Source: Pelosinus sp. UFO1 (GTDB taxonomy: Bacteria; Bacillota; Negativicutes; DSM-13327). From it: a stretch of 64,000 nt of DNA. Of this stretch, positions 1-64,000 are shown in pieces; within the stretch, counting starts at the first letter, position 1, and every line of letters starts with the position of its first letter. Below the pieces are notes generated by a model. That model did no database searches. It had not been told where the DNA came from and saw nothing but the letters and a program-made list of their open reading frames with translations. The DNA is taken from positions 3,154,001 to 3,218,000 of the forward strand of contig NZ_CP008852.1 of NCBI RefSeq assembly GCF_000725345.1, read 5' to 3'. Both the position numbers and the translations under genes were made by a program.

Positions 1-964
1 TATCCTGTAACTGGCAAATTGCACTGCCCATTCCGCCAAGGGCAAATCCCATAGTGATATCCTTTTCCACCATATGCTTTTCCAAAAAACGATTTACTGC
101 TAGCGAAGGGCCGCCAACACCTGTTTGAAACGAGTACCCCGCTTTAAAATACGGAGTTGCAGCAATAACATTGGCAACATTCTCAGCCATCATCAATTCA
201 CGCGGGTTGTCTGTCATACGTGCTTCCAGAGTAGAAATCTTTGCGGGATCGCCAACAGAATCCACGATACATACGCAGTCAACGTCAATAGAAGAAATCG
301 TCGCCGGATGGTTTGGGAAATCCACGAGGGTATCTGTGATGACCACGACATGATCAGCGTAATGCGAATCAGGAACGGCAAACCCCATTGAGCCACAATT
401 GTTTTTACCGCCAGTCCCTTTTGCATTACCATAACAATCGGAGGTAGACGCCGCCAAGAATGCGATGTCAATATGCACTTCACCAGCTTCAATTGCGCGC
501 GGCCGTCCACCATGGCTGCGAATAATTGCAGGTGTTTTAAGCTTTCCTGCGGAAATCACTTCGCCAATACGTCCACGAACGCCAGAAGTCTGTATGCCGA
601 TAACCTTCTTGGCTTCAATATATTCTGCAATAAGATCCTGTGCGCTTCCCAGAGAAGTTGCAGCAATCGTAAGATCCTTTAACCCCATCTCTTCAACGAG
701 AACCTTTGCGACCATACTCGCTACATAATCACCATTACGGAAATCCGAATGGAACGAAAAAGTCATCCCGTCATGTGCGCCACATTTCTCACATGCTTCG
801 CGGATGCTTTTGAATATCTTACTCTCTCGCGGCGTTTCATATCGTTTTGTCCGCGGAGAATCTTTTTTGACATATTTTCCGTCCATGTAAAATTTCCCCT
901 GATAAACCTCTTTTTCGTCCTTCAGAAGTTCATCCGGAATTTCTCTACCTACTGCATTTATCAT
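1..964 (-). CDS. citF: citrate lyase alpha subunit (citrate CoA-transferase), C-terminus outside window
   Basis: This is the citrate:acetyl-ACP transferase subunit of citrate lyase, which moves the thioester from acetyl-ACP to citrate. About 321 residues are present before the window edge; the family is usually about 500, so the C-terminal third is missing only because the window ends. The frame stays open from an ATG at 964 preceded by an AAGGGGG ribosome site and reads MINAVGREIPDEL at its N-terminus. It lies directly downstream of citE (17 nt gap) in the order D-E-F, the usual citrate lyase order. The reading was made by hand on the complementary strand. Confidence 0.88.
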   Translation of the reverse strand, partial: MINAVGREIPDELLKDEKEVYQGKFYMDGKYVKKDSPRTKRYETPRESKIFKSIREACEKCGAHDGMTFSFHSDFRNGDYVASMVAKVLVEEMGLKDLTIAATSLGSAQDLIAEYIEAKKVIGIQTSGVRGRIGEVISAGKLKTPAIIRSHGGRPRAIEAGEVHIDIAFLAASTSDCYGNAKGTGGKNNCGSMGFAVPDSHYADHVVVITDTLVDFPNHPATISSIDVDCVCIVDSVGDPAKISTLEARMTDNPRELMMAENVANVIAATPYFKAGYSFQTGVGGPSLAVNRFLEKHMVEKDITMGFALGGMGSAICQLQD

Positions 965-981
965 TGTGTGTAGCCCCCTTA

Positions 982-1893
982 TTATAAATTTCCCTCATAT
1001 ACGCCACATGCCTTAGCTAACGCCAAAATTCGTCTTGCATCCTCAAAAAATGGAATATCTACCATTTTTCCGTCTACAGTGTAAACGCCAACACCAGCAT
1101 CCGCCTGTTCATTGAAGGAGCGAATCAGTTTCTCTGCGTAAGCAATTTCTTTCTTGGTCGGAGCAAATGTTTCGTGAACAAAACGGATTTGCTTTGGACT
1201 TACGATGCTTTTTCCATCAAAGCCCATTTCTCTATTTTGCAGCACTTCCGCTTGGAAACCTTCCATATCATCGATGTTAGGATACATCGTATCAAAGCAT
1301 TGCACACCAGCTGCACGAGCTGCAAGCAACATCTGGCCTCTGGCAGCCAACATCTCAATGCCGCCTTTGACTATCTGTACATGCATACTCTTTCTGAAAT
1401 CCCCGCCAGAAATTGCACAGCCAAACATTCTCGTCGATGCCGTAACGATTTCATACGCATTCATAATACCTTTTGGACTTTCTAATGCAGCCATTAGAAG
1501 TGTCCTGCCCTCTTCCATTCCGAACTCTCGTTCTGCCGCAAGTACATGTTCTTCAACAGTTTTTACATCCTGTGCACTTTCGCATTTTGCAATGCGGATG
1601 CCGTCAGCACCTCCTGCAACAACACAACGAATATCCTCTTGCCAGTGGGGTGTATCAAGTCCATTGATCCTTACGATAACTTCGGTATCACCGTAATCAA
1701 TTGTTTTAAGTGCATGATACAGCGAAAATCTCGCCGCATCCTTCTGATTTTCAGCAACCGCATCTTCCAAATCCAAAATAATGCTATCGCTGCCATAAAT
1801 ATATGCATCCTTAATTAGACCTGGTTTTTGCGCATTCATGAACATCATTGTCCGCCGGAGACGATCTTTTTTGGGCTTTGCACGTGAAATCAT
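982..1893 (-). CDS. citE: citrate lyase beta subunit (citryl-ACP lyase)
   Basis: CitE cleaves citryl-ACP to oxaloacetate and acetyl-ACP. The protein has the HpcH/HpaI-aldolase-like TIM barrel with LRRTMMF near the N-terminus, the metal-binding region around LDLEDAVA and the conserved MAALESPKGI. A longer frame starts at 1911, but the ATG at 1893 is preferred: it is preceded by GGGGAGG at good spacing and overlaps the citD stop codon as ATGA, a typical coupled junction. That gives 303 residues, normal for the family. Confidence 0.93.
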   Translation of the reverse strand: MISRAKPKKDRLRRTMMFMNAQKPGLIKDAYIYGSDSIILDLEDAVAENQKDAARFSLYHALKTIDYGDTEVIVRINGLDTPHWQEDIRCVVAGGADGIRIAKCESAQDVKTVEEHVLAAEREFGMEEGRTLLMAALESPKGIMNAYEIVTASTRMFGCAISGGDFRKSMHVQIVKGGIEMLAARGQMLLAARAAGVQCFDTMYPNIDDMEGFQAEVLQNREMGFDGKSIVSPKQIRFVHETFAPTKKEIAYAEKLIRSFNEQADAGVGVYTVDGKMVDIPFFEDARRILALAKACGVYEGNL

Positions 1894-2192
1894 TTTACAA
1901 TACCTCCCCAAGGAATATTTTCTTCAGAAATTCCGGCACTTCTAAATACAGCACATTCAACGCGAGCATTCAGCGTGCATTCTAGCGCCCCTTTATCGAC
2001 TACAATAAACTTACCATGTTTAACACCAAGACGTTCCAATGTTTGTAAAACAGTCGCTTTTATTTGGCGTCCATATTGATTCATAACACTACTCTCAATG
2101 CTCAATTCTATTCCATGAGCAAATGGTTCAATACTGACCTGTGCATCACTAGATTCTAAAGTTCCAGCAATGGCCGGCTTTTGAATTTCCAT
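1890..2192 (-). CDS. citD: citrate lyase gamma subunit (acyl carrier protein)
   Basis: This 100-residue protein is the acyl carrier subunit that bears the 2'-(5''-triphosphoribosyl)-3'-dephospho-CoA group. The motif AGTLESSD near residue 9 holds the serine that carries the prosthetic group in known CitD proteins. It is the first gene of the leftward citDEF unit and overlaps citE by 4 nt. Its prosthetic group would be attached by the citX product encoded at 4.4 kb. Confidence 0.93.
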   Translation of the reverse strand: MEIQKPAIAGTLESSDAQVSIEPFAHGIELSIESSVMNQYGRQIKATVLQTLERLGVKHGKFIVVDKGALECTLNARVECAVFRSAGISEENIPWGGIVK

Positions 2193-2331
2193 AATTATTT
2201 CGCTCCCCTTATCTTAAAAATTTCTACAAAGTAGTTATCACAATTAAACATAAATTTAGACTATTTGTAAAAGTCATGTTTTTCTTATATCTCCATTCAA
2301 AAATAGAATGTAATTGTTTTTTGAATTAACT

Positions 2332-2359
2332 TTCAAATTAATTATGATCTGGATATAAT
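2332..2359 (+). promoter_or_regulatory. possible sigma-A promoter for the LysR-citC-citX unit
   Basis: TTCAAA at 2332-2337 and TATAAT at 2354-2359 are separated by 16 bp, 98 nt before the regulator start codon. The -35 box is weak. The 264-bp gap between citD and the regulator must also hold the divergent citDEF promoter and the regulator's binding sites, which I could not place. Confidence 0.35.
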
Positions 2360-2456
2360 AAAGGTGCAATTTAGTCAAAATTTAATGATTATTATATTTT
2401 AATTTCTTTATAAGAATTTGTTTTGCATGTTGTAAAAGCTTAGGAAAGGAGAAATT

Positions 2457-3338
2457 ATGGACGAACGCGACTTTGAATTGCTGACTACATTAAACAAGAC
2501 CAGAAATATTACTCATGCTGCAGATATCCTATATATTTCACAATCATCTCTATCCAAGCGAATTCGAGCCATTGAGCAGGAACTTGGAGTATCTCTCATG
2601 CTGCGCTCGCACCAAGGTATACACTTCACTCCAGCGGGCGAAGCCGTTCTGAAGTACACACTTGAAGCGTCCAAACAGATGGCTCATATGCGTAAAGCTA
2701 TCGAAAAGAGCCGAAATTATATCTGCGGAACATTAAACGCAGGGGTTTCCATTAATTATGCTCTTTATCGTCTGCCTGACCGTTTGGTCTCTTATCGGGA
2801 AAAATATCCTCACGTAAATACAAATATCACTACGGATCAAAGTCGCAAACTATATCTTCAACTGCAAAATGGCGTCATTGATGTTGCCATTTTACGAGGT
2901 GAATACACTGATTGGAAAGGTGAAAAAATTCTATTAGATAGAGAAAAAATTTGCGCCATCTACAACCAAAAAGATGAAAAAGCGTCTTTAACTGAACTAC
3001 CTTTCATTGGCCGGAAGACCGATTCGGAATTCGAGCGGGAATTGGCTCAGTGGATGCGTGAAAACAACATTCGGACTGAAGAACATGGCATTTGTGTCGA
3101 CAACATTACAACCTGCGTAGAAATGGTACGCAGGGGACTGGGATGGGGAATCACACCAGAAATCTGCCTGAAGGATTTCAAAGGCTGTATACATCCTCTC
3201 TTCTTCGCAAACGGAGAACCCCTTCTGCGCTCGACCTATATCATGTATCCAAGTCAAAGTCTAGCTCTGCCGCAGGTCAAAGCCTTTATCGATTTACTCA
3301 AAAATCCACAGGAGGAATTTCCTTATGTCCAACTATAA
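2457..3338 (+). CDS. LysR-family regulator of the citrate lyase cluster
   Basis: A 293-residue LysR-type regulator. The N-terminal winged helix-turn-helix covers about residues 1-60 (AADILYISQSSLSKRIRAIE), followed by a type-2 periplasmic-binding-like co-inducer domain. It is transcribed away from citDEF and overlaps citC by 14 nt, so it probably controls both arms, with citrate or a related tricarboxylate as a likely but unproven effector. Many citrate fermenters instead use a CitA/CitB two-component system here. RBS AAAGGAG precedes the ATG. Confidence 0.88.
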   Translation: MDERDFELLTTLNKTRNITHAADILYISQSSLSKRIRAIEQELGVSLMLRSHQGIHFTPAGEAVLKYTLEASKQMAHMRKAIEKSRNYICGTLNAGVSINYALYRLPDRLVSYREKYPHVNTNITTDQSRKLYLQLQNGVIDVAILRGEYTDWKGEKILLDREKICAIYNQKDEKASLTELPFIGRKTDSEFERELAQWMRENNIRTEEHGICVDNITTCVEMVRRGLGWGITPEICLKDFKGCIHPLFFANGEPLLRSTYIMYPSQSLALPQVKAFIDLLKNPQEEFPYVQL

Positions 3339-4386
3339 TATTGCTAAAATTTTTTTATCAGATAAAAGGAGCCGCCAACAAATTGATTCGTTGCTACAGC
3401 ACGAAGGACTTCACCTTGATAATAATCTTGATTATACCTGTGGAATTTATGATGATGATATGAACATCATTGCTACAGGTAGTTGTTTTGGTAATACTCT
3501 ACGCTGTCTCGCTGTAAGCAGCTCCCATCAAGGTGAAGGTCTTCTCAATGGGGTGATCACTCATCTAATTGAATTCGAACATGCTCGCGGTAATCAGCAT
3601 TTATTTCTCTACACGAAATGTAATACAGCCAAATTCTTTAGTGACTTAGGCTTTTATGAAATTATCCGCATAGAAGATCAAGTGGTCTTTATGGAAAACC
3701 GGCGCAAGGGCTTCTCTGATTATCTGCATGCACTTTCCGGTAGCAATCAAAATCACCCGGTTTCTCAACAGAGCAAAGTCGCAGCAATTGTCGTGAATGC
3801 TAATCCCTTTACCCTAGGGCACCTTTACCTTGTAGAAAAAGCCGCATCAGAAAATGATATTCTACATCTCTTTATCGTGAGTGAAGATGCTAGTGTGATT
3901 CCTTTTTCCATCCGAAAAAAACTTGTCATAGAAGGAACTTCCCATCTGCGCAATATTATTTATCACGACAGCGGACCTTACATTATCAGCAACGCCACTT
4001 TCCCTAGTTATTTTCAAAAAGATGAAGTCACTGTCATAAGCAGTCATGCTGAACTTGATTTGGAAATCTTCAAAAAAATATCGTCTGTATTAGGCATTCA
4101 TCGTCGTTACGTAGGAGAGGAACCATTAAGTCAGGTTACCGGAATCTACAATCAAATTATGCACAAGAAACTACCACAAGCAGGAATTGACTGTATCGTG
4201 ATCCCCCGAAAAGAAGTAAACGGAAATATTATCAGTGCTTCTATCGTAAGAAAGGCACTCCAGGATAACGCTATAAATGTATTAAAGAACCTTGTACCCG
4301 AAACCACTTTTCGTTTTTTCCAAAGCGAAGAAGCACTCCCTATCATCCGCAAACTCAAAAATAGTGGAAACGTTATACACTATTAA
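3325..4386 (+). CDS. citC: [citrate lyase] ligase (acetate:SH-citrate lyase ligase)
   Basis: CitC acetylates the thiol of the CitD prosthetic group at the cost of ATP, activating the lyase. The 353-residue protein has a GNAT-like N-terminal half (about 30-130; residues around SSSHQGEGL) and a cytidylyltransferase-like C-terminal half with NANPFTLGHLYLV (about 155-170) as nucleotide-binding loop. It starts inside the last codons of the regulator gene behind AGGAGG, so the two are translationally linked. Length and motif order fit the family. Confidence 0.9.
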   Translation: MSNYNIAKIFLSDKRSRQQIDSLLQHEGLHLDNNLDYTCGIYDDDMNIIATGSCFGNTLRCLAVSSSHQGEGLLNGVITHLIEFEHARGNQHLFLYTKCNTAKFFSDLGFYEIIRIEDQVVFMENRRKGFSDYLHALSGSNQNHPVSQQSKVAAIVVNANPFTLGHLYLVEKAASENDILHLFIVSEDASVIPFSIRKKLVIEGTSHLRNIIYHDSGPYIISNATFPSYFQKDEVTVISSHAELDLEIFKKISSVLGIHRRYVGEEPLSQVTGIYNQIMHKKLPQAGIDCIVIPRKEVNGNIISASIVRKALQDNAINVLKNLVPETTFRFFQSEEALPIIRKLKNSGNVIHY

Positions 4387-4412
4387 AACGTTTCTTAAAG
4401 GAGATTTCCATT

Positions 4413-4922
4413 ATGCTGATTGGTGAATCTGTATTGCTAAAGGATATGATGGACTGTAGAGAAAACCGTGTCAAGCTGCAAACAAAGTATCGCCTACATT
4501 TTCAAAAACCGATTATATCATTCTGCATGAATATTCCCGGTCCTATAAAAACCACAACCGAAATCCAAGAAGCTTTCGATATAGGATGCAAAAAAATAGA
4601 AGAAATACTTCAAGCGACAAAAATCAAAATATTAGATTCTACACGCATTCATAAGATCACTGGCGATGAATGGATCCTTTGTACAGAAGGTGATGCTGTT
4701 AAAATAAAAGCGTCCATGTCAAGTATTGAAGATTTCCATCCTTTTGGGCGCCTATTTGACATTGACGTTATCGACGTTAATGGGGAGAAGCTTTCAAGAA
4801 CTGCATTTAGAAAATGTCTAATCTGCGATGCACAAGCACAAGTATGTGCTAGTTTAAGAAAACATTCTATCTTTGAAATGCAAAATAAAATAGAAGAAAT
4901 TCTTAAAGCCTTTCTTCATTAG
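4413..4922 (+). CDS. citX: apo-citrate lyase phosphoribosyl-dephospho-CoA transferase
   Basis: CitX transfers the triphosphoribosyl-dephospho-CoA precursor to the CitD serine. The 169-residue protein carries the family signature GRLFDIDVID (about residues 110-119) and a C-terminal cysteine-containing stretch RKCLICDAQAQ. It follows citC by 26 nt behind AAAGGAG. The partner CitG, which makes the prosthetic group precursor, is not encoded in this window nor fused here, and may lie beyond citF. Confidence 0.87.
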   Translation: MLIGESVLLKDMMDCRENRVKLQTKYRLHFQKPIISFCMNIPGPIKTTTEIQEAFDIGCKKIEEILQATKIKILDSTRIHKITGDEWILCTEGDAVKIKASMSSIEDFHPFGRLFDIDVIDVNGEKLSRTAFRKCLICDAQAQVCASLRKHSIFEMQNKIEEILKAFLH

Positions 4923-4951
4923 ATTGTATTCTTATTCCCAGACGCACAAAA

Positions 4952-4977
4952 CCAGAGCCTCCGATGAAAGGCTCTGG
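4952..4977 (+). terminator. hairpin after citX
   Basis: An 8-bp perfect stem (CCAGAGCC / GGCTCTGG) with a 10-nt loop lies 30 nt after the citX stop. There is no clear T-run, so it may be a weak terminator or a 3'-end stabiliser. Confidence 0.45.
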
Positions 4978-5118
4978 TAACTCTGTTCTATAAAGAAAAA
5001 CTCTATAACAAATTTATATCAGTCAAGAATCGTGGTAGTGTAAAATAGTGACCCAGGCCAGTTGCCGGAACTAAGAACAGCTGATAAATAAATACTATAA
5101 GAAAGGCTGTGTTAAGAG

Positions 5119-5217
5119 ATGAAGGGCAAGAAATTTGATGCTGCGCTTAATCAAAAGGCAGTCAAGAAAGTACATGAGCAAGGTAAAGGTGCTTTGGCTG
5201 TAGCAGAAGAACTGTAG
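5119..5217 (+). pseudogene. transposase OrfA N-terminal fragment
   Basis: An open stretch of 32 codons starting MKGKKFDAALNQKAVKKV resembles the start of IS3-family OrfA helix-turn-helix proteins and stops after AVAEEL, far short of the usual ~95-100 residues. No OrfB follows. It belongs to the decayed mobile DNA between citX and tRNA-Lys. Confidence 0.5.
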
Positions 5218-5290
5218 AATATTCATTAACTGAAAGCGATCAGGCCTTACTTCCTATATTTTTTGAAATGGCAAAATGGGGTGAAATTTA

Positions 5291-5500
5291 TTTAGGATAA
5301 AAAAAATTAAAGTTGCTTTCCAAGAACTCAAGGTATTGCATCATCTACGACAAGCTGGCTTTAAGAAGAGATTTGGATTTGCTTGCTCCTATTTGTTTCA
5401 AATTATATTTTGCCTCATCTTTAACCACAGAAACTGGTATCAACTACTGGAAAGCCCCCAAAAAGAAACACTTCCAGGAAACGCTGAACTGAACCCCTAA
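5291..5500 (+). pseudogene. IS4-type transposase N-terminal fragment
   Basis: The frame reads FQELKVLHHLRQAGFKKRFG then YLFQIIFCLIFNHRNWYQLL, matching the N-terminal pattern of IS4-family DDE transposases (a hydrophobic 'LFQ..F.L.F..RN.Y' stretch followed by a leucine/proline motif). It ends at a stop at 5498-5500 after about 70 codons, with none of the catalytic DDE region present. No start codon or terminal inverted repeat could be assigned. Confidence 0.5.
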
Positions 5501-5517
5501 AATGGAAGATGAAAGAA

Positions 5518-5562
5518 AAAACCTCCTATGGTAGGATAAAACTAACTACCATAGGAGGTTTT
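5518..5562. repeat. 17-bp perfect inverted repeat before a transposase fragment
   Basis: AAAACCTCCTATGGTAG (5518-5534) is mirrored exactly at 5546-5562 with an 11-nt loop. The right arm contains AGGAGG and sits just ahead of an ATG at 5566, so the hairpin would bury the ribosome site of that frame. It could be an IS end, or a translational brake of the kind seen before some transposase genes. Confidence 0.7.
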
Positions 5563-5565
5563 GCT

Positions 5566-5655
5566 ATGTCTGGAAAAAAAGGAATGAAGCACTATCCAAC
5601 TGCAATTAAAGAAGACAGCAAGACGGTTAGAACTTGGCGACAAGTGGCGGCCTGA
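5566..5655 (+). pseudogene. second transposase OrfA fragment (MSGKKGMKHYP...)
   Basis: A 29-codon frame starting MSGKKGMKHYPTAIKED looks like the beginning of an IS3-family OrfA protein and then runs out. From about 5625 another frame reads as integrase sequence, so the fragment seems to have been joined to, or interrupted by, a recombinase gene. Confidence 0.45.
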
Positions 5656-6010
5656 TGTTCCCGTAAAAGAGAAAACAGTTGAGAAAGAAAGAGTTTTCAC
5701 GACTTGGAATGGACTCGCAGCTCATCCAGACGGCATGAATACCTGGTTTAAGAAAATTCACTATTACCAATAACCTGCCACATATTACGCCACATGCTTT
5801 CGACACATGGCCGAAACCTATATGCTAGATGATGGTGTTGGGCTTCGGACTGTTGACGGTAAACTTGGACATGCTTCTACTAACACAACAACGACGGTAT
5901 ATAGTAACCTTCTTAAATCAGCCGAAGCGAAAACGGCAGGCATAATGGAAAATAGATTAACCAATCTCAAGAATATAACAATAGACAAAAATAAGAAGCA
6001 GGCCAAATAG
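5625..6010 (+). pseudogene. tyrosine recombinase (phage/Tn916-type integrase) remnant, frameshifted
   Basis: Conceptual joining of three frames gives LELGDKWRPDV, RVFTTWNGLAAHPDGMNTWFKK, ITNNLPHITPHAF|RHMAETYML, then LGHASTNTTTTVYS. These are the C-terminal catalytic boxes of a tyrosine recombinase, with HxxR in HAFRH, LGH and the nucleophile Y in VYS. One frame change falls near 5760 and another inside the HAF|RH box near 5803, and everything upstream of the catalytic domain is gone. It ends 108 nt from tRNA-Lys, a common integration target, which suggests the relic of an integrated element. Confidence 0.75.
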
Positions 6011-6083
6011 CTGCTTCTTATTTTGTTCATATTTGATTATATTAGTATCTATTTTATATCATTAAGGCGCAGTGACATAAGAA

Positions 6084-6108
6084 AAGCCCCCGCAAACTGC
6101 GAGAGCTT
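6084..6108 (-). terminator. terminator of tRNA-Lys(CTT)
   Basis: On the minus strand an 11-bp stem (AAGCTCTCGCA with TGCGGGGGCTT, two G-T pairs) with a 3-nt loop ends in TTTTC, 10 nt after the tRNA 3' end. Confidence 0.7.
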
Positions 6109-6117
6109 ATAATTTAC

Positions 6118-6193
<76 letters not shown>

Positions 6194-6214
6194 ATTCAAT
6201 TCAAGAACATTTAT

Positions 6215-6243
6215 ATAATATAATATTTTACTACAATTGTCAA
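6215..6243 (-). promoter_or_regulatory. sigma-A promoter of tRNA-Lys(CTT)
   Basis: Minus-strand TTGACA (6238-6243) and TATTAT (6215-6220) are spaced by exactly 17 bp, immediately upstream of the tRNA. Confidence 0.75.
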
Positions 6244-6286
6244 CTAGTTTTTAAAATAACAGTGCTACAAAAAAGAAAGTAACGCT

Positions 6287-6330
6287 AACAAGAAGCTATC
6301 TATTCTTAATGCAATAGATAGCTTCTTGTT
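6287..6330. terminator. 18-bp hairpin after nfnB
   Basis: AACAAGAAGCTATCTATT (6287-6304) is perfectly mirrored at 6313-6330. It lies just beyond the nfnB stop. The T-rich flank is on the plus side, so termination of leftward nfnB transcription would rest mainly on the long stem. Confidence 0.6.
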
Positions 6331-6335
6331 CTTTT

Positions 6336-7745
6336 TTATTTCTTTGCTCTTTTTTCTTGTAAATAGCTATCAATTGCTACAGCAGCTTTTTTGCCCGCTC
6401 CCATGGCAAGAATAACCGTGGCTGCGCCTGTTACGATGTCACCACCGGCAAATACACCTGGCTTACTGGTAACGCCTGTTTCTTCGTGAGCCGTAATATT
6501 ACCTTTTTTATTAACGTCTAATCCCTTTGTCGTAGATTGGACCAAAGGATTAGGGCCTTGACCGATTGCAATAATGACAGTATCTACTTCTAGAACAAAT
6601 TCAGAATTTGGAACTTCGATAGGACGACGACGACCTGATGCGTCTGGTTCGCCTAGCTCCATACGGACACATTGAAGGCCTGTGACCCAGCCATCTTTAT
6701 TACCAATTACAGCGGTAGGCGCAGTAAGGAATTGAAAATCAATCCCCTCTTCTTTGGCATGATGCACTTCTTCCAGTCTCGCAGGCAATTCAGCTTCCGA
6801 ACGACGATATACAATATATGAGGTTTCAGCGCCTAACCGTAGTGCGGTTCTAGCGCCATCCATGGCCACGTTACCACCACCCACAACGGCTACCTTTTTG
6901 CCGACATGAATTGGTGTTCCATAGTCAGGAAAACGATAGGCTTTCATCAAATTACAGCGGGTTAAAAATTCATTCGCAGAATACACCCCGTTAAGATTTT
7001 CCCCAGGGACTCCCATAAAATAAGGCAGCCCTGCTCCTGTACCAATAAAGACAGCGTCAAAACCTTCTTCTTCCATTAACTCATCAACGGTAAAAGTGCT
7101 ACCAATCACCGCATTTACAACAATTTCTACGCCTAGTTTACGTAAATTGTTGATTTCAACTTGCACTACTTCATCTTTTGGTAAACGGAATTCTGGAATA
7201 CCATACATCAAAACGCCACCAGGCAAATGCAAGGCTTCAAAAATTGTTACTTTGTAGCCTTTTTTTGCTAAATCGCCAGCCACAGCCAAGCCCGCTGGGC
7301 CAGAACCTATTACGGCTACTTTTTGCGCATCTGAGGCATACTCAATTGGGGCAGTATCTTCCCCTTTTTTTCGTGCTGCATCTGCAACATAACGCTCTAG
7401 ACGTCCGATTCCCACTGATTCACCTTTTTTAGCTAACACACAATATTTTTCGCATTGTTCTTCTTGAGGACATACTCTACCACATACAGCTGGTAGGCTA
7501 TTCACTTCTTTTATCTTAGCGATCGCGGCATCCATGTCGCCTTCTTTTATCTGCCTAATAAAAGCAGGGATATCTACTTCTACAGGGCACCCTTTACGGC
7601 AAGGAGCAGCTTTACACTGTAAACAACGTTCGGCTTCCGCTTTTGCAAGTTCTTCTGTATAACCGAAACTTACTTCTTCAAAATTCTTTGCCCGTACTTT
7701 AGGATCTTGCTCTGGCATACCATTCTTTTTTAATGAGAGTGACAT
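6336..7745 (-). CDS. nfnB: NfnB: NAD(P)-binding flavoprotein of ferredoxin:NADP+ transhydrogenase (GltD-like)
   Basis: The 469-residue protein resembles the small subunit of glutamate synthase: an N-terminal iron-sulfur domain (CLQCKAAPCRKGCPV, about residues 41-55, and a second cluster around CGRVCPQEEQC), an FAD dinucleotide fold (GSGPAGLA, about 148) and an NAD(P) fold (VVGGGNVAMD, about 289). No glutamate synthase large subunit is nearby. It overlaps the upstream FAD/2Fe-2S protein by 16 nt, the arrangement of electron-bifurcating NfnAB, which couples NADH and reduced ferredoxin to NADPH. GltD of an unlinked GltB is the alternative. Confidence 0.85.
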   Translation of the reverse strand: MSLSLKKNGMPEQDPKVRAKNFEEVSFGYTEELAKAEAERCLQCKAAPCRKGCPVEVDIPAFIRQIKEGDMDAAIAKIKEVNSLPAVCGRVCPQEEQCEKYCVLAKKGESVGIGRLERYVADAARKKGEDTAPIEYASDAQKVAVIGSGPAGLAVAGDLAKKGYKVTIFEALHLPGGVLMYGIPEFRLPKDEVVQVEINNLRKLGVEIVVNAVIGSTFTVDELMEEEGFDAVFIGTGAGLPYFMGVPGENLNGVYSANEFLTRCNLMKAYRFPDYGTPIHVGKKVAVVGGGNVAMDGARTALRLGAETSYIVYRRSEAELPARLEEVHHAKEEGIDFQFLTAPTAVIGNKDGWVTGLQCVRMELGEPDASGRRRPIEVPNSEFVLEVDTVIIAIGQGPNPLVQSTTKGLDVNKKGNITAHEETGVTSKPGVFAGGDIVTGAATVILAMGAGKKAAVAIDSYLQEKRAKK

Positions 7746-8584
7746 TTACAGCCCCCCTCTTTCTTGCCATTAATATGTTCACTATGTTGCTTTTCATGAG
7801 GTTTGTACATACGCTGACGCGCCATTAAGCTTTCAAAATCTACCTTGTGGGCATCAAATTCAGGACCGTCTACGCAAGCAAACTTATTTTCTTGCCCAAC
7901 TGATACGCGACAACCCCCACACATACCTGTTCCATCTACCATAATAGGATTTAGACTGACTACCGTAGGCACGCCATACGGTCTTGTTGTTTCAGCAACG
8001 AATTTCATCATAATTACGGGGCCAATAGCTACAACTAAGCTAATTGTTTTATCTGAATCCAGTAATTCTTTTAAAGGTTGGGTAACTAAAGCTTTACGTC
8101 CTTTGGAACCATCATCTGTTGTAATGATCAATTCATCACTTACTGCTGCCATTTCTTCTTCATAGATTAAGATGTCTTCGGAACGGGCACCAATGATGGA
8201 AATGACTTCATTTCCTGCTTCTTTCATACCACGAGCAATTGGGTATACTGGTGCAATACCGATACCGCCGCCTACACAGACAACAGTACCCATTTTTTCA
8301 ATGTGAGTTGCCTTACCTAAAGGACCAACTAAATCTAGCAAAAACTCTCCTTCATTCAAAAGACCTAACTCCACCGTAGAGGCACCCACCTCTTGAAAAA
8401 TTAGGGTAATAGTGCCCTTTTCCCGATTAAAATCAGCAATCGTCAAAGGAATCCGTTCCCCTTCTTCATTGACACGTAAGATTACAAATTGTCCTGGTTT
8501 TGCCTTTTTTGCAATTAGTGGCGCTTGTACTTCAAAAAGTTGCACACTAGGCGCTAATTGCTGCTTCACGAGTATTTTATACAC
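7730..8584 (-). CDS. nfnA: NfnA: FAD/2Fe-2S subunit of ferredoxin:NADP+ transhydrogenase
   Basis: The 284-residue protein has a ferredoxin-reductase-like FAD domain (RIPLTIAD about residue 44), an NAD-binding domain (VCVGGGIGIAPVYP about 101) and a 2Fe-2S motif DGTGMCGGC with a further Cys downstream (about 217-240). The C-terminus adds an unusual His/Cys-rich tail (HEKQHSEHINGKK, GGCKCHSH). It starts with GTG behind GGAGG. It runs into nfnB, supporting assignment as NfnA rather than PyrK or sulfide dehydrogenase beta, which share the fold. Confidence 0.85.
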   Translation of the reverse strand: MYKILVKQQLAPSVQLFEVQAPLIAKKAKPGQFVILRVNEEGERIPLTIADFNREKGTITLIFQEVGASTVELGLLNEGEFLLDLVGPLGKATHIEKMGTVVCVGGGIGIAPVYPIARGMKEAGNEVISIIGARSEDILIYEEEMAAVSDELIITTDDGSKGRKALVTQPLKELLDSDKTISLVVAIGPVIMMKFVAETTRPYGVPTVVSLNPIMVDGTGMCGGCRVSVGQENKFACVDGPEFDAHKVDFESLMARQRMYKPHEKQHSEHINGKKEGGCKCHSH

Positions 8585-8705
8585 AGGAAACCTCCTTGAA
8601 ATAGGGATCAGTAGAGCTAATAGTTAGTTTTCTACCTTTCCATAAATTTTACATTCTCCCAATAAGACAATTAGTTTACAGTCTTACTAATATTCTAATA
8701 ATTTA

Positions 8706-8733
8706 CTATTACATGCTTTTCACAGTAAGTCAA
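8706..8733 (-). promoter_or_regulatory. possible promoter of nfnAB
   Basis: Minus-strand TTGACT (8728-8733) and TAATAG (8706-8711) with a 16-bp spacer, about 120 nt ahead of nfnA and directly after the fhs gene. Confidence 0.35.
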
Positions 8734-8777
8734 TAGGTATCAATTCTCATCAGATGACTGTTTCTAATTTTTTTAAC

Positions 8778-10445
8778 TTAAAATAAACCAACGATTTTTC
8801 CGGCATTATCAATATCCATTCGTTCTGCTGCTGGGCGTTTCGGTAATCCAGGCATTGTCATAATGTCACCTGTAAGTGCAACCAAGAATCCCGCCCCTGC
8901 TGCCACACGAACTTCCCTTACTGTAATGGTAAATCCAGAAGGACGTCCTAGCTGAGTCATATCATCACTCAACGAATATTGGGTTTTCGCCATACAAATT
9001 GGTGTTTTGTCAAACCCAAGGCTAGAAAGTTCCTTTATGGCCTTTTCTGCCGGCTGCGTGTAATTTACCCCATCAGCCCCATAAATCTCTTTTGCAATTG
9101 TTAATATTTTATCTTTAATCGATGCAGTTTCATCATAGATATAATTAAATTTGTTAGGTTGCTCACAAGCTGCTAAAACTTTTTGTGCCAGCTCTATCCC
9201 ACCTTGACCGCCTTTGGCCCAAACCTCTGACAAAGCGACCTCGGCACCCAATTCTACACACTTTTCTCGTACAAAATCAAGTTCTTCTTTCGTATCAGTA
9301 GGAAATGCATTAATTGCCACCACAGCTGGTAGACCAAATTTCTGCATGTTTTCAATGTGTTTTGTTAAATTCGCTAAACCTCTTTCAAGAGCAGGCATAT
9401 TTTCTCCTACGAGTTCTGCCTTAGGTACACCGCCATGCATTTTAAGCGCACGCACTGTAGCCACAATCACTACTGCATCTGGTTTTATCCCCGCAAAACG
9501 ACACTTTATATCTAAGAACTTTTCTGCGCCAAGATCGGCACCAAAACCGGCTTCTGTTACACATACATCCGCCAACTTTAAAGCAAATTTTGTTGCCATG
9601 ACACTATTACAGCCATGAGCGATATTGGCAAAAGGACCGCCATGAACAAAAGCTGGGGTGTTTTCTAAGGTTTGCACTAGATTTGGCTTAATGGCATCTT
9701 TAAACAGTAAGGTCAATGCGCCAGTTACATTTAATGCTGCAGCAGTAACAGGCTCATTTGTATAGGTATAACCAATGATAATCCGGCCAATGCGAACCTT
9801 CATATCATCTAAATCGCTAGCCAAACATAAAATAGCCATCATTTCGGATGCTACCGTAATATCAAAACCACTTTCTCTTGGTACTCCATGAATTTTCCCA
9901 CCTAACCCACAAATGATAGAGCGAAGTGAACGTTCATTTAAATCCATAACTCGACGCCAAGTGATCCGTCTAGGATCGATATTCAATTCATTTCCTTGGT
10001 GAATGTGATTGTCAATAATAGCCGCTAACAAGTTATGCGCCGTAGTTATTGCATGAAAATCTCCTGTAAAATGCAGGTTGATATCTTCCATTGGCACGAC
10101 TTGAGCATAACCGCCACCAGCTGCACCGCCTTTCATACCAAAACAAGGTCCGAGGGAGGGTTCACGAAGGGCAATGGCGACCTTTTTCCCTACCTGACGT
10201 AAGGCATCTCCAAGACCTACTGTCGTAGTAGTTTTTCCTTCACCTGCTGGAGTGGGATTGATAGCCGTAACTAACACTAATTTCCCATCAGGACGTGATT
10301 TAATCTCTTCCCATTTTGCTAATGAAACTTTCCCCTTATATTTGCCGTAAAGTTCTAGATCATCTTGGGTAATACCGAGTTGGCTGGCCACTTCCTCTAT
10401 GTGTTTCATCTGTGCCTCTTGGGCTATTTCAACATCGCTTTTCAT
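8778..10445 (-). CDS. fhs: formate--tetrahydrofolate ligase
   Basis: Fhs makes 10-formyl-THF from formate, THF and ATP, feeding purines and, in acetogens, the methyl branch of the Wood-Ljungdahl pathway. The 555-residue protein has the P-loop [14 protein letters not shown] (about 65-78) and the conserved [11 protein letters not shown] region (about 106-116); length is typical. It follows folD by 102 nt and lies upstream of nfnAB. Only these two folate genes occur here, so autotrophic acetogenesis cannot be inferred from this window. Confidence 0.96.
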
Positions 10446-10467
10446 ATATGTGCCTCCTTATATAACT

Positions 10468-10520
10468 ACAGCCAAAGTGAATAGCTGAAATGATAACCAT
10501 TTCAACTATCCTTTGGCTGT
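10468..10520. promoter_or_regulatory. long imperfect hairpin between folD and fhs
   Basis: ACAGCCAAAG and CTTTGGCTGT form an outer 10-bp stem, and TGAAATG/CATTTCA an inner one, filling most of the folD-fhs gap. There is no T-run. It may be an attenuator or a processing site tuning fhs expression relative to folD. Confidence 0.5.
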
Positions 10521-10547
10521 GACTTACTAAAACAACGAATGGATTTG

Positions 10548-11414
10548 TTATTTTTTGACGTGTAGTAAAGCAGCCGCCTTCACCGTATTACTTAAAAGCA
10601 TAGCTATCGTTAAAAGTCCTACCCCACCAGGCACTGGGGTAATGGCTCCTGCTACCTCTTTGACTTGTTCAAAATCAACATCGCCTACTAATTTTTTGTC
10701 TGGTAAGCGATTAATTCCTACATCAATCACTACGGCACCAGGTTTCACCATATCTGCCGTAACAAAATGCGCTTTGCCAATTGCTACAATTAAGATATCA
10801 GCTTGGCGAGTAATGCTAGGCAGGTCAGCGGTACGAGAATGACAAATGGTAACGGTAGCATGACGCGCTAATAGTAAGTTGGCCATTGGTTTGCCAACAA
10901 TATTGCTACGACCAATAATAACTGCATGTTTACCGGCAATTTCTACATTAGCAAGTTCCAACATTTTGATACAGCCTGCAGGGGTACATGGTACAAGATG
11001 TTCTTGACCAATTGCTAGTTTTCCCACATTCACTGGGTGAAATCCATCTACATCTTTATCCGGATGAATTGCCTTTAAAAGTTCTGCTTCCTCATTCTTT
11101 AAGGCTTCAGGTAATGGCAATTGCAGCAAGATGCCATGAATCGCTGGATTTTCATTTAAACTAATAATTTGCGCTAATAGCTCTTCTTTGCTGATGGATT
11201 CGGGCAAGCTTATGACCTCTGAATAAATCCCGAGTTCCTCGCAGGCTTTATGTTTATTGGCTACATATACTTTAGAAGCTGGATTCTCACCAACGATAAT
11301 GACAGCTAATCCAGGATTCATTCTCTGAGTTGCCTTTATCTTCTCGACTTCCACTTTTACACTCTGCTTAATTTGTGCAGCAAAGACTTTGCCTTCTAAG
11401 ATTCTTACTGACAT
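10548..11414 (-). CDS. folD: bifunctional methylene-THF dehydrogenase / methenyl-THF cyclohydrolase
   Basis: FolD interconverts 5,10-methylene-THF and 10-formyl-THF. The 288-residue protein contains [11 protein letters not shown] (catalytic Tyr/Lys, about 50-60), [12 protein letters not shown] (about 117-128), the NAD(P) loop [11 protein letters not shown] (about 166) and the C-terminal [14 protein letters not shown]. Paired with fhs, it completes reversible formate activation. Length and motifs are standard. Confidence 0.96.
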
Positions 11415-11445
11415 GAACTATTCCCCCGTACTACGTATTTATAAA

Positions 11446-12294
11446 TTACACAATAATGCTAATCACCGTAAATACTAATAAAGCGATACTAACCAAACCA
11501 TTGCGCATAAAATAGGCCTGGGTTACTTGCCGAAAATCAGTAGGACTAACAATCGAATGCTGATAGATTAGTACGCTGGCAGCTAGTACAACTCCACCAT
11601 AATATGCCCCATGCATATTCATCAGTATCCCTACAGCAACAAAACCTGTAATGCTAATAACATGGAGTGCTTTACTAATGGTAAGAGTTCCTTGTATTCC
11701 AAAGCGCACAGGCATAGAATGTAGTCCATGCTTTTTATCAAACTCTAGATCCTGGCAGCCATAGATCGCATCAAAACCAGCAATCCATACACCAACAGCA
11801 AGGCCTAATAGGACAATTGGTAAGGTAATATCCCCCCTGATCGCTACCCAAGCGCCAATTGGTGCAACGGAGAGAGCTAAACCTAGTACTAAATGGCAAG
11901 TCCAAGAAAATCGTTTCATATAGGGATAGATAGATAAGGGGATTACCGCCAAAGGTGCTAGTTTTAAACATAAGGGATGTAGATTCGCTGCCGCCACAGC
12001 AAAAAGAGCAAAACTTGCCAATGTCATTAGTACGGCTCCCCTAGGCTTAACTGCTCCTGTAACCATGGGGCGGTTGGCAAACCTTGGCTGCAATCGGTCA
12101 TATTTTAAATCAATAAAATTATTCAATGCCATGGCGGCACTACGTGCACCTACCATGGCCAAAGTAATCCAGAATAAGTCTCTCGCTGCAGGTATACTGC
12201 CGGCGGCTAATATAGCGCCAATATAAGCAAAGGGCAAGGCAAACACGGTATGGGATAATACGATATTATCAAGATGTGCTTTAATTTTACTCAA
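11446..12294 (-). CDS. UbiA-family polyprenyltransferase (menaquinone synthesis)
   Basis: An integral membrane prenyltransferase that attaches the isoprenoid tail to an aromatic acid. The first Asp-rich motif reads NNFIDLKYDRL and the second DLEFDKKHG, with about eight hydrophobic segments. The frame extends to a TTG at 12321, but TTG at 12294 has GGAAGG 9 nt upstream and overlaps the upstream ubiD-like stop as TTGAGTAA, so that start is chosen (282 residues). Next to a UbiD decarboxylase and a polyprenyl diphosphate synthase it may be MqnP of the futalosine pathway or a UbiA/MenA equivalent; the sequence alone does not decide. Confidence 0.85.
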   Translation of the reverse strand: MSKIKAHLDNIVLSHTVFALPFAYIGAILAAGSIPAARDLFWITLAMVGARSAAMALNNFIDLKYDRLQPRFANRPMVTGAVKPRGAVLMTLASFALFAVAAANLHPLCLKLAPLAVIPLSIYPYMKRFSWTCHLVLGLALSVAPIGAWVAIRGDITLPIVLLGLAVGVWIAGFDAIYGCQDLEFDKKHGLHSMPVRFGIQGTLTISKALHVISITGFVAVGILMNMHGAYYGGVVLAASVLIYQHSIVSPTDFRQVTQAYFMRNGLVSIALLVFTVISIIV

Positions 12295-13747
12295 GTCCCA
12301 ATTCCTTCCATTTCTTGTCAACTATTTCTTTAACATCAGCCGACATTTCAATTTCATCCGGCCATTCACGGCTATATCCCTCTGCGGCCCAAGCTTTTGT
12401 AGCATCAATCCCTACCTTAGTCCCCCAATTGGGCATTGGTGAAGAATGATCCAGTACATCAAGAGGCCCGTCAACCATCACAATATCACGACGGGCATCA
12501 ATATTATTGTACACACGCCACCAAACTTCATTCATATCTTGGACATTCACATGTTCATCTACAACAATAACCATTTTTGTAAACATCATCTGTCCCATTC
12601 CCCATATGGCATGCATTACTTTCTTTGCCTGTTGAGGGTAAGTTTTCTTTATTGAAACTACAGCGCAGTTATGAAATACGCCTTCCAACGGCAAATTTAG
12701 ATCAATAATTTCTGGTAAATTCATCTGTAGTACAGGTAAAAAGATACGTTCTGTAGCTTTTGCTAAGAAACAATCCTCCATAGGTGGTTTGCCCACAATG
12801 GTCGACGGATAGATAGGATCTTTCCGATGGGTAATGCAAGTAATATGAAATACAGGGTAATCATCGGCAAGAGAATAATATCCAGTGTGATCACCAAAAG
12901 GGCCTTCCCGTCTAAGTTCATCAATCATAACGTAGCCTTCTAGCACGATTTCTGAATGTGCCGGAACTTCTACATCAACAGTTTCACATTTTATCATTTC
13001 TACGGATTTTTTACGTAAAAATCCAGCAAATACCATTTCATCAATGTCTTTTGGCAAAGGAGCAGTTGCAGAGTAGGTAATCGCAGGGTCCGTACCGATA
13101 GCTACTGCTACTTCAATACGATCCTTTCCTAAAGCCTGATGCGCTCGATAGTTTTCAGCCCCATTCTTGTGAATGTGCCAATGCATACCTGTAGTTTTCC
13201 CATCATATACTTGTAAGCGATACATTCCTACATTCCGTTTACCATTTAGAGGATTTTTAGTAAAAACTAAAGGCAATGTGATAAACTTACCTGCATCACC
13301 AGGCCAACATTTTAAAATAGGAAATTTATCTAATGATGGTTGATCTTTAATAATGACTTCCTTACACGGACCATTTTTCACATACTTCGGAAAATTAATG
13401 GCCCGTTTAGCGGTCGGAATAATCTTTAGTAAATCTAATTTATTTTGCACCGAAATATAAGGTAATTTAAAAATTTCTTTTATCTCTGCTGCAATGTCAT
13501 CAATTTTATCTACACCAAATGCCAGGGCCATACGTTCCATGCTGCCAAAAGCATTCATCAAAACTGGCATATCATAACCTTTTACATTTTCAAAAAGTAA
13601 GGCTACATTTTTATCTCCCGACATTTTGGATACCCGATCAGTTATTTCTGTAATTTCCAGCTCGCAGTCTACTTCTTTCTTAATGCGTTTTAACCAACCC
13701 CGCTCTTCTAGAGCACGAATAAAGTCACGCAAGTCATTAAATGCCAT
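12287..13747 (-). CDS. UbiD-family decarboxylase (menaquinone synthesis, MqnL-like)
   Basis: A 486-residue prenylated-FMN-dependent decarboxylase. The family landmarks are present: GMYRLQVYDGKTTGMHWH (about 173-190), EVPAHSEIVLEGY (about 260-272), REGPFGDHTGYY (about 279-290) and PTIVGKPP-like YPSTIVGKPPMED. The overlap with the UbiA gene suggests that the two act in one pathway. A prenyl-FMN synthase (UbiX) is not in the window. Confidence 0.88.
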   Translation of the reverse strand: MAFNDLRDFIRALEERGWLKRIKKEVDCELEITEITDRVSKMSGDKNVALLFENVKGYDMPVLMNAFGSMERMALAFGVDKIDDIAAEIKEIFKLPYISVQNKLDLLKIIPTAKRAINFPKYVKNGPCKEVIIKDQPSLDKFPILKCWPGDAGKFITLPLVFTKNPLNGKRNVGMYRLQVYDGKTTGMHWHIHKNGAENYRAHQALGKDRIEVAVAIGTDPAITYSATAPLPKDIDEMVFAGFLRKKSVEMIKCETVDVEVPAHSEIVLEGYVMIDELRREGPFGDHTGYYSLADDYPVFHITCITHRKDPIYPSTIVGKPPMEDCFLAKATERIFLPVLQMNLPEIIDLNLPLEGVFHNCAVVSIKKTYPQQAKKVMHAIWGMGQMMFTKMVIVVDEHVNVQDMNEVWWRVYNNIDARRDIVMVDGPLDVLDHSSPMPNWGTKVGIDATKAWAAEGYSREWPDEIEMSADVKEIVDKKWKELGLE

Positions 13748-13786
13748 GTAATATAACTCCCTTTCAATTCCCTACTATAGATCCTT

Positions 13787-14536
13787 TTACTTTCTTAAGA
13801 TATATTTTACAATAAAAATACTAACTTCATACAATACAATGACTGGTATGGCAACCATGGTTTGCGAAAACACATCGGGTGTAGGAGAAAACACAGCACC
13901 TACCACAAAGGATAAAACCATGACATGCTTACGTTTACCTGTTAAAAATGCAGAACCAACAAGACCAAATTTGGCCATAACGACAATAAATAAAGGCAAT
14001 TCAAAAATAAAACCAAAAGGCAGTAAAAACGAAATGACAAAAGATAAATACTCTCCTAGGGATAGTAACGGTTGAAGATTTTCAGTAGCAAAACCCATAA
14101 AAAACTTAATTCCAGCTGGCAGTACCAAAAAATAAGAAAAAGCCAGTCCTATAAAAAATAAGAGCACTGAAGAAGGTATTAAAATAACAGAAGCCATACG
14201 TTCTTTACTCGTTAATGCTGGAACGACAAAAGCCCAAATTTGGTATAAGACGATAGGCAGTGCTAATAGAAAACCAGCAAATAATGATACCCTCAAATAT
14301 GTAAAAAAAGCCTCCGCAGGACTCATATAATACAATTTACCAGCAGGTGCTGTAATATACTGTACTAGTTCAGCAGCGAAAAAATAACTGATCATACTCC
14401 CTACAGCAACAGCCATAATGATAATAATCAGCCGCCGTCTTAATTCCTCTAGATGCTCCACTAAGGACATTTGATTTTCTATCGGATCCTCTTGAAGCTG
14501 CTCTTCCCTCTTCTCGTTACCTACAATCTCTGCCAT
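13787..14536 (-). CDS. tatC: Sec-independent protein translocase TatC
   Basis: TatC recognises twin-arginine signal peptides in the membrane. The protein begins with a charged stretch and then the signature MSLVEHLEELRRRLI, followed by six hydrophobic segments. The frame opens at 14575 inside tatA, but the ATG at 14536 has GTGAGG 8 nt upstream, giving 249 residues. It pairs with tatA upstream, and no tatB is seen, the common minimal TatAC system of Firmicutes. Fits export of folded redox proteins. Confidence 0.93.
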   Translation of the reverse strand: MAEIVGNEKREEQLQEDPIENQMSLVEHLEELRRRLIIIIMAVAVGSMISYFFAAELVQYITAPAGKLYYMSPAEAFFTYLRVSLFAGFLLALPIVLYQIWAFVVPALTSKERMASVILIPSSVLLFFIGLAFSYFLVLPAGIKFFMGFATENLQPLLSLGEYLSFVISFLLPFGFIFELPLFIVVMAKFGLVGSAFLTGKRKHVMVLSFVVGAVFSPTPDVFSQTMVAIPVIVLYEVSIFIVKYILRK

Positions 14537-14546
14537 TGAGCATTCC

Positions 14547-14750
14547 TCACTTTTTCTCCTCAAACTTGCTATCAACTTTTATGGCTGGATCTTGGACTTG
14601 AGAAGATTCGCCAGTTGTTGCTTTTCTAAATTCTTGGATCCCTTTACCCAGCGCCTTACCTACTTCAGGTAATTTACCAGGCCCAAATACAACAAGGGCA
14701 ATCACTAAGATTAACACCAATTCCGGCATGCTAAAACTAAACATTTGCAC
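14547..14750 (-). CDS. tatA: twin-arginine translocase subunit TatA
   Basis: 67 residues: a single N-terminal membrane helix ([13 protein letters not shown]), the [16 protein letters not shown] hinge and amphipathic helix, then a short charged tail. These are the defining features of TatA/E. It is first in the tatA-tatC pair. Confidence 0.93.
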
Positions 14751-14805
14751 ATAGCCCCTTTCAAATCCTATTACCTATATATTATACCTAAAAACCAATA
14801 AGAAG

Positions 14806-14833
14806 AAAAGACTTGGCTTGTGCCAAGTCTTTT
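14806..14833 (-). terminator. terminator of the prenyl synthase gene; fragment D of the 95-nt repeat
   Basis: A perfect 12-bp stem AAAAGACTTGGC / GCCAAGTCTTTT with a 4-nt loop, followed on the minus strand by CTTCTTATTG. The hairpin is the same as the terminal hairpin of the interspersed repeat at 17994, 26610 and 48779, but the rest of that repeat is absent. Confidence 0.8.
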
Positions 14834-14889
14834 GCATTTGGAACAAAAGCTCACATTATAAAATTATTTGTCTTCTTTCTGAAACCTAA

Positions 14890-15870
14890 TCAGTAGCTGC
14901 GTAAACCTACAAAGTCCGCAACTGCATGGAATGCATCGCGATGCTCCCCTGTAATACTGGCAGGTATCACACTTCGTGCATGATCTAAATAGTCTGAAAC
15001 ACGTTTATAAGAATATTCGATTGCCTCAGTATCTTGTATAATAGAAAGTCCTCGTTTAATTTTTTCTTCAGACATATTCTTAGTTTGTACAATTTCTCTT
15101 AATTCATCACGATCAGCGCTATTCTCTAAAGCAAAGATGACCGGTAAAGTCACTATTCCTTGCCGCAGATCGTTTCCTACTGGCTTACCAATCTGTTCCG
15201 AAGAAGCAGTAATATCTAAAATATCGTCTGTGATCTGAAAAGCCATTCCTAATGAATAGCCATATTCCCGTAAAGCCTTAGTTTCTTCTAAAGATAAACC
15301 GACAGCTAATCCACCTAATTCGCAGCTTGCCGCAATAAAATCAGCAGTTTTTTGTTCAATACGTTTTAGGTAGTCATTTTCTGTTTGATCCGCAATAAAA
15401 GTACTGCGGTTCTGATTAATTTCACCCTCACACATAGAACAGATTACATCAGTCAATACTTTTAGCATTTCGTTGCTCGCTTTATTTGCTACTAAGGAAA
15501 AAGCTTTAGCAAACAAATAATCACCAATCAATACAGAAGAATGATTACCCCAACAAGAATTAGCAGTAGATTTTCCCCTTCGCGTTGTTGCATTATCAAT
15601 AACATCATCATGTACCAAAGTTGCCATATGTATTAATTCAATAGCAATTGCCATTGGCATTATTTTTTCCATATTGGATACTTGGTTTTTGGTACACATA
15701 AAATACAAAGCGGGACGTAACCTTTTTCCACCTGCTTCGACTAAATGCTTGCTAATATCTGTTATTAATTTTTCCGGAGAATGTATGACAGAAAGTAATT
15801 CCGTTTCCAATAACAATAAATCACTTTTTACAATTTCAAACATCGAATTTTTATTCACTATTTTAATCAC
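14890..15870 (-). CDS. polyprenyl diphosphate synthase (heptaprenyl/octaprenyl type)
   Basis: A trans-prenyltransferase making the side chain of menaquinone. The 326-residue protein has GGKRLRPALYF (about 48), the first Asp-rich motif LVHDDVID (about 91-98) with RRGKST, and the second motif DDILD (about 218). Chain length cannot be read from motifs. Gene order with the UbiA/UbiD pair on the same strand supports a quinone role. Confidence 0.9.
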   Translation of the reverse strand: MIKIVNKNSMFEIVKSDLLLLETELLSVIHSPEKLITDISKHLVEAGGKRLRPALYFMCTKNQVSNMEKIMPMAIAIELIHMATLVHDDVIDNATTRRGKSTANSCWGNHSSVLIGDYLFAKAFSLVANKASNEMLKVLTDVICSMCEGEINQNRSTFIADQTENDYLKRIEQKTADFIAASCELGGLAVGLSLEETKALREYGYSLGMAFQITDDILDITASSEQIGKPVGNDLRQGIVTLPVIFALENSADRDELREIVQTKNMSEEKIKRGLSIIQDTEAIEYSYKRVSDYLDHARSVIPASITGEHRDAFHAVADFVGLRSY

Positions 15871-15970
15871 CTACACGCAAAGTCTGTTACTATAATACAC
15901 TATTATCTGTCTTTACGTCTATTGCTTTTTTCAAATTCTATGACAATTCTGTATCAATTTTCTTCATAAA

Positions 15971-16022
15971 TTGCCATTATTCTATAAAAAAACATCTATA
16001 TTATAGAATTGATGATGGCAAT
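15971..16022. repeat. imperfect hairpin in the hepT-lctP gap
   Basis: ATTGCCAT with ATGGCAAT, and TTCTATAA with TTATAGAA, can form one long interrupted stem. The 289-bp gap otherwise holds only the lctP terminator and, presumably, the promoter of the synthase gene. Function unknown. Confidence 0.35.
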
Positions 16023-16100
16023 CTACTTAGGAATATAGACTCTTCTCCTTATTACTATTTACTATTCTGAACAAATTCATCCCCTTTTTTCCTTACCATA

Positions 16101-16138
16101 AAAATACTGGGTAGAGAACCCTCTCCACCCAGTATTTT
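16101..16138 (-). terminator. terminator of lctP
   Basis: AAAATACTGGGT-GAG paired with CTC-ACCCAGTATTTT (one mismatch), 22 nt after the lctP stop, with a T-rich 3' side on the minus strand. Confidence 0.8.
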
Positions 16139-16159
16139 ATCTTTTTATTTATTTCCCTT

Positions 16160-17788
16160 TTAGGGAATCATCCAACTGAGCCAGTACGCTTGTGCGTAGG
16201 TCATGAATCCTACAATTATAGCTAAAATCAGTGAATGCTTCACTGTGAAACTAAATAGATCGCCTTCCTTACCAACTAGCCCAGTGGCGGCAGTTGCTAC
16301 GGCAATACTTTGTGGGGAAATCATCTTACCGCAAACACCACCGGAAGAATTTGCTGCTACTGTCAAAATTGGATCGACCCCAACTTGTTGTCCAGTAACT
16401 GCTTGCAAGTTGCCAAATAATGCATTTGCAGAGGTATCCGAACCAGTTAAAAATACTCCTAGCCAACCTAGAAAGGGCGAGAAAAAAGGAAATAAAGAAC
16501 CTGTCCCAGCTAAAAATAAGCCTAGAGTAGAACTCATACCAGAATAATTCATAACGTAAGCTAAGGCCAATACAGAAGGAATTGTAATAAGTGGCTTTAT
16601 TAATTGTCTAAGGGTTTTGAAGAAAATGGAAATAAATCTGCCTGGTCCAACGCCTAAAAATAAAGAAGTAATTATACTCGCAATGAATAGCCCCGTTCCT
16701 GCAGCGCTTAACCAGTTTATTTTATAAAGTGCTGTCATAGGCGTTGGTTGTTTTACAATCGGTGCAACTTGCACAATTAGTTTATCAAGTCCGGGAACCA
16801 CCCATTTTAACGTTACCGCATCTAACATTGCTGTTACGGGTTTTAACCCCCACAGGATGACCATCACAGTAAGAATAATAAAAGGTGACCATGCTTTTAA
16901 TACCTTACCTAAGGTTAATGCATTCCTATTTGCAACAAGGGTCGGTGCAGGCTCATTTTCAAATCGCCAAATTTTTGCTGGCTTCCAATATTTTAAGAAA
17001 ACCGTCAGTGCAATGATACAAGTTAGAGACGATAAAATATCTGGCAACTCTGGGCCAATATAATTGGAGGAAAACCACTGAATACTAGCAAAGGCAATAC
17101 CTGCTACTAAACATGCAGGCAATACTTCCATAGCTGCTTTCCAACCTGCCATCAACACAACTAACCATATTGGAATAATAACTGAGAGAAACGGTAATTG
17201 TCTTCCTACCATGGCACTGATATTCATTGTTTCGATACCAGTAACTTGTCCTGCAACAATAATTGGAATACCAATACCGCCAAACGCTACAGGCGCCGTA
17301 TTCGCAATTAAGCATAACCCCGCAGCATATAAAGGGTTGAAACCAAGACCTACTAACATACCCGCTGAAATAGCAACAGGAGTGCCAAAACCAGCTGCCC
17401 CTTCCAAAAAAGCACCAAACCCAAAGGCAATTAACAAAGCTTGCAGCCGACGGTCGTCTGTAATTGTGGCAATCGAATCTTTTACTATTTCAAATTGTCC
17501 GGTCTCAACCGTTAAATTGTAAATGAAAATAGCAGTGATTACGATCCAATAAATCGGGAATATTCCATATAAAGCTCCCATGACCGCTGATGTAAGTGCA
17601 AGGCCAACAGGCATTTTATAGGCAAAAATGGCCACTAATAAAGCAGAAGTTAACGCTATTAGGCCTGCAATTTGGCCTGGAGTTCGACGAATAGCGAGCA
17701 AATAAAAAATCACAATGATGGGGATAGCCGCTAGCAACGAGGATAGCGCTAGACTATGCATCGGGTCATATATTTGCGTCCATGTCAT
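16160..17788 (-). CDS. lctP: L-lactate permease
   Basis: A LctP-family lactate/proton symporter of 542 residues with 12 or more hydrophobic segments. Family stretches include FGFGAFLEGAAGFGTPVAISAGM and TGSDTSANALFGNLQ, with NSSGGVCGKMISPQSIAVA near the C-terminus. The frame extends to 17872, but the ATG at 17788 (MTWTQIYDPMHS) has AGGGGTG at proper spacing and gives the usual LctP N-terminus. No lactate dehydrogenase gene is adjacent. A copy of the 95-nt repeat lies about 200 nt upstream. Confidence 0.93.
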   Translation of the reverse strand: MTWTQIYDPMHSLALSSLLAAIPIIVIFYLLAIRRTPGQIAGLIALTSALLVAIFAYKMPVGLALTSAVMGALYGIFPIYWIVITAIFIYNLTVETGQFEIVKDSIATITDDRRLQALLIAFGFGAFLEGAAGFGTPVAISAGMLVGLGFNPLYAAGLCLIANTAPVAFGGIGIPIIVAGQVTGIETMNISAMVGRQLPFLSVIIPIWLVVLMAGWKAAMEVLPACLVAGIAFASIQWFSSNYIGPELPDILSSLTCIIALTVFLKYWKPAKIWRFENEPAPTLVANRNALTLGKVLKAWSPFIILTVMVILWGLKPVTAMLDAVTLKWVVPGLDKLIVQVAPIVKQPTPMTALYKINWLSAAGTGLFIASIITSLFLGVGPGRFISIFFKTLRQLIKPLITIPSVLALAYVMNYSGMSSTLGLFLAGTGSLFPFFSPFLGWLGVFLTGSDTSANALFGNLQAVTGQQVGVDPILTVAANSSGGVCGKMISPQSIAVATAATGLVGKEGDLFSFTVKHSLILAIIVGFMTYAQAYWLSWMIP

Positions 17789-17993
17789 TAAAGTAACACC
17801 CCTTTGTTTTTTTAGCTGTTTCATTAGGCATATGGCACATTTATGTACCAACAAGCAGATGCTTTTTATCACCTCTCTTTTTGGCTATTTATAGTTTGAC
17901 CATTAACCAAATTTATATTACTTTTAATTTATTTGCTGGCAGGTACTTATGAATTACCGTTCCCAAGAATTCAATGAAATGTATCATAAGAAC

Positions 17994-18088
17994 AAGACTT
18001 GGCTTAGGCCAAGTCCTCAGACGCAGGCGGAAGCCTTAGTCGTTCTTACTTGGAATCAAGGAAGTGTTATACTTTCTGATTCCGTAAA
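17994..18088 (-). repeat. 95-nt terminator-linked repeat, copy A
   Basis: Read on the minus strand it begins TTTTACGGAATCA directly after the ahbB terminator and ends with the hairpin GACTTGGC..GCCAAGTC followed by TTGTTCTTA. It matches the copies at 26610-26710 and 48779-48872 almost base for base over its length. An internal CCAAGT can pair with ACTTGG of the final hairpin, giving an alternative fold. See findings. Confidence 0.9.
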
Positions 18089-18090
18089 AA

Positions 18091-18125
18091 AAGATAGCTA
18101 CACATCTTTTATGTGTAGCTATCTT
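18091..18125 (-). terminator. terminator of ahbB
   Basis: Perfect 15-bp stem AAGATAGCTACACAT / ATGTGTAGCTATCTT with a 5-nt loop, followed on the minus strand by TTTTTTTACGG, which is also the start of repeat copy A. Confidence 0.9.
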
Positions 18126-18136
18126 ACAATTATCAT

Positions 18137-18616
18137 TTACTTACTATTTTCTTTAAAATATTGCATACTAATTTTTTTCCATTCGCGGGTACTAAATAAC
18201 ATGACATAGTCTTTTAGGCCAGTACGATTTGCTATATCCGCTGCTATAGCCTTACATTCTTCTCGATTATGGGCATGGAGCATGGTATAAAAGTTATAGG
18301 GCCAATCAGATTGAGGAACTCTCCCGTACAAATGGGATATAATTGCATCTTGCGCCAATAATTTCCCGATCTTTTCAATCCGTTCCTCAGGTACAATCCA
18401 TGCACACAAGGCATTTGCTGCATATCCTACTTCACGATGCCTAAGTACTGCACCCATTTTACGAATTTTCCCTGATTTTCTATACCCTTGCAATCGCGTT
18501 AAAAGTTCGTCCTCACTAATACCCAGTTTTTCTGCTATTTCACGATAAGGCTCGGCTACTAGTGGGAAGTCTTCCTGCATGATCGCAATAATTTTCTTAT
18601 CTAACTCATCTAGCAT
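18137..18616 (-). CDS. ahbB: siroheme decarboxylase subunit AhbB (Lrp/AsnC-like)
   Basis: The 159-residue protein has an AsnC-type helix-turn-helix at the N-terminus and an alpha-beta domain with RKMGAVLRHREVGYAANAL, SHLYGR and SDWPYNFYTMLHA. The last two are hallmarks of the AhbB/NirDLGH family, which removes the two acetate carboxyls of siroheme to give didecarboxysiroheme. It follows ahbA. An ordinary Lrp regulator is the alternative, but the WPYNFYTM motif argues against it. Confidence 0.82.
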   Translation of the reverse strand: MLDELDKKIIAIMQEDFPLVAEPYREIAEKLGISEDELLTRLQGYRKSGKIRKMGAVLRHREVGYAANALCAWIVPEERIEKIGKLLAQDAIISHLYGRVPQSDWPYNFYTMLHAHNREECKAIAADIANRTGLKDYVMLFSTREWKKISMQYFKENSK

Positions 18617-18659
18617 TAAGGTACCTCTCTTCCTACTTGCTTGAAACTTCTACTAGTCC

Positions 18660-19112
18660 TTACGATAAGGAAAACTGCACACTCACCTTAAATTTTTTAG
18701 TCGCTGGCAAATTAAGCAGCCTAACTACACCATCCAAATTCCGCACTGTCTCCAAAATTTCATTTTGTTTTCCTAAATCTGGACTTAACAAAGTAAACCA
18801 TAAATTTAAGGTTCCTTCCCGTTCATAATTGTGAGTGACGCCATAATAAGAATTAATTACTTCAGCCACTTGAGGAATGTACTCCTCTTTTACCTCTAGG
18901 GCTACTAATGTACCAATATAACCAAGCTTTGTCGAATCAAAGAAAGGGCCAATACGGCGAATTAGACCTTGCTCTTTTAAAAACTTAAGCCTTTCAATTA
19001 CCACAAACTCCTCCGTCTTAAGCTTTTCGGCCAGTACGGCGAAAGGACGTTTGTCAAAAGATAAGTCTGTCTGAATCAGATTTAATAAGCTCTTATCAAA
19101 TGCAGTAAGCAT
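18660..19112 (-). CDS. ahbA: siroheme decarboxylase subunit AhbA (Lrp/AsnC-like)
   Basis: A paralogue of the following gene with the same domain order. It carries RRIGPFFDSTKLGYIGTLVAL and THNYEREGTLNLWFTL, the AhbA form of the catalytic-domain motif. The frame reaches back to a TTG at 19118, but the ATG at 19112 is 6 nt after AAAGGAG. With AhbB it would form the siroheme decarboxylase of the alternative heme pathway, consistent with a cytochrome b in the fumarate reductase encoded at 60 kb. AhbC/AhbD are not in view. Confidence 0.82.
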   Translation of the reverse strand: MLTAFDKSLLNLIQTDLSFDKRPFAVLAEKLKTEEFVVIERLKFLKEQGLIRRIGPFFDSTKLGYIGTLVALEVKEEYIPQVAEVINSYYGVTHNYEREGTLNLWFTLLSPDLGKQNEILETVRNLDGVVRLLNLPATKKFKVSVQFSLS

Positions 19113-19297
19113 ACACAACTCCTTTATTATTTTCTCCTACAAAATGATCTATACAGTCATCAGAATGCCATTACAACGTAAATGAAACGGCGTTTATTAA
19201 TAGATAACATTCTGATTGTTTTTATTAAGTATTCTTCACAGAAAAAATCTTATACCATCCTATTAAAAGAAATGGCTTAATGATGCCCCCGAACCTT

Positions 19298-19331
19298 AAA
19301 AAGGAGAACAGCATCAGCTATTCTCCTTTTT
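19298..19331 (-). terminator. terminator of lonA-engB
   Basis: AAAAAGGAGAA-TAGC / GCTG-TTCTCCTTTTT hairpin on the minus strand, just beyond the engB stop. Confidence 0.8.
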
Positions 19332-19340
19332 ATTTATGTT

Positions 19341-20021
19341 CTATTTTAACAGAATTTGTCCAATCACGTCAAGTAACTCAGGACGACCTAATCCTTTTTC
19401 TGATGAGTAAGCGATAATGTTACCGCCTTTCATTCCTAGACCTTTACGAATGGCAGCTACATTATTCTTCACACCCATGCGGGTGAGCTTATCCGCCTTT
19501 GTCGCAATGACCTGTACAGGTATATCATTTTCAACTAGCCACTTGTAGGTACTAACATCACTCTCCATAGGAGCGTGCCTGATATCAATCAACTGACAAG
19601 CAAGCTGCAATCTCGGAGATTTTAACAGATATTCTTCAATGAATTTTGCCCACTGCTGCCGATTGGATCGACCAGTTCGGGCATATCCGTATCCAGGCAA
19701 ATCGACGAGAAAAAATTCTCGTCGGTCTGTTTCACTCATTTTTGCCATCAATTTATAAAAATTAAGGGTCTGAGTTTTACCTGGGCTACCACTGGTGCGA
19801 GCCAATCCATTACGGCGGCTTAAGGAGTTGATCAAGGAGGATTTCCCTACATTAGAACGCCCCATAAACGCAATCTCATGCAGCTCTCCCTCTGGGTATT
19901 GATTGATACGTACAGCCGAAGCAACATATTGACCACTGGTAATATTAATTTCTTTTTTAACTACTTCTTCATTAACTATTTCTTCTTTAACTACTTCTTC
20001 TTTTATGATCGCTTCATTCAT
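19341..20021 (-). CDS. engB: ribosome-biogenesis GTPase EngB (YsxC/YihA)
   Basis: A GTPase for 50S subunit assembly. G-motifs [13 protein letters not shown] (about 54), DLPGYGYA (about 101) and TKADK (about 171) are intact. The first 26 residues are an odd repetitive extension built of [15 protein letters not shown] units ahead of the normal start of the fold ([11 protein letters not shown]). The gene overlaps the lonA stop by 8 nt (ATGAATGA), so it is translationally coupled to lonA; that pairing of lon and engB also occurs in Bacillus. Confidence 0.94.
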
Positions 20022-22341
20022 TTTTTGTCACCAAAGCTGTTTTAAGCACCTCATCCATATGTTCAACAAGCACAAATTCTAAGTTCTTTTTCACATTTGC
20101 TGGTATTTCATCCATATCTCTTTTATTCTCCTTAGGCATGATGATTGTTTTAATTCCTACACGATGGGCTGCCAGTACTTTTTCTTTGATACCGCCTACT
20201 GGCAGAACTCTGCCTCGCAAGGTAATTTCCCCTGTCATCGCCACATCACTGCGCACAGGTCTACTTGTTAAAGCAGACACTACTGCTGTAGCCATGCTGA
20301 TACCTGCAGATGGGCCATCTTTTGGGATCCCGCCTTCTGGCAAGTGAATATGAATATCTGCCTCATCTTGGAAATTTGCATCAATTCCGAGCTCTTGTGC
20401 ACGGGTACGAATGTAACTAAAACCAGCCTGAGCCGATTCACGCATCACTTCGCCAAGTTGACCTGTAAGCATTAATTTGCCTTTACCTTTCATCACGGAA
20501 ACTTCAATAGCCAGCACATCTCCGCCAACTTGAGTCCAAGCAAGACCTGTGCTCACCCCGATCTGCGGTTGACGTTCTGCTTGTGTATGGCGATATCTAG
20601 CAGCTCCCAAATAAGTATGCAAATTCTGTGCTGTCACTTTTACATTCTTGCGTTTTTCTTGAACAATTTGGCGAGCCACTTTACGGCATAACGTTGCAAT
20701 GTTGCGTTCCAAGCCACGAACTCCTGATTCCCGGGTATAATCGCCAATTATCTTTTGTAGAGTACCTTCCGAAAAAACGATTTGTTTATCCGTCAAGCCA
20801 TGATCACGAACTTGTTTGGGAACCAAATACCGTTTCGCAATCTGTACTTTTTCTTCTTCTGTATAGCCAGGAATATTAATAATTTCGATTCGGTCTAACA
20901 ATGGACGTGGAATGGTATGCATTACATTTGCAGTGATGACCCATAAAACCCGGGAAAGATCGTAAGCCACTTCCACATAATGGTCACTAAAGGTATTATT
21001 TTGCTCCGGATCAAGAACCTCTAATAATGCTGCAGAAGGATCCCCTCGGAAATCAGCGCTCATTTTATCAATTTCGTCTAACAAGAATACTGGATTTTTT
21101 GAGCCGGCTGTACGTATTCCTTGAATAATACGGCCAGGCATTGCCCCTACATAGGTACGACGATGACCGCGAATTTCAGCTTCATCGCGCACACCACCTA
21201 AAGAAACTCTCACAAATTTCCGGTCCATTGCCTTCGCAATAGAGCGTGCTAAGGAAGTTTTACCTACACCAGGAGGCCCTACTAGACATAAAATAGGTCC
21301 TTTCATCGTTTCCGTAAGTTTTCTGATGGACAAATATTCTAAAATACGTTCCTTGACCTTTTCTAAACCGTAATGGTCTTCATCCAAGGTCTTTTCCGCC
21401 CCATCAATATCTAGCATATCTACTGTCTCTTTTGTCCAAGGCAGTGATAGTAATGTATCAAGATAAGTGCGAATCACGGCACTTTCAGCTACCATCGCAG
21501 GCATTTTTTCTAAACGTTCAATTTCTTTATTGATTTTTTCTGCAACTTCTTTAGGAAATTCCTGTTCTTTTAGCCTTGTGCGATATTCCTCGACCTCTGC
21601 TGCCCGATCATCTTTTTCACCTAATTCTTTTTGAATGGCTTTTAGTTGTTCCCGTAAATAATATTCCTTTTGCGTCTTTTCCATTTGCTTACGCACGCGG
21701 ACACTAATTTTCTTTTCTAATTCGAGAATCTCCATTTCACGACCAAGGATATCACATAGTTTTTCCAATCGTTCTTTTACATTTACAGCATCTAGTAATG
21801 CTTGTTTATCTTCAATTTTAAGAGATAAATGACTTGCAATTAGATCTGTCAAACGTCCTGGTTCCTCAACAACAACAACAGAAACCAAAGTTTCTGGTGG
21901 AATCTTTTTACTAAACTTAACCCATTGTTCAAATTGAGAAATTGCTGTCCGGGTTAAAGCCTCAATTTCCAACGTTCTAGTTTCTGGTTCATCAAACTCA
22001 TTGATTTCTACTTGATAGAAGGCTTCAGACTCTACATATTTTACAATTTCCGCGCGGTGTAATCCTTCTACTAATACTCTGATTGTTCCGCCTGGGAGCT
22101 TTAAAAGTTGCTTTACCTCTGCCACAGTTCCAAAATTAAAGATATCGTCTGGCTTCGGTTCATCATTCTGCGCATCCTTTTGTGTGGCTAGCATAATGAA
22201 TCGATCATGTACCATTGCTTCTTCTAAGGCACTAATCGATTTTTCACGACCCACATCAAGATGAATAATCATATATGGAAAAACTAAGATGCCTCTTAAG
22301 GGCAGTAGTGGTATTGTTCTTGTTTGTGTTTTCTTTACCAT
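20014..22341 (-). CDS. lon: ATP-dependent protease LonA
   Basis: The 775-residue protein has the N-terminal substrate domain ([15 protein letters not shown]), a coiled-coil middle, an AAA+ module ([12 protein letters not shown] about 357; Walker [11 protein letters not shown]) and a Ser-Lys protease domain with [12 protein letters not shown] holding the catalytic serine and a lysine in [10 protein letters not shown]. It degrades misfolded and regulatory proteins in the cytosol. It heads the lon-engB operon. Confidence 0.97.
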
Positions 22342-22396
22342 AAATTCGTCTCCTTTACTTGTCCTTATCCTATTACTATTATTTTCATCCTTAACA

Positions 22397-22425
22397 ATTA
22401 TAAATATTCTTATTTACCATGCCAA
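22397..22425 (-). promoter_or_regulatory. sigma-A promoter of lonA-engB
   Basis: Minus-strand TTGGCA (22420-22425) and TATAAT (22397-22402) with a 17-bp spacer. No CIRCE or CtsR-like direct repeat was noticed in the gap. Confidence 0.65.
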
Positions 22426-22474
22426 AATCCTTTTTAGACAAAATAAAAACTACAAAAAATAGTGAATTTTTCCT

Positions 22475-22503
22475 TTTACACCTTTTCTAATAGATAGTAT
22501 AAT
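22475..22503 (+). promoter_or_regulatory. sigma-A promoter of the FtsH-like operon
   Basis: TTTACA (22475-22480) and TATAAT (22498-22503) with a 17-bp spacer, about 50 nt before the first gene, back to back with the lon promoter. Confidence 0.65.
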
Positions 22504-22555
22504 ATATTATGTTAACTAGATTGTCTTTATCATGGAATTAGAGAGGGGAAAGTAC

Positions 22556-23089
22556 ATGAATTGGCAAAAGATTAACTGGCCAGTCATTGTTATTGGAATC
22601 ATACTCACTTTTGCTGCTACCAGCAGCAGTTATTTTTTTTGGCAGCAATATGCTGTAACCAAACCAGTTACCCAAGGAGTAGGAGAAATTGCCGGGGTTG
22701 AAAAAGTAGTTATCGACTCTAAAAATCAAATTATCCCAAAAGTTCACGTTACTCTTACAAACGTAGATAACTTAGAAGTAGCTTATCAATCTATCAATGA
22801 TGCACTTACAGGTAGTTTAGGATCGTCAAAATATAAGCTGATCCTTCATGACCATCGAACCCCTGAATTGGAGCAACTTTATTATACAATCCACTATTAT
22901 GTATACGAAGGAATTTCCACGGGAAAATTTAGCGCTATGTCTGAAAAGATCCAAGAAAAAGCCGCCGCTGCCAATACAAAAACGCACGTATACATCGATG
23001 CAAACAATGTTTATCTTCAACTTACAACCACCAATGGTGATTTATACCAGATCATCCCCCGAGAACCAGATAGTAAAGGGGTGAGATAA
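22556..23089 (+). CDS. membrane-anchored protein partnered with the FtsH-like protease
   Basis: A 177-residue protein with one N-terminal membrane helix (VIVIGIILTFAATSSSYFFW, about 9-28) and a soluble remainder of about 145 residues that would lie outside the cytoplasm. I do not recognise the family. The stop is one base before the ATG of the FtsH-like gene, whose own N-terminus lacks the extracytoplasmic domain of ordinary FtsH. It may therefore act as a separate extracytoplasmic or adaptor subunit. The ATG at 22556 is chosen over 22532 because GAGAGGGG sits in front of it. Confidence 0.75.
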   Translation: MNWQKINWPVIVIGIILTFAATSSSYFFWQQYAVTKPVTQGVGEIAGVEKVVIDSKNQIIPKVHVTLTNVDNLEVAYQSINDALTGSLGSSKYKLILHDHRTPELEQLYYTIHYYVYEGISTGKFSAMSEKIQEKAAAANTKTHVYIDANNVYLQLTTTNGDLYQIIPREPDSKGVR

Positions 23090-23090
23090 A

Positions 23091-24599
23091 ATGTATTACG
23101 CAGAAATAGGGTTTGGTATTAGTACAGGTTTCTTGCTCTTTTTGTTTTGGCAAGGGTTTGATATTGTACCTATGCTCTTTGTTATAACATTAATCATTGC
23201 CGCTGTCTATCTTAATCATGCAAAACTTGCCAAAAACTCTTTTGCAAAAAAAGAAGCAAAAACTTCAGCCTCTACACTGATTCACTTTGATGATATTGGC
23301 GGACAAGAAGTGGCAAAGCAAGAGTTACGCGAAGCTTTAGAATTTATTAAAGATGCTACTCGTATTACACATCTTGGTATCCGCCCTTTAAAAGGTGTTT
23401 TATTAAATGGGCCACCTGGTACAGGAAAAACACTACTAGCTAAAGCTGCAGCACAGTTTACTGACTCCGTATTTTTTTCTGTCAGCGGTTCAGAATTCGT
23501 TGAAATGTATGTAGGTGTAGGTGCACAACGTGTTCGGCAATTGTTTGAACAAGCTAAGAAGCTTGCTAAGAGTCAGCATAAAGAAAGTGCGGTGCTCTTT
23601 ATTGACGAATTAGATGTCGTTGGTGGCAAACGCGGCCAAACTACTAGCAATATAGAATATGATCAAACATTAAATGAACTGCTTGTACAAATGGATGGTC
23701 TCTCTTTCGATGACAGTGTTCGCATATTGGTCATAGGAGCTACCAATCGAATCGATATGCTTGACCCAGCCCTGCTACGTCCAGGACGGTTTGATCGACA
23801 AGTCAAAGTTGACTTGCCTGATAAAAAAGGGCGGCTTCACATTCTTACACTTCATACCAAAAATAAACCTTTAGCAAAGAATGTCTCTTTAGATAGTATT
23901 GCAGCAAATACTTTTGGTTTTTCAGGATCTCATTTGGAAAGTTTAACAAATGAAGCTGCCATTATGGCCCTGCGCGAAGAGCAAACTTTAATAACAGCAG
24001 ATCACTTTCAATGTGCAATTGACAAAATTATTATGGGTGAAAAACTAGACCGGGTACCAAATCAGATGGAAAAACATCGCATTGCAGTCCATGAAGTAGG
24101 ACATGCTCTACTCAGCGAATTGACCCGGCCAGGATCTGTAGCAACCATTAACATTGCTTCAAGAAGCAATGCTTTAGGCTACGTAAGACAAACACCGCTA
24201 GATGATACCTATTTATATACAACCAAAGCTCTCACTGATAAAATTGCAGTCGCATTAGCTGGTGCAGTTGCTGAAGAAATTCAACTAGGCAATCGCAGTA
24301 CCGGTGCAGCTAGCGATTTTAAACATGCTACTGAATTGGCAAAACAGATTATCCACAGTGGTATATCAACCTTAGGAATTGTTTCTCCAGAGGATCTATC
24401 AAAAGAGTTATTGCATGTTACCTTAACATCTATTATAAAAGAAACAGAGCAATACGTTCACAATATCCTTGCTGATCAGCAAGAATTGTTGGAAAGGATA
24501 ACTACGCTCCTATTAGATAAAGAGTGTATAAATGGTGATGAACTGAGAGATATCATCAATATAACTCCACAGCAATACGAAAACAAGATAGCCCTTTGA
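23091..24599 (+). CDS. short FtsH-like AAA+ membrane metalloprotease
   Basis: The 502-residue protein has two closely spaced membrane helices (about 4-40) with almost no loop between them, then an AAA+ domain (GPPGTGKT about 109; Walker B VLFIDELD; second region of homology NRIDMLDPALLRPGRFDRQ) and an M41 peptidase domain with the zinc motif HEVGH (about 340) and a downstream Asp in AASDFKHA. Ordinary FtsH is 600-650 residues with a periplasmic domain of about 70 residues between the helices. All catalytic residues are kept, so it is probably an active protease. Confidence 0.85.
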   Translation: MYYAEIGFGISTGFLLFLFWQGFDIVPMLFVITLIIAAVYLNHAKLAKNSFAKKEAKTSASTLIHFDDIGGQEVAKQELREALEFIKDATRITHLGIRPLKGVLLNGPPGTGKTLLAKAAAQFTDSVFFSVSGSEFVEMYVGVGAQRVRQLFEQAKKLAKSQHKESAVLFIDELDVVGGKRGQTTSNIEYDQTLNELLVQMDGLSFDDSVRILVIGATNRIDMLDPALLRPGRFDRQVKVDLPDKKGRLHILTLHTKNKPLAKNVSLDSIAANTFGFSGSHLESLTNEAAIMALREEQTLITADHFQCAIDKIIMGEKLDRVPNQMEKHRIAVHEVGHALLSELTRPGSVATINIASRSNALGYVRQTPLDDTYLYTTKALTDKIAVALAGAVAEEIQLGNRSTGAASDFKHATELAKQIIHSGISTLGIVSPEDLSKELLHVTLTSIIKETEQYVHNILADQQELLERITTLLLDKECINGDELRDIINITPQQYENKIAL

Positions 24600-24621
24600 A
24601 GGGCTATCTTGTTTTCGTATT
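24574..24621. terminator. bidirectional terminator overlapping the end of the FtsH-like gene
   Basis: AATACGAAAACAAGATAGCCCTT (24574-24596) is mirrored by 24599-24621. The left arm encodes the last residues of the protein and the stop codon is in the loop. The hairpin also lies right after the opposing DUF378 gene, so it can serve both. Confidence 0.85.
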
Positions 24622-24626
24622 CATCT

Positions 24627-24821
24627 TTATGCTGATCTACGTTCCGCAAATAAAAACTTCATAGACCAAAGACCAGATAAGCCAACCAGTACATAGACTG
24701 CACGACTCAAAAAGGAATTTTGCCCGCCAAAAATTGTGGCAACTAAATCGAACTGAAATAGCCCAACTAAAAGCCAATTCAAGGCACCAACGATTACTAA
24801 GAGTAACGCAGTTTTATCCAT
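24627..24821 (-). CDS. DUF378 small membrane protein
   Basis: 64 residues with two hydrophobic helices and the family pattern ALNWLLVGLFQFDLV then YVLVGLSGLW. The role of the family is unknown. It has its own AGGTGG ribosome site and follows lonB by 22 nt, so it is likely the last gene of the lonB transcript. Confidence 0.85.
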   Translation of the reverse strand: MDKTALLLVIVGALNWLLVGLFQFDLVATIFGGQNSFLSRAVYVLVGLSGLWSMKFLFAERRSA

Positions 24822-24843
24822 TTCTAAACCACCTATTACTTAT

Positions 24844-26520
24844 TTAATTTGATATCCCTGCAGCCGCCAAGATATCTGGCTGTGGCACTGCAATATCTCG
24901 ATGCAGCACATCTACATTCTTCATTAATGTATAGTCTAAAGCTTCTTCAATCGTTTCTATTCCAATGACTTCGATTGGCAATGTTTGATACATTTCCTGC
25001 CAGTTATCTTTAGGTATTAAAACTCGACGTGCTCCAGCCTGCTCGGCAGCGTACACTTTAGCACTAACTCCACCTACAGGTCTGACTAAACCACGAATCG
25101 AGAGTTCTCCTGTCATTGCTACTGTATTACTAATAGGGATGCCTTTAACCGCGGAGTAAATTGCCACTGCCATAGTTACACCTGCTGAAGGACCATCCAC
25201 TGGACCACCACCAGGAAAGTTAACATGGATATCGTAGCTATGTAACTCCATTTTAAAACGGTTAGAAAGCACAGTAAGCACATTTTCTAAAGAACTTTTG
25301 GCCATACTTTTACGACGTATTGTACGACCTGGCGCATCTAATTCTTCTTCATCAACTACCCCAGTAATAGTGAACTTTCCTGTACCAGGAACAGCTGTAA
25401 CTTCGATTTCAGTAATAGCCCCTACGTCAGCTCCATATACTGCCAGTCCATTTGCAAAACCAACTTGAGGAGCATCCGGTACTTTCTTTTCTGGTCTTCG
25501 ACTATAGTGGCTAAAATTAATAACCCATTCAACATCTTTACAAGTAATGGATTGACGCTGCTCATTAATCGCAACACCAGCAGCGATCTGAACAATATTA
25601 ACACCATCCCGCCCATTGGTAGAATACTGTTTTATCACTTCTACCGCTTTATCATCAATAGCAAAGTTAATTTTTTTCGCTGCATTATAAACAATTCTGC
25701 CTATCTCATCAGGTAGTATAGGACGGAAGAATATTTCCACACACCGAGACCGAATTGCTGGTGGAATATCTTGGGGGGTACGTGTTGTAGCACCTACTAA
25801 GCGAAAATCTGCAGGTAAACCATTTTGAAACATATCGTGAATATGACTTGGAATATTTGTGTCTTCACTATTGTAATAGGAACTGTCTAGGAATACTTTA
25901 CGATCTTCTAATACTTTTAAAAGCTTATTCATCTGAATGTGATGCAGTTCACCTATCTCATCTATAAATAGTAAGCCGCCATGAGCTTTCGTTACTGCGC
26001 CAGGCTTAGGTTGAGGAATACCTGCTACACCTAAAGGACCTGCTCCTTGGTAAATAGGATCATGAACTGTACCAATTAATGGATCTGCAATACCGCGTTC
26101 ATCAAACCGAGCCGTAGTGGCATCAAGCTCAATAAACTTCGCACAGCTTGAAAAAGGTGATAAGGGATTTCGTTTCGCTTCTTCTAGTATCAATCTCGCC
26201 GCCGCTGTTTTTCCAACCCCAGGAGGCCCATAGACTAACACATGTTGTGGGTTAGGTCCACACAAAGCTGCTCGTAAAGCCTTCAGCCCATCTTCCTGCC
26301 CAACAATTTCGGCAAAAGTCGTTGGACGAGTTTTTTCAGATAAAGGTTCTGTCAAAGAAATGGACCTCATCCTTTGCAGTTTGTCCATTTCCTTCTTAGA
26401 CTCACGTTCAACAGCAACCCGATTTCCTTGTTGCGATCGTAACAAATTCCAAAAATACAAGCCAATAACAACGGCAAAAAAGAATTGTATCACCGTGACA
26501 ATGTTTATCGCATAATCCAC
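24844..26520 (-). CDS. lonB: ATP-dependent protease LonB
   Basis: A 558-residue Lon homologue with an N-terminal membrane anchor (about residues 8-26), AAA+ domain ([12 protein letters not shown] about 97; LLFIDEIGEL) and a C-terminal Ser-Lys protease domain (VDGPSAGVTMA with the catalytic Ser; Lys in GGVSAKVYAA). In Bacillus LonB is made in the forespore under sigma-F, so the gene supports a spore-forming lineage. The start is GTG behind GGAGG. A copy of the 95-nt repeat lies about 90 nt upstream. Confidence 0.93.
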   Translation of the reverse strand: MDYAINIVTVIQFFFAVVIGLYFWNLLRSQQGNRVAVERESKKEMDKLQRMRSISLTEPLSEKTRPTTFAEIVGQEDGLKALRAALCGPNPQHVLVYGPPGVGKTAAARLILEEAKRNPLSPFSSCAKFIELDATTARFDERGIADPLIGTVHDPIYQGAGPLGVAGIPQPKPGAVTKAHGGLLFIDEIGELHHIQMNKLLKVLEDRKVFLDSSYYNSEDTNIPSHIHDMFQNGLPADFRLVGATTRTPQDIPPAIRSRCVEIFFRPILPDEIGRIVYNAAKKINFAIDDKAVEVIKQYSTNGRDGVNIVQIAAGVAINEQRQSITCKDVEWVINFSHYSRRPEKKVPDAPQVGFANGLAVYGADVGAITEIEVTAVPGTGKFTITGVVDEEELDAPGRTIRRKSMAKSSLENVLTVLSNRFKMELHSYDIHVNFPGGGPVDGPSAGVTMAVAIYSAVKGIPISNTVAMTGELSIRGLVRPVGGVSAKVYAAEQAGARRVLIPKDNWQEMYQTLPIEVIGIETIEEALDYTLMKNVDVLHRDIAVPQPDILAAAGISN

Positions 26521-26609
26521 TGATTACAAAACCTCCTCCCCAACATTTCTGATTCTGAATTTAGTATTGGCAGACGGCTTGATTTTATCCTGTTAAAAAA
26601 AGTAAATAT

Positions 26610-26710
26610 AAGAAAAGACTTGGCTTGTGCCAAGTCCTCAGACGCAGGTAGAAGCCTTAGTCGTTCTTACTTGGGATCAAGAAAGTGTTATACTTTCTGA
26701 TTCCGTAAAA
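26610..26710 (-). repeat. 95-nt terminator-linked repeat, copy B
   Basis: On the minus strand it follows the clpX terminator and ends in GACTTGGCACAAGCCAAGTCTTTTCTT, a complete intrinsic terminator. It differs from copy A at only a few positions, mostly in loops. Shared flank TATAAGAAAAGACTT with copy C. Confidence 0.9.
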
Positions 26711-26712
26711 AT

Positions 26713-26734
26713 AGGAGAGACTCTCGTCTCTCCT
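26713..26734 (-). terminator. terminator of clpP-clpX
   Basis: 9-bp stem AGGAGAGAC / GTCTCTCCT, 4-nt loop, followed on the minus strand by ATTTTTACGG, the beginning of repeat copy B. Confidence 0.8.
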
Positions 26735-26741
26735 GTTTAAC

Positions 26742-28004
26742 TCATGCTGATTCTTCTTTTTTCTTAGCCTTGCGATCAACCGTAACTAAGATAGGTTCTT
26801 CCTTATTCAAAACCACTTCTTTTGTTACTGTACATTTAGCCACATCTGCACGAGATGGTACTTCATACATCACATTGCACATAATGCCTTCAATAATCGC
26901 TCTTAATCCCCGTGCGCCTGTATTGCGCTTCAAAGCTTCCTTCGCAATTGCATCAAGGGCATCTTCTTTAAACTCAAGCTGCACATTATCAATTTCTAAG
27001 AATTTTTGATACTGCTTAACTAATGCATTCTTAGGCTCTAGCAGTATACGGACAAGGGCAGATTCATCTAGTGCATCTAGTGTTACAACAACTGGTAAAC
27101 GGCCGACAAATTCGGGAATAAGACCAAACTTTAAGAGATCCTCAGGCAAAATTTGCTGCAAAAGATCACCAATGTTTTTCTTTTCCTTACTCCTCACTTC
27201 GGCGCCGAATCCCATATTTTTCTTACCTGTACGTGCGCTGATTAACTTATCGATACCGTCAAAAGCACCGCCACAAATAAATAAGATATTGGTCGTATCA
27301 ATTTGAATAAACTCTTGGTGAGGGTGCTTGCGTCCACCTTGCGGCGGCACACTTGCTACAGTACCTTCTAAAATTTTAAGTAAGGCTTGCTGCACACCTT
27401 CCCCTGATACATCGCGAGTTATGGATGGATTCTCCGATTTACGGGCAATCTTATCAATCTCATCAATGTATACAATACCCTTTTCGGCTTTTTCTACATC
27501 ATAGTCAGCAGCTTGAATGAGTTTTAGCAAGATATTTTCCACATCTTCTCCAACATATCCAGCTTCTGTAAGTGAGGTAGCATCTGCAATGGCAAAAGGT
27601 ACATTTAACAATTTTGCTAAGGTCTGCGCTAATAGTGTCTTACCACTACCTGTTGGCCCAAGCATCACGATATTGGACTTTTGAAGTTCAACATCATCAT
27701 TTTTACTACCGAAATTGACACGCTTATAATGGTTATACACCGCTACAGCTAATGTTTTTTTCGCAGAATCTTGACCAATAACGTATTGATCTAGAATATC
27801 TTTAATTTCTTTAGGCTTTGGAACATCACGAAGCTCAATATCAATATCTCCGCTTAGTTCTTCCTCAATAATCTCATTACATAGCTCAATACATTCATCG
27901 CAAATGTATACCCCAGGACCTGCTACCAATTTCTTGACTTGTTCCTGTAGCTTACCGCAAAAAGAGCATTTGAGTTGACCTTTGTCATCCCCAAATTTTA
28001 ACAT
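26742..28004 (-). CDS. clpX: ATP-dependent Clp protease ATP-binding subunit ClpX
   Basis: The 420-residue unfoldase has the N-terminal zinc-binding domain ([13 protein letters not shown], about 15-42), Walker [13 protein letters not shown] (about 116), Walker [13 protein letters not shown] and sensor/arginine-finger regions. It feeds substrates to ClpP, encoded 12 nt upstream. Gene order tig-clpP-clpX is the classical arrangement. Confidence 0.98.
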
Positions 28005-28016
28005 ACTATCACCTCT

Positions 28017-28622
28017 TTATTTGGGACTTTCAAGACGCCTATCTCCCCGAACAACCACAGAATCAATAATACCATACTCTTTAGCTTGTTCAGCAGACAT
28101 GAAGTAATCTCTTTCCGTGTCATGTTCGATTTTTTCTTTACTTTGACCAGTCTGATTGATCAGAATTCCGTTAAGAAGTTCTCTGGTTCTTAATATTTCT
28201 CTGGTATGGATTTCAATATCAGTAGCCTGACCTTGCGATCCACCCAAAGGCTGGTGAATCATCACACGTGCATAAGGAAGTGCATAGCGCTTACCTTTTG
28301 CACCTGCTGACAACAATAAGGCTCCCATACTTGCAGCTTGCCCCATACAAATTGTAGAAACATCTGGTTTAACATACTGCATGGTATCGTATATAGCCAT
28401 ACCTGCAGTCACAACGCCACCTGGGCTGTTAATGTACATATGGATATCCTTATCTGGATCTTCCGATTCCAAAAACAGAAGTTGGGCAATGACTACATTT
28501 GCCACATTATCATCAATGGGACCACCAATAAATATAATACGATCTTTTAAAAGTCTAGAATAGATATCATAAGATCGTTCTCCACGACTAGATTGCTCTA
28601 CTACTATTGGTACAAAATTCAT
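28017..28622 (-). CDS. clpP: ATP-dependent Clp protease proteolytic subunit ClpP
   Basis: A 201-residue serine protease with the full catalytic triad: Ser98 in QAASMGA, His123 in MIHQPLGG and Asp172 in RDYFMSA. It forms the tetradecameric barrel capped by ClpX. It sits between tig and clpX on one transcript. Confidence 0.98.
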
Positions 28623-28656
28623 AGTATCACACCTCTATTGGTTTATTATTTTTTTA

Positions 28657-29946
28657 TTACTCTTTTTCTACACTACTAATAATTAGCTCAGCAGCTTTTT
28701 TGCGTAATATGGAATCATATACAGTAGACATTTTTCCTTGTCCGCTGATAATTGCTTTCACATCCGCAACTTCAGCACCGTATCCTTTAGCGATAGTAGC
28801 AATTTCGAAATCTACTTCGTCAGGGCTTACTTCTAATGCTTCTGCTTTTACGATTGCTTCTAAAAGCAAATCAGTTTTAACATTTGCAATAGCAGACTCT
28901 TTGTAATTTTCGCGTAGTGCTGCCATGTCTGTATTCATGTATTTCATATAATGATCAAGCTGCATTCCGCGACTTTCTAAGTTAGCACCTAAATCTTCAA
29001 TCATTTTAGAAATGCGTTCTTCTACCATAACTTCTGGAATATCTACAGTTGCGTTTTCAACAGCTTGCTTAATTGCTTCATTACGGAAATCGCGTTCTGC
29101 TTTTTCTGCAGCAGCCTTTTCTAACTTATTCTTAATGTCGGCCTTTAATTCCTCAACTGTGTTAAATTCGCTTACATCTTTTACAAATTCATCATCAAGC
29201 TCTGGTAATTCTTTACGTTTTACGTCGTTAACTTTTACCTTAAAGACAGCGTCTTTACCTGCTAAATCAGGAGCATGATATTCTGCTGGGAAGGTTACCT
29301 TAACATCCACTTCAGAACCAGCTTTTGCACCAATTACCTGCTCTTCAAAGCCAGGGATGAATGTATTAGAACCTACTTGTAATGGATACGCTTTGCCTTC
29401 TCCACCTGGGAAAGCTACGCCGTCAACAAATCCTTCAAAATCAATAATAGCAAAATCGCCATCTTCAACGATTGCGTCTTCTGCAACTACCATTTTTGCA
29501 TGACTATTACGCATAGTTTCTACTTCGGCATTAATTTTTTCTTCTGTAACAGCTTCTGCTTCTACAGCAATTTTTAAACCTTTATATTGTCCTAAAGTAA
29601 TTTCTGGTTTGGCAACTACAGTGGCTTTGAACACTAAATCTTTGTCTTCTGCCAATGTTACAACATCAATTTGAGGACGGCTTACTGGTTCAATATTATT
29701 ATCTTCAAGAGCTTTCGCATAGGCAGGACTTGCCATGATTTCAAAAGCTTCATCTAATAATGCTTCTTTACCAATATGTAATTCTAAAATACGACGAGGT
29801 GTCTTTCCCTTACGGAACCCCGGAATGTTCACTTTATTAGCTAATTTACGATATGCCTTATCAACCGCTTTTGCTACTTCCACCTGAGGTACTTCAATTT
29901 CAAAAACCACTTTATGATTGTCTATTTTTTCTACTGTTGCTTTCAT
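28657..29946 (-). CDS. tig: trigger factor (ribosome-associated chaperone, peptidyl-prolyl isomerase)
   Basis: 429 residues from the ATG at 29946, which has GGGAGG at 11 nt; a 13-residue longer frame lacks such a site. The ribosome-binding loop GFRKGKTPRRI (about 43-53), the FKBP domain (about 160-245; DFEGFVDG) and the helical C-terminal domain are all present. It binds nascent chains at the tunnel exit. First gene of tig-clpP-clpX. Confidence 0.97.
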   Translation of the reverse strand: MKATVEKIDNHKVVFEIEVPQVEVAKAVDKAYRKLANKVNIPGFRKGKTPRRILELHIGKEALLDEAFEIMASPAYAKALEDNNIEPVSRPQIDVVTLAEDKDLVFKATVVAKPEITLGQYKGLKIAVEAEAVTEEKINAEVETMRNSHAKMVVAEDAIVEDGDFAIIDFEGFVDGVAFPGGEGKAYPLQVGSNTFIPGFEEQVIGAKAGSEVDVKVTFPAEYHAPDLAGKDAVFKVKVNDVKRKELPELDDEFVKDVSEFNTVEELKADIKNKLEKAAAEKAERDFRNEAIKQAVENATVDIPEVMVEERISKMIEDLGANLESRGMQLDHYMKYMNTDMAALRENYKESAIANVKTDLLLEAIVKAEALEVSPDEVDFEIATIAKGYGAEVADVKAIISGQGKMSTVYDSILRKKAAELIISSVEKE

Positions 29947-30139
29947 TTTGTATTGTATCCTCCCTATGTAATTACTTGGCGACATTTATGTGTAACGCCA
30001 AAAATAGTATTACCATTTTTAACATGCTTGCTATGTTATTACTAATGATTTTCTTACTTTGGACATAAAAATCACACTTTAGAATGTCATAGCCCATATG
30101 ATACCATAATTATATAACAAAAACAAGATATATGCAAAA

Positions 30140-30162
30140 AACCCAGCAGTATCTGCCGAGTT
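30140..30162 (-). terminator. terminator of tRNA-Gly(GCC)
   Basis: 10-bp stem AACTCGGCAG / CTGCTGGGTT (with G-T pairs) and TTTTTTGC on the minus strand, 12 nt after the tRNA. Confidence 0.75.
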
Positions 30163-30173
30163 CAATAATTCTA

Positions 30174-30248
30174 TGGAGCGGAAGACGAGATTCGAACTCG
30201 CGACCCTCGCCTTGGCAAGGCGATGCTCTACCGCTGAGCTACTTCCGC
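30174..30248 (-). tRNA. tRNA-Gly (GCC)
   Basis: 75-nt cloverleaf with encoded CCA; acceptor GCGGAAG/CTTCCGC and anticodon loop TTGCCAA. It is a single-gene transcription unit upstream of nothing on its strand but tig. Confidence 0.96.
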
Positions 30249-30281
30249 ATGTTTTGTTTTTTATCACCAACAACGTTATTA

Positions 30282-30310
30282 ATTATATATTTAATCATTT
30301 TTTTTGTCAA
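30282..30310 (-). promoter_or_regulatory. sigma-A promoter of tRNA-Gly(GCC)
   Basis: Minus-strand consensus TTGACA (30305-30310) and TATAAT (30282-30287), spacer exactly 17 bp. Confidence 0.85.
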
Positions 30311-30408
30311 GATCTCATATAATTTAACTTTTGTCTTTTTTAATAACGCACACCTCGCCCCCTTAATTGCATATTATGTAATAAATCACCGTAAAGGGGG
30401 ATGAACTG

Positions 30409-31659
30409 TTGTATTATTGCTTACAAGATCATTGTAAATTGGTGAAAGGCGCCAGTAGAGGTGCAATTTATAATTTTAAAACAGGAAAGGTGCACTCAAT
30501 CAACCCCAGTGCCACTCAATTACTTAGTGCCTGCCAAGGTAATGCCATCGAAACCCTGTGGGATATTACCTCTCCTGATAGCGAGCAGTATATGAATTTC
30601 TTAGAGAAACTAACAAAAACAGAATTGGGTTTGTTTCAGGAAACTGCTCCCACTTCTCTACCCGAGATTTCCTCACCCGCAGATCCTATAAAACTTGGTT
30701 TTCTTTGGTTAGAATTAACCTCGGCCTGCAATAGCAAATGCCTACATTGTTACTCAGAAAGTGGTCCTTCCCGTAAAGAGCTTGACAAAGTACCTCATGA
30801 GCGTTGGCTCTCGCTTATCGATGAAGCTAAATTAGCAGGTGCCACGGATATTCAATTGATTGGAGGAGAACCCCTCCTTTACCCTAAATGGCGGGAATTA
30901 GTTATTAAAGCCCATCAGGTTGGCTATGAATACATTGAAATTTTTACTAATGCTACTTTAATAGATGACGACTGCATTGACTTTTTTAAGCAATATAATG
31001 TTAATATTGCAACTACGATTTATGCCAATAATGCGCTTGTCCATGACCGTGTTACATTGCAACCCAATAGCTTTAATAAAACCATGAATGCGATAAAAAA
31101 ATTGATGGCCGCAAATATTCCTTTACGAATTGCTTCTATTATTATGAAGGCAAATGAAGATGAAGTTGAGAATATTCTTGCATTATATGACGAATTAGGT
31201 ATGACAGATTCCTATCCAGATGTTGTTCGTCCTACTGGTAGAGGAGATGATCAAGACTTACTCCCAACAACCTATTCAAAACCTCCTATTAGGCCCCCCT
31301 TTTATACAGATGAAACCTCCTTTACCACTGCGCATACTTATTGCCAATGCCTTGCAGGGAAGATTGCGGTAACTTCTACAGGCGATGTCATCCCCTGCAT
31401 CTTCGCAAGAAATCAACTCTGCGGTAATATCTTGACAAATTCTCTGGCTGATATATTAGAAGGTCAGCCTCTGTTACAATGTTGGCATACAACAAAGAAT
31501 CAGATCCTCAAATGTAAAGACTGTGAATATCGTTATTCCTGCTCGGATTGCCGCCCCTTAGCCCAAGGCAGTGACCTTGAAAAGCGCTGGTTAGCCTCGC
31601 CAACTGATTGCTCCTACAACCCTTATACGGGCACGTGGGAAGACGCAAAACCAACGTAA
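30409..31659 (+). CDS. radical SAM/SPASM peptide maturase of a Cys-repeat RiPP system
   Basis: The 416-residue protein has an N-terminal domain of about 100 residues (SRGAIYNFKTGKVHSI, possibly a peptide-binding wing), a radical SAM core with the cluster motif CNSKCLHC (about 111-118) and IGGEPLL, and a C-terminal SPASM domain with CQCLAGKIAVTSTGDVIPC (about 318-336), CKDCEYRYSCSDC and a final Cys. Such enzymes make thioether or other crosslinks in ribosomal peptides. The start is TTG behind GGGGG. It is followed 28 nt later by a peptide with a Cys every sixth residue, its obvious substrate. Confidence 0.9.
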   Translation: MYYCLQDHCKLVKGASRGAIYNFKTGKVHSINPSATQLLSACQGNAIETLWDITSPDSEQYMNFLEKLTKTELGLFQETAPTSLPEISSPADPIKLGFLWLELTSACNSKCLHCYSESGPSRKELDKVPHERWLSLIDEAKLAGATDIQLIGGEPLLYPKWRELVIKAHQVGYEYIEIFTNATLIDDDCIDFFKQYNVNIATTIYANNALVHDRVTLQPNSFNKTMNAIKKLMAANIPLRIASIIMKANEDEVENILALYDELGMTDSYPDVVRPTGRGDDQDLLPTTYSKPPIRPPFYTDETSFTTAHTYCQCLAGKIAVTSTGDVIPCIFARNQLCGNILTNSLADILEGQPLLQCWHTTKNQILKCKDCEYRYSCSDCRPLAQGSDLEKRWLASPTDCSYNPYTGTWEDAKPT

Positions 31660-31687
31660 CCCAATATACTTAAAGGAGGATCATAAC

Positions 31688-32083
31688 ATGTATTATGATG
31701 ATGATGATGGTAATGAAAGAAAACCTAAATGGGACAGACCAGAAATGGATGATTGGGACGATGATTACAATGATGACGATGACGAACGTGTCATAGTAGG
31801 ATGCAATCCCTCTAGTTTTTGCTTCCCTCGCCAAAGCTGTTTCCCTCGCCAAACTTGTTTCCCCCGTCAAACTTGTTTCCCCCGCCAGACTTGTTTCCCT
31901 CGCCAAACTTGTTTCCCTCGCCAAACTTGTTTCCCTCGCCAAACTTGTTTCCCTCACCAAACTTGTTTCCCTCGCCAAACTTGCTTCCCTCGCCAAACTT
32001 GCTTCCCTCGCCAAACTTGCTTCCCTAACCAGCATTGTTCCCCCCGCTTTTGCAACCCGACTTCTTCTTGCTGGCCTCGATAA
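31688..32083 (+). CDS. candidate RiPP precursor with CFPRQT hexapeptide repeats
   Basis: 131 residues behind a strong AAAGGAGG site. Residues 1-38 are an acidic leader-like segment with runs of four Asp and three Trp. From Cys39 to Cys117 a cysteine occurs exactly every six residues (14 in all), mainly as CFPRQT, with single variants CFPRQS, CFPHQT and CFPNQH; Cys122 and Cys128 follow in a less regular tail ending in CWPR. No signal peptide or membrane segment. The regular cysteine spacing plus the adjacent rSAM/SPASM gene supports a modified peptide. A metal-binding or coat-type structural protein is the alternative. Confidence 0.85.
   Translation: MYYDDDDGNERKPKWDRPEMDDWDDDYNDDDDERVIVGCNPSSFCFPRQSCFPRQTCFPRQTCFPRQTCFPRQTCFPRQTCFPRQTCFPHQTCFPRQTCFPRQTCFPRQTCFPNQHCSPRFCNPTSSCWPR
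31820..32035 (+). repeat. 12 tandem 18-bp repeats in the precursor gene
   Basis: Twelve in-frame 18-bp units of the form TGTTTCCCTCGCCAAACT. Several consecutive units are identical at DNA level, including synonymous positions; others differ by one or two bases. That points to recent expansion by slippage or recombination, and to likely copy-number variation between strains. Confidence 0.95.
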
Positions 32084-32101
32084 TATACATTTTTTCAAAA
32101 A

Positions 32102-32127
32102 GGCACCGGTTTTTCCGGTGTCTTTTT
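32102..32127 (+). terminator. terminator of the rSAM-precursor operon
   Basis: 8-bp stem GGCACCGG / CCGGTGTC, 5-nt loop, then TTTTT, 18 nt after the precursor stop. Confidence 0.9.
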
Positions 32128-32441
32128 AATGAATTTCTCCCATCTTTTCTTATTAGAACCTCTAATATTCTACCAACCTGCTCCTATTTGCTACTTTACT
32201 GCTAAAAAAGCTAGAAAATACCGCTAATCAGGAGTATATTAACCACAAATCGCATTCTTGAACAAATACATTACTTTTTCCTACAAAATGCGTCAAAATG
32301 CTACTTTCCTTTTACTATAAGTACTGTATAATTGATTTCATGCCCAATTTTATAATTTTCCAAAAGATGGCTATACTATGTCGAGCATATTCCGCTACTA
32401 TGCACAAGCACACACAATAAATATCGGAGGTAGATTCAACT
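32128..32441. other. intergenic region before kimA
   Basis: About 314 bp without a convincing ORF. It must contain the kimA promoter. I looked for the conserved parts of a ydaO/c-di-AMP riboswitch, which controls many kimA genes, and did not see them. AGGAGG-like CGGAGGT precedes the kimA ATG. Confidence 0.5.
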
Positions 32442-34286
32442 ATGATGCGATTCGTTCGGCGAATCCTTATTGGCAAACCCTTACATAATCAAGAGATGAG
32501 CCACGAAAAACTCCCAAAGTGGAAAGCACTTGCTATCTTTTCTTCAGACGCCTTATCCTCAGTGGCTTATGGCCCAGAGCAGATTATGCTGATGCTGACA
32601 CTTCCAGGAATTTTAGCCTACGGTTATTTAGCACCAATCTCGATCGCTATTTTAGCTCTTTTAGCAATTGTAACTTTTTCTTATGTACAAGTAGCCAAGG
32701 CGAATCCAGGGGGTGGCGGTTCTTACTCCGTTGCTATTACTCACTTGGGCGAATTACCAGCCCTTACGGCAGCAGCTGCCCTATTTGCAGATTATACACT
32801 GACCGTAGCGGTAAGCGTATCTGCAGGAACAGCTGCTATTATTTCAGCGTTTCCTACACTAGCGCAACATGAAGTTCCCATCGATTTAGCTATTTTATTT
32901 GGCATTTTAATGCTAGTGAATTTACGGGGCGTTCGGGAATCTTCTACTGCATTTGTGTTTCCAACTTATGCATTCATTTTTGGTATTATTGCGTTGATTG
33001 TTACGGGAATTTTCCAAACAATTACCAACCATACACCTGTTATCCCTCCTGAATCCCTAACAAAACAAATGGATTGGACCGTTGTCGTACTTATTCTACG
33101 TGCTTTTGCAAATGGTTGCAGCTCGATGACTGGAGTTGAGGCTATCTCTAATGGCGTTCCTATGTTTCGCTCCCCTGAGGTACGCAACGCTACATTAACA
33201 ACTTATTGGATGTCAGGAATCCTTGGACTTATGTTTATTGGTACTTCTTTCTTAACCATGCATTTTCACATTTTACCTTTAGAAGATGTAACGGCTTTAT
33301 CACAAATCGCAGAATTAACTTTTGGACGTAATTGGGCTTATTATTACATACAAATTACTACTATGCTGGTATTATATCTGGCTGCTAATACTTCCTTTAA
33401 CGGTTTGCCTCCCCTGCTATCTATTCTAGCAAAAGATGGTTATATGCCCCGCTATTTAGGGGTGCGTGGTGAACGTTTAAGCTTCTCTAATGGTATTGTA
33501 CTCCTTAGCATTATTGCCGGCATTTTAATCGTTATCTACCACGGCAATACGGAACATTTAATTTCCTTATATGCCATTGGCGTTTTCCTTTCCTTTACCA
33601 TTGCTCAGGTAGGGATGGTGGTTCACTGGCGAAAAGAACGAAGCCCTGGCTGGATTGTACGATCTACTGTAAATTCAGTAGGTGCCCTTGTAACTGGAAT
33701 TGTTGTACTTATTATTGCTATCACGAAATTTTTCTATGGTGCCTGGTTAGTTCTTGTATTTATACCTGTGATGATTTTCATCTTCAAAAAAATTCGTTCT
33801 CATTATAATGATATGGCTGAACAGCTGCACTTACCAGTAGAAGATTTCAATCCAGAAGAGGAAGCAAATCTTAAAACTGGTAGAAATGTAGTTATTGTGC
33901 CTATTTCTACCCCTACTGGTGTAGTAGCGCAGACCCTTAAATATGCGAAAAGCATTAGTAATGATGTCATCGCTCTGCACATTGCAACGGATGAAGAAGT
34001 TGGTAAAAGAGTAGAAGTAAAATGGCAGGGATGGAATCCTGGTGTTGAATTAGTCACCATTTACTCTCCTTATCGTTTAGTGATCCAACCCCTCTTAGAT
34101 TATATAAGTAATTTAGAACGTCAAAGGAATCCAGAAGACTATATTACAATCTTAATTCCTGAATTCCAAACTAAAAAATTGTGGCATCGTCTTTTGCACA
34201 ATCAAACAGGCTGGATTCTTCGGACCTTACTAATTTTGAAGGAGAACGTTATCGTAACCACGATTCCCTTCCACTTAAAAAAATAA
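32442..34286 (+). CDS. kimA: KimA-type potassium/proton symporter (APC superfamily)
   Basis: The 614-residue protein has a cytoplasmic N-terminus (KLPKWKALAIFSSDALSSVAYGPEQ), about twelve membrane helices with the APC-like NPGGGGSYSVA near helix 3, and a C-terminal cytosolic domain of about 150 residues (VVIVPISTPTGVVAQTL), the layout of KimA/YdaO. KimA imports K+ and in Bacillus is inhibited by c-di-AMP. A generic amino acid permease is the alternative, but the N-terminal motif and C-terminal domain favour KimA. Confidence 0.82.
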   Translation: MMRFVRRILIGKPLHNQEMSHEKLPKWKALAIFSSDALSSVAYGPEQIMLMLTLPGILAYGYLAPISIAILALLAIVTFSYVQVAKANPGGGGSYSVAITHLGELPALTAAAALFADYTLTVAVSVSAGTAAIISAFPTLAQHEVPIDLAILFGILMLVNLRGVRESSTAFVFPTYAFIFGIIALIVTGIFQTITNHTPVIPPESLTKQMDWTVVVLILRAFANGCSSMTGVEAISNGVPMFRSPEVRNATLTTYWMSGILGLMFIGTSFLTMHFHILPLEDVTALSQIAELTFGRNWAYYYIQITTMLVLYLAANTSFNGLPPLLSILAKDGYMPRYLGVRGERLSFSNGIVLLSIIAGILIVIYHGNTEHLISLYAIGVFLSFTIAQVGMVVHWRKERSPGWIVRSTVNSVGALVTGIVVLIIAITKFFYGAWLVLVFIPVMIFIFKKIRSHYNDMAEQLHLPVEDFNPEEEANLKTGRNVVIVPISTPTGVVAQTLKYAKSISNDVIALHIATDEEVGKRVEVKWQGWNPGVELVTIYSPYRLVIQPLLDYISNLERQRNPEDYITILIPEFQTKKLWHRLLHNQTGWILRTLLILKENVIVTTIPFHLKK

Positions 34287-34298
34287 AAATTTTATAAA

Positions 34299-34338
34299 AG
34301 TTAAGCTGTACAACAAATTGTACAGCTTAACTTTTTTT
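34299..34338 (+). terminator. terminator of kimA
   Basis: Perfect 15-bp stem AGTTAAGCTGTACAA / TTGTACAGCTTAACT with 4-nt loop and a run of T, which continues into fragment E of the 95-nt repeat. Confidence 0.92.
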
Positions 34339-34350
34339 ACGGAATCAGAA
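34335..34350 (+). repeat. fragment E of the terminator-linked repeat
   Basis: TTTTACGGAATCAGAA matches the first 16 nt of the repeat (as read on the minus strand at copies A-C) and again follows the T-run of an intrinsic terminator on the same strand. The remaining ~80 nt are missing. Confidence 0.65.
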
Positions 34351-34374
34351 TTTATAAGTTTCTAGTTAAAAAGA

Positions 34375-34473
34375 TTGAACCACAAAGACACAATGCCGCT
34401 ATCGCGGCACACAAAAAAGATGGGAATGAAATGGATAGAACCCCTTTGTGACCTTTGTGTCTTTGTGGTTCAA
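34375..34473. repeat. 99-bp element with 19-bp perfect terminal inverted repeats
   Basis: TTGAACCACAAAGACACAA (34375-34393) is mirrored exactly at 34455-34473. The interior holds a small hairpin GCCGC-TATC-GCGGC. No ORF. It may be a small non-autonomous mobile element or an REP-like sequence; a shorter relative is at 50112-50177. Confidence 0.85.
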
Positions 34474-34552
34474 AAAGGACGCGTAGCGTTTTTCTTATAT
34501 CCATGAATATTATGGGGGTATTTTGACAAAATACAAGTAGGAGGTGTTACAT

Positions 34553-35041
34553 ATGACACTAAATTTAAGCCAAAAAGAAAAGATGTTATTACAAGATCAA
34601 CAAAATCATGAGAAAATTTGCATAGAAAAATACCAATCCTATGCGAACCAGGCTCAAGATCCTCAACTAAAACAACTATTTAGTTCCTATGCTCAGCAAG
34701 AACAGCAGCACCTAAATACGATCACCCAAATGTTAAATGGACAAAATCCAAATATGTCGTCCTCACAACAACAGGGCCAACAACAAAGCCAAAACACTAT
34801 GCAAAGTAATATGCAAAATTCAACCTCGGCAAGCTCTTCTTCACAAACAGCAAGCCAAAATGATAGCACCCTATGTACAGATATGTTAATGACGGAAAAA
34901 TTCGTTTCTGGAGCTTATGATACTGCTATATTTGAGTTTGCTGATCCTAACGCTCGCCAAACTCTAAATCATATTCAAAAAGAAGAGCAAAAACACGGCG
35001 AAGGAATCTTCCAATATATGCAAAGCAAAGGCACGTACTAA
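34553..35041 (+). CDS. CotF-like spore coat protein
   Basis: 162 residues: an N-terminal helical domain (LLQDQQNHEKICIEKYQSYANQAQD), a low-complexity Gln/Ser/Asn linker (about 64-100) and a second helical domain (ICTDMLMTEKF-like LCTDMLMTEKFVSGAYD). This is the ferritin-like split seen in CotF-type coat proteins. The ATG at 34553 has AGGAGG 7 nt upstream; a GTG three codons earlier is less likely. Supports a sporulating host. Confidence 0.82.
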   Translation: MTLNLSQKEKMLLQDQQNHEKICIEKYQSYANQAQDPQLKQLFSSYAQQEQQHLNTITQMLNGQNPNMSSSQQQGQQQSQNTMQSNMQNSTSASSSSQTASQNDSTLCTDMLMTEKFVSGAYDTAIFEFADPNARQTLNHIQKEEQKHGEGIFQYMQSKGTY

Positions 35042-35061
35042 AAAGATTTTATCTTCTTGCC

Positions 35062-35115
35062 TAAATAAATAGAATGACCATTGTTAATAAAAACAATGGT
35101 CATTCTATTTATTTA
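35062..35115. terminator. 24-bp perfect hairpin between cotF-like and mce
   Basis: TAAATAAATAGAATGACCATTGTT is mirrored at 35092-35115. It sits between convergent genes, is A/T-rich on both ends and probably terminates both. Confidence 0.88.
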
Positions 35116-35158
35116 GCGTTTTATAGATTTTGCCTCCTTCTTAGAAGGTAGGTTTATC

Positions 35159-35566
35159 TTATTTGCGCTGTGATAATTCAAGCAAAATCCCGCCAGTAGC
35201 TTTTGGATGAACAAAAGCAATATTCGCACCGCCAGCACCATAACGAGGTGTTTCGTCAATCATACGAACGCCTTTTGCTTTAAGATCAGCAATGGCTGCT
35301 TCAATATTGTCTACACGAAGAGCAACGTGCTGCATGCCTTCGCCATTTTTTTCAATGAACTTAGCAATAGGGCCATCTGGTGAGGTAGATTCAAGTAATT
35401 CTACTTCACTATCACCGCAAGGAATAAAGCAAACTTTTACTTTTTGTTGTTCTACTGTTTCCTCACCCATTACTTCCATACCAAGCACTTCGGTATAGAA
35501 TTTTTTTGCTTGTTCTAAATCTTTTACTGCAATACCAATATGGTCTACTTTTAATGTTTTAAACAT
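35159..35566 (-). CDS. mce: methylmalonyl-CoA epimerase
   Basis: A 135-residue glyoxalase-fold enzyme interconverting (2R)- and (2S)-methylmalonyl-CoA. The metal ligands are seen as HIGIAV (about 9), MQHVALRV (about 85) and a C-terminal LLELSQ. The ATG at 35566 follows GGAGGG; the longer frame only adds a TTG codon. It ends the mutase operon and bridges the mutase and decarboxylase steps. Confidence 0.95.
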   Translation of the reverse strand: MFKTLKVDHIGIAVKDLEQAKKFYTEVLGMEVMGEETVEQQKVKVCFIPCGDSEVELLESTSPDGPIAKFIEKNGEGMQHVALRVDNIEAAIADLKAKGVRMIDETPRYGAGGANIAFVHPKATGGILLELSQRK

Positions 35567-35583
35567 CAAAAATCCCTCCTAAC

Positions 35584-36525
35584 TTACTTTTGCAAAATAG
35601 TTGCCATTATATCATTGACAACACCATATGGATTCTTTTCACGACTTTCTACACTGGCTACTAGTTCATCAAATTTTCCATAGTTCTCTAGCTGCTTTCT
35701 TACATACCGGCCAACTTGTTCATCAAGCATAACCAATAGCTCGCTTTTGGTGCGATCTGTACGACGCTCGACGAATTGACCGGATTGTCTCGATTGGGCA
35801 ATCTGTTCTTCTATGGAGGCTAACAAATCGGTAATGCCTTCTCCCCGATTTGCAATGACACGTTTAATTGGCGGACGCCAATCGGTCATTTTTTGATTTA
35901 GGTCTAACATCATTTCTAGTTCCGTATGTAGACGGTCTACACCATCATGGTCTGCTTTGTTAATGGCAAATACATCGCCAATTTCTAATATACCTGCTTT
36001 GATGGCTTGAATGTCGTCACCTAAGCCAGGTACAAGTACGACTAAGGTTGTATCCGCGGTTTTGACAATGTCTACTTCCGATTGACCAACGCCTACGGTT
36101 TCCACTAGAATTACGTCTTTACCCGATGCATCTAGGATTTTTACGGCTTCGGCTGTTTTACGGGATAAACCGCCTAAACTGCCCCGCGTACCCATGCTGC
36201 GGATAAATACACCTTCATCTAATGTCAATTCATTCATGCGTATCCGGTCACCTAAAATAGCCCCACCCGAAAATGGGCTTGTGGGATCAATCGCGATGAT
36301 ACCGACTGTTTTTCCCTGCCGACGATATTCTTTTGCCAATTTATCGGTCAAGGTGCTCTTGCCTGCTCCCGGTGGACCGGTAATGCCTATTATATGAGCA
36401 TTACCGGTATGAGGATATAGTTGCTGCATAATGTTTACTGCATCATCATATTCGTTCTCCACCGCTGTTATCGCCCTTGACAAGGCTAAGCGAGAGCCTT
36501 TTAATAATTCTTCTGCAATGTTCAT
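35584..36525 (-). CDS. meaB: MeaB/ArgK-family GTPase, methylmalonyl-CoA mutase chaperone
   Basis: The 313-residue G3E GTPase has Walker A GPPGAGKSTLTDKL (about 50), the switch ETVGVGQSEVD and NKAD. MeaB guards the mutase by gating adenosylcobalamin loading and preventing inactivation. It lies between the mutase small subunit and the epimerase, the classical context. Confidence 0.95.
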   Translation of the reverse strand: MNIAEELLKGSRLALSRAITAVENEYDDAVNIMQQLYPHTGNAHIIGITGPPGAGKSTLTDKLAKEYRRQGKTVGIIAIDPTSPFSGGAILGDRIRMNELTLDEGVFIRSMGTRGSLGGLSRKTAEAVKILDASGKDVILVETVGVGQSEVDIVKTADTTLVVLVPGLGDDIQAIKAGILEIGDVFAINKADHDGVDRLHTELEMMLDLNQKMTDWRPPIKRVIANRGEGITDLLASIEEQIAQSRQSGQFVERRTDRTKSELLVMLDEQVGRYVRKQLENYGKFDELVASVESREKNPYGVVNDIMATILQK

Positions 36526-36590
36526 TGGTTACACCACCTCATGTTACTATACACTCCCAAAACCGGGGGCATAGTGCAACATACAGCTAT

Positions 36591-36983
36591 TTACTTTACG
36601 TTTGCATTGATGTAATCAATGATGGTCGTAGTGGGTGTGCCTGGTGTAAATACTTCTGCGATACCAGCTGCTTTAAGCGTTGGAATATCGGCATCAGGAA
36701 TAACACCGCCGCCAATCATGAGTACATCGGTCATACCTTTTCCACGAATTAATTCAACAATACGTGGGAACAAGTGATTGTGAGCTCCTGATAATAAGCT
36801 AAGTGCAATTACGTTTACATCCTCTTGCAAAGCCGCTTCTGCGATTTGCTCTGGGGTTTGACGTAATCCTGTATAGATAACCTCAAATCCAGCGTCTCTG
36901 AGCGCACGAGCTACTACTTTCGCTCCGCGATCATGTCCATCTAAACCAGGTTTTGCTACTAATACTCTAACACGTTTTTCCAT
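36591..36983 (-). CDS. methylmalonyl-CoA mutase, cobalamin-binding small subunit
   Basis: 130 residues from the ATG at 36983 ([19 protein letters not shown] upstream); the longer frame that overlaps the large-subunit gene lacks a ribosome site. The B12 motif [14 protein letters not shown] holds the lower-axial His, with [11 protein letters not shown] and SLLSGAHNH further on. The mutase is therefore of the split type, with separate catalytic and B12 subunits, as in archaea and many Clostridia. Confidence 0.95.
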
Positions 36984-37002
36984 TGTTACCCCTCCTATCC
37001 TC

Positions 37003-38649
37003 TTACAGTGTTGCATGCGCTTGGTATTCACCAAAGACTTTACGCATTACGCCACAAATTTCGCCTAGTGTTGCATAGGTCTTAACTGCTTCTAAAATAA
37101 TTGGCATTAGGTTTACGCTCTCATCCTTACATGCAGCTTCTAGTTTGCTCAAAGCAGCAGTTACAGCAGCGTTATCACGTTTGGCTCTTAGATCAGCCAA
37201 TTTTTTCTTTTGCAATTCGCCTACAGAAGCATCGACTCGTAAGAGGCCTTCTATTGGTTTTTCTTCGATTTGGAATTTGTTTACTCCAACGATTACGCGA
37301 TCATTGTTTTCCACTTCTTTTTGCCATTTGTAAGCACTGTCTTGGATTTCTCTTTGGATATAACCTTCTTCAATGGCAACAACTGCGCCACCGATATCAT
37401 CAATTTTCTTAATATATTCCCAAGCAGCTGCTTCGATTTCATTGGTCATAGCTTCTACATAGTAGGAACCGGCCAATGGATCGACAACGTCAGCAAGCCC
37501 ACTTTCGTAAGCAACGATTTGTTGGGTACGAAGTGCTACACGTACAGAATCTTCTGTTGGCAATGCCAATGCTTCATCTTTGGAGTTCGTGTGCAAGGAT
37601 TGTGTACCACCCATTACAGCTGCTGCTGTTTGCAAGGCAACACGAACGATGTTGTTTTCAGGTTGTTGTGCAGTTAGCATGGAACCTGCTGTTTGTGTAT
37701 GTACGCGAAGCATCCAAGATTTTGGATTTTTTGCGCCAAAACGTTCTTTCATGACTTTTGCCCATACACGACGGGATGCACGGAACTTCGCTACTTCTTC
37801 TAATACGTTGTTGTGTGCGTTCCAGAAGAAGGATAAACGACCAGCAAAGGCATCAACGTCAAGGCCTGCTTTAATCGCTGCTTCACAATACGCAATACCA
37901 TCCGCAATGGTGAAAGCGATTTCTTGGGCAGCAGTGGAGCCGGCTTCACGGATATGGTAACCGGAAATGGAAATGGTGTTCCAGTTCGGTACATTCTTGG
38001 AGCAATATTCAAAGATGTTAGTGATTAAACGCATAGAAGGTTTTGGAGGGAAAATGTATGTACCACGTGCTGCATATTCTTTCAAAATATCATTTTGAAT
38101 GGTACCGTTTAATTTGTCAGCTCCAATGCCATTCTTTTCAGCTACGGCAATGTACATGGCAAGTAATACGGATGCAGGAGCATTAATTGTCATGGAGGTG
38201 GATACTTTGCCTAAATCGATTTGATCAAACAAAATTTCCATATCTGCCAAGGAGTCAATCGCTACCCCAACTTTACCGACTTCGCCTTCGGAGATGATAT
38301 CATCCGAATCATAACCAATTTGGGTTGGTAAGTCGAAGGCGCAAGAAAGGCCTGTGCTGCCTGATTCTAACAGGTAGCGATATCTTTTGTTGGATTCTTC
38401 TGCTGTGGAGAAACCTGCATACATACGCATGGTCCAGAAACGACCGCGATACATAGTAGGTTGTACACCACGAGTGAAAGGATAAGAGCCTGGTAATCCT
38501 AGATCACGCTCATAATCTTGTCCCTCAAGGTCTAATGGAGTATAGAGTCTGTTATACTCCAGGTTTTTGCGTTCTGGGAATTTTGCACTTGCTTTTTCTA
38601 CTTTGGCAGTATACTCCGCCACTTTTGCTTTCAAACTTTCATTATCCAT
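37003..38649 (-). CDS. methylmalonyl-CoA mutase, catalytic large subunit
   Basis: The 548-residue TIM-barrel subunit converts succinyl-CoA to (R)-methylmalonyl-CoA. Landmarks: [25 protein letters not shown] (read as two motifs, about 34-58), [18 protein letters not shown] (about 230) and [13 protein letters not shown]. The C-terminal B12 domain of fused mutases is absent and supplied by the next gene. The ATG has GGAGG upstream. Confidence 0.96.
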
Positions 38650-38668
38650 ACTAAAAATCCTCCTTCAC

Positions 38669-40174
38669 TTACTTTTTCATGCTACCAGTTTCTAAGAAAC
38701 GGGTATGCCATGAAAGGGCTTCTGATAAAATATGTGGTGTATGGGCACATTTGGTAGCTGCCTCGGCTCTTTCCAAATAGTCCATAAGCATTGGCTTATA
38801 GTCAGGATGAGCACAATTTTCTATAATTACCCGCGCCCGTTCTCTTGGACTGAGTCCACGGACATCGGCTACACCCAATTCTGTTACAAAGATATCCACG
38901 TCATGTTCGCTATGGTCTGCATGCGATACCATAGGCACGATGGAGGATATGGCGCCATTTTTGGCGGTGGAGGTACTAAAGAAGCAGGTCAAATAGGCAT
39001 TACGAGCAAAGTCTCCTGAGCCGCCTATACCATTCATCATTTTGCTTCCCATAATATGTGTGGAATTTACATTCCCATATATGTCAAGTTCTATCGCAGT
39101 ATTCATGGCAATAACACCAATGCGTCTAGCTACTTCAGGGCTATTGGCAATTTCTTGCGGACGCAGCATCATGATTTTGCGATAGGAATCAATATTCTTG
39201 TAGAATCTTTCAAGGCCTGCAGGTGATGGTGAGAAAGAAGTACCTGAGGCAAACTTTAACTTCCCAGCATCCGCTAAGTCTAGCATTCCATCTTGGATAA
39301 CTTCTGTATACACTTCTAAATCAGTAAAATCAGATTCAGCAAAGCCACTGACAACCGCATTGGCTACCGATCCTACACCGGATTGTAACGGTAAGAGTCC
39401 TTTTGGCATACGTCCCGCTTTAATATCGGCTTTCAAAAAGTCAATGAAATGTTTACTCATGGCTCTAGCATCATCGTCAATGGCTGCTAAATCACGAACA
39501 TCATCACGGATGTCGCAAGGAACGATATAAGTTATCTTGTCCAAACCACATGGAATATATGGAGTTCCAATACGATCATCTGCTTTTGCAATGTTAATGG
39601 GTAAACGATGAGGAGGATCAAGAGGAATATACACATCGTGCATCCCTTCAAGAGCCAATGGCTGGGATGTATTGATTTCAACAATAACAATATCAGCACT
39701 TTGTACAAAAGATGCAGAATTTCCCATAGACGTCGTTGGTACGATATGTCCTTCTTCGGTAATCGCACACGCTTCTACAATGGCTACATCCACTTTACCG
39801 CCCAAAAATCCATATCTGGATAGTTGTGCTGTTTCGCTTAAATGCAAATCGCAATATTTAACGCCACCGGAATTCAGTGACTTACGGATTTCATTATTTG
39901 TTTGATAAGGTAACCGTTTATTGATCCCATTTACTGCTGCTAATGCGCCATCTAGCTCTTTACCGACTGACGCACCAGTCCAAAGGTTGATTTGAAAATG
40001 ATCTTTCTTGATTCTTTCAGCTAGAGCCATTGGTACAGCTTTTGGGTAACCAGATGGTGTAAATCCACTAGTTCCGATATTCATTCCCGGCTTAATAATT
40101 GCTGCAGCTTGCTCTGCGCTTACAATTTTTGCATGAAGCGCTTTGTTACGCACACGATCTTTGATATCAATCAT
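38669..40174 (-). CDS. succinyl-CoA:acetate/propionate CoA-transferase (acetyl-CoA hydrolase family)
   Basis: A 501-residue family I CoA transferase. Signatures: IGTSGFTPSGYPKAVP (about 32), EINTSQP (about 170), GSGDFARNA and VTELGVADVRGLSPRERA near the C-terminus. Placed first in the mutase operon, it most likely moves CoA from propionyl-CoA to succinate, closing the propionate cycle. The ATG at 40174 follows GGAGG; the TTG at 40192 overlaps that site. Acetate or butyrate may also be acceptors. Confidence 0.9.
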   Translation of the reverse strand: MIDIKDRVRNKALHAKIVSAEQAAAIIKPGMNIGTSGFTPSGYPKAVPMALAERIKKDHFQINLWTGASVGKELDGALAAVNGINKRLPYQTNNEIRKSLNSGGVKYCDLHLSETAQLSRYGFLGGKVDVAIVEACAITEEGHIVPTTSMGNSASFVQSADIVIVEINTSQPLALEGMHDVYIPLDPPHRLPINIAKADDRIGTPYIPCGLDKITYIVPCDIRDDVRDLAAIDDDARAMSKHFIDFLKADIKAGRMPKGLLPLQSGVGSVANAVVSGFAESDFTDLEVYTEVIQDGMLDLADAGKLKFASGTSFSPSPAGLERFYKNIDSYRKIMMLRPQEIANSPEVARRIGVIAMNTAIELDIYGNVNSTHIMGSKMMNGIGGSGDFARNAYLTCFFSTSTAKNGAISSIVPMVSHADHSEHDVDIFVTELGVADVRGLSPRERARVIIENCAHPDYKPMLMDYLERAEAATKCAHTPHILSEALSWHTRFLETGSMKK

Positions 40175-40227
40175 TTTAACATTTTCCTCCAAACATTTAT
40201 AAAATGGGAACTACATAATCTGAGGAA

Positions 40228-40770
40228 TCATTTAGATCCTGCTATATCAGCAAGAATCACTCTTTCCTCATTTATCATTACTTTACCCGGTAGCACTCTA
40301 TGAAGTTCACCTAAGAATAAATCTCCGGGCTTGAAATAAATTCGGCAATTTTCTTTTTTTCCATTTATTGTAGTAACTGTATATGCAATGGTCCAAACAT
40401 CACTTGCATCCAGGGCTGAATGGAGCCTATAGGTTCTGCGAAACTTCGTAATTTCTACAAGTTTAGGCTGATACTTATAAATTCCTATTATTGAAGGATA
40501 AAATATATCATACCGTTTTTTACCCCAAAGACTAGATTTATTAAAAACCAAACATTTATCATACATCTCGCAAGTATATTTTGCGTTTATGCGATTAAAT
40601 AATACAACTAAAAAAAGAGCATCGAAGGCAAATTCTAGTGGCTGAAAGATATTCATCGTAACTAGTTTTATGATATTTAAGGTTAATAATACAGCGAAGA
40701 ATGTGATTCCAACCATCATTATAATTGTATTTTTTTTTGTAGATGTGGATGTTACTCGTAATCTGTTCAT
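40228..40770 (-). CDS. membrane protein with PH-like C-terminal domain, function unknown
   Basis: 180 residues with two N-terminal membrane helices (about 17-37 and 44-60) followed by a beta-rich domain of about 115 residues (VFNKSSLWGKKRYDIFYPSIIGIY), reminiscent of bacterial PH-like domains. It lies between the carrier and the CoA transferase genes. No specific family recognised. Confidence 0.65.
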   Translation of the reverse strand: MNRLRVTSTSTKKNTIIMMVGITFFAVLLTLNIIKLVTMNIFQPLEFAFDALFLVVLFNRINAKYTCEMYDKCLVFNKSSLWGKKRYDIFYPSIIGIYKYQPKLVEITKFRRTYRLHSALDASDVWTIAYTVTTINGKKENCRIYFKPGDLFLGELHRVLPGKVMINEERVILADIAGSK

Positions 40771-40800
40771 ATTAGCATCCCCTCACAGATATTCTTAGAT

Positions 40801-40847
40801 AAAAGGGGGAGAGTTGAAACCTTCGTTTCAACGCCCTCCCCCTTTAA
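40801..40847 (-). terminator. terminator of the decarboxylase/carrier operon
   Basis: AAAGGGGGAG..GTTGAAAC / GTTTCAAC..CTCCCCCTTT forms a long GC-rich stem downstream of the carrier gene. Confidence 0.88.
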
Positions 40848-40894
40848 GTAATAACTTCATTCAGAATGAAACCAGAATGGAGAGCAAGGAGGAA

Positions 40895-42271
40895 TTACAA
40901 ACCAAGCAATCCGAAAAATACGTAACAAAGAACGGCACCAACCACAGACATGGAGAATCCCCAAATTAACAATTGTCGGAATAACTTACCCTTATCTTCC
41001 TTCTCATCAGCACAAGCGATACAAATTGCACCGAAAAGTGACAATGGCGAAGTGTCAACCATATGAGAACCAACATTAATCGAGGAAATCATGGATATGG
41101 CATTACCACCGCCCAGTTGTTCAATTAAACCTGGCACTAGCGGCAAGAACATTGGCATTACCACTCCGGAAGAACTCGAATAGGCAGAGATAACACCGGT
41201 TACTAAAGCTAATACACCATTGACACTAACTGGATTGGATATAGCGGCAATGATACCTACAAGAGCATTTAATCCACCAGCCTTGTCCATAACATCAATT
41301 AAAATTCCCATACCACCTACCATGATGATAACAGACCAAGGAATTGATTTAACAGCAGCTTTGCTGTCCCCAGCATTGGCAATTAAAAGAACCGTAGAAA
41401 GCAAGAAGGCGACAGCTCCTACATTGGTTGCTTTACCAGTACCAATAAGATTCATTATTGTTGGGGTAAATAAACTTTTTGTTATTGCTAAGCTTGGTAG
41501 AATAACTAAAAGGATTAATATCCCTACACATCCAAGAGTCAGCCATTGGCTCCTGTCAAAAGGTTCTGGTTTCGGCGCAATGTCATCAATACTTAAAGTA
41601 GAATGACGTTGTCTGCGTATCCACGCCCAACCGCCAAATACCATAAAGCCACCAACGTTGCCAACAACTTGAGCAATTTCAGAATTTAAATGAATTTTCC
41701 AAGCCAGCATATTTAGGTCCCCTAAATGCTGTCCCATCGCTTCAAGTTGAGGTACCATTTTCAAAAGAAAAGAATTCGAGATAATCCCAGTAGGAGCGAT
41801 CGGCGAGAAGGCTGCACCATTTGCTGCTCCAACAACTAAGAGGGTCATTAAAAAGGCGTTCATACCAATGCGACCGGCAATGGACATAACTACAGGTGCC
41901 ATCAGTGTTACGGTCGCGATGTTACCAGGACCAATGGTCGTTATAATTGTAATTAACACGAAAATAATTAAGGGAATTAATGCCGTATTACCTTTTGCCA
42001 AGCGTATGGCATTGGCAGTTAGTTTTTCCATCGTTCCGTTGGTAGTAGCAATACCAAATAGGAATGTTACACCTGTTAATACCATAAACAAGTCTAGAGG
42101 CCATGCTTGCATAACCTTAACAGCGGAAAGATCTGCAAAAATGGCACCAATACCAATACCAAAAGCGATAGCAACGATGCCGACATTTAAGTCTTCATTA
42201 TACATGGATATACCAACTACAATAATAACGCCGATTAATGAAGCAATAGCTGCAGTAGACATTTCGAGCAT
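40895..42271 (-). CDS. MatC/SLC13-like dicarboxylate carrier
   Basis: A 458-residue membrane protein with about 11 hydrophobic helices, TIGPGNIATVTLMAPVVM and GAANGAAFSPIAPTGIISNS in the first half, and a related AYSSSSGVVMPMFLP plus INVGSHMVDTSPLSLFGA in the second, an inverted-repeat layout seen in ion-transporter superfamily carriers such as MatC. Directly downstream of the methylmalonyl-CoA decarboxylase genes; malonate, succinate or another dicarboxylate are the plausible substrates. Exact substrate unknown. Confidence 0.78.
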   Translation of the reverse strand: MLEMSTAAIASLIGVIIVVGISMYNEDLNVGIVAIAFGIGIGAIFADLSAVKVMQAWPLDLFMVLTGVTFLFGIATTNGTMEKLTANAIRLAKGNTALIPLIIFVLITIITTIGPGNIATVTLMAPVVMSIAGRIGMNAFLMTLLVVGAANGAAFSPIAPTGIISNSFLLKMVPQLEAMGQHLGDLNMLAWKIHLNSEIAQVVGNVGGFMVFGGWAWIRRQRHSTLSIDDIAPKPEPFDRSQWLTLGCVGILILLVILPSLAITKSLFTPTIMNLIGTGKATNVGAVAFLLSTVLLIANAGDSKAAVKSIPWSVIIMVGGMGILIDVMDKAGGLNALVGIIAAISNPVSVNGVLALVTGVISAYSSSSGVVMPMFLPLVPGLIEQLGGGNAISMISSINVGSHMVDTSPLSLFGAICIACADEKEDKGKLFRQLLIWGFSMSVVGAVLCYVFFGLLGL

Positions 42272-42379
42272 AGAAGTAATCCTCCTTGTATTATTATTTT
42301 TCCTGTAAAAGAACCTGATCCTAAATGGTCTTTAAAATTGCATTAATACAATGACTGCCACTCAATTTCCAGTTCAATG

Positions 42380-42514
42380 TTAGTCTTCATCCTCACCCGC
42401 TGGAAAAGCCTTATGCAATAATGTAGTTGCCAGCATAAAGATACCAATAACAACAAACATTGTTGGTAACGCAATCCCCATCATAGTGACCGCTTTTAAA
42501 AATGCTCCATCCAT
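42380..42514 (-). CDS. small OadG-like membrane subunit of the Na+ pump (44 aa)
   Basis: A 44-residue frame (MDGAFLKAVTMMGIALPTMF..) with a GAGGTG ribosome site 12 nt upstream, one hydrophobic helix (about 11-32) and an acidic tail GEDED. It lies 19 nt after the beta-subunit gene. The helix resembles the N-terminal membrane segment of OadG/MmdD-type subunits. It is shorter than most ORF cut-offs and easily missed. Confidence 0.7.
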   Translation of the reverse strand: MDGAFLKAVTMMGIALPTMFVVIGIFMLATTLLHKAFPAGEDED

Positions 42515-42533
42515 TAGAATAACACCTCACTTT

Positions 42534-43691
42534 TTATTTGGTTAACGCAGGTATTAATGCTAGTACTAAGCCACCAGCTACAACTGATGCTACCTGGCCA
42601 GCCACATTAACTCCAATTGCATGCTGAATGATAAAGTTGGTTGGATCTTCCTTTAATGCCATTTTAGCAATAACCCGACCTGACATAGGGAATGCAGAAA
42701 TACCACAAGCGCCAATCATAGGGTTAATTTTCTCTTTGCTAAACAGGTTTATTAATTTCGCAAATAATACTCCACCTGCAGTATCGAAGACGAAGGCAAC
42801 TGCACCAAGCCCCATAATCATTGCTACTTGTACAGTTAAGAAGTTGTCACCGGACATAGTACCCCCGATAGTAATACCTAAGAGTAAGGTTACCAAATTT
42901 GCTAGCTCGTTTTGCGCGGCATTGGAAAGATTGTCGACCACGCCTGAAACCTTAATAATATTCCCAAACATCAAACTACCAATTAGTGCAACGGATATAG
43001 GAGCTACGATACCTGCAATGAGCGTAATCATAACAGGGAATAAAAACTTAGTAGTTTGCGAAACCGGATCTTCATCCGAATAGCCCATTTTAATCTTGCG
43101 TTCTGCTTCCGTTGTTAAAGCCTTGATAACAGGCGGCTGAATAACGGGAACTAATGACATATAAGAATAGGCTGCAACTGATAATGGCCCTAGCAACTCT
43201 TGAGCAAAACGGCTAGCAACATAAATTGTTGTAGGACCATCAGCAGCACCTATAATACCGATCGAAGCTGCATGTTCAAAAGAAAAACCCATTAAAGTTG
43301 CAAAAATAGCTGTAGCAAAAATTCCGACTTGAGCTGCAGCAGCAAACAGCATTACGATAGGTCGTCTAATTAGCGGTGTAAAATCACACATAGCACCAAT
43401 AGCGACAAATATCAGTACAGGGAACAATTCATTGGCAATGCCCCCCTTGTATAAGACCCATAGAAATCCTTCTTCTCCCACTACCTGTGAAATAGCTGAC
43501 GAATGTGGAATATTGGCCAATAGAGCACCAAAGCCAATCGGTAAAAGTAAGGCAGGTTCATAGTCGCGCTTTACAGCAAGATAAATAAGCAAAGCACTAA
43601 TGCCCCACATAACCACATGCTTCCATGTCAAGCCAATAAATCCCATAAGCAGTTCATCTAACCAAGGATACTGTAATAATAAAGACTCCAT
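42534..43691 (-). CDS. mmdB: methylmalonyl-CoA decarboxylase beta subunit (Na+ pump)
   Basis: The 385-residue OadB/MmdB/GcdB membrane protein couples carboxybiotin decarboxylation to Na+ export. Typical stretches are DFTPLIRRP, GAADGPTTIYVASR (with the functional Asp) and CGISAFPMSGRVI, with about nine or ten hydrophobic helices. Downstream of the biotin carrier. It gives the organism a sodium gradient from propionate formation. Confidence 0.95.
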   Translation of the reverse strand: MESLLLQYPWLDELLMGFIGLTWKHVVMWGISALLIYLAVKRDYEPALLLPIGFGALLANIPHSSAISQVVGEEGFLWVLYKGGIANELFPVLIFVAIGAMCDFTPLIRRPIVMLFAAAAQVGIFATAIFATLMGFSFEHAASIGIIGAADGPTTIYVASRFAQELLGPLSVAAYSYMSLVPVIQPPVIKALTTEAERKIKMGYSDEDPVSQTTKFLFPVMITLIAGIVAPISVALIGSLMFGNIIKVSGVVDNLSNAAQNELANLVTLLLGITIGGTMSGDNFLTVQVAMIMGLGAVAFVFDTAGGVLFAKLINLFSKEKINPMIGACGISAFPMSGRVIAKMALKEDPTNFIIQHAIGVNVAGQVASVVAGGLVLALIPALTK

Positions 43692-43771
43692 TGCTATTCC
43701 TCCTTATATCGTGTATAGAAAATTCCAAGTCTGATGCACTATTGTAAATGTTGTGCATCAAATTTCTTGAT

Positions 43772-44194
43772 CTAGTTACCTATAATTATTAAGACTTGTC
43801 CAGGTTTAACATTATCATCATTGTTTGTATTCACTGACTTTACAGTACCATTTACTGGTGAGGCAATTTCATTCTGCATCTTCATGGCTTCAAGAATTAT
43901 AAGTACATCGCCCTTTTTAACTTTATCTCCGACCTTAACATTTACTTTACTTACTTTACCAGGCATTGGAGCTGGAATGGTTGTATCACCAGCAGCGGCA
44001 GCAACCTGTACAGGTGCTGCTTTAGGAGCAGCAGGAGTAGGAGCAGGAGCAGCGGTTACTGTAGGGGTAGCAGTAGCAGCCGTAGTAGTAGCGGCTGCTG
44101 CAGAAAAACCTGTAGCTCCGGTTCCACCTGTTTTTTCAACTTCCACCAAGTAAGAAACTCCGTTGATACTAATTGTAAGATCCATTTTATTCAT
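43772..44194 (-). CDS. mmdC: biotin carboxyl carrier subunit (gamma)
   Basis: 140 residues: a short N-terminal beta domain, an Ala/Pro/Thr-rich flexible linker (about 27-70) and a biotinyl domain with EAMKMQNEI, whose Lys is the biotin site (about residue 108). It shuttles CO2 from the alpha to the beta subunit. AGGAGG precedes its ATG. The linker composition is typical of these carriers. Confidence 0.95.
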   Translation of the reverse strand: MNKMDLTISINGVSYLVEVEKTGGTGATGFSAAAATTTAATATPTVTAAPAPTPAAPKAAPVQVAAAAGDTTIPAPMPGKVSKVNVKVGDKVKKGDVLIILEAMKMQNEIASPVNGTVKSVNTNNDDNVKPGQVLIIIGN

Positions 44195-44212
44195 GTTCTA
44201 AATACCTCCTAT

Positions 44213-44491
44213 TTAAGATTGGGGAAAACTACGAGCATCCATTAACTTTTGACGGCCCGTTGCGGCCCATGCATTACTTATGCGATTAATTTTAAAAGAA
44301 ATACCTGGATTTTCAGCAGTAAACATGACATACGCTGCAGCCGCGATTACAGCTACAATTTCGGGACTTATCGCATCAGGTGATAACTGTTGTGCTTCTT
44401 CTGTTTTAGTGCTAGCTATTTCTTGTGAGGTATCTTTTTCCTTTTTACATTTTGATTTATCCTCACCAAACAAGAATGAAAACATCCCCAT
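44213..44491 (-). CDS. delta/epsilon-like subunit of methylmalonyl-CoA decarboxylase
   Basis: 92 residues: a charged N-terminal part, then ISPEIVAVIAAAAYVMF (about 42-58) and a C-terminal FKINRISNAWAATGRQKLMDARSF, the conserved C-terminal motif of MmdD/MmdE and GcdD subunits that bind the carboxyltransferase. The membrane helix normally found at the N-terminus of delta subunits is missing here and may be supplied by the 44-residue protein at 42380-42514. Confidence 0.8.
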   Translation of the reverse strand: MGMFSFLFGEDKSKCKKEKDTSQEIASTKTEEAQQLSPDAISPEIVAVIAAAAYVMFTAENPGISFKINRISNAWAATGRQKLMDARSFPQS

Positions 44492-44514
44492 CTTTGCACC
44501 TCCTTTTATACCAA

Positions 44515-46044
44515 TTACAAGGGTATGTTCCCATGTTTTTTAGCTGGGCGCGTTTCACGTTTTGATTCAAGCATACTTAAAGATGTAATAATATAAGGTC
44601 TGGTTTGTTGAGGTTCAATAATAATATCAACAAAACCACGTTCAGCTGCTTTATAAGGAGTAGCAAACTCTTCTATATATTTTTCCGTTTTTGCTGCAAC
44701 CTCTGCATCGCCTCGGAAAATAATGTTTGCTGCACCAGCAGGCCCCATTACTGCAATTTCAGCGCTAGGCCATGCCAATACTTGATCGGCACCCAGATCC
44801 TGAGAACACATTGCTAAATATGAGCCTCCATAGGCTTTACGTAAGATCACTGTAATTTTGGGAACAGTTGCCTCCGAATAGGCGTAAAGCATTTTTGCAC
44901 CATGTCTTATAATCCCGTTAAATTCTTGGTCAGTACCAGGAAGGAAACCAGGAACATCCACTAAATTAACAAGAGGAATATTAAAAGCATCGCAGAACCG
45001 AATAAATCTAGCAGACTTGTCCGATGAGTTGACATCAAGGCAACCTGCCATTACTTTCGGCTGGTTAGCAATAATCCCGACTGTTTTACCGTCAAAACGT
45101 GCAAAGCAAGTGATAATATTCTGTGCATAATGTTCGTGAACTTCACAAAATTGTCCACTATCAACAATGGATTGTATCACATCTTTCATATCATAAGGTT
45201 GGTTTGGATTATCTGGAATAACTGAGACCAAACTGTCTTCCATACGGTTGGAATCATCGGTCGTTTGTATTAGAGGAACATTATCAAGATTATTAGCAGG
45301 TAAAAAGCTTAGGAGATTTCTAATCTGATTAAGGCAGTCCTCTTCATTTTCTGCAGCAAAATGTGACACCCCAGAAATACTATTATGAGCCATAGCCCCA
45401 CCAAGTTCCTCAGCTGTAACCTCTTCACCTGTTACCGACTTAATTACTTGTGGTCCAGTAATAAACATCTGTGAAGTATTTTTTACCATGAAAATGAAAT
45501 CCGTCAGTGCAGGAGAATAAACCGCACCGCCAGCACACGGTCCCATAATTACTGAAATCTGAGGGATGACTCCAGATGCTAGCGTGTTTTCATAGAAAAT
45601 TTTTCCATATCCTGAAAGTGCATCTACTGCTTCTTGAATGCGTGCACCGCCAGAGTCATTAATGCCAATAATAGGAGCGCCCATCTTTACAGCAAGTCTC
45701 TGTACTTTGACTATTTTAGCAGCATGCATTTCTCCTAAGGAACCACCGACTACAGTAAAATCCTGTGCAAATACATATACTAAGCGACCTTCAATTGTAC
45801 CATAGCCTGTTACCACACCTTCACCCGGAGCTTCTTGCTTCTCCATACCGAAGTTAGTACAACGGTGAGTTACAAATCGGTCAAGCTCCACAAATGTATT
45901 TGAATCTAATAATTTTTCAATACGCTCACGTGCAGTCATTTTACCTGCGGCATGTTGTTTTTCAATACGTTTAGCACCGCCACCTGCCATGATTTTGTCA
46001 CTGTACTTTTGCATTTCTTGGATTTTCTCGATTGTTGTAGACAA
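44515..46044 (-). CDS. mmdA: methylmalonyl-CoA decarboxylase alpha subunit (carboxyltransferase)
   Basis: A 509-residue crotonase-like carboxyltransferase transferring the carboxyl of methylmalonyl-CoA to biotin. Family landmarks are [17 protein letters not shown] (about 110), [14 protein letters not shown] and [16 protein letters not shown] at 46053 is inside the Shine-Dalgarno GGAGGTGG, so the TTG at 46044, 8 nt behind GGAGG, is taken as start. First gene of mmdA-delta-mmdC-mmdB-small subunit-carrier. Propionyl-CoA carboxylase beta is the close alternative, excluded by context. Confidence 0.94.
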
Positions 46045-46363
46045 ATATTCCACCTCCAGCTGATTTTATCTTAATACAATATGCCGTCCAATTTACCAGC
46101 TATCCTCCCCTCAAGTAATTGAATTTTTTGTATTTTCCTGTCTATTTAAAAATACACAATATACAGAATATTTGCTAGCTTATGTAACTTCTAAAACAAC
46201 TCTGTAATTAAAGTTAATAAAGTAAGTAAAGTAAATCACAAATAATAAAACCGACCTTACGGTCGGTTTATAATATATAAAGAAGATTTAACATCATCGA
46301 AATATTTTATTACGTTATAAAAAGGTAAAAACAAACAATAAATCCGATCAATGTTACTAAAAA
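46045..46363. other. gap between mmdA and the response regulator gene
   Basis: About 319 bp holding the regulator's terminator (46248-46269) and, presumably, the promoter of the long mmd operon, which I could not place with confidence. No ORF of interest. Confidence 0.5.
46248..46269 (-). terminator. terminator of the two-component operon
   Basis: AAACCGACC / GGTCGGTTT with a 4-nt loop, followed by TTATTATTTG on the minus strand. Confidence 0.8.
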
Positions 46364-47068
46364 CTATAAATAACGTTTTATATGGTTATTCACAGAATTT
46401 ACACATCGATATTTATAAACAGGTCTCCCTACAGTTCCATAGATGAGTTCTAGCTTCAAAGAACCTATCTGCCTCAGAAACTCCAAATATTTACGCATAG
46501 AAACTCGAGATATTCCAATATACTTAGCCATTTCCTCTGTTGAAAAAAGACTTCGATCTAACTCCTTTATTTGTTCCCATGTTACTTTTAGGGTATTCCT
46601 ATCGATACCTTTCGGCAATTGCATGGACAAAGGTTGTTCCTTATATAGTACACATTGATCCAATTCAACCTGGCTTAATCTATCTTGATCCTCCATTAAG
46701 ATAGCAAGACCTTTATAAGCAAGTAACGCAGAATTTAATCTCTCAAATTCGAAAGGTTTAATGATATAATCTACAGCGCCAAATTGCAAAGCTTTTTTTA
46801 TACTATGTCTATCGCATGCAGCTGTAATAACAATTACATCAACACCTTTGCCTACCTGCCTAAGTTGGATTAATAAGTCCAAACCATTCATGCCTGGCAT
46901 AAAAATATCTAATAAAATTAAGTCGACATCAACCTTATTCAAAATCTCAAGTGCTTCATTAGCCGAATGGACAATAGCTTCAATTTTAAATCCTTCCACT
47001 AATTCTACATAGCGACGATTAAATTCTGCTACCATCGGATCATCATCTACAATCAAAACTTTAATCAA
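46364..47068 (-). CDS. response regulator of the CitB/DcuR family
   Basis: The 234-residue protein has a receiver domain (DDD at 8-10, phosphorylated Asp54 in LLDIFMPG, Lys in IKPFEF) and a C-terminal helix-turn-helix (TEEMAKYIGISRVSMRKYLEFL, about 178-200) of the CitB type. It starts with TTG in an 8-nt overlap with the kinase stop (TTGATTAA) behind GGAGGG. Likely controls a di- or tricarboxylate gene set, with the adjacent mmd/carrier operon as a candidate. Confidence 0.9.
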   Translation of the reverse strand: MIKVLIVDDDPMVAEFNRRYVELVEGFKIEAIVHSANEALEILNKVDVDLILLDIFMPGMNGLDLLIQLRQVGKGVDVIVITAACDRHSIKKALQFGAVDYIIKPFEFERLNSALLAYKGLAILMEDQDRLSQVELDQCVLYKEQPLSMQLPKGIDRNTLKVTWEQIKELDRSLFSTEEMAKYIGISRVSMRKYLEFLRQIGSLKLELIYGTVGRPVYKYRCVNSVNNHIKRYL

Positions 47069-48671
47069 AATATCCCTCCTTACTCCAATAGGGTAATATT
47101 ACTCTAAATACTGCCCCATGGCCTACCTCTGAAATGACAGTGATTTGCCCACCAAGTCGTTCTAAACTCCTCTGAATTAAATACAATCCTAACCCTCGAT
47201 CAGTCCCTTTTGTCGAATAACCTTGTACAAAAATTTTATTTTTTACTCCCTCATCAATTCCTGAACCAGTATCACTCACCTCAATTGTCAAAATATCGCT
47301 GTCCCAAGAAAAATCAATATTTACACACTTACATGTTGATGTTTCTACTGCATCCAAAGAATTATTTATCAAATTTCCAATTATTGTAATTAATTCATGA
47401 ACTACCTCAGGTTCAGCTGGTTCAGGTAAAAAACTCTCCTCAGATACTGTCATTGTTATACCAGCTTCTCTAGCTAAACTAATTTTTCCAATAATAAAAC
47501 CCGCCAATACAGGATCTTTAATTTTTTTAACTAAAGAACCAACTTCAGCCTGATATCTACTAGCAATTTGATTTACATAATTATTCAATCGATCATAATC
47601 TCCCAAACGAACCATACCAAGAATAACATGCAATTTATTCATAAATTCATGGGTCTGCGCCCGTAGAGCCTCTGCATAAATACTAACGCCCGTAAGCCTT
47701 TCCGCCATCTGCCTCATTTCCGTTTTATCACGAAAAGTGGCAATAACTCCAACAATTTCACCATCTACAATTATAGGAACACGATTAGCTAGAATTGTTA
47801 TCCCATTAAGATCCTGCTCTTGATCTAATTCGGCTTCTCCCGTCTCTAAAACCTTCTGCAAGCGTGTATTTGGAACATACTCATCGACCTTCTGCCCAAT
47901 GGGATTATCACTAATACCTGCTTGTTGAAAAAGCTTAATTGCTGCCTCATTGACAATGGTCATACGTGAATCTTTATCAACTGCCAAAATACCTTCCCTT
48001 ACTGATTGCAGCATGGCACTGCGTTCTTCAAATATTTTGGCGATGGCAAAAGGTTCTAAGCCAAATAAAATTTTCTTTATTCTGCGGGCTAATACTAAGG
48101 ACCCTAACACACCTACTAGCATCCCAACTCCAACACCACCATAGATTCCTGATCGACTATCATCTACTGAGGCTTGTATACTTTCCATCATAACTCCGAC
48201 AAGTACAGCTCCGACCTGCTTTCCGTCAGGCGCAAAAACCGGTGAAAAAGCACGCAAAGAAACTCCTAATGACCCTTTGTTTACAGACGTAGTTTCTTGT
48301 CCTTCAAAAACAAGATTGGCATCCTCTTCTTCATAATATTCTCCTATTTTTTCAGGATTAGGATGTGATTTTCGAATTCGATTCATGTCCATCACTGTAA
48401 TAAATCGAACTTCGCTTACGCTCAGAACTTTCTCGGTAAATACCTGAATCTCCCTTTCATCTCTATTGCCAGTTAACGCTTCCATTATTAAAGGAGTATT
48501 GGCAACAATGCGAGCAATTTCAATTGCTTCCTCTGAGGAATTAATACGAGCATTTTCCGCAATCCTCTCGTTAATAATAATATCGGTTACTAATAATGCC
48601 AAGGCAACAACAATACAAGCGAATACTGCAATGGTTGTCTGTAAACTAAATAAAGGCTTCTGTTTTTTCAT
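47061..48671 (-). CDS. sensor histidine kinase of the CitA/DcuS family
   Basis: 536 residues: membrane helix (about 9-30), extracytoplasmic PAS-like sensor (about 35-170), second helix (about 174-195), cytosolic PAS (about 215-320), a Spo0B-type phosphoacceptor region with His in RAQTHEFMNKLHVILGM (about 345) and a HATPase domain (NLINNSLDA, GSGIDEGV, GLGLYL). Such kinases sense citrate, fumarate, malate or succinate from outside. A copy of the 95-nt repeat lies about 110 nt upstream. Confidence 0.92.
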   Translation of the reverse strand: MKKQKPLFSLQTTIAVFACIVVALALLVTDIIINERIAENARINSSEEAIEIARIVANTPLIMEALTGNRDEREIQVFTEKVLSVSEVRFITVMDMNRIRKSHPNPEKIGEYYEEEDANLVFEGQETTSVNKGSLGVSLRAFSPVFAPDGKQVGAVLVGVMMESIQASVDDSRSGIYGGVGVGMLVGVLGSLVLARRIKKILFGLEPFAIAKIFEERSAMLQSVREGILAVDKDSRMTIVNEAAIKLFQQAGISDNPIGQKVDEYVPNTRLQKVLETGEAELDQEQDLNGITILANRVPIIVDGEIVGVIATFRDKTEMRQMAERLTGVSIYAEALRAQTHEFMNKLHVILGMVRLGDYDRLNNYVNQIASRYQAEVGSLVKKIKDPVLAGFIIGKISLAREAGITMTVSEESFLPEPAEPEVVHELITIIGNLINNSLDAVETSTCKCVNIDFSWDSDILTIEVSDTGSGIDEGVKNKIFVQGYSTKGTDRGLGLYLIQRSLERLGGQITVISEVGHGAVFRVILPYWSKEGYFD

Positions 48672-48778
48672 AGCATTTTCGTCCTTCCACAGCTACATCA
48701 CAATTTACTTCGACGTATTTTGGTAATTCCCTACAAAGTTCTTCGTTTTGTTCGAAATTTTCACATTTTTTATAAGAA

Positions 48779-48872
48779 AAGACTTGGCCTGCCAAATCCT
48801 CGGACGCAGGCAGAAGCCTTAGTCGTTCTTACTTGGAATCAAGAAAGTGTTATACTTTCTGATTCCGTAAAA
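48779..48872 (-). repeat. 95-nt terminator-linked repeat, copy C
   Basis: Begins on the minus strand with TTTTACGGAATCA right after the hairpin at 48876-48932 and ends GATTTGGC-AG-GCCAAGTCTTTTCTTATA. Two differences from A and B fall in paired positions but leave G-T pairs. Confidence 0.9.
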
Positions 48873-48875
48873 TTA

Positions 48876-48932
48876 AACCCTGTTTGAGAAAGATGAGAAA
48901 GTCTTATTTTTCCATCATCCCCAAGCAGGGTT
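48876..48932 (-). terminator. hairpin after the 65-residue ORF
   Basis: AACCCTG / CAGGGTT closes a 43-nt partly paired loop; the T-rich TTTAATTTTACGG follows on the minus strand and leads into repeat copy C. Confidence 0.6.
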
Positions 48933-48964
48933 CAATTTACTTCATTATGTAGAGTATAAAGGAA

Positions 48965-49162
48965 TTATTTCTTAATTAGCCATCGTATTAACTTACTTAA
49001 CTTCCCTGTATTTAAACCTTCAGATAGATCTAGGATTATTTTTGTATTAGTCTCTACTTGATTTACCTGAAAACCAAGTAACTCCTTTGCTCTTTTTTCG
49101 GCTCGCTGTCCTTTTTGCCAAATTAGCTCACTCCAAAAATTTTTAGCAAAATGCTCTCCCAT
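48965..49162 (-). CDS. small hypothetical protein (65 aa)
   Basis: A basic, soluble 65-residue protein (MGEHFAKNFWSELIWQKGQ..) with AAAAGGGAG in front of its ATG and a hairpin after its stop. No known family recognised. The signals around it suggest a real gene. Confidence 0.55.
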   Translation of the reverse strand: MGEHFAKNFWSELIWQKGQRAEKRAKELLGFQVNQVETNTKIILDLSEGLNTGKLSKLIRWLIKK

Positions 49163-49329
49163 TATCCCACTCCCTTTTTAATTTGAGTAAATTTATATTT
49201 TCTGAACAATGTAAGAGTCTTCAGCGCACAAAAACTCCCCTGCTCCCTCTATTATATTCAGTAAAGAACCAAATGTTTGGCTTATGGCAAAAATTCATAG
49301 AAAACAAAATCCTATTTTTCTTTCCTCTA

Positions 49330-49354
49330 AAAAAAATAAAAGCCCCATAGGGCT
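49330..49354 (-). terminator. terminator of the Leu-Lys-Gln-His tRNA cluster
   Basis: AGCCC / GGGCT hairpin followed on the minus strand by TTTTATTTTTTTTAG. Confidence 0.65.
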
Positions 49355-49407
49355 ATAGGAAAAATAAAAAGACCTCAGGATAATCCCTGAAAGCCTTGAA
49401 CTTTTGA

Positions 49408-49491
49408 TGGTGCGGGAGAGGAGACTTGAACTCCTACACCTTGCGGCGCCAGATCCTAAGTCTGGTGCGTCTGCCATTCCGCCACTCCCGC
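49408..49491 (-). tRNA. tRNA-Leu (TAG)
   Basis: 84-nt class II tRNA with a variable arm (GCGCCGCAAGGTGT region), anticodon loop CTTAGGA and encoded CCA. Last gene of a four-tRNA transcript. Confidence 0.95.
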
Positions 49492-49505
49492 ATAATTAAG
49501 TTAAA

Positions 49506-49581
49506 TGGTGGCTCACCCGCGGCTCGAACGCGGGACACCCTGATTAAAAGTCAGGTGCTCTACCAACTGAGCTAGTGAACC
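49506..49581 (-). tRNA. tRNA-Lys (TTT)
   Basis: 76 nt with encoded CCA; anticodon loop CTTTTAA; acceptor GGTTCAC/GTGAGCC. Confidence 0.96.
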
Positions 49582-49585
49582 ATAA

Positions 49586-49661
49586 TGGCAGGGGTAGCTG
49601 GACTCGAACCAACGCGTGCGGGAGTCAAAGTCCCGTGCCTTACCAACTTGGCTATACCCCT
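49586..49661 (-). tRNA. tRNA-Gln (TTG)
   Basis: 76 nt; acceptor AGGGGTA/TACCCCT, discriminator G as usual for glutamine tRNA, anticodon loop CTTTGAC, encoded CCA. Confidence 0.94.
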
Positions 49662-49685
49662 ACATGCTTTTTGCTAGTTATTCAA

Positions 49686-49763
49686 TGGGGTGGCTGAAGG
49701 GGATCGAACCCTCGAAATAACGGAACCACAATCCGCCGTGTTAACCGCTTCACCACAGCCACC
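49686..49763 (-). tRNA. tRNA-His (GTG)
   Basis: Acceptor GTGGCTG/CAGCCAC with an encoded extra 5' G (position -1) opposite C73, the identity element of histidine tRNA; anticodon loop TTGTGGT; encoded CCA. First gene of the cluster. Confidence 0.94.
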
Positions 49764-49810
49764 ATATTTTATCTTTAAATGTTCTTCAACATTCCCTAGC
49801 GACAAGATTT

Positions 49811-49839
49811 ATTTTACCATGTTACCGTTATTATGTCAA
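49811..49839 (-). promoter_or_regulatory. sigma-A promoter of the tRNA cluster
   Basis: Minus-strand TTGACA (49834-49839) and TAAAAT (49811-49816), 17-bp spacer. Confidence 0.8.
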
Positions 49840-50111
49840 GCACTTTTTTCAACTTTTTTTAAGTTGTATTTACTTTGACATCTTGTTTTTGCTAACTCGC
49901 AACAGCAACTTTATTAATATACCAGATTTTTTATAATATAACAACCGTGATTATTATTAATTATTTCAATATAGCTCTTATTTTTCAGCTATTTCTTAAT
50001 AATACTCACTTTTTCAATAAATTTAATGAATGTTTCTTCGAAGAAGTATCAATATCTTAAAAGACACTTATTATATTGAAAAGTTATAAAGAAGGCTTCA
50101 AAAGAAGAAAA

Positions 50112-50177
50112 CCACAAAAACACAAGAGCCTCTAGAGCGTTCTTATCAGCGCGCTAGTGCAATGTGTTCTTGTGGTC
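50112..50177 (-). repeat. short relative of the ACCACAAAGACACA inverted-repeat element
   Basis: ACCACAAAAACACA (50112-50125) pairs with TGTGTTCTTGTGGT (50164-50177) with one mismatch. The arms resemble those of the 34375-34473 element. It lies 20 nt after the chemoreceptor stop and is followed by TTTTCTTCTTTT on the minus strand, so it may double as its terminator. Confidence 0.65.
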
Positions 50178-50197
50178 ACCCCTTTGATCACAAGATC

Positions 50198-52165
50198 TTA
50201 AACTTTAAATTTATGCACAACTTCTTGTAACTCGCTGGCCATAGTTGCTAAACCAGAAACAGCTGTTACAATTTCATGTACGGAAGCATTTTGCTCTTCA
50301 CTAGCTGCAGCTACTTCCTGAGAACTAGCTGCATTCGTTCTAGATGCATCCGCAATACCATTAATTGACTGACCGACTTGTCCACTACCAGTTAGTTGAG
50401 TATCCATTAATACAAGAATTTTTTCTACTCGTTTTCGCATTTCTTTAACATCTACATAAATTTCTTCAAAGGCTACCTTAGATGCTGAAACCACCTTAAC
50501 ACCTTCTACTACCTCGTGGCTTCCCTTATCCATCGCTTCTACCGCTTGAATTGTTTCACTTTGAATAGCGCCAATAATTTCAGCGATTTCCTTAGCTGCT
50601 TCTTGAGATTGTTCTGCTAGTTTACGCACCTCATCTGCTACTACTGCAAAACCACGACCTTGTTCACCAGCTCTTGCCGCCTCAATCGCAGCATTTAGCG
50701 CCAATAGATTCGTTTGACCTGCAATATTGGTAATAACCTCAACAATTTGGCCAATTTGCCGTGATTTTTCGCCAAGCGCATTTATTTTTTGGGCCGCATT
50801 GCCTACATCTTCTTGAATGCTGCTCATTAGCATAACAGCATGATTAACTTGTTTTAAGCCATGTTCAGCAGATTGTTCGCTGCGTTCAGAGGCCCCCGAA
50901 ACGTCACAGGCAGCTTCTACGGCATCAGCAATACCACTTTGCATCTCCGTCATGATAGCGGCTGACTCATCCGATAACTGTACTTGGTTCGTAGCACTTT
51001 GTGCTACATCCTGAATGGTAATTGCTACTTCTTCTGAAGCACGTCCTACTTCAGTGGCAGATGCTGTCAATTCCTCAGCTGATGCTGCTACTGATTCAGA
51101 AACAGATGAAGCATGGCTAATCATTTCCCGCAAGGCAGACATCATATGATTTACGCCCCGAACCAACTGATTTACTTCTAAAGCCCCTTCGGCAACAAGC
51201 GCTTGGGATAAATCTCCCCCAGCTACCAGTTGAACTGAATCAACTACCTTCTGTAAAGGAGAAACTATACTGCGAGCTATGTAAAATGCTGTCACTGCTG
51301 CAAGCAATAAAGATATAAGTAAAATTGCCATAAGGATATATGATGCGGATACAGCTCCGTTATGAACATCTTTAAGTGGTTCATTTACAATAACTCCCCA
51401 CTTGTATTTGTTCACTGGGGAAAAGGTAGCAATTGTTGTATCACCACGGCTTGATATAGAGTCCATTGAGCCAGTTTGCCCACCTATTACTTTTTTCACA
51501 TATTCTAATTCAGCAAAACTTTCTTTCTTTAAGACTTTCTCATGATCCGGATATGCTATGACCACACCGTTATGATCAACGATTTCAACATACCCGTTCT
51601 TTCCCACCTTAACATTCTCTGCAATCGACCATAAAGCTTGCAAACCAATGTCCGCAGCAAAAACACCGATACTTTTCCCTGCAGCATCCTTGATTGGTAC
51701 AGAAATTGTTACACTAGGTGCATTGGTAAAAGATGATATATAAACATCTGTAAAAAAAGTACTGCCTTTCATGGCTTCTACAAAGTAAGGTCGATCGCCA
51801 CGATTTGCTAATGTACCTGCAGTCCTTGCAACCTGCATGCCGGTCTTATCCATTACGTAGATAAGCTCAAACTGAGGGTTTTTTTGTTGAAAGTTTACAA
51901 TCATATCACGGATAACCGCACCATCCAAAGAACGTGCTGTTGGACTGGCTGCCAATCCTTCCGTCATTCCTTTTGAATCATCTAGCATAATTTCGATTTG
52001 TTTTGCAATCTGTAAAGTAGTATTACTATTGCTCTGTATTGTTGAATTTTTAGTTGACGTAACATTCATATAGATACTGATTGCTCCACCAACTGCGGCA
52101 GGAATAACTGCAAATAAAATAAAAAATATAATCAACTGTGTTTTTAAACTCCGCTGTCCAAACAT
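50198..52165 (-). CDS. methyl-accepting chemotaxis protein with dCache-type sensor
   Basis: 655 residues: membrane helix (about 11-31), extracytoplasmic Cache domain (about 35-275; [44 protein letters not shown]-like), second helix (about 280-303), HAMP (about 305-357) and a long signalling coiled coil with the tip [26 protein letters not shown]. Cache receptors often sense amino or organic acids; the ligand is unknown. Monocistronic. Confidence 0.94.
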
Positions 52166-52349
52166 AAAATTCCTCCTTATTACATGAAACTATTTTTTTC
52201 GACTTTACTTTTTCTATTTCTTTTTCTCCTCCTATATTATTCTAATTATTTTTACAATTTCCTTCCCGCAACTATCGTAAAAAAGCATATATAGTGATTA
52301 AAAATATATATTTTAATCACTACAGGTATTTAACATTATATATAAAAAA

Positions 52350-52375
52350 AACGCTTGAAGAGTTCTTCAAGCGTT
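52350..52375 (-). terminator. terminator of tRNA-Arg(ACG)
   Basis: AACGCTTGAAGA / TCTTCAAGCGTT-type hairpin followed by a T-run on the minus strand. Confidence 0.85.
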
Positions 52376-52389
52376 CTAATGATCTAATA

Positions 52390-52466
52390 TGGTGACCCCG
52401 GCAGGATTCGAACCTGCGACCTCTTGATTCGTAGTCAAGCGCTCTATCCAGCTGGGCTACGGAGTC
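52390..52466 (-). tRNA. tRNA-Arg (ACG)
   Basis: 77 nt with encoded CCA; anticodon loop CTACGAA; acceptor GACTCCG/CGGGGTC. A34 is normally edited to inosine by TadA. Confidence 0.96.
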
Positions 52467-52491
52467 GATTTGCGGTTGCCTTACTTGAGTA

Positions 52492-52520
52492 AGTATACTT
52501 GTTTTAATTGATAATGTCAA
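52492..52520 (-). promoter_or_regulatory. sigma-A promoter of tRNA-Arg(ACG)
   Basis: Minus-strand TTGACA (52515-52520) and TATACT (52492-52497), 17-bp spacer. Confidence 0.82.
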
Positions 52521-52561
52521 CTATTATTTTAAATGTTTTTGAAGTATCTTGTAAGATTCAA

Positions 52562-53494
52562 TTACTCTTCCTGAAATAAGGGAGTAGATAAATATCTTTC
52601 TCCGGTGTCAGGCAAGAGTACAACAATATTTTTTCCCTTATTTTCAGGGCGCAAGGCTAATTGAGTCGCAGCAAAAAGCGCCGCTCCAGAGGATATTCCT
52701 ACCAACAACCCTTCCACTTTAGCTAATTCTCTAGCAGTTTTGAAAGCGTCTTGATTTTCTACCTTGATAATTTCATCAACCACTTTGGGATTGAATATGT
52801 CTGGCACGAAACCTGCGCCAATGCCTTGTATTTTATGAGGGCCTGGCTTCCCTCCAGATAATACAGGCGAATCACTCGGTTCAACGGCCACAATTTTAAC
52901 CGCTGGATTCTTTTCTTTCAATACCTGACCTACACCTGTTATAGTACCACCTGTGCCTACACCAGCAACAAAAATATCTACGTGTCCTTCTGTATCTTGC
53001 CAAATTTCTTGTGCCGTCGTCTTACGATGAATTGCAGGGTTCGCTAAATTCTTAAATTGTTGAGGCATATAGGAATTAGGAAATTCCTCTAGTAACTCTT
53101 CCGCCTTAGCAATGGCCCCCTTCATGCCCTGAGTACCTGGAGTCAAGACTATTTCAGCCCCTAACGCCTTCAATAAATTCCTTCTCTCAATACTCATCGT
53201 ATCTGGCATGGTCAAGATTAGCTTATAACCTTTTGCTGTAGCGGCGAAAGCCAAGCCAATTCCCGTATTACCACTAGTAGGCTCAACAATAACAGTACCT
53301 TCACGAATTAGCCCTTTTTCTTCTCCATCTACAATCATGGCATAGCCTACCCGATCTTTTACACTGCCCATGGGATTAAAATATTCTAGTTTAGCAATTA
53401 CCTTTGCGTTTAAATTTTTAGTTCCGTTATAATTACTAAGCTCAAGCAAGGGTGTGTTACCAATTAAATCTGTCAAACTCTTAGCAATTTTCAT
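52562..53494 (-). CDS. cysK: cysteine synthase A (O-acetylserine sulfhydrylase)
   Basis: A 310-residue PLP enzyme. The PLP lysine is in [11 protein letters not shown] (about 43), the substrate loop in PTSGNTGIG (about 71) and [10 protein letters not shown] binds the phosphate (about 177). It makes cysteine from O-acetylserine and sulfide. Tandem ATGs occur; the second (53494) has AAGGAG at 8 nt. Monocistronic, and I saw no T-box or SAM riboswitch upstream. Confidence 0.94.
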
Positions 53495-53822
53495 CATTAC
53501 CACTCCTTATCTTCAAAAAAAACTATACTTTTTTATTATTTCCCATTTTGCTTGTAGAATCCTGCCTACAGTAAAAAATTGACCTAGTAAAATGAATCTT
53601 TTGCCAAGTTGGCTCTCAATGAAAATGTTTACAGGAAAGGCTTTAAACAAAAAAGCTTCCAACTCAGTTTTTACTGAAGGGAAGCCTTTATTTTTAATTT
53701 AAAAACACAGTACGACTCCATCGGTTTTCGTTTCCTTATCAATATATTAGGTAAGGATTATGTCTTTTAATACATAGGCAGCTAAATAATTCACTCCAAT
53801 ACATATACTGCTTTGGTATTGG
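53495..53822. other. gap between cysK and the holin-amidase gene
   Basis: 328 bp with a terminator (53648-53689) and the presumed cysK promoter; no further ORF supported. Confidence 0.5.
53648..53689 (-). terminator. terminator of the holin-amidase gene
   Basis: GGCTTCC..TCAG / CTGA..GGAAGC hairpin followed by TTTTTTGTTT on the minus strand, about 130 nt after the stop. Confidence 0.7.
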
Positions 53823-54761
53823 TTAGAATATGCCAACCCCTTGTTGTTGATACCAGATTGCTTTTCCTCGCAAAACATTACCGCCTTCTCCTTTAGGAAC
53901 ACCTGGTATAAACCACAAGTCCCATCGTTCACAGCTAAAGCCAGGTCCATATTTTCCATCGGGATATCCGTTAACTTCATAATCTGGATTAAGGCCATCC
54001 ATATTATTAGCAGCCTCTGCATGTGTCATTACCCGGTAAATATCAATTGTCAAATCCAATGCTTTGCATAATACAGCGATTACTTGACTCATTGCTTCAA
54101 TCTGCATTTCTGTAGGAGGCTGATATCCAAGGCTATCTGTTGTCGCATTGTAACAACAAGCTAGGGATATACCAATTGCACCTGTATTACGTTTATATGT
54201 ATGAGACTTAATTGTATGTAAATTACCACTACTTACATAAATACTAGCATCCTTATCAATATTGATATGATACTCATCAAAAAATTGTCCATAACGCCCG
54301 GCTGACCAATGAAGATATAACTTTACATCTCGCCCCACGCTTTGCGCTGCAGACCATAGTTCACTTTTACTCTGTAAAGCCAGCTGATTAAGTTCTAGCA
54401 GAGTTACTTTCCTCATCGCATTCCTATCCTCATGCAAATCGGGAGTATCTGTTGATTGCTGCATTTTACGAATTGCAGCAACCTCCGAATCAATAATCCA
54501 GCCAATTAGCCCCGTTGGAATTAAAATCTTTTGCCAACCTAAAATTTCATTAATTCGTTGTATAGCTCGATACCGTTTTTCTTCATTTTCCATTTGATCA
54601 GCAAATTCATCTAGCAGTAAAATTATACCCCGGATAGCAAGTTTTAGTCTACTGTCCTGCATTTTGGCAAATAGCACGAAAAGTGTCATTGCTAATACCT
54701 TGACCGACAAAAGTGCCCCTACAGCCCAGATAATAATTTGCAACTCATTGGAAATCCCCAT
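53823..54761 (-). CDS. holin-like membrane domain fused to a cell-wall amidase
   Basis: 312 residues from the ATG at 54761 (GGGGGG upstream). Residues about 8-33 form a membrane helix, followed by a helical stretch LLLDEFADQMENEEKRYRAI and LGWQKILIPTGLIGWIIDSEVAA, the pattern of phage LLH-type holins. From about 150 the protein reads VKLYLHWSAGRYGQFF, HTYKRNTGAIGISL and RVMTHAEAAN, the zinc-ligand and fold motifs of amidase_2 endolysins. No other phage genes are nearby, so it is a stand-alone lysis-type or spore-cortex related enzyme. Confidence 0.8.
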   Translation of the reverse strand: MGISNELQIIIWAVGALLSVKVLAMTLFVLFAKMQDSRLKLAIRGIILLLDEFADQMENEEKRYRAIQRINEILGWQKILIPTGLIGWIIDSEVAAIRKMQQSTDTPDLHEDRNAMRKVTLLELNQLALQSKSELWSAAQSVGRDVKLYLHWSAGRYGQFFDEYHINIDKDASIYVSSGNLHTIKSHTYKRNTGAIGISLACCYNATTDSLGYQPPTEMQIEAMSQVIAVLCKALDLTIDIYRVMTHAEAANNMDGLNPDYEVNGYPDGKYGPGFSCERWDLWFIPGVPKGEGGNVLRGKAIWYQQQGVGIF

Positions 54762-54893
54762 ATTTAACGCCCCCCTTTTTCTTGGTTTCAGTCCAAGCAA
54801 TCGTCCTTCCATGTATGCTATGTTTCAAGCTTCTTAATTGTGAATCGACTTCTTGATTACTTATTACCAGGAAATATAGTAAGGACATAAAAA

Positions 54894-54912
54894 AACCGCC
54901 ATCTGGGCGGTT
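54894..54912. terminator. bidirectional terminator
   Basis: AACCGCC / GGCGGTT hairpin with A-run on one side and T-run on the other (TTTTTTTT), just after the small ORF at 54922. Confidence 0.8.
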
Positions 54913-54921
54913 TTTTTTGCG

Positions 54922-55068
54922 TTACTCAATTTCTTCAATTGATATTTTTACTGTACTTCCATCTAAGAAATACTCATCTAACATATTCCATAGATCACGG
55001 TCGCCTAACATCAATTTTGGCATTTCTGCATCCATGTCCAGTTTTCCTTCTAAAACAATTCGGTTCAA
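54922..55068 (-). CDS. small acidic hypothetical protein (48 aa)
   Basis: An acidic frame from a TTG at 55068 (MNRIVLEGKLDMDAEMP..) ending EEIE before a strong terminator. GGGGG lies 7 nt upstream. The frame is open further upstream without an ATG. No family recognised; the terminator and composition suggest a gene, but the start is uncertain. Confidence 0.4.
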   Translation of the reverse strand: MNRIVLEGKLDMDAEMPKLMLGDRDLWNMLDEYFLDGSTVKISIEEIE

Positions 55069-55110
55069 GCCATCGCCCCCAAAATGTTTTTTAATCCTTA
55101 ATAATAGTAA

Positions 55111-55130
55111 AAGGTGGCTTACGCCACCTT
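55111..55130 (-). terminator. terminator of the 40-residue ORF
   Basis: AAGGTGGC / GCCACCTT stem with 4-nt loop, then TTTACTATTATT on the minus strand, 8 nt after the stop. Confidence 0.75.
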
Positions 55131-55137
55131 CGTTATT

Positions 55138-55260
55138 TTAACAATCTTTTTGCTTTTTTTGTTCTTCTTTTCTTCTATTTTCATTGTTAGCAATTTCTTT
55201 TGCAAATTCAAGATTTTTGTTTTCTTTTCGTTGTTCTTTTTGTTTACATTCTTTATTCAT
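55138..55260 (-). CDS. 40-residue highly charged small protein
   Basis: MNKECKQKEQRKENKNLEFA and then a Lys/Glu/Asn-rich helix-like remainder ending KKQKDC. It is preceded by a perfect GGAGGTGAT ribosome site and followed by an intrinsic terminator, which makes a real gene likely despite the size. The terminal cysteines at residues 5 and 40 are notable. Family not recognised. Confidence 0.65.
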   Translation of the reverse strand: MNKECKQKEQRKENKNLEFAKEIANNENRRKEEQKKQKDC

Positions 55261-55391
55261 ATTTATCACCTCCCCAATACTAATATGTCCATAATTAGTA
55301 TTGAAAAGTAGTGGAAATTATCCCCTGAAAATTATTTCCACTATCAATTATTAAACTACAGTTACTGGTTAGCAAAATAAAAATCCCGTGT

Positions 55392-56324
55392 TCAATTAGT
55401 TATTTTCTTTTTTCCCATGCAAGTCGCTCGAACTAATCCTTGTTTAAAATGATGTCTCATTCTCCTTATAACGAAATCTAAACTAACTCTTTGTCTAGTT
55501 ACAATAAAAAATACCATTGTTTCACCTATAGCCCAAGTAAAGGCATATGCTAATGCCGCTTTTACCACTAAGGCAGATTGATATGGTATTGATCTTAGAA
55601 TAAGAGTAGCAATTTCTTTTGAAGCCTTTGCTAAACTAAATAATAAAATAATTTCTAACACATGTTTTAATTGTATTTTTTCACCCATCAGACCTATAAT
55701 TTCAAACATTAGCTTGATCTCATTAACGGTAAGAACGATGAAATCTGCAAATATTTCTAACGGTGCAACAATCATTCTATGGGGAGCAGGCAAAAAGCTG
55801 GGTAATGCAGAGATAAAGACCCAAGCCGCATTTTGAGTAGCTGTCTCTTGAATTTCAATTTTAGCATGCTCAGGACGAAAAACAGGAAAATTATGTGATA
55901 GGGTAAATCTTATCCTTTCATGATTAGCTAATATCTGAGATGCTAAGCCAGCGTCGTTGCTATCGAAAATATACACTTCTAAATGATGTTCCTTTACCGC
56001 ATCGGCTAGACACGGCTCAACAATACAAAAATTTGAAGCTTTTATCAACTTTCCATTGATCTCGCCTCCTGCCGACGTAGGAACAAGTATGAGTCGCTTC
56101 ATTACCTCTTTTTTATTGTATACATTATAATTTCCATCTATTGGTAAATTCAAAGAGGCATAAGGGAAACTAATCAACCATTTTATCATTTCTTCAATCA
56201 TTTCCGAAGAACCTATAAGTCCAATTTGAAGATTCTGCTGACATGCTCGATTGATTTTATGCATATTTATTCCGCTTAATTCATCCCATAATTTCTTAAT
56301 AATGAAAGTCTCTTCACTAGCCAT
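55392..56324 (-). CDS. hypothetical membrane protein, DUF697-like C-terminal region
   Basis: 310 residues. The N-terminal two thirds is soluble and begins like a Rossmann/GTPase-type strand (QIGLIGSSEMIEEMI) but has no P-loop. The C-terminal third carries NEIKLMFEIIGLMGEKIQ and two hydrophobic helices with AYAFTWAIGETMVFF, a pattern similar to DUF697 domains that usually follow GTPase domains. It ends in a basic tail. Function unknown. Confidence 0.6.
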   Translation of the reverse strand: MASEETFIIKKLWDELSGINMHKINRACQQNLQIGLIGSSEMIEEMIKWLISFPYASLNLPIDGNYNVYNKKEVMKRLILVPTSAGGEINGKLIKASNFCIVEPCLADAVKEHHLEVYIFDSNDAGLASQILANHERIRFTLSHNFPVFRPEHAKIEIQETATQNAAWVFISALPSFLPAPHRMIVAPLEIFADFIVLTVNEIKLMFEIIGLMGEKIQLKHVLEIILLFSLAKASKEIATLILRSIPYQSALVVKAALAYAFTWAIGETMVFFIVTRQRVSLDFVIRRMRHHFKQGLVRATCMGKKKITN

Positions 56325-56371
56325 TCTAATATCCCCCCTTCTGATAGGATTTGTATTTTAGCATTTTCTAT

Positions 56372-56424
56372 CCACCATAATAGATAGTGATTTTTGGAAG
56401 ATTCATCTCTATCTATTATGGTGG
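56372..56424. repeat. 16-bp perfect inverted repeat upstream of the DUF697-like gene
   Basis: CCACCATAATAGATAG (56372-56387) and CTATCTATTATGGTGG (56409-56424), 21-nt loop. It lies in the leader of the downstream minus-strand gene and beside the IS200 remnant; it may be a leftover end of that element. Confidence 0.7.
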
Positions 56425-56499
56425 AAATGGAAGATCGATACAGAAATATGAAGCAACTTACAGAAAAACCAGGGACACAGGGCAACAGGCTTGAGTTTA

Positions 56500-56584
56500 C
56501 TAGAGCGGGTCGTTGTCTTCTATACTTTTGGGCAAATACTATATGATATCTGCATTTTGTATGTGCTAAACTCCTGTTATCCAT
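56500..56584 (-). pseudogene. IS200/IS605 TnpA N-terminal remnant
   Basis: From an ATG at 56584 behind AAAGGAGG the frame reads MDNRSLAHTKCRYHIVFAQK then YRRQ, the exact start of IS200-type Y1 transposases (normally LAHT.W.CKYHIVFAPKYRR), and then loses similarity. The HUH motif and catalytic Tyr are absent, and 'TKCRY' lacks several residues of the usual motif. Confidence 0.75.
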
Positions 56585-56593
56585 TTTGATGAT

Positions 56594-56649
56594 CCTCCTT
56601 TGTTGAGTCATGCGGTCGGCAAGCTTGCATTCATTCTAACAAAAGGAGG
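56594..56649. repeat. inverted repeat around the TnpA ribosome site
   Basis: CCTCCTTTGTT (56594-56604) pairs with AACAAAAGGAGG (56638-56649). It would sequester the AGGAGG of the transposase remnant, resembling the leader hairpins that repress IS200 transposase translation. Confidence 0.6.
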
Positions 56650-56724
56650 GTCTTTTTTTCTACTCATAACTGTAAGCTTTTTGGAACCATACGCCTAGCG
56701 CGTGGTTTTCAATATACAACAAGA

Positions 56725-56755
56725 AAGCCTTCAAGGTTAATGCCCTTGAAGGCTT
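56725..56755 (-). terminator. terminator of the Arg-Gly-Pro tRNA cluster
   Basis: AAGCCTTCAAGG / CCTTGAAGGCTT perfect 12-bp stem, followed by TCTTGTTG on the minus strand. Confidence 0.85.
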
Positions 56756-56770
56756 GAATTTATTGATAGT

Positions 56771-56847
<77 letters not shown>

Positions 56848-56868
56848 ATATATTTTTATTGAAACAAA

Positions 56869-56942
56869 TGGAGCGGGTGAAGGGAATCGAACCCTCGTAA
56901 CTAGCTTGGAAGGCTAGCGCTCTACCATTGAGCTACACCCGC
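56869..56942 (-). tRNA. tRNA-Gly (TCC)
   Basis: 74 nt with encoded CCA; acceptor GCGGGTG/CACCCGC; anticodon loop CTTCCAA. Confidence 0.95.
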
Positions 56943-56964
56943 ATATAACATGAAACTAATTTGA

Positions 56965-57041
56965 TGGTCGGAGCGGCAGGATTCGAACCTGCGACCCCCT
57001 GGTCCCAAGCCAGGTGCTCTACCAAGCTGAGCCACGCCCCG
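56965..57041 (-). tRNA. tRNA-Pro (TGG)
   Basis: 77 nt with encoded CCA; acceptor CGGGGCG/CGCTCCG with one G-T pair; anticodon loop CTTGGGA. First gene of the cluster. Confidence 0.95.
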
Positions 57042-57056
57042 TTAATCACATTATCT

Positions 57057-57085
57057 ATTATACCGCAGTGTCAGTAGTTTGTCAA
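57057..57085 (-). promoter_or_regulatory. sigma-A promoter of the Arg-Gly-Pro tRNA cluster
   Basis: Minus-strand consensus TTGACA (57080-57085) and TATAAT (57057-57062), 17-bp spacer. Confidence 0.88.
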
Positions 57086-57216
57086 CATCTTTTTTAAAAA
57101 TGTTTTCTTTCTTCCACTCATAAATTAATTGTAATCAAGTTTTGTCTTGATCACCGCTAACTCACTTAACTATAATAACATAATGACTTTATTATGTCAA
57201 GAACCTTGTAAAAGAA

Positions 57217-57253
57217 AAATCTACATTGTATCCAAGGATACAATGTAGATTTT
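57217..57253. terminator. terminator of frdCAB
   Basis: AAATCTACATTGTATCC mirrored at 57237-57253 with a 2-3 nt loop and T-rich flanks on both sides; it follows the frdB stop. Confidence 0.88.
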
Positions 57254-57269
57254 CTTCTCACCTTACAGC

Positions 57270-58028
57270 TTATTTATTAAATAAGCTCTTCAGTGCTTGC
57301 TTGTTTGTATCACGATTCAGTTTTGCGATATACTCAGTCAATTTAATCTCTTTCGGACATGCTTTTACGCAGTTTTGGCTATTACCGCAACTTGCTAAAC
57401 CGCCCTTTTCCATCAATGCATCCAAGCGTTCTTCTTTCTGATATTCGCCAATTGGGTGGAGATTAAAGAGATGTGCTTGTGCAATAGGAGCAGGCCCAAT
57501 GAACTCAGAGCCTTGATTTACATTTGGACAAGCATGCATGCAGCATCCGCAAGTCATGCAACGAGAAATTTCATAAGCGGTAGTTGCAGTTTTTGGATTC
57601 TGACGCGGAGCATCATTATGAACTTCCCAGGTTCCATCTACATCTACCCAGCCGTGTATGCGTTTTAAACTATCAAACATTACCGAACGGTCAATCGCAA
57701 GGTCACGGATAACAGGGAAAGTTCTAGCAGCACTCAAACGAATTGGTTGTTCTAGATGATCAATTAGAGCAGCACAAGCCTGTTGTGCTTTACCGTTGAT
57801 GACCATCATGCAAGCTCCACAAACTTTTTCCAGACAATTACATTCCCAAACAACAGCAGTTGTCTTTTTGCCGTCTTTTGTAACAGGGTTCTTTTGAATC
57901 TCCATAAGAGATGCAACAACATTAAGCGCAGGACGATAGTCAACTTCAAATTCTTCTGTATAGGGTTGGGAATTAGGACCATCTTGTCTTTCTATGATAA
58001 AATGTACTTTTTTCTTTGTTTCTGCCAT
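57270..58028 (-). CDS. frdB: fumarate reductase/succinate dehydrogenase iron-sulfur subunit
   Basis: 252 residues with three clusters: the 2Fe-2S site CNCLEKVCGACMM (about 65-77), a ferredoxin-type CMTCGCCMHACPN (about 157) and CGNSQNCVKACP (about 214). It links the flavoprotein to the membrane quinone subunit. In a propionate fermenter the complex most likely runs as menaquinol:fumarate reductase. Last of frdC-frdA-frdB. Confidence 0.95.
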   Translation of the reverse strand: MAETKKKVHFIIERQDGPNSQPYTEEFEVDYRPALNVVASLMEIQKNPVTKDGKKTTAVVWECNCLEKVCGACMMVINGKAQQACAALIDHLEQPIRLSAARTFPVIRDLAIDRSVMFDSLKRIHGWVDVDGTWEVHNDAPRQNPKTATTAYEISRCMTCGCCMHACPNVNQGSEFIGPAPIAQAHLFNLHPIGEYQKEERLDALMEKGGLASCGNSQNCVKACPKEIKLTEYIAKLNRDTNKQALKSLFNK

Positions 58029-58045
58029 TATTATCTACCTCCTTC

Positions 58046-59797
58046 TTACTCTTTCTTAGCAACAGCATAGTTACGAGGACGCGGTTTAACCAATGAATGA
58101 TCAAAATCATCATAACTGATCTTAGGCTCTGCTGTTGCCTGGTCATACTCAGCAACTGTTATTTTCATGAAGCGTTCGTCATCACGGGTTGGAAATTCGC
58201 GCTTGTAGTGAGCCCCACGGCTTTCATCACGCATACGTGCTGCTTTTGTTACAACTAAAGCGTAAATAATCATATTGCGGAGCTGTCTTGCGAACATACC
58301 TTCTTGGTTTGCCCAGTTTGCTTTATCGACTATACCGATATTATCCCAACGTTTAAGAATTTTCTTTACTTCATCGAAACAATAATCAAGGTCTTTGTTC
58401 ACACGTTCAATGGTGACGTATTGGTTCATTAAATCACCAAGTTCATGGTGAAGTTCATGCGCATTTTCCGATCCATTCATTTTTAAAATAGCATCATATT
58501 CTTCTTGGCATTCTTTTGCTGCATTTGCTAACTCTTCATCAGTAAGTTCTGAACCTTTTTCTCCTTCTTTAGCCCAGCGCATAGCTTCCGGACCTGAAAC
58601 AGTACCAGAATAAGCAGCGGAAAGAAGTGAGTTTGCACCAAGACGGTTTGCACCGTGGTATTGATAGTCACATTCACCAGATGCCATAAGACCAGGAATG
58701 TTTGTGTTATGTTTTGTATCTACCCAGATACCGCCCATGGAATAATGAACGGAAGGATAAATTTGCATTGGAACTTTACGTGGGTCATCGCCAACGAATT
58801 CCGAATAAATTTCCAAAATGCCGCCTAATTTACGTTCAAGATAATCTGCTGGAATATGGGAAAGATCAAGATATACTTTGTTTTCACCATTGATACCAAG
58901 TTTTTGATTTACGCATACATCGTAAATAGCACGAGATGCTACGTCACGAGGTACAAGGTTACCATATGCAGGATACATTTCTTCCAAGAAGTACCATGGT
59001 TTACCATCTTTATAAACCCAAACTCGTCCGCCTTCACCACGGCAAGCTTCAGACATCAAGCGGTTTTTATCGGAACCAGGAATAGCTGTTGGATGAATCT
59101 GAATAAATTCAGGGTTACCAATAAGAGCGCCTTGCTGATATACGGCAGATACTGCTGAACCATTGCAGATTGTCGAAGCAGTACATCTACCGAATACCAT
59201 ACCAGGACCGCCTGTTGCAAGGATAACCGTATCAGCACGGAAAGCTCTGATTTCCATAGAATTCATGTCTTGTGCTACAATACCGCGGCAAACGTTTTCT
59301 TTATTTTTAATAATTTTAATGAATTCCCAGAATTCATATTTCTTAACAGCACCTTTAACTTCCCAAGCACGAACTTGTTCGTCAAGTGCATAAAGAAGTT
59401 GCTGACCTGTTGTGGAACCAGAAAACAAAGTACGTTTATTTTTCTGACCACCAAAATTACGAAGGTCAAGTAAACCTTCTGGTGTACGAGTAAATGTAAC
59501 ACCCATACGATCGAACATTTTAATTAATTTTGGAGCGGCTTCACACATGCCTTTTATTGCAGTCTGGTCAGCAAGGAAGTCACCACCATAAACAGTATCA
59601 TCAAAGTGTTCATGGACAGTATCATTTTCACCCTTTGTATCCATACAAGCATTCATACCGCCTTGTGCACAAAGGGAATGAGAACGTTTTACGGGGCAAT
59701 ACGAGAATAATTCTACTTCTCCGCCAGCTTCACAAATTTTAAGTGTTGCCATGAGGCCGGATAAACCGCCGCCAACAACTATAATTTTCTTTTTCAC
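58046..59797 (-). CDS. frdA: fumarate reductase/succinate dehydrogenase flavoprotein subunit
   Basis: 583 residues: FAD fold VVGGGLSGLMATLK (about 6), the FAD-linking histidine in SHSLCAQGGMN (about 40), the active site IQIHPTAIPGSDK with RGEGGRVW, and a C-terminal HYKREFPTRDD. Length and motif spacing match type-B enzymes (Wolinella/Bacillus). The start is GTG behind AAGGAGAG. Direction cannot be fixed from sequence; pathway context favours fumarate reduction. Confidence 0.96.
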   Translation of the reverse strand: MKKKIIVVGGGLSGLMATLKICEAGGEVELFSYCPVKRSHSLCAQGGMNACMDTKGENDTVHEHFDDTVYGGDFLADQTAIKGMCEAAPKLIKMFDRMGVTFTRTPEGLLDLRNFGGQKNKRTLFSGSTTGQQLLYALDEQVRAWEVKGAVKKYEFWEFIKIIKNKENVCRGIVAQDMNSMEIRAFRADTVILATGGPGMVFGRCTASTICNGSAVSAVYQQGALIGNPEFIQIHPTAIPGSDKNRLMSEACRGEGGRVWVYKDGKPWYFLEEMYPAYGNLVPRDVASRAIYDVCVNQKLGINGENKVYLDLSHIPADYLERKLGGILEIYSEFVGDDPRKVPMQIYPSVHYSMGGIWVDTKHNTNIPGLMASGECDYQYHGANRLGANSLLSAAYSGTVSGPEAMRWAKEGEKGSELTDEELANAAKECQEEYDAILKMNGSENAHELHHELGDLMNQYVTIERVNKDLDYCFDEVKKILKRWDNIGIVDKANWANQEGMFARQLRNMIIYALVVTKAARMRDESRGAHYKREFPTRDDERFMKITVAEYDQATAEPKISYDDFDHSLVKPRPRNYAVAKKE

Positions 59798-59819
59798 TAA
59801 GCTCTCTCCTTACTTTAAA

Positions 59820-60434
59820 TTATTTCACAAAATGTGTAAGAGCTGTAAGTCCTACACTAGAGATGAGTACAAATAATGCCATAGTTGCAATGCTTACGAT
59901 ACGTTGTCCACGTGGTCCTGCAACAATGCCCCAAGTAATTGAAAAACCCCATAAACCATTGGTAAAATGGAAAACGGATGATAATAGTCCAATTACATAT
60001 AAAGCAAAAGTTAAAGGATCAGACAATACTTTATGCATAAAGTCGTAGCCAATCAGATGACCACCCATTGCCTTGCCGACAATACGTAAAGTCCATACGT
60101 GCCATATAATAAAAACAAAGGCAATATAGGCAGTTATACGTTGTAAGTAGAACATCCAGTTGTTCCAATACCCATACTGAGTAGGATTATTTTTCGCTTT
60201 CAGAGCATATACCACACCTAATATACCGTGGAATGCGATAGGCAAGCCGATAGCGATAATTTCAATTGGAACCAAAAACGGCATAGAGGCAAGTGCCGCT
60301 ACTGACTTATCAAAGTTAGCTGGCCCCCCAATTACTGTTGAAACAGTAAATATATGCTCCAATAAAAATGCACCGATTGCGACAACACCTGAAAGAGAAT
60401 GAATACGACGGATCCAAAAATCAAAATTGTTCAT
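59820..60434 (-). CDS. frdC: fumarate reductase/succinate dehydrogenase cytochrome b subunit
   Basis: 204 residues with five membrane helices and histidines in HSLSGVVAIGAFLLEH, AFHGILG, IWHVWTL and FHFTNGLWG that fit the two hemes b of type-B enzymes with a single anchor subunit. The ATG at 60434 follows AGGAGG; a 20-residue longer frame has no such site. Heme would come from the Ahb-type pathway suggested by ahbAB at 18-19 kb. Confidence 0.93.
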   Translation of the reverse strand: MNNFDFWIRRIHSLSGVVAIGAFLLEHIFTVSTVIGGPANFDKSVAALASMPFLVPIEIIAIGLPIAFHGILGVVYALKAKNNPTQYGYWNNWMFYLQRITAYIAFVFIIWHVWTLRIVGKAMGGHLIGYDFMHKVLSDPLTFALYVIGLLSSVFHFTNGLWGFSITWGIVAGPRGQRIVSIATMALFVLISSVGLTALTHFVK

Positions 60435-60596
60435 GCTTTTACCTCCTGTAATATTTACATAGTTGACATATAAGATTGCCAACATACTGTACAAATAATG
60501 CTATTTCGACGCTAGTTTGGTTTTTCCTTCAACGGTTTTATAGAAATGTGAAATTATTCGCAAATAATCATTTCCAATTACTGAAGTTTTATTAAT

Positions 60597-60660
60597 ATTG
60601 CGGGAGCACCTTAGTAGCTACTTGCAACACCGCAGGTATCCACTAAGGTACTCCCGCAAT
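60597..60660. repeat. 19-bp stem with a 26-nt loop between fumarase and frdC
   Basis: ATTGCGGGAGCACCTTAGT (60597-60615) pairs with ACTAAGGTACTCCCGCAAT (60642-60660) with one mismatch. There is no strong T-run. Could be a terminator for the fumarase genes, a leader structure of frd, or a small mobile element. Confidence 0.75.
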
Positions 60661-60677
60661 AAAAAATTTTAAAAGGC

Positions 60678-60693
60678 GCTAACGACAGTTAGC
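60678..60693 (-). terminator. terminator of fumAB
   Basis: GCTAAC / GTTAGC with a 4-nt loop, then GCCTTTTAAAATTTTTT on the minus strand. Confidence 0.65.
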
Positions 60694-60739
60694 TTGTCCT
60701 AGTACAAACCGATATATTTACTTACAATAGCAATTACTA

Positions 60740-61297
60740 CTATATTTTGCGGTAAGGTTTTTGACCTTCTTCATAATAATTGTTGCCATCACAGTCAATC
60801 GCTACGATTGCAGGGAAATCTTCCACAGTTAGTTTAGCTAATGCTTCTGCACCTAGCTCAGGATATGCTAACACTTCATAAGCTTTAATGGTTTTTGCGA
60901 TCAATGCTGCTGCTCCGCCAATGGCTACCATGAAAACAGTACTGTTCTTTTTCATAGCTTCCACGACTTCAGGAGAGCGATAGCCTTTACCAATCATACC
61001 ACTAAGACCTTGTTCGATCATTTGTGGTGTATATTTGTCCATGCGACCAGCAGTGGTCGGACCAGCTGAACCAATAGGATCTCCAGGTTTAGCTGGAGTA
61101 GGTCCTAGATAATATACAATCTGATTTGTAAAATCTACAGGTAATTTCTCACCACGATCTAATGCTTCTGTCATAACCTTATGGGCTGCATCACGGGCAC
61201 TAAATATAGTTCCAGTAATTAGAACACTATCACCAGCTTTTAAGGAACGAGCCATTTCTTTTGTTAATGGAGTGGTAATACGTTTTACTTCTGCCAT
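60740..61297 (-). CDS. class I fumarate hydratase, beta (C-terminal domain) subunit
   Basis: 185 residues, matching the C-terminal domain of class I fumarases: GDSVLITGTIFSARDAAHK (about 22), GPTTAGRMDKYTP (about 79) and KGYRSPEVVEAM. With the alpha subunit it makes the oxygen-sensitive 4Fe-4S fumarase converting malate and fumarate. Fifteen nucleotides after the alpha gene. Confidence 0.93.
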   Translation of the reverse strand: MAEVKRITTPLTKEMARSLKAGDSVLITGTIFSARDAAHKVMTEALDRGEKLPVDFTNQIVYYLGPTPAKPGDPIGSAGPTTAGRMDKYTPQMIEQGLSGMIGKGYRSPEVVEAMKKNSTVFMVAIGGAAALIAKTIKAYEVLAYPELGAEALAKLTVEDFPAIVAIDCDGNNYYEEGQKPYRKI

Positions 61298-61311
61298 TTT
61301 ATCTACACCTC

Positions 61312-62157
61312 CTACAGTTCAACTTCAGCATGCCTTGTGGCATGGCAGTTAATATTAACAGCAACTGGTAATCCAGCAATGTGGGTAGCAAAATATTCAA
61401 CATTTACTGCCAATGCAGTCGTTACGCCACCTAAGCCTTGAGGCCCTACACCCGTTTTATTAACCATTTCCAGCAGCTCTTCTTCTAATTTAGCATAATC
61501 AGGATTTTCATTACGTTTATTCACAGAACGTAATAACGCTTTTTTTGCTAATATTGTGGATTTTTCCATAGTGCCACCAATACCAACACCTATGACCATC
61601 GGAGGACAGGCGTTAGGACCAGCTGTCTTCACTGTATCAAGAACGACTTTTTTCACACCTTCAACGCCATCAGCAGGTACGAGCATTTTTAAAGCACTCT
61701 TATTTTCGCTACCGAAACCTTTAGGTGCTAATTTAATCTTAACTTTGTCACCAGGAACAATGCTAGTATGTAAAATAGCAGGGGTATTGTTGGTTGTATT
61801 TTTACGGTTAAATAAAGGTTCGCCAACAACTGATTTACGTAAATAGCCTTCTGTATAGCCTTTGGCAACACCAGCATTTACTGCCTCTTCCAAACTGCCA
61901 CCTACGAAATGAACATCTTGTCCTACTTCCATAAATACTACTGTCATCCCTGTATCTTGACAGATAGGTCTTTGTTCATTTTTAGAAATATTAGCATTTT
62001 CCACTAGTTTCCCAATAATTTCTTTACCAAGGGCTGATTCTTCTTTTCTTCCAGCTGACACTAACGCATCATAAACGTCCTCGGATAAATAATAGCAAGC
62101 ATCCATGCACATCTTTGCTATCGCCTGAGTAATTTGCTCTACCTCAATTGTACGCAT
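61312..62157 (-). CDS. class I fumarate hydratase, alpha (N-terminal domain) subunit
   Basis: 281 residues with the cluster cysteines in CQDTGM (about 62), GPNACPPMVIGVG (about 188) and TGVGPQGLGG (about 236). The first ATG (62163) touches the GGGGG ribosome site, so the second at 62157, 6 nt away, is taken. L(+)-tartrate dehydratase is the close relative; the succinate-pathway context favours fumarase. Confidence 0.92.
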   Translation of the reverse strand: MRTIEVEQITQAIAKMCMDACYYLSEDVYDALVSAGRKEESALGKEIIGKLVENANISKNEQRPICQDTGMTVVFMEVGQDVHFVGGSLEEAVNAGVAKGYTEGYLRKSVVGEPLFNRKNTTNNTPAILHTSIVPGDKVKIKLAPKGFGSENKSALKMLVPADGVEGVKKVVLDTVKTAGPNACPPMVIGVGIGGTMEKSTILAKKALLRSVNKRNENPDYAKLEEELLEMVNKTGVGPQGLGGVTTALAVNVEYFATHIAGLPVAVNINCHATRHAEVEL

Positions 62158-62346
62158 GCTCATCCCCCTATTCTAATATACAAGTGTATTATATCACAAA
62201 CTTTTCAGGTAAACCACTTAATTGCTATGATAAGATAAAATTTATAGAATATTTGCGTTATGTAATTTCTACCATAGCAACGAAGAAATGTTTAACTTCC
62301 ATGGCTACCTGGCAGCATTTTGACCAATGTCACTTAAATATTACAA

Positions 62347-62400
62347 ATTTGCGGTCAAAAAGTACTACCACTACAGTAAGTATCCCTTTTGACCGCAAAT
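62347..62400 (-). terminator. terminator of aspA
   Basis: ATTTGCGGTCAAAA / TTTTGACCGCAAAT, 14-bp perfect stem with extra pairs inside, 21 nt after the aspA stop. Confidence 0.85.
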
Positions 62401-62421
62401 ATAATTCATCATATCATCTAG

Positions 62422-63825
62422 TTATTTTAAAAATTGTTTACCTGCAATACCTGGTTGTGTCATTTCACCTGGCGATAAAATAATTTCTAATTGATCTGCG
62501 GTAAGTAACTTTTTAGAAATAACTAACTCTCTAACAGAAGCTCCTGTTTTTAACGCCTCTTTTGCAATAATTGAAGATTGTTCATAACCGATATGAGGTA
62601 ATAATGCGGTAACAATGCCAACACTCTTATCAATCATTTCACGGCAACGTTCTTCATTGGCTTCAAGATCTTTCACACATTTGTAATTAAAAGTATTAAT
62701 TACATTCGTTAAGATCGTTAAGGAATTAAAAAGATTATATGCCATTACTGGCTCCATAACATTAAGTTCAAACTGTCCATTTTCTACAGCCTGGCTAATA
62801 GCCAAATCATTGCCCATAACTTGATAAGCTACTTGGTTCACAGTTTCGGGAATAACAGGATTTACTTTCCCAGGCATAATGGAAGACCCAGGTTGTTTCG
62901 CCGGCAAGGATAGTTCCCCTAATCCACAACGCGGACCTGATGCCATAAGCCTAATATCATTAGCAATTTTACAGAATGCTAACGCAGTGACCTTTAAGGC
63001 ACTTGAAAACTCAGCAATTTGATCTGTATTTTGGGTAGCATCCACTAAATCAATGGCTGATTGAATCTCTTCACCTGTTAGCTTAGAAAGTTCTTCTACT
63101 ACATATTTAATATATTCAGGTTCTGCATTTAGACCCGTACCAACTGCCGTAGCTCCCATATTTACAAAATGCATATTCCGCACATTTTCTTTAACCCTTT
63201 TAACCGCACGCTTTGTGGCTTGCGCATAGGCGTAAAACTCCTGACCTAAAGTAATGGGCACAGCATCTTGCAAATGAGTACGTCCCATTTTTAAAATATG
63301 ATTAAAGCTATCACCTTTTGCTGTAAAGGTAGCTTCCATTTCTTCTAACGCAGCAATTAGTTTTTTTGCTTTTGTAATTGTACAAATACGCATAGCTGTT
63401 GGCATTACGTCGTTTGTAGATTGAGCCATATTTACATGATTATTAGGTGAAATCAGAGCATAATCCCCTTTTTTCTCACCTAAGATTTCAAGGGCACGAT
63501 TGGCAATTACTTCGTTGGCATTCATATTCATGGATGTACCTGCTCCACCTTGAATACAATCAACGACGAATTGGTCATGTAATTTGCCTGCAATGATTTC
63601 TTCTGCAGCTTGTACGATGGCATTACCAATTCTGCTAGGCATACGTCCAGTTTTCATATTCGCTTTGGCCGCTGCCGCCTTTACAATACCAAAGGAAATG
63701 ATAAAATCATCATTTAATCTATGTCCAGTAATCACAAAGTTTTCTAATGCTCTAGTTGTTTGTACTCCGTAATAAACTTCATCTTTTATTTCAATTTCGC
63801 CAAGAAAATCATGCTCTAAACGCAC
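62422..63825 (-). CDS. aspA: aspartate ammonia-lyase
   Basis: 467 residues of the fumarase/aspartase superfamily: HDFLGEIEIKDEVYYGVQT and RALENF at the N-terminus, GGAGTSMNMNANEVIANRA (about 94), the catalytic loop GSSIMPGKVNPVIPE (about 316) and a full C-terminal domain. The N-terminal YYGVQT.RA.ENF form favours aspartase over class II fumarase. It feeds fumarate to FrdCAB. Start is GTG behind GGAGG. Confidence 0.9.
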   Translation of the reverse strand: MRLEHDFLGEIEIKDEVYYGVQTTRALENFVITGHRLNDDFIISFGIVKAAAAKANMKTGRMPSRIGNAIVQAAEEIIAGKLHDQFVVDCIQGGAGTSMNMNANEVIANRALEILGEKKGDYALISPNNHVNMAQSTNDVMPTAMRICTITKAKKLIAALEEMEATFTAKGDSFNHILKMGRTHLQDAVPITLGQEFYAYAQATKRAVKRVKENVRNMHFVNMGATAVGTGLNAEPEYIKYVVEELSKLTGEEIQSAIDLVDATQNTDQIAEFSSALKVTALAFCKIANDIRLMASGPRCGLGELSLPAKQPGSSIMPGKVNPVIPETVNQVAYQVMGNDLAISQAVENGQFELNVMEPVMAYNLFNSLTILTNVINTFNYKCVKDLEANEERCREMIDKSVGIVTALLPHIGYEQSSIIAKEALKTGASVRELVISKKLLTADQLEIILSPGEMTQPGIAGKQFLK

Positions 63826-63944
63826 AATACAGCACCTCCACTAGTTTTTTCACCTTATTATAGCATGGCCTATGTATTTTGTATACAATATTCTTTCAAT
63901 TCGTTACAAAATTCATTCTATTCTAATAAGAGAAAATAACCTTC

Positions 63945-64000
63945 TCAATGTCGTGATGCACTGGCTTTTATTTTCTCTATAATTTGGGTGGCTGCCGGTG
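63945..64000 (-). CDS. C-terminal end of an unidentified gene running out of the window
   Basis: On the minus strand one frame reads PAATQIIEKIKASASRH then stop at 63945-63947. It looks like a protein end upstream of aspA, but only 17 codons are visible, too few to identify. Confidence 0.35.
   Translation of the reverse strand, partial: PAATQIIEKIKASASRH

Follow-up and report, generated by a model that had tools for sequence, protein, structure and literature searches.

A radical SAM/SPASM enzyme and its putative substrates, a dispersed family of C-x-P repeat peptides, in sporulating Negativicutes

A radical SAM (rSAM)/SPASM enzyme with a predicted RRE-like N-terminal domain was found in Pelosinus sp. 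UFO1 directly before the gene for a Cys-rich repeat peptide, and five further peptides with the same type of leader and promoter were encoded elsewhere in the genome. The peptides are very probably the substrates of the enzyme. As a whole, a model in which a sigma-K-timed RRE-rSAM maturase modifies the Cys of C-x-P units in spore-surface proteins appears reasonably likely, and we propose that the system is chromosomal and mostly vertically inherited in sporulating Negativicutes. No prior description of such a system was found in the open-access literature searched. The window (the whole stretch of 64,000 nucleotides analyzed) corresponds to C1:3154001-3218000 of the 5.1-Mb single-contig genome, and contains the following features:

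30350..30380, + strand: putative promoter ACACC-N-CATATTATGTA, with the -35 AC at 30350 or 30352 and the -10 box CATATTAT at 30370
30409..31659, + strand: ORF of the rSAM enzyme (416 aa), with a TTG start behind AAAGGGGG, a strong ribosome-binding site
30409..30648, + strand: RRE-like N-terminal domain (residues 1-80), from a separate AlphaFold model and Foldseek
30727..30750, + strand: radical SAM CX3CX2C motif CNSKCLHC (residues 107-114)
31342..31611, + strand: SPASM region with seven invariant Cys (314-401)
31688..32083, + strand: linked C-x-P repeat peptide (131 aa), with an ATG start behind AAAGGAGG
31688..31801, + strand: peptide leader, 38 residues, acidic, with the motif PKWDRPEMDDWDDD, common to the five unlinked paralogues
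31802..32080, + strand: peptide core with 16 Cys, made up of (CFPRQT)n and degenerate C-x-P units
32103..32127, + strand: terminator-like hairpin followed by T5, seen by eye in the sequence

The two ORFs were separated by only 28 bases, and Radical_SAM and SPASM (Pfam) both scored above their cut-offs in the first, as expected from the initial annotation, which had placed an rSAM/SPASM enzyme directly before the 131-residue peptide. A tRNA gene was located upstream on the opposite strand, with tig, clpP, and clpX beyond it (assigned by reading ORFs). By reading, none of the flanking genes could be recognized as encoding a dedicated protease, an exporter, or an immunity function, nor was an ATP-grasp gene recognized nearby. 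The earlier statement that no protease, transporter, or immunity gene is adjacent was therefore retained in part: the downstream neighbor (32442-34286, 358 bases away) reads as a permease-like ORF. Such an ORF was also found downstream in P. fermentans, and was not seen at the loci of three more distant relatives that were read (L054, L059, and L061). The neighborhood of the enzyme was the same in G004, a genome of the same genus (L018 and L045).

In a profile search against solved structures, the enzyme matched the sactisynthase SkfB (PDB 6efn) first (7.5e-28) and the thioether-forming CteB (PDB 5wgg and 5why) second (2.3e-14). Foldseek with an AlphaFold model of the whole enzyme (pLDDT 80.8, pTM 0.80) also placed SkfB and CteB on top, followed by SuiB, TigE, and anaerobic sulfatase maturase (anSME), and the Z-scores by VIA-align were 21.4 for SkfB, 20.8 for CteB, 19.9 for SuiB, and 19.4 for anSME, the last ones being nearly tied. 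The alignment with CteB covered residues 7-389 at an identity of 16-17%. Since VIA-align barely probed residues 1-90, the N-terminal 91 residues were modeled separately (pLDDT 84.6); the first four Foldseek matches of this model were RREs of lasso-peptide B1 proteins (probability of 1.00, TM of 0.66-0.67), with weak E-values (best 1.6e-3, none below 0.001). CteB, LynD, ThcOx, and PbtF followed within the first 12 matches (probability of 0.80-1.00), and these whole-enzyme entries presumably match via their RREs. In NCBIfam, no model exceeded its cut-off among the best 25 of 75 matches. The top score, for which the best stretch was C-terminal, was obtained with grasp-with-spasm (TIGR04193), and membership in this family was rejected at 111.9 bits against a cut-off of 175.

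Seven SPASM Cys (314, 330, 369, 372, 378, 381, and 401) were unchanged across an alignment of 27 sequences, in which C338 was not invariant. According to the part of a review consulted (PMC5682303), eight SPASM Cys are present in anSME and seven in AlbA; the number found here is that of AlbA, and the enzyme was not assigned to the anaerobic sulfatase maturases, for which eight ligands are given in that part. Judged from sequence and models, the relationship to SkfB and CteB and the seven SPASM Cys lean towards thioether chemistry. This agreed with the kinship to thioether- or crosslink-forming maturases proposed previously, for which the RRE-like domain and the thioether-forming nearest solved relatives both speak.

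In the linked peptide, 14 of the 16 Cys (residues 39 to 117) were located at an exact 6-residue period, and 14 equal gaps were reached in none of 20000 shuffles of the core, confirming the regular array behind an acidic 38-residue leader reported initially. At the DNA level, the array was an 18-bp tandem repeat (31819-32026; 11.6 copies, 93% matches). Within the leader, W15 and P18 were invariant, and P13 and K14 nearly so, among 22 hand-chosen and hand-trimmed peptides. The only Pfam match of the window peptide, Drf_FH1 (19.6 bits against a cut-off of 40), was taken as low complexity, and no match at E<=1 was found among the NCBIfam models searched. CXXX-repeat rSAM peptides are a named NCBIfam family. 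Of seven other peptides, five had no NCBIfam match; the remaining two matched a bacteriocin signal model (13.1 bits, cut-off of 15.7) and an elgicin lantibiotic model (19.1 bits, cut-off of 40), respectively, both below the cut-off.

The system appears to be larger than the two genes originally proposed: one enzyme and six peptides are encoded in this genome. The five sister peptides (C1:4841933, 2499394, 1907824, 2442616, and 1957768) shared the leader type W..P.I..W, and most of their units were C-[FWS]-P-R. A second full-length copy of the enzyme was absent from the genome, the next match being 31% over 182 residues. The unlinked sister peptides, the promoter at 30350-30380, and the C-x-P rule described below had all been missed in the initial annotation.

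The constant feature of the peptides was not the hexapeptide. In a set of 60 peptides picked by the leader motif and at least three CxP, 703 of the 719 Cys had Pro at +2; this set omits eight loci (L070, L071, L073, L074, L141-L143, and L146) and contains some nearly identical orthologues as well as a truncated second copy of the window peptide (L128). Cys-Cys spacing in the same set was 6 (264), 5 (175), 4 (119), 7 (58), or other (43). Since C-x-P was constant while the unit length varied, mostly between 4 and 7, the hexapeptide appears to be a local version, and the six-residue CFPRQT unit, previously regarded as defining the class, was rejected as a defining trait, F, R, Q, and T all being variable. 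Pro at +2 is the sole fixed residue besides Cys, suggesting either that the acceptor lies inside the unit or that Pro sets a turn needed by the enzyme.

The same rule was found beside distant enzymes. All five enzymes detected at 33-37% identity (loci L073, L074, and L141-L143) adjoined CxP peptides, some of which had quite different leaders. L073 is from a MAG of the Clostridia, L074 from a bacterium that is unplaced, and L143 from genome G116; the other two enzymes are those of G058 and G078. In G058 and G078, four and five tandem peptides, respectively, with double-glycine leaders were located upstream of a second enzyme. Pro was present at +2 of 67 of the 74 core Cys in 12 peptides beside these enzymes, a figure that is biased upward because the peptides were found via a CxP filter (56 of 60 in a subset of nine). 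On the other hand, no CxP peptide was listed within approximately 1.5 kb on each side of five other rSAM matches in the Pelosinus genome (L010-L014; same type of ORF filter). The presence of the rule beside distant enzymes and its absence near other rSAMs are the strongest reason to regard the peptides as substrates and C-x-P as the target.

Full-length orthologues of the enzyme were present in 44 of 120 genomes (this genome and 119 relatives), with identities of 50-97% outside our own; G116, with a 33% match, is a 45th genome and was excluded. A peptide with at least three CxP adjoined the enzyme in 34 of the 44 (33 within 1.5 kb and one at 2 kb), in flanks that vary by locus and are approximately 1.5 kb in most; adjacency in G003, G074, and G082 was taken from match coordinates. 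The adjacent peptide was frameshifted in G004 and diverged, with three CxP, in G043. It was not found within the searched flanks in G010, G011, G013, G017, G025, G034, G046, G070, G098, and G110, the last of which retained a leader-only match beside the enzyme. A peptide profile matched 43 genomes, of which 41 carry the enzyme; one exception was G007, a genome of 85% completeness, and the other was G117, in which the match (E 0.006) is probably due to chance. More than one match was obtained in 31 of the 41 and one match in 10, although several matches may fall within one peptide. Three enzyme-bearing genomes had no profile match: CxP peptides were nevertheless located near the enzyme in G027 (at 2 kb) and G028, and no peptide was found in G025, which has the enzyme and SpoIVA. 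The predicted co-occurrence of enzyme and peptide was thus observed. Peptide homologues that lack a linked rSAM gene, named at the outset as grounds for refutation, do exist in the literal sense; however, with the enzyme in 41 of the 43 peptide-matched genomes, they do not refute the pairing.

In 38 of the 44 genomes, the enzyme and clpX were within 7.5 kb of each other; the distance was 14.6 kb in one further genome, and in five the two genes were on different contigs. This synteny indicates a core gene of the lineage rather than an island. Phage records gave 12 matches, all below 60% identity (three covering at least 80%, at 21-24%), and plasmid records 198, all below 60% identity and none covering at least 80%; an origin from mobile elements was therefore unsupported. 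The enzyme of Ruminiclostridium sufflavum (60% identical) looks like a case of transfer.

One type of promoter appeared to be common to the operon and the unlinked genes: TCAC-N-CATATTRTGTATA was found upstream of all five unlinked peptide genes and CACACC-N-CATATTATGTAATAAA upstream of the rSAM gene. All promoter patterns were composed after inspection of the Pelosinus sequences. ACYCN{13,17}CATATTRTGTA, written from the five unlinked genes, had six matches in the genome (these five and one other) versus none for the reversed control. Exact CATATTATG was present upstream of 29 of the 39 orthologous rSAM genes examined and of 25 of the 31 non-operon peptides (expectation from shuffled sequences, 0.085), the latter not being independent because they include Pelosinus orthologues and three peptides upstream of the enzyme. 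AC at a gap of 17 was found in 21 of these 25 peptide promoters and in 15 of the 21 rSAM promoters that contain exact CATATTATG. ACN{15,18}CATATTATGTA gave 222 matches versus 32 for the control in the 44 enzyme-bearing genomes, and 30 versus 34 in the 76 genomes without the enzyme (one -10 box may count twice, through two AC at permitted distances, in pattern and control alike). At least one match was present in 42 of the 44, the exceptions being G010 and G098. Seven of the 30 were in G007, which bears peptides and no enzyme, and the SpoIVA-only genomes G014, G032, and G048 had none.

With the loose pattern ACN{15,19}CATATTATG, 32 matches versus 21 for the control were obtained in the Pelosinus genome, and most may therefore be chance. 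Of 30 loci behind this pattern that were read, four drew attention. One of these, L132, encodes a class 3 lipase, and the other three (L113, L121, and L133) had nothing above the cut-off in Pfam or NCBIfam. In relatives, 30 promoter-match loci were fetched, genomes without the enzyme among them, and 29 were read out: by the start rule, two led to the enzyme, six to CxP peptides, five to other ORFs, and 16 to none.

In the part of PMC3789822 consulted, the -10 boxes of sigma-E and sigma-K of C. difficile are very similar and the -35 elements differ (ATA versus AC), so that the AC found here points to sigma-K, as judged by a C. difficile consensus. A -35 AC and a mother-cell -10 element at a spacing of 16-18 bp, as given for sigma-K in that part, were both present. 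Against this assignment, the exact box CATATTAT appears there in a sigK promoter resembling that of sigma-E, and only the -35 AC separates the two factors. The yabG gene of Pelosinus, whose C. difficile relative is sigma-K-controlled (PMC3789822, same part), had CATAGTATG upstream (CATAGTATGTAATAA, carrying one mismatch) and no AC at the expected place; for comparison, exact CATATTATG was found in none of 10 spoIVA regions. The sporulation-type promoter is consistent with the early proposal that the product stays in the cell or spore.

The enzyme was nearly restricted to genomes with SpoIVA, which was present in 45 of the 120: both occurred in 41, the enzyme only in three (G005, G037, and G043), SpoIVA only in four (G007, G014, G032, and G048), and neither in 72. 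Fisher's test gave p = 7.6e-24, a value that ignores relatedness; when phylogeny was controlled for, the association did not reach significance (p = 1), the three supported independent pairs being too few. In a ClpX tree made by a quick method (80 of 117 genomes with a match), with six changes for the enzyme and nine for SpoIVA, the association was mostly that of one large clade, inside which G015, G021, G024, and G030 were without both. Overall, we consider it highly probable that the system is timed to sporulation.

The proposed working is as follows. Late in sporulation, the sigma-K polymerase of the mother cell would act at the promoter type common to all of these genes, transcribing the operon of enzyme and peptide as well as the unlinked genes for C-x-P peptides. 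The N-terminal RRE would bind the leader shared by every peptide (PKWxxPExxDW), and the Cys in every C-x-P unit of the repeat would then be modified by means of the radical SAM and SPASM clusters, the modification most likely being an intramolecular thioether to a neighboring residue within the unit. The modified proteins, rich in Cys, Pro, and Arg, would remain unexported and assemble on the spore as coat- or exosporium-like material. A location at the spore surface is likely, whereas conversion of the Cys into thioethers has somewhat less than an even chance. Units spaced by four residues leave scant space for conventional sactionine rings, which counted against the model, as did the genomes with SpoIVA and no enzyme (G014, G032, and G048), the ten enzymes with no adjacent peptide, and the two enzyme-bearing genomes with no promoter match.

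The nature of the modification may also differ, with the pair and its timing unchanged. The sulfatase motif begins with C-x-P. Oxidation of Cys to C-alpha-formylglycine (or another ring-free change), as by anSMEs in C-x-P-x-R, would give aldehyde arrays that crosslink the spore surface, and anSME is itself a radical SAM/SPASM enzyme (PMC5682303, in the part consulted) among the best fold matches (Z of 19.4 versus 21.4 for SkfB). However, Arg was present at +4 of only 8% of the 719 Cys and at +3 of 53%, seven invariant SPASM Cys were found rather than eight, and the profile scores of SkfB and CteB were better than that of anSME, making this reading unlikely. A secreted bacteriocin or signal of sporulation, akin to the sporulation killing factor and not structural, appears no more probable: SkfB is the best solved relative, the two distant sister enzymes in G058 and G078 accompany double-glycine leader peptides, and in both the window and P. 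fermentans the pair is followed by a permease-like ORF. Peptides with double-glycine leaders are usually exported. On the other side, no double-glycine leader was seen in the orthologous peptides, nor was an exporter or immunity gene by reading, and the peptides are many, long, and dispersed, in a core-genome neighborhood.

It is very doubtful that the enzyme forms three-residue cyclophanes (aromatic-Pro-Arg) while the Cys form disulfides only. The known rule for such cyclophanes is an aromatic-x-x motif, with which the CFPR units of the window, the share of aromatic residues at +1 (54%), and the Arg at +3 are compatible; however, +1 was occupied by F (22%), W (19%), Y (13%), N (12%), R (11%), and S (9%), and membership by a motif-opening aromatic was rejected at 54% F, W, or Y. 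N, R, S, Q, and P fill much of this position, some orthologous peptides are mostly CNPxCRPx, and the constants beside distant enzymes are also Cys and Pro. That the peptides are unmodified coat or metal-binding proteins and the enzyme acts elsewhere is equally improbable in spite of the Cys-rich spore-surface proteins known in C. difficile (PMC6101409, in the part consulted), given the RRE-like domain and common leader, the recurrence of CxP beside enzymes of 33-37% identity whose peptides have other leaders, and the fact that no CxP peptide was listed within approximately 1.5 kb of the five other rSAM matches.

Returning to the maturase model, the system may, tentatively, be a dedicated pathway for spore armor, in which one sigma-K-controlled RRE-rSAM would use the Cys in dozens of C-x-P units, distributed among dispersed coat proteins across the genome, to build a covalent ladder derived from thioethers or aldehydes, such that the anaerobic spore surface of Sporomusa-type bacteria would be RiPP-like material rather than disulfide- or transglutaminase-linked proteins. 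Most known rSAM/SPASM peptide maturases act on a single linked precursor or a small number of them and yield antibiotics, signals, or cofactors, whereas one core-genome enzyme here appears to serve dispersed, co-regulated repetitive proteins in a developmental program. If true, this would provide a new motif-level rule (C-x-P) for the enzyme class, a new role for RiPP-type chemistry in making a structural material, and a starting point for experiments on the Sporomusa-type spore surface; further members can readily be recognized by the common leader and promoter.

Among known systems, CteB shares the RRE, rSAM, and SPASM arrangement, and differs in its low identity (16-17%) and its substrate, a short Cys-rich peptide, from the enzyme of C-x-P arrays described here. 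Grasp-with-spasm gave the top NCBIfam score, but one below the cut-off, and its ATP-grasp gene has no recognized counterpart nearby. anSME is an rSAM/SPASM enzyme that also targets Cys in C-x-P, but it needs an Arg at +4, which is rare here. For the Cys-rich exosporium proteins of C. difficile, which we take to be of the CdeC type, we know of no rSAM partner or RiPP-type leader, and they are set apart by this description. These proteins are similarly sporulation-specific, Cys-rich, and at the surface (PMC6101409, in part), while anSME differs further by its eight SPASM Cys (PMC5682303, in part). The TvgB/TVGG system is similar in that an rSAM enzyme works repeatedly along a repeat peptide; it has its own motif (TVGG), a cyclopropylglycine product, and a five-gene cluster with peptidase/transporter genes, as far as described in the part of PMC9062424 consulted. 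SkfB shares the radical SAM/SPASM core and the sporulation context, but belongs to a killing-factor system, in contrast to repetitive C-x-P peptides at many loci with no recognized exporter. Because sactipeptides and ranthipeptides are defined by their bonds, the present system, known here from genes and models, was grouped with RRE-rSAM/SPASM peptide maturation, as a variant of it, rather than with either of these classes.

In two further genomes, G058 and G078, small peptides with C-x-P (CxP) cores were arranged in tandem 5' of a second radical SAM (rSAM) enzyme:

L141:973-2151, four tandem small peptides, CxP cores
L142:815-2343, five tandem small peptides, CxP cores

The leader of these peptides ended in a double glycine at both loci, and the second rSAM enzymes were 33-34% related to the maturase of the window, suggesting that these peptide-enzyme sets are likely an exported cousin of the system in the window. 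A closer enzyme (60% identical) was found in the named clostridium Ruminiclostridium sufflavum (L071), with a (CPPSQCRP)n peptide, partly masked, upstream; this locus was probably subject to horizontal transfer. A second full-length enzyme of genome G006 (G006:C6:150332-151573; L144) showed 61% to that of the window, and no CxP peptide was listed near it at this locus. In the complete genome of Pelosinus fermentans JBW45, the enzyme-adjacent peptide gene carried a frameshift within the repeat (L018, L045), and further peptide copies elsewhere in this genome matched the profile.

In the window's genome (G000), AC-N-CATATTATG preceded four other genes:

L121:1560-1742, 61-aa Cys/His-rich protein
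L133:1558-1923, uncharacterised small protein
L113:1562-1843, uncharacterised small protein
L132:1572-2420, lipase with a Cys-rich tail

Among these, the full CATATTATGTA was found only before the L121 gene. Since the loose promoter pattern barely exceeded the control in this genome (32 matches vs 21), only the L121 gene was regarded as a fair candidate. The sixth genome match of the strict pattern (G000:C1:3587710; L109) was located 5' of an ORF whose product, by reading, looks like a beta-carbonic anhydrase.

In the same genome, sigK was present as two halves approximately 19 kb apart on one strand (G000:C1:2765390-2785424; L272, L273, L276, and L277), with a protein containing C-x-P between them:

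L276:4713-5204, 164-residue protein

This protein started with MGSYKSRGNCMPRCDCMPSCEPMPMCEPMCEPMPRC and contained several Cys residues in C-x-P; in spite of this, the W..P leader was absent, and no CATATTATG was seen 5' of its gene. A serine recombinase gene adjoined the N-terminal half of sigK. The interruption is a skin-like element, comparable to that of B. subtilis.
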